From Deltaproteobacteria bacterium (lineage in GTDB: Bacteria; Desulfobacterota; Desulfobacteria; Desulfobacterales; JAFDDL01), in assembly GCA_019310865.1 (NCBI GenBank), contig JAFDDL010000108.1, forward strand, positions 1 through 9,378: a DNA stretch of 9,378 nt, written 5' to 3'. Shown here one piece after another: positions 1-9,378 of this stretch. The notes beneath the pieces were generated by a model. The model was not told where the DNA came from. It saw only the letters and a program-made list of their open reading frames with translations, and did no database searches. The stretch's first letter is position 1. Each line of letters begins with the position of its first letter. The position numbers and the translations under genes were made by a program.

Positions 1-33
1 ACAAACTGTTACCAGGGGATGTGAGAATGAAGA

Positions 34-1173
34 TTATTGGTGCTTAAAATGAGGCGGTTTTAGATTGGACCGCCTCGTTTCGAGCGAGAAGTCGAAAGAG
101 ACTGGTCGCTTTGCTTTCTCTGGAATACCAAATCCGTAATACTCCATATAGTCTTTATATTCTTGATAAATACCCTCTGCATTAAAACCATATTCTTCCA
201 GAGAATATTTATGCCGTCCGTATTTCCCCTGCTTATTGTTTTCAAGATAGACCCTCATTTTTTCTTCAAATTCTTTGGTGTATTCAAGGTTAAATTTTTT
301 ATAAATTTTCTTTACCATTGCTATTGGGTTTGAAAATAACTCTTCGTATACACAATCGAATATTTGTCCTTCTTTTTCTGAGTGTTCTTTTCGATAATTG
401 AATGGTACCATTAAACACTTTTCAAAAAGTACCTTAAATAACTGTCCGAACCTATGTTTATCAAAAGAACCATCTTGATCAAATGCGATACACCAGGACT
501 CACCAAGGCGACAAATAGAGGGGAGGGTGACTAACGGATTTCGATGTGTTAACACAACTCTTACATCAGGATATTCATTAAAAATGACGGGAAAACAGGG
601 TGCATAATTTGGTGCTTTGAGCGTCCAGTGCGTCTTGGCAGGTCGATAGGCATCCAACATGGTAAAAAACAGTCGTTCATACCTGAATACAGGGCGCTTA
701 TCTTCAATCTTTAAGAAATGATCCATATAAGCCCTTCCGGCACTTGGGGAGTTTAATACATTCATCCCGTTATGAGAGAGCATGTAGAGGAAGGATTCTT
801 CCTTCTCGACAGCTGAATATAGGTGGGATTCAGAAAATTTCTCTATGAAACCAGGCGCTAAACGAGACAGGGTGGTTACAGCAGCCCCACTATTTTTAAT
901 TCTAGGGTCCTCCAGTGGACTGGCTTGTGAAGTCATCGGCGGTGTCGTTATCTCCACTTCGAAGGTATAAGGAGAGCGTGTGTTTGGGTCTTCACTCATT
1001 AAGCGATGTAGCAGGGTAGTTCCAGAGCGAGGTGAGCCGGTTATTATTACCGGTGCTTTGAACTTTCCGTTAGTTTCTATGAATTCTTTATTTATACACA
1101 GCGTCATAAATAATTGCGCATGCCATTCATGTGGATAACCAGAAAACAGAGGCATTAACCGTAATATGCGCAT
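34..1173 (-). CDS. Sulfotransferase catalytic domain (PAPS-dependent), possibly the 3' part of a split gene
   Basis: This 379-residue frame carries the sulfotransferase fold. The 5'-phosphosulfate loop is GSPRSGTTLLHRL (residues 46-58), followed by DPNTRSPYTFE. The WTLKAPNY strand lies at 183-190, and the 3'-phosphate site RVVLTHRNP...S is at 205-219 (R211, S219). The C-terminal signature KYGRHKYSLEEYGF belongs to the large family of bacterial sulfotransferases acting on unknown acceptors. It would transfer sulfate from PAPS to a hydroxyl or amine group; the acceptor cannot be told from the sequence. ATG 1173 follows an in-frame TAA directly and has no recognisable ribosome binding site, and residues 1-35 do not look like the family. 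This supports a start by translational coupling or a broken gene with the 1127-1570 frame. Base composition is more AT-rich than the respiratory operon, suggesting separate origin. Confidence 0.8.
   Translation of the reverse strand: MRILRLMPLFSGYPHEWHAQLFMTLCINKEFIETNGKFKAPVIITGSPRSGTTLLHRLMSEDPNTRSPYTFEVEITTPPMTSQASPLEDPRIKNSGAAVTTLSRLAPGFIEKFSESHLYSAVEKEESFLYMLSHNGMNVLNSPSAGRAYMDHFLKIEDKRPVFRYERLFFTMLDAYRPAKTHWTLKAPNYAPCFPVIFNEYPDVRVVLTHRNPLVTLPSICRLGESWCIAFDQDGSFDKHRFGQLFKVLFEKCLMVPFNYRKEHSEKEGQIFDCVYEELFSNPIAMVKKIYKKFNLEYTKEFEEKMRVYLENNKQGKYGRHKYSLEEYGFNAEGIYQEYKDYMEYYGFGIPEKAKRPVSFDFSLETRRSNLKPPHFKHQ
51..76 (-). terminator. Terminator-like hairpin overlapping the end of the sulfotransferase gene
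   Basis: A perfect 8-bp stem (GAGGCGGT at 51-58 with ACCGCCTC at 69-76) with a 10-base loop is followed on the minus strand by ATTTT. It lies within the last codons, ending about 15 bases before the TAA. The stem is GC-rich in an AT-rich surrounding, but the T tract is short. Confidence 0.4.
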
Positions 1174-1570
1174 TTAAATCAGACGTCGTGTATAGATGAT
1201 AGTGTTGAAGTACCTTTTTTCGATTTTTCAACCAATTTAATTCAATTTTTTTGATTAATAATCTGCCGACGGTGCAAAGAAATGGGTTATTATCAATACC
1301 ACTGCAAAATGATAATAGGGCCTTTCTCGCTTGTTCCAACTCCTCTTTCGTTCCCAGATATTCATCAAGTGGTGCAGCGCTATCAAACTCCCTTAATAAC
1401 GCGCCCTTTGTCATAAACGGTCGAGAACCAAATAAGCCATAAACACTGTCTATCCATTGAAGTGGTTTTAATAATGCAGAATATTTAACATGATTATTAG
1501 GAAAGCGTTCTGATTGAAAGGGATCACTATTTCGAGGATCTCGTTGATAGTAATTTGACAAGTCAGCCAT
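1127..1570 (-). CDS. N-terminal domain of a sulfotransferase, separate reading frame
   Basis: This is a 147-residue frame. Residues from about 55 to 120 (GALLREFDSAAPLDEYLGTK onward, through FLCTVGRLLIKKIELN) follow the helical N-terminal region that precedes the PAPS-binding loop in bacterial sulfotransferases of about 390 residues (family pattern: L-x-x-A-x-x-TGLDDFG, a helix, then NRLRL). After LQHYH the frame continues for about 26 unrelated residues and stops. The catalytic part lies in the +1 frame, overlapping by 47 bases (34-1173). ATG 1570 has a weak GAGAG ribosome site about nine bases upstream and a promoter candidate further up. Either the gene is broken by a frameshift or rearrangement, or the N-terminal domain is made as a separate polypeptide. 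Confidence 0.6.
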   Translation of the reverse strand: MADLSNYYQRDPRNSDPFQSERFPNNHVKYSALLKPLQWIDSVYGLFGSRPFMTKGALLREFDSAAPLDEYLGTKEELEQARKALLSFCSGIDNNPFLCTVGRLLIKKIELNWLKNRKKVLQHYHLYTTSDLNAHITVNASVFWLST

Positions 1571-1697
1571 TTTTAATTCTCTCGGATAGCAGTCGCTTTG
1601 TGGTGTGTGGCTACCCGAATGATATCAAATTGTTTTTTCATATGCAAATTTTACACGGGGGGTATGCCGCTACCCACTATTAGTTTAACAATCTTAA

Positions 1698-1728
1698 ATT
1701 ATATGGTATTTCTATCCAGAAATGACAA
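1698..1728 (-). promoter_or_regulatory. Candidate sigma70-type promoter for the sulfotransferase locus
   Basis: On the minus strand TTGTCA (1728-1723) and a consensus TATAAT (1703-1698) are separated by 19 bases. Transcription would start near 1691, leaving a leader of about 120 bases before ATG 1570. The -10 box is perfect; the spacing is slightly long and the surroundings are AT-rich, so chance is possible. Confidence 0.4.
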
Positions 1729-1977
1729 AAATTCGGCGGTTATTTTCATGTGAAATACTCACACTACGTGTTCTGATGGTGTTTGGTCCGGTATTGCGCT
1801 AACTGGGAATGGGAATTGAATTGATGTTTTATCATATTGGTGTAAGGTTCGCGATATCATGTGGGTATCTGTAATGTGGGTGCCTTGCGCATTCTGGGAC
1901 TTTCTTGCCAGTATCTCTTGTGGCGGTGTTTATTAATTGAGTGGGTTTTGTGCGTGTTTTTGTTAAGCTGTATTTTC

Positions 1978-2052
1978 CCAATTCGTCAAAAGGCATAGCC
2001 AATTCGATTTCGCGCAAAATCCCAATTGTCGAATTATGAATTTGCCAATCGG
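1978..2052. repeat. Four CCAAT-type boxes at 21-23 bp spacing
   Basis: CCAATTCG at 1978 and 1999, CCAATTGTCG at 2022 and CCAATCGG at 2045 lie on the same strand, about two helical turns apart. They could be a phased protein-binding array or decayed repeats. No gene start is close on the plus strand. Confidence 0.3.
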
Positions 2053-2075
2053 AAATTCAGTTCAAACGAGGACAG

Positions 2076-2591
2076 TTAGTTTCTTTCTTGCAAGGATTTG
2101 ACATATTCGACAATGCGCCATCGATCTGCAACGGCGATGGTGGTGGCTAAAGCCGGCTGCCGGCCTTCCGGCAGTCCATAGCTGATCTCATGAAACAGCT
2201 TGCCGGCGGTCATGCCTTGTACCTTCGGGCTTCTCAAATCGCCGGGCAGCGGTGCGAAGCTTTGCCCCACCGTTCCCATACCATCATGATTTTTACCATG
2301 GCACTGGGTGCAATAGATGCCATAGAGTGTCCGACCCTGGCTAATGACAGCGGGATCGCCTGGTGCGAGGGGTGAAATGATTTCATCGCCGGAAAGGTTT
2401 CGGTACTGGGCCTCGCCGCCGTGGATTGGGATGATACCCGAGGCCATTGGCGGGATGGGTGTTTCGTGGGGTCGAATGGCCGGTGTTTCCCACATGCGTC
2501 CCAGGGGAAACTGAATATCATAGATGGAAAGGCCGTACAGTCCAGCAGAAACGACAGCTGCCACCACCAAAAGAAATAAAAGTCGCTTCAT
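2076..2591 (-). CDS. ActE-like monoheme cytochrome c, membrane anchored
   Basis: This 171-residue protein has an N-terminal hydrophobic segment (about 3-22) without a lipoprotein cysteine, so it is probably held by an uncleaved anchor; many ActE proteins are lipoproteins. The MWETPAIRPHE region matches the conserved ActE lead-in (DMxxQPKxxP-like). CTQCH (C94, C97, H98) in LYGIYCTQCHGKNHDGMG is the heme site, and DRWRIVEYVKSLQ is the standard ActE C-terminus. The stretch GRQPALATTI occupies the place of GAMPSYAAQI, so Gln145 stands where the distal Met ligand normally is, and the loop is about two residues longer. It is the last gene of the operon, translationally adjacent to the 75-residue protein, with GGGAG upstream of ATG 2591. 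It would be the mobile electron link between ACIII and the oxidase. Family is fairly sure; the heme's sixth ligand is uncertain. Confidence 0.85.
   Translation of the reverse strand: MKRLLFLLVVAAVVSAGLYGLSIYDIQFPLGRMWETPAIRPHETPIPPMASGIIPIHGGEAQYRNLSGDEIISPLAPGDPAVISQGRTLYGIYCTQCHGKNHDGMGTVGQSFAPLPGDLRSPKVQGMTAGKLFHEISYGLPEGRQPALATTIAVADRWRIVEYVKSLQERN
2157..2174. repeat. Perfect 18-bp inverted repeat inside the ActE-like gene
   Basis: CTGCCGG and CCGGCAG are separated by four bases. The repeat covers codons 140-145 (Leu-Pro-Glu-Gly-Arg-Gln), which is the part of the loop that differs from the family and where the Met ligand is missing. It could be a local insertion scar or chance in GC-rich coding sequence. 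Confidence 0.45.
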
Positions 2592-2819
2592 CTACTCTCC
2601 CTTTTCGCCCCGAACATGCTGGGGATACGGCAACGGTTCATAGACGGCATAGGGTGATTCACCCGGCACATCCGCCACTGGCCGGAAAGCCCAGGTGGGC
2701 TGCCCCCTGTCGCCCACCACGAAAAAGGAAAAAAGACCCTTGGCCAGAATGATGAGCAGTAATAAAACGATGATCACCCAGTCTGACCGCCATCGAGATT
2801 TTTCCTGCGAATGCGCCAT
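2592..2819 (-). CDS. Small single-helix membrane protein, unknown family
   Basis: The 75 residues comprise a short charged N-terminus, one helix (about 14-36), and a proline-rich tail with GQPTWAFRPVADVPGESPYA and YEPLPYPQH. By the positive-inside rule (basic residues before the helix) the tail should be periplasmic. There is no heme or metal motif, and I do not recognise the family. It is very likely a real gene: its ATG lies one base after the previous stop, its own TAG abuts the ATG of the cytochrome gene downstream, GGGAG lies 12 bases upstream, and there is no competing gene. A small accessory subunit of the oxidase or of an ACIII-oxidase supercomplex is plausible from position alone. 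Confidence 0.7.
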   Translation of the reverse strand: MAHSQEKSRWRSDWVIIVLLLLIILAKGLFSFFVVGDRGQPTWAFRPVADVPGESPYAVYEPLPYPQHVRGEKGE

Positions 2820-2820
2820 G

Positions 2821-3096
2821 TTAAATTTTCACTCCCAACAGACCGGTCATCAGAATATAAAAAAAGGCCCACAAGACCGTTCCAACAATTATCAGGGTCA
2901 TGGCCAGGGGAAACGGGGCGTCCTTGTCCTCGATTCCCTCAGGATAGCGATAGACAATCGTTCGTTTCCGGTCTTGTGAATCTTTGCGCTTGATAATGGT
3001 GAAGTCAAGCGCCAAAGCGAAAACCACTATAAAGATCAGCGTCGGAATCACCGCCAACATCAAATGCTGAAAATTGAGCAACTCAAAAAATCGCAT
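2821..3096 (-). CDS. Two-helix membrane protein resembling the heme-less N-terminal anchor of CcoP
   Basis: The 91 residues consist of helix 1 (about 13-35), a basic then acidic loop, helix 2 (about 64-86), and the tail LLGVKI. The loop ends in YPEGIEDKDAPFP just before helix 2. The same layout occurs in the N-terminus of P. stutzeri CcoP, where FDGIEEYDNPLP precedes the second helix. CcoP then continues into two cytochrome c domains; this protein stops instead and contains no CXXCH. The preceding gene ends 27 bases upstream and the next starts one base after this stop. I infer a structural subunit that takes the place of the CcoP (or CcoQ) membrane part, while the heme domain has moved onto the CcoO-like protein. 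The match is short, so a generic small oxidase subunit remains possible. Confidence 0.6.
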   Translation of the reverse strand: MRFFELLNFQHLMLAVIPTLIFIVVFALALDFTIIKRKDSQDRKRTIVYRYPEGIEDKDAPFPLAMTLIIVGTVLWAFFYILMTGLLGVKI

Positions 3097-3123
3097 GGTG
3101 CCTACTTTCCCTTAAAATAATTA

Positions 3124-3387
3124 TCATCCCCCGGACGAGAGCAATGCAACCACGAGCACCGCGGCGCTGGAGAGCAGTCCGGCGCCGGCCAGAAAGAACA
3201 ATGCGTAAATCTCGATTCGCGGCCAGCGGGATGTTTTGGACTCCCCTGCCCCGCCATCGGGCTCCAGGGGCAAAAACCGGGCGCGCTGCTGGTCTGAAAA
3301 CTGCCTATTTTGAAGCGCCCAGCGAAAGACGAGCAGTCCGATGGCCAATCCAATGAAAATATATGCCATAAAGTAAGGAAAATACAC
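3124..3387 (-). CDS. CcoS-like small membrane protein with an extra C-terminal helix
   Basis: This 87-residue protein starts with a helix (about 5-24) followed by FRWALQNRQFSDQQ and a short acidic stretch. That pattern fits CcoS/FixS, the cbb3 oxidase maturation protein (typical: W-A-x-x-x-GQFDDLxxPA). CcoS is normally only about 50-60 residues with one helix. Here a linker (40-58) leads to a second helix at about 59-83. No heme motif is present. GTG 3387 is preferred because GAGGTG at 3399-3394 is six bases upstream; the alternative GTG at 3396 overlaps that site. It follows the CcoO-like gene with only 12 bases between. Assignment to CcoS rests on the short N-terminal pattern and the gene context, so it could instead be a structural subunit such as a CcoQ-type protein. 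Confidence 0.6.
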   Translation of the reverse strand: MYFPYFMAYIFIGLAIGLLVFRWALQNRQFSDQQRARFLPLEPDGGAGESKTSRWPRIEIYALFFLAGAGLLSSAAVLVVALLSSGG

Positions 3388-3399
3388 GGTTTCCACCTC

Positions 3400-4371
3400 T
3401 TACTGGTCCATTGGCGCTTGAATCCCTGTCGGTTCATTTGGTGGTTCATAGGCCGCATCGATTCCGCGCGGCTCGGTATTGGCGTCCGTCTGGTTGATCA
3501 GGTAAACCGCCACAAAATTGCCCACATCCCAGATCTTTTCCGACTCCAACTCGCGTTTGAAATACGGCATGGCCGTTCCGGTAATACCGTTCATGATTTG
3601 ATAATACAAAATGCCGCCGGTTATTTCACGTCCCTTTAAGATGGTAAAGTTAAAGGGGGGCGGGTATATCCACGGCTGTGCCGGCCCCATGCCGTCGCCG
3701 ATGGGGCTGTGGCACCCGGTGCAGTTATCCTGGTAGATCTTATGTCCCCTGGCCAGTCCGGCTTCCGTTGTGGGGTACGGATTTGGAATATCCCGCCACC
3801 CTTGGGGAACATGGTTGTTGAACCATTCCACATTTTTCTCCGGACCGGCCTCATAGGCTGCGATGGATGCCTTTTTCCAGAAGCGCTGTCGTTTCATCCG
3901 GTTGTCCGCGTCCTTCAGGCCCAGGCTCTGGACATAGGCCGTCAGCAGTTGAATCTTTTCTTCTCCCAGAAATGCAAATGCCGGCATGATTGAATTGGGG
4001 CGCGTGTAGCGGGGGTTCATAAAATGGGCGATATGCCAATCGTCCGGATGCTCCCCGCCCTCCTGGCTCAGATCCGGACCGGTCCGGGCCGATCCCAGAA
4101 GGATGGGCCGGTCCTGAACGTAATCGCCTGCCTGGGCGATGCGCTCGGCCCCCAGCCCCCAATCGACGGTCCGAATCGATTGACTGTGGCAATACACACA
4201 ACCATTGGCGATGTATAGGGCCCGCCCCGTTTCTTCTGTTTCGGTCCGGACTCGGAATATCTCGGAAGGCGCTTCACTCCGGGTTGCATAGGGCAGCACC
4301 ACGACGACAAACACCACCGCCGCAAGGATGAGCAGGCTGCCGATTACCACGGAACTGGGCGACATCTTCAT
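3400..4371 (-). CDS. ccoO: CcoO-like oxidase subunit II fused to a second cytochrome c domain
   Basis: The protein has 323 residues: an N-terminal anchor helix (about 8-28) and two periplasmic monoheme domains. Domain 1 is a clear CcoO: GCVYCHSQSIR (C58, C61, H62), GSARTGPDLSQEGG, DWHIAHFMNPR, and Met ligand M129 in SIMPAFAFL. Domain 2 has CTGCH (C217, C220, H221) with GDGMGP, and a probable Met ligand M268 in TAMPYFK. Ordinary CcoO is monoheme, about 200 residues, and ends after domain 1. The added domain resembles the monoheme modules found in CcoP, and no complete CcoP is in the window. ATG 4371 directly follows the ccoN stop and has GGAG eight bases upstream. The expected job is to receive electrons from ACIII cytochromes and pass them to CcoN. 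Confidence 0.9.
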   Translation of the reverse strand: MKMSPSSVVIGSLLILAAVVFVVVVLPYATRSEAPSEIFRVRTETEETGRALYIANGCVYCHSQSIRTVDWGLGAERIAQAGDYVQDRPILLGSARTGPDLSQEGGEHPDDWHIAHFMNPRYTRPNSIMPAFAFLGEEKIQLLTAYVQSLGLKDADNRMKRQRFWKKASIAAYEAGPEKNVEWFNNHVPQGWRDIPNPYPTTEAGLARGHKIYQDNCTGCHSPIGDGMGPAQPWIYPPPFNFTILKGREITGGILYYQIMNGITGTAMPYFKRELESEKIWDVGNFVAVYLINQTDANTEPRGIDAAYEPPNEPTGIQAPMDQ

Positions 4372-5739
4372 TTAGTTTTCTCCAACTCTCTGAAAAAGGG
4401 TCCGGAAAATATTATACAGCCCAATAAGCGCCCCGGAAAACAACATGACGCCCAACGAGGCGCGAACCACGTAGTACATGTGGATTTCCGGCAAAAGCCG
4501 GTATACGGTTTCACCATTGAGCCAGGCATTTCCCTGAATCAGTCCGGCGATCGTCAGCACCACCGTAAAGCCAACCACAGCGATGAGCACCAGCCAGTAC
4601 TGAAGGTCCGCCAACAGGCGGCTGAAAAGCGGCTTTCCGGTCACCTTGGGCAGAATGTAGTAGATACCCCCCAGGGCGATCATGCCGGCAAACCCCAGCA
4701 CGCCGATGTGGGCATGGCCCACCACCCAGTTGTTGAAATGGGTCACGCGCTGGACCTGCGGCAGGGACATCATCGACCCTTGAATACTGACGAAAAAGTA
4801 CATGATGGTGCCGGTAAAAACGAATTTGGCCCCGATATCGTTGTGAATTTCACCGAGGCGCCCCTTGGCCGTCAACCAGATATTGATTAAAAACGCCATC
4901 ACCGGAATGACCATGGCCACCGAGTCGACGATGGCAATGACCTTGAGCCAGGTCGGCACGGGCACCTGCAGAAGATGGTGCGTGCCGATATGGGTGTACA
5001 CCACCAGCAATGACCAGAACCCGAGCAGGGATAAGGTATGACTGTATAAGGGGCGTTTTACGGCCCGGGGAATCACGTAATACGCTACGCCGGCCGAAAG
5101 TGGCGTCAGAAGCAGGCCGAACACGTTGTGCCCGTAAAACCACAGCAGGATGGCGTCGGGTATTCCCAGAAGCGCGCCGTTGTCCGGTTGCCAGATCACG
5201 TTTCCCAGGGCATAGGTCGTTGCGGTAAGGATGGCCGCTGCACAGACATACCATACGGAGACGTACAACAGCGGCTCCCGGCGCCGGCGAACGGTCATAA
5301 TGAAGTTAAAGAATACCAGTGAAAACGCCATCACCACAAGGACATCCAGGGGCCAGATCAGTTCGGCGTATTCCCTGCCCTGGGTGTATCCCATGGCCAG
5401 GCTGACCACCACGCCCACCAGGAGCACGTTCCAGGCAACGACCGTAAATACCCCCAGCTTGTCGCTGTAGAGGGGGGTTCGAAGCAGTCGGGGCACGAAA
5501 TAGAATGCGGACCCCAACAGACCCGGCGTGACAAACCCGAACAGCACGATGTTGATGTGAATGGGGCGAATTCTTCCGAAAACCAGCCACCCGATGTTCT
5601 CCGTAACATCGGGCGCCATGAGCTCAATGGCGCCGATAAGGCCCATCAGGGTGCCCACCGTCATCCAGAGCGCAGAGGTGAAAAAAAAGCCTTTGGCCGT
5701 TGAATGGTTGGCCGGGTTTTCTTCAATGCTGTTTTCCAA
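4372..5739 (-). CDS. ccoN: cbb3-type (C-family) cytochrome c oxidase subunit I, CcoN-like
   Basis: This is the catalytic heme-copper oxidase subunit, with 455 residues from TTG 5739 and about twelve hydrophobic helices. The metal ligands are all present: H61 in RPIHINIVLFGF and H344 in GHAHIG (low-spin heme b), H342 (high-spin heme), and H204 in FYGHN with H254/H255 in GTHH (CuB). Y248 stands at the cbb3 cross-linked tyrosine position, which supports O2 reduction rather than NO reduction. From H204 to H344 the spacing equals that of Pseudomonas stutzeri CcoN as I recall it, with a constant offset of three. On that alignment Q320 (SIQGSMM) replaces the conserved glutamate E323 (FEGPMM) of standard cbb3 enzymes. 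EYAEL and WPLDV, another conserved cbb3 stretch, are present. The TAA stop abuts the ATG of the CcoO-like gene. The gene is close to a standard CcoN but belongs to a divergent subgroup. Confidence 0.92.
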   Translation of the reverse strand: MENSIEENPANHSTAKGFFFTSALWMTVGTLMGLIGAIELMAPDVTENIGWLVFGRIRPIHINIVLFGFVTPGLLGSAFYFVPRLLRTPLYSDKLGVFTVVAWNVLLVGVVVSLAMGYTQGREYAELIWPLDVLVVMAFSLVFFNFIMTVRRRREPLLYVSVWYVCAAAILTATTYALGNVIWQPDNGALLGIPDAILLWFYGHNVFGLLLTPLSAGVAYYVIPRAVKRPLYSHTLSLLGFWSLLVVYTHIGTHHLLQVPVPTWLKVIAIVDSVAMVIPVMAFLINIWLTAKGRLGEIHNDIGAKFVFTGTIMYFFVSIQGSMMSLPQVQRVTHFNNWVVGHAHIGVLGFAGMIALGGIYYILPKVTGKPLFSRLLADLQYWLVLIAVVGFTVVLTIAGLIQGNAWLNGETVYRLLPEIHMYYVVRASLGVMLFSGALIGLYNIFRTLFQRVGEN

Positions 5740-5748
5740 ATTCTTCGT

Positions 5749-5758
5749 CCCTCTCCTT
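5749..5758 (-). promoter_or_regulatory. Ribosome binding site supporting a TTG start for the ccoN-like gene
   Basis: AAGGAGAGGG (5758-5749) lies nine bases upstream of TTG 5739. A longer reading from TTG 5772 would translate through this site and into the palindromic element, so TTG 5739 is preferred. Confidence 0.6.
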
Positions 5759-5759
5759 A

Positions 5760-5899
5760 GAAGTGGTTTCAAAGCATTAGCTTATGTTCAATGGCAAGGC
5801 CGCAGCGTTTTTGAAACTCGGACAAGTGTACTATGTCGAGGATTTCAAAAATGCGAGAACGCAGCCATTGGGCATAAGATGAGGTTTTGAAACCTCTTC
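5760..5899. repeat. 140-bp imperfect palindrome flanked by TA: MITE-like element splitting the operon
   Basis: The sequence folds about a centre at 5829/5830 with no gaps: position i pairs with 11659 minus i. About 45 of 70 pairs are complementary, and six more are G-T on the plus strand. Perfect blocks are 5765-5773 with 5886-5894, 5781-5786 with 5873-5878, 5789-5795 with 5864-5870, and 5808-5816 with 5843-5851. The ends read GAAGTGGTTTCAAA and the complement of GAAGAGGTTTCAAA. A TA dinucleotide lies on each side (5758-5759 and 5900-5901), as expected for a TA-duplicating transposon derivative of the IS630/mariner type. Removing the element plus one TA gives AGC-TAA-GGAGAGGG on the minus strand: a stop codon running directly into the ccoN ribosome binding site. 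The palindrome is seen directly; its mobile nature is inferred. A REP-like or regulatory hairpin is the alternative. Confidence 0.78.
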
Positions 5900-6450
5900 T
5901 AGCTGTGACACGCCAACCAGCAGTCTATATTCGCCTTTTTCTCCCGGTGACATTCAACACAAAATCCCATTTGAAATCGGTTCGCCGGGAGGCGGTCCAT
6001 GGTCTCCACCGCGCCATGGCATTGCTCGCAGGCGATTTCCTTTTTGATATGCCGCTGGTGATTGAACAGCACATGTTCGGGCAGATAGTTGACCTTGCGC
6101 CAGGGCGTCGGCGTTCCCGTGTTAAAATACCGGTGCTCCTTTTGAATTTCCGGATGATTGGCAATGATATACTGGTGGCAGTAAAGGCATTTTTCAACCG
6201 GCGCAATACCCGGGTGGATCGACCGCTCCACGTAGGGGTGACAAAACCGGCAGTTGATCGCCTTAACCCCCGCATGCACCCGGTGGCTAAATGCGATAGG
6301 CTGCTCGGGGCCGATCCAGGCCGCCGGCGGCGCATATAAAATCACCAGAAAACCGACAACCAGAAGGGCGCAGGCCGAAACCCATCCGATGGCCATTTTA
6401 TTATCGGCAAAAAATTGCCATCTTTTCCGTGATTCACCTGCTTCGACCAT
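5899..6450 (-). CDS. ActA-like membrane-anchored multiheme cytochrome c (cytochrome c7-like)
   Basis: This 183-residue protein has one N-terminal helix (about residues 20-40) followed by a periplasmic multiheme domain. There are four canonical CXXCH sites: CRFCH (C67), CLYCH (C88), CEQCH (C141) and CVECH (C164). A fifth, non-canonical site, CWLACH (C177, CX3CH), is the penultimate feature before the stop. Paired histidines in FSHRVH and FNHQRH are likely axial ligands, as in ActA and cytochrome c3/c7 proteins. ActA of ACIII is a pentaheme protein of this layout. The expected role is accepting electrons from the quinol-oxidising core and passing them to the monoheme cytochrome or oxidase. ATG 6450 has GGAGG four bases upstream and overlaps the actF stop; an in-frame extension to 6660 is only actF read out of frame. 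The TAG stop is made by the junction with the 5760-5899 palindrome. ActA is usually first in act operons, so its position here is unusual. Confidence 0.88.
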   Translation of the reverse strand: MVEAGESRKRWQFFADNKMAIGWVSACALLVVGFLVILYAPPAAWIGPEQPIAFSHRVHAGVKAINCRFCHPYVERSIHPGIAPVEKCLYCHQYIIANHPEIQKEHRYFNTGTPTPWRKVNYLPEHVLFNHQRHIKKEIACEQCHGAVETMDRLPANRFQMGFCVECHREKKANIDCWLACHS

Positions 6451-7673
6451 CAGTCCTCCATCACCGATCTTGATCCGGTCATCACAAGTTCCGGGAAACG
6501 ATTTAAAAATAATGTCACCGCCGCAAGCATCAACCCGAAAAACCCCAATGTCACTGCCGCTTCCGTCAAACCAACAGAAACCGATTCGGCATGGGGCTGC
6601 AATGCAGGTGCTAAGAGAAGCAAATGCTCCAACCAGATTCCGGCGATCACCACCGTGCATAATAGCGTCATTGCCCGGGGCATCATTTTGATCCGTCGGT
6701 TTAACAGGATAAAAAACGGAAGGAGAAAGGAGATGGCAAAAACGGTCCAGGCAACGACCCGGTAAGGATCGCGCAGGGTTCGCTCAATGATGTATGCGCT
6801 TTCCTCCGGAATATTACCGTACCAGATCACCAGAAACTGGCAGTAGAAAAAATCGGCCCAGACCAGGCAGAAGCCCAAAAAGAGCTTTCCGACATCGTGA
6901 AAATGCGCGTCTGCCAGCGGCACAGCGGATGGAGACTTGAGTTTCAGAAAAGACGCCAGGATAATAATCCCACCGAGTCCGACGTAGAAGGCCTTGACAA
7001 AGGTATAGGCGCCGAAAAGGGTCGAATACCAGTGAGGGTCTGCGGCCATCACCCAGTCATAACCGATTAAAGACAATACGACGACAAATGCCAGGATATA
7101 CAAAATGCTAAAAAAGGTCATCCGGGCAGATCGTTTTTCCATGTCCGGCTCATGTCGGTTCCAGACGCGATAAAACCAGCGCCGAAGGCCGTTGTCCGGG
7201 GGATGGTCCGAAAGTTTGAAACCCAGGGCATAATAGAGATAGGCGCCGCCCAGGGCATAGAGCACCAGCAGGCCCAGCGCATCTCTGGTAAATAAAAAAC
7301 CGGTATTGAGCCACACTTCCTTGCCGTGCAGATCCTGCCCGATCCAGGGAAACAGATACGTCTTACCGAGTAGCAGCACCAGAAACAGAATCAGGGAGAT
7401 GGGGAAAAAGGCGCTGAAGGCCTCCGCTACACCGGCCATTGAGGCGCTCCATCGCGCCCGGGTGATATGCATCACGGCGGAAAACAGCAGACCCCCCTGG
7501 GAAATGGCCGACCAGAGAAGAAAATTAATCAGATACGCCATCCAGACCCGTTCAGGATGAGCGCCCATTGCCTGGGTCACAAATACAATGCCGCCCAGCC
7601 CGATCAATACGGCTGATGTAATCAGAACCGGCGTTTGCCGGATGATGGGAGTCTGGTCTTGATCAGGTTTCAT
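6450..7673 (-). CDS. actF: ACIII subunit ActF, NrfD-like quinol:cytochrome c oxidoreductase membrane subunit
   Basis: This is the second NrfD-related integral membrane subunit of ACIII, with 407 residues (the usual size) and about ten hydrophobic helices. The central segment YDWVMAADPHWYSTLFGAY and the later HDVGKLFLGF plus QFLVIWYGNIPEES are characteristic of ActF (family typical: DWVMSLDPHW-STLFG and WYGNIPEET). ATG 7673 is preceded by GGAGAGG with about nine bases of spacing and lies within the last codons of actD. The TGA stop shares its A with the ATG of the next gene (TGATG). In the classic act order a monoheme cytochrome (actE) lies between actD and actF. Here actD runs straight into actF, and the ActE-like gene lies at the far end of the operon (2076-2591). 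Confidence 0.92.
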   Translation of the reverse strand: MKPDQDQTPIIRQTPVLITSAVLIGLGGIVFVTQAMGAHPERVWMAYLINFLLWSAISQGGLLFSAVMHITRARWSASMAGVAEAFSAFFPISLILFLVLLLGKTYLFPWIGQDLHGKEVWLNTGFLFTRDALGLLVLYALGGAYLYYALGFKLSDHPPDNGLRRWFYRVWNRHEPDMEKRSARMTFFSILYILAFVVVLSLIGYDWVMAADPHWYSTLFGAYTFVKAFYVGLGGIIILASFLKLKSPSAVPLADAHFHDVGKLFLGFCLVWADFFYCQFLVIWYGNIPEESAYIIERTLRDPYRVVAWTVFAISFLLPFFILLNRRIKMMPRAMTLLCTVVIAGIWLEHLLLLAPALQPHAESVSVGLTEAAVTLGFFGLMLAAVTLFLNRFPELVMTGSRSVMED

Positions 7674-8172
7674 ATACCCTAGCCTCTCCGCCGTTTGACT
7701 GGATAAAGCGAATCAGGTCATCCTCATCTTCGGGTTTGCACGACGCCAAAACACCGTAATGATCGCCGGAGCAGCGCGCATCGTAATGGGTCAATGGTTT
7801 CCAGTCTGGAATGCGCGCCTGGGTCATCAGGCCGATTACATTACCGAGCACGGCAACGAGAATCGTAAATTCAAATCCCACAATAACAAAGGGAATCCAG
7901 GCCATGACCGGCTTTCCGCTAACGATGAGTTCCCAGCGCGAGGCCGTGAAGGCCGCCAGGGTAAACCCGCTGATAAATCCAATGATTCCACCCACCAGGG
8001 TGAAATAGCCCACTTTACTCGTCTGGGTTCCCGCAGCTTTGGCCAGTCGGGTGCTGGGAATGGGACTGTGAACGGACTCGATACGCCAGGGGGCATCAGC
8101 CATGGCTTTTACCGTATGGGCCGCCTGGGTTTCATCCTGAAATACGCCCATGATGCGCCGCTTATGGGCCAT
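7663..8172 (-). CDS. actD: ACIII subunit ActD (DUF3341-type membrane protein)
   Basis: This small ACIII subunit has 169 residues. It begins with a soluble region (GVFQDETQAAHTVKAM, a ferredoxin-like fold start typical of the family). Two transmembrane helices follow at about residues 53-75 and 88-111, then a cytoplasmic tail containing HYDARCSGDHYGVLASCKPE and ending in GGEARVYET. It has no heme motif, and its role in ACIII is structural. I chose ATG 8172 rather than ATG 8187 because AAGGAGGG at 8184-8177 is an ideal ribosome binding site for 8172, while the 8187 start would translate through that site. The 3' end overlaps actF by 11 bases. Genes actC, actD and actF form an overlapping block, as expected for subunits made in fixed ratio. 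Confidence 0.9.
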   Translation of the reverse strand: MAHKRRIMGVFQDETQAAHTVKAMADAPWRIESVHSPIPSTRLAKAAGTQTSKVGYFTLVGGIIGFISGFTLAAFTASRWELIVSGKPVMAWIPFVIVGFEFTILVAVLGNVIGLMTQARIPDWKPLTHYDARCSGDHYGVLASCKPEDEDDLIRFIQSNGGEARVYET

Positions 8173-9378
8173 GGTGCCCTCCTTCATGAAGGGTCTCTTT
8201 GAGTTCCGTCATGGAGACCGACGGCATATGCTTTACAAACAACACGAAGAACAGGAAAAAGAGAGAAAAACTGCCCAGCATGATTCCAAATTCCACAAGG
8301 GTTGGGGCATAATTTCCCCATGCATGGGGAATGAAATCATGGGCGACACTGGTGACGATAATTACGAACCGTTCAAACCACATGCCGATGTTCACGAATA
8401 TGGAAATGACAAAGAGACATCCCAGATGGGTTCGAATTCGCTTGATGAACAGCAGCAGTGGAATTACGGTATTGCAGGTGACCATGATCCAGAAACCGAC
8501 GGCGTATTGACCGGAAGCCCGCCAGAGGAAAATGGCCCCCTCCACCGGGTTGTGACTGTACCAGGCGATTAAAAACTCGGTTGTATAGGCGAACCCGACG
8601 ATCAGGCCGGTCAGGATGATGGTTTTCGCTACATTTTCAAGCACCTGCCGGGTGATGAGGCGCTCGTAGCTAAAAATCTTTCGCAAGGGGATCATCAGCG
8701 TTACCACCATGGCCAGACCCGAGTGAATGGCGCCGGCCACGAAATAAGGCGCAAAAATGGTGGTATGCCAGCCGGGCACCACAGCCAGGGCAAAATCCCA
8801 GGACACGACCGAGTGAACCGAAATTACCAGGGGGGTGGCCAGGGCTGCAAAAAAGAGATATGCACGGCTGTGGTGGCGCCACTGTTCAAGGGCCCCGGTC
8901 CATCCCATGGACAAAACCGTGAATATTTTCTTCCGAACACCCTCGGACCGGTCCCGCACCACGGCAAGGTCGGGGAGCATGCCGGTATACCAGAATAGTA
9001 CACTGACGATCAGGTAGGTGCTGATGGCCACGACATCGAACATGAGTGGTGACTGGAAGTTGGGCCAAAGGGTACGCTGGTTGGGAATCGGAAGCATGTA
9101 ATAGACCATCCAGGGTCGCCCCAGATGAATGAAGGGAAACAGGCCGGCCGTGCAAACGGCAAAAACGGTCATGGTCTCGGCGGCCCGGGCGATGGGATTT
9201 CGCCATCCGGCCCGAAAGAGGTGCAAAATGGCGGATATCAAGGTGCCCGAGTGGGCAATTCCGACCCAGAAGACAAAATTGATCAGATAGGTCCCCCAGG
9301 CAACCGGGTTGTTTTGCCCCCCGACGCCGATGCCCACCCATATCTGATACGCCCAGCAGGCTGCCCCCACCAATACAC
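8162..9378 (-). CDS. actC: ACIII subunit ActC, NrfD-family membrane protein (partial, N-terminus missing)
   Basis: This is the polytopic quinone-interacting membrane subunit of alternative complex III, of the NrfD/PsrC family. At least 403 residues are visible with about eight to ten hydrophobic helices. Recognisable family stretches are AWGTYLINFVFWVGIAHSGT near the N-terminus, the loop GWTGALEQWRHHSRAYL, then SVHSVVSWDFA and GWHTTIFAPYFVAGAIHSG. The C-terminus is a hydrophilic tail, ELKETLHEGGHHGP. The first in-frame start-like codon (TTG at 9373) is not credible as the true start: the frame stays open to the window edge, and ActC proteins normally have a further N-terminal helix before the AYQIW-like motif. 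The gene is therefore cut by the window. Its TAA stop (8164-8162) lies inside the start of actD, giving an 11-base overlap and likely translational coupling. Family assignment is firm. Confidence 0.93.
   Translation of the reverse strand, partial: VLVGAACWAYQIWVGIGVGGQNNPVAWGTYLINFVFWVGIAHSGTLISAILHLFRAGWRNPIARAAETMTVFAVCTAGLFPFIHLGRPWMVYYMLPIPNQRTLWPNFQSPLMFDVVAISTYLIVSVLFWYTGMLPDLAVVRDRSEGVRKKIFTVLSMGWTGALEQWRHHSRAYLFFAALATPLVISVHSVVSWDFALAVVPGWHTTIFAPYFVAGAIHSGLAMVVTLMIPLRKIFSYERLITRQVLENVAKTIILTGLIVGFAYTTEFLIAWYSHNPVEGAIFLWRASGQYAVGFWIMVTCNTVIPLLLFIKRIRTHLGCLFVISIFVNIGMWFERFVIIVTSVAHDFIPHAWGNYAPTLVEFGIMLGSFSLFFLFFVLFVKHMPSVSMTELKETLHEGGHHGP
8177..8184 (-). promoter_or_regulatory. Ribosome binding site that decides the actD start
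   Basis: AAGGAGGG stands four bases upstream of ATG 8172 (five from the GGAGG core). It falls inside the codons that an upstream ATG at 8187 would use, which argues for the shorter ActD. Confidence 0.75.

Follow-up and report, generated by a model that had tools for sequence, protein, structure and literature searches.

The question raised by this locus is why a long palindrome stands between the gene for a multiheme cytochrome of an ACIII module, which we take to be ActA/ActE, and the gene for a CcoN-like oxidase subunit, in an operon that is otherwise tightly packed. The window, i.e. the whole stretch of DNA that was analyzed, is a 9378-bp contig of an uncultured relative of sulfate reducers, on which the coordinates of the element are given (Table 1). 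The gap between the two genes measures 159 nt, to be compared with -26, -11, -1 and 0 nt at the four other junctions of the window that were measured, and the TA-flanked imperfect palindrome that a preliminary description had placed here was confirmed by both the sequence and its self-alignment. That description had proposed a MITE-like insertion at TA, which was upheld by many copies found elsewhere and by a TA-bounded empty site in orthologues; it had not noted the resemblance to ERIC, the fold specific to one strand or the stop-codon preference described below.

Table 1. Features of the junction between the cytochrome and oxidase genes, with positions in the window.
Feature	Position	Strand	Basis or remark
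Palindromic element, 140 bp	5760..5899	+ (strand with the family-conserved fold; antisense to the operon)	Self-alignment, fold, model R1
Left TA target copy	5758..5759		On the minus strand, first TA of TAAGGAG (rebuilt stop and ribosome binding site)
Right TA target copy	5900..5901		First two bases of the present TAG stop of the cytochrome
Left terminal inverted repeat GAAGTGGTTTCAAA	5760..5773	+	Sequence and end counts
Right terminal inverted repeat GAAGAGGTTTCAAA	5886..5899	-	Sequence; read from 5899
Core matched full length by ERIC model R3	5780..5882	+	Blocks AAGGC, TATGTCGAGG, AACGCAG
Multiheme cytochrome gene of the ACIII module	5899..6450	-	TAG stop completed by the element
TAAGGAGAGGG, ribosome binding site of the oxidase gene	5749..5759	-	Like arrangement in L016, L018 and L030
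CcoN-like oxidase subunit gene, TTG start	4372..5739	-	Name taken from the earlier reading of the sequence

Together with its TAs (144 nt), the element could be aligned from end to end with its reverse complement (148 columns, 72% identity), so that the repeat, earlier called gapless, is indeed full-length but only approximately gapless; when gaps were disallowed, the arms were 38 nt (82%) and 12 nt (92%). The 14-base ends are identical at 13 of 14 positions, giving the terminal inverted repeats expected of a MITE. For the minus strand, the one expected in the operon mRNA, the folding energy is -50.6 kcal/mol, compared with -26.7 ± 3.2 kcal/mol for 200 shuffled sequences, none of which folded as well (z -7.5). 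Searching positions 5600-6000 against Rfam gave three matches, the best reaching 17.9 bits where the gathering score is 86, and no family at its gathering score.

On the minus strand the cytochrome ends in ...CHS TAG, with the G of the stop codon coming from the element, as had been pointed out earlier. Removal of the element together with one TA leaves the junction TAAGGAGAGGG, i.e. TAAGGAG, with 17 bases between TAA and the TTG start (5739-5737), and the predicted merging of the stop with the ccoN ribosome binding site could thus be read directly. Among related loci (107 confirmed, of which the best 80 were kept), relatives free of the insertion showed the same empty site, with the stop merged with the ribosome site, as AATTAAAGGAGAAGC (L016 and L018), AATTAAGGAGAACC (L030) and AGCTAGGAGAAC (L043). 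The best 120 of 1110 relatives of the cytochrome, itself excluded, were 65-79% identical to it, and the named ones among these were mostly from Desulfobacterales or other deltaproteobacteria. A palindrome without other copies and conserved in all orthologues, which had been named as the outcome that would speak against insertion, was not what we found.

The window palindrome is one copy of a multicopy mobile-element family. The 144-bp query matched 21 of the 39 genomes of the related-loci set (E<=0.01), and, of the 389 genomes examined in the order, 63 contained the exact 16-base end TAGAAGYGGTTTCAAA, with 381 occurrences in all, compared with 3 of a reversed control (summed rows). One genome, G274, held 153 end matches with up to one mismatch (control 0), and full-length copies bearing these ends were seen in several genomes. 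Model R1 gave 104.7 bits on the + strand and 51.0 on the - strand of the window element, this copy belonging to the R1 training set. In G029, G020, G027 (Desulfosarcina widdelii), G019 and others, the same core is enclosed by ends of a second type (B), GTGTCCATCC...; across the phylum, model R2 detected the core in 44 of 148 genomes (E<=1e-5), with at most 28 candidates scored per genome, so that copy numbers are lower bounds.

Size variants were also seen. Longer versions of 154-258 bp carry additional inserts, such as a CCCCGC...GCGGG stem in five copies of G039 (L115, L116, L117, L118 and L129) and a TTCCATCTTCGCGATAGC block in two of G274 (L223 and L234). Small palindromes of about 26-50 bp (L345 and L335 at 401; L197:298-347) consist of hardly more than two ends and are possibly deletion products of the element. 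An element at L365:196-303, which had the top score of all to the ERIC model, carries AAAAAGT...ACTTTTTA-type ends that by eye suggest a third type of end around this core.

For target statistics we used 46 distinct full-length copies, 138-146 bp inside TA, from 11 genomes and the window; 25 of the 46 came from G274, and the copies are therefore not independent. TA was found on the left in 39/46, on the right in 39/46 and on both sides in 34/46, as expected for a TA target duplication, with 12/46 lacking TA on one or both sides; many copies were found by a pattern starting with TA, so that one end of those was selected and the other was free. As TA is its own reverse complement, a single copy does not distinguish duplication from a repeat end. 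The flanks were symmetric: position -6 was T and position +6 was A in 30 copies each, and position -3 was T in 26 copies and position +3 was A in 21.

The stop codon at the window junction proved to be a preferred kind of site. Of 43 distinct copies that are bounded by TA at both ends and have sufficient flanking sequence, 16 had their empty-site TA within a TAA or TAG that terminates an open frame of 80 codons or more (open frames standing in for genes), compared with 34 of 661 nearby TAs (within 150 bp; binomial p 1.7e-10) and with 2.9 copies expected under a null matched for T/A context. In 3 of the 43, the empty-site TA lies inside an open frame (TAT). For one stop-codon copy (L245) the left flank was matched in 17 other genomes of the family, of which 13 were read; in all 13 the TA occupies the corresponding position and is completed to a stop by A or G, with no A end within 1 kb, and one of them (L421) has a B-type end a few bases further on. 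Since TA and the first G of the element together form TAG, the upstream protein is left unchanged. The bias may come from targeting or from survival. Our literature search found no title or abstract opening on a stop-codon preference of such elements. Copies of ERIC at gene 3' ends have been reported, one of them removing a stop codon (excerpts of PMC2759123), as has a Yersinia case (excerpts of PMC10969869).

A hairpin at this place could also be a regulatory structure, retained here to adjust the relative levels of the two halves of the operon. Gaps of at least 80 nt were found between ActE and CcoN in 40/76 loci, the window included, in contrast to 0/71 between CcoN and CcoO and 0/64 between NrfD1 and ActD, and of the ActE-CcoN gaps of at least 60 nt, 18/42 folded at z < -3, all of which would agree with such a role. 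The ActD-NrfD2 junction is also long (18/64), however, and the gap fillers between ActE and CcoN are mostly different repeats, differing in sequence. Over the 80 relatives, model R1 matched at this junction in L009 only (41.4 bits), with L010 (17.6 bits) and L041 (16.2 bits) at chance level, and the element elsewhere shows no preferred orientation relative to genes (15 sense against 15 antisense rows). We thus hold a regulatory hairpin to be very improbable. The NrfD2-ActE junction was left out of these comparisons, as 31/79 values near 1.6-2 kb were taken for mispaired paralogues. The ActE-CcoN junction often accepts repeats. The notion that it is a special hot spot for palindromes was rejected, the ActD-NrfD2 junction being long too and the difference in strong folds (18/42 versus 4/19) not decisive. 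The predicted strong hairpin ahead of the ccoN ribosome site could possibly have effects on ccoN, and might uncouple the two halves of the operon, as had been suggested earlier.

Several observations from these loci may be recorded here. In L001 and L005, the 3' side of the cytochrome gene carries, at this stop codon, another TA-bounded palindrome (GCCTTG...CAAGGC), whose middle resembles the element core by eye, though models R1 and R3 gave no match there. The junctions of L041, L050 and L009 hold palindromes with GATGGC...-type ends, in the first two with a possible AATT duplication, as judged by eye. L003 has a relative of the element in its ActD-NrfD2 gap (R1, 95.8 bits), and further relatives lie downstream in L011:6041-6183 and L023:5918-6041 (R1, 104.3 and 53.6 bits). 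Finally, on the minus strand of window positions 34-1570, open reading frames 34-1173 and 1127-1570 overlap in different frames and look like one frameshifted gene, presumably sulfotransferase-like from its GSPRSGTT stretch.

The fold of the element was analyzed over an alignment (A2) of 28 copies, of which G274 contributed 8. Its consensus hairpin comprises 51 pairs, 28 of them changed in both partners, and up to six standard pair types occur at one pair of the inner arm (columns 44-57 with 91-103). Paired cells amounted to 93.8% against 77.0 ± 0.7 in shuffled alignments and covariation to 0.498 against 0.189, neither value being reached by any of 500 shuffles, although kinship of the copies inflates these comparisons; structures slid along the alignment paired at most 50.5% of cells. 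The stem keeps pairing as its sequence turns over.

The fold favors one strand. The + strand folded better than the other in 46/46 A copies with RNA parameters (by a mean of -13.5 kcal/mol) and in 45/46 with DNA parameters, as well as in 29/29 B copies with either; with one copy taken per source, it was better in all 12 sources, in one by just 0.5 kcal/mol. Structures derived without G-U pairs held 42-43 G-T combinations versus 9 A-C, and we trusted these wobble-free counts, as the excess on the structure allowing wobbles (134 versus 17) is biased by the making of that structure, the structure of the other strand giving 50 versus 44. In the window the favored strand is antisense to the operon. 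Over all copies compared with their flanking frames, 15 were sense, 15 antisense, 12 convergent, 6 divergent and 13 not classified, two loci (L127 and L236) being counted on both sides, which when counted once each gives 14 sense and 14 antisense. The orientation of the element to genes is thus random, which makes host use of a transcript an unlikely reason for the strand-specific fold, and a cis-regulatory role read from orientation was rejected on the same ground. A fold kept on one strand, together with random orientation, instead suggests that the element becomes single-stranded at some point of its own cycle; if it were double-stranded throughout, no difference between the strands should be expected.

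We also searched for the mover of the element. Among the matches listed, mostly from draft genomes, there was no transposase with the ends of the element and no autonomous copy. Opposed ends 0.7-4 kb apart do occur, and those read were either neighboring short copies (L113 and L126) or enclosed ordinary genes (G274:C97); a further opposed pair lies in G274:C48. For 16 ends without a partner within 330 bp, the flanking DNA examined held none, except for L345 with its partner 10 bases away, and the unpaired ends gave no indication of being left over from a long autonomous copy. Searches of plasmid, phage and viral collections gave only short weak matches to the element; 9 viral stretches, analyzed with blastn only, held one 24-base match, and 77 further ones had one end each and no opposed pair.

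One candidate for a mover would be a transposase of IS630/Tc1 type, the palindrome then being an ordinary MITE, that is, a deletion derivative of a TA-targeting transposon moved as dsDNA, with its likeness to ERIC due to chance or to convergence of hairpins. The TA target, the inverted ends and the symmetric target consensus all fit, and in the streptococcal element RUP there is a precedent, as RUP is thought to be moved by IS630-Spn1, with ERIC and RUP both described as TA-ended MITEs (excerpts of PMC2229807). The IS630-type partner with matching ends that had been suggested earlier was nevertheless not found, nor was any autonomous copy among the matches listed: DDE_3 was detected in 8/20 carrier genomes, against 13/20 non-carriers, and was undetected in the other 12 carriers tested, including the genome with most copies (draft genomes). 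None of the 22 DDE_3 loci read held an IS630 element with matching ends (GAAGYGGTTTCAAA); one (L376) has an A copy beside and not around it, and 7 others have single ends with two mismatches. A mover of dsDNA would, moreover, leave the one-strand fold unexplained, and we regard this explanation as unlikely. As a separate observation, two B-type copies (L221:782-930 and 1812-1987) lie near a broken IS630 transposase gene in G029.

A REPIN-like element, moved as ssDNA by a RAYT (Y1 HUH transposase), would account for a hairpin with conserved ends, compensatory changes and a strand-specific fold, and REPINs also show compensatory changes (excerpts of PMC3116915). PF01797 was found in 15/20 carriers, but it was also present in 19/20 non-carriers and detected nowhere in G274, and thus did not correlate with carriage. 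Of 22 PF01797 loci from 6 carriers, 21 had no element in the fetched flanks, with L214 having short core pieces, and the linkage to RAYT genes that characterizes REPINs was hence not seen. TA ends are, to our knowledge, not a REPIN trait. We judge this possibility to be less likely still than a derivative of IS630.

The enterobacterial repeat ERIC, long used for typing, is a known element that our family resembles. We took ERIC copies from E. coli chromosomes and plasmid records of eight genera, and built a covariance model (R3) from 15 of 16 aligned enterobacterial ERIC cores, L404 being dropped for an insert; E-values of models R1-R3 are rough. With filters off, over 73 sources (81 kb), R3 scored best on L365 (39.1 bits, E 1e-8), followed by L348, L332, L113 and L112 (29.5-30.6 bits) and the B copy L171 (27.6 bits), and it matched the window copy over its full length with a modest score (22.8 bits, E 6.4e-4). 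All of the top 20 matches were full-length, all in elements and all on the + strand, compared with 14.2 bits for the best match clearly outside an element and at most 14.8 bits in a control of 15 loci with other junction palindromes. Among 14 G274 loci, 5 scored 9.0-11.6 bits and 9 were absent at E<=10; with default filters over 479 kb, R3 found no element, the window copy included, where R1 found three at 95-105 bits. In the reverse direction, the family models scored weakly on ERIC, at the right place and strand, R1 with 9.4 bits (E 0.08) and R2 with 13.1 bits (E 0.02).

The R3 match thus covers the core sequence and fold of ERIC, and the Desulfobacterales family shares its TA ends and TA target; the terminal sequences are unlike those of ERIC (alignments A2 and A4), for which reason we call the family ERIC-like and not ERIC. 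Since largely unpaired blocks (AAGGCG, a GGAG/TGA loop and CAACGCA) agree by eye besides the stem, we read the match of part of the family to the ERIC model as pointing to distant homology rather than convergence. No title or abstract opening on ERIC relatives in Desulfobacterota was found in our literature search.

Considering all of these results, the palindrome is probably a copy of a non-autonomous ERIC-like hairpin family of Desulfobacterota, inserted in the TA of the cytochrome stop codon. Such an element would be moved in trans by some enzyme, passing through a step in which its + strand is single-stranded and folded, as RNA or ssDNA. It would then enter a TA, here that of the stop codon, where the insertion would be tolerated because TA and the first G of the element form TAG, which keeps the end of the gene in place; any influence on the expression of ccoN would be a side effect. 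Much more tentatively, ERIC could be the enterobacterial branch of a superfamily spanning phyla, in which a folded single strand of fixed polarity (RNA or ssDNA) enters TA with a strong bias for stop codons, forming a class distinct from IS-derived MITEs and from REPINs; in that reading, the turnover of the stem sequence may result from one arm being copied from the other during the single-stranded step. ERIC relatives that span a phylum and show far greater turnover of sequence would provide comparative material for finding the mover and a means to test for a single-stranded intermediate, and the stop-codon niche would illustrate how a hairpin element enters tightly packed operons with little damage.

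Compared with known systems, the family shares with RUP of Streptococcus pneumoniae a small inverted-repeat design that targets TA (RUP being 107 bp, with 108 intergenic copies; excerpts of PMC2229807), but RUP ends resemble those of IS630-Spn1 and no IS of matching ends was found for the family, the two being compared by description. The same holds for Correia/NEMIS, likewise a TA-ended MITE, with a transcript stem-loop cut by RNase III (excerpts of PMC2229807) and with another host. REPINs are similar in being hairpin units with conserved ends and compensatory changes between them (excerpts of PMC3116915), and different in being built of REPs and linked to RAYTs, neither of which was shown for the family, which in turn has TA ends. 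From ERIC, which is reported in Enterobacteriaceae and Vibrionaceae (excerpts of PMC10969869), the family differs in host phylum, in its termini, in length (140-145 bp versus 127 bp) and in its G-T excess, the wobble-free structure of ERIC having none (4 versus 6). Both have a similar size, a stem-loop over their length and TA termini with a TA duplication, and for ERIC the mechanism of movement is not known either (excerpts of PMC2229807 and PMC2759123). Both also hold, by eye, the blocks AAGGCG, GGAGCNTAC...GTANGTGA and CAACGCA in the same order and on the same strand, and in both it is the + strand that folds better, for ERIC in 16/16 copies.
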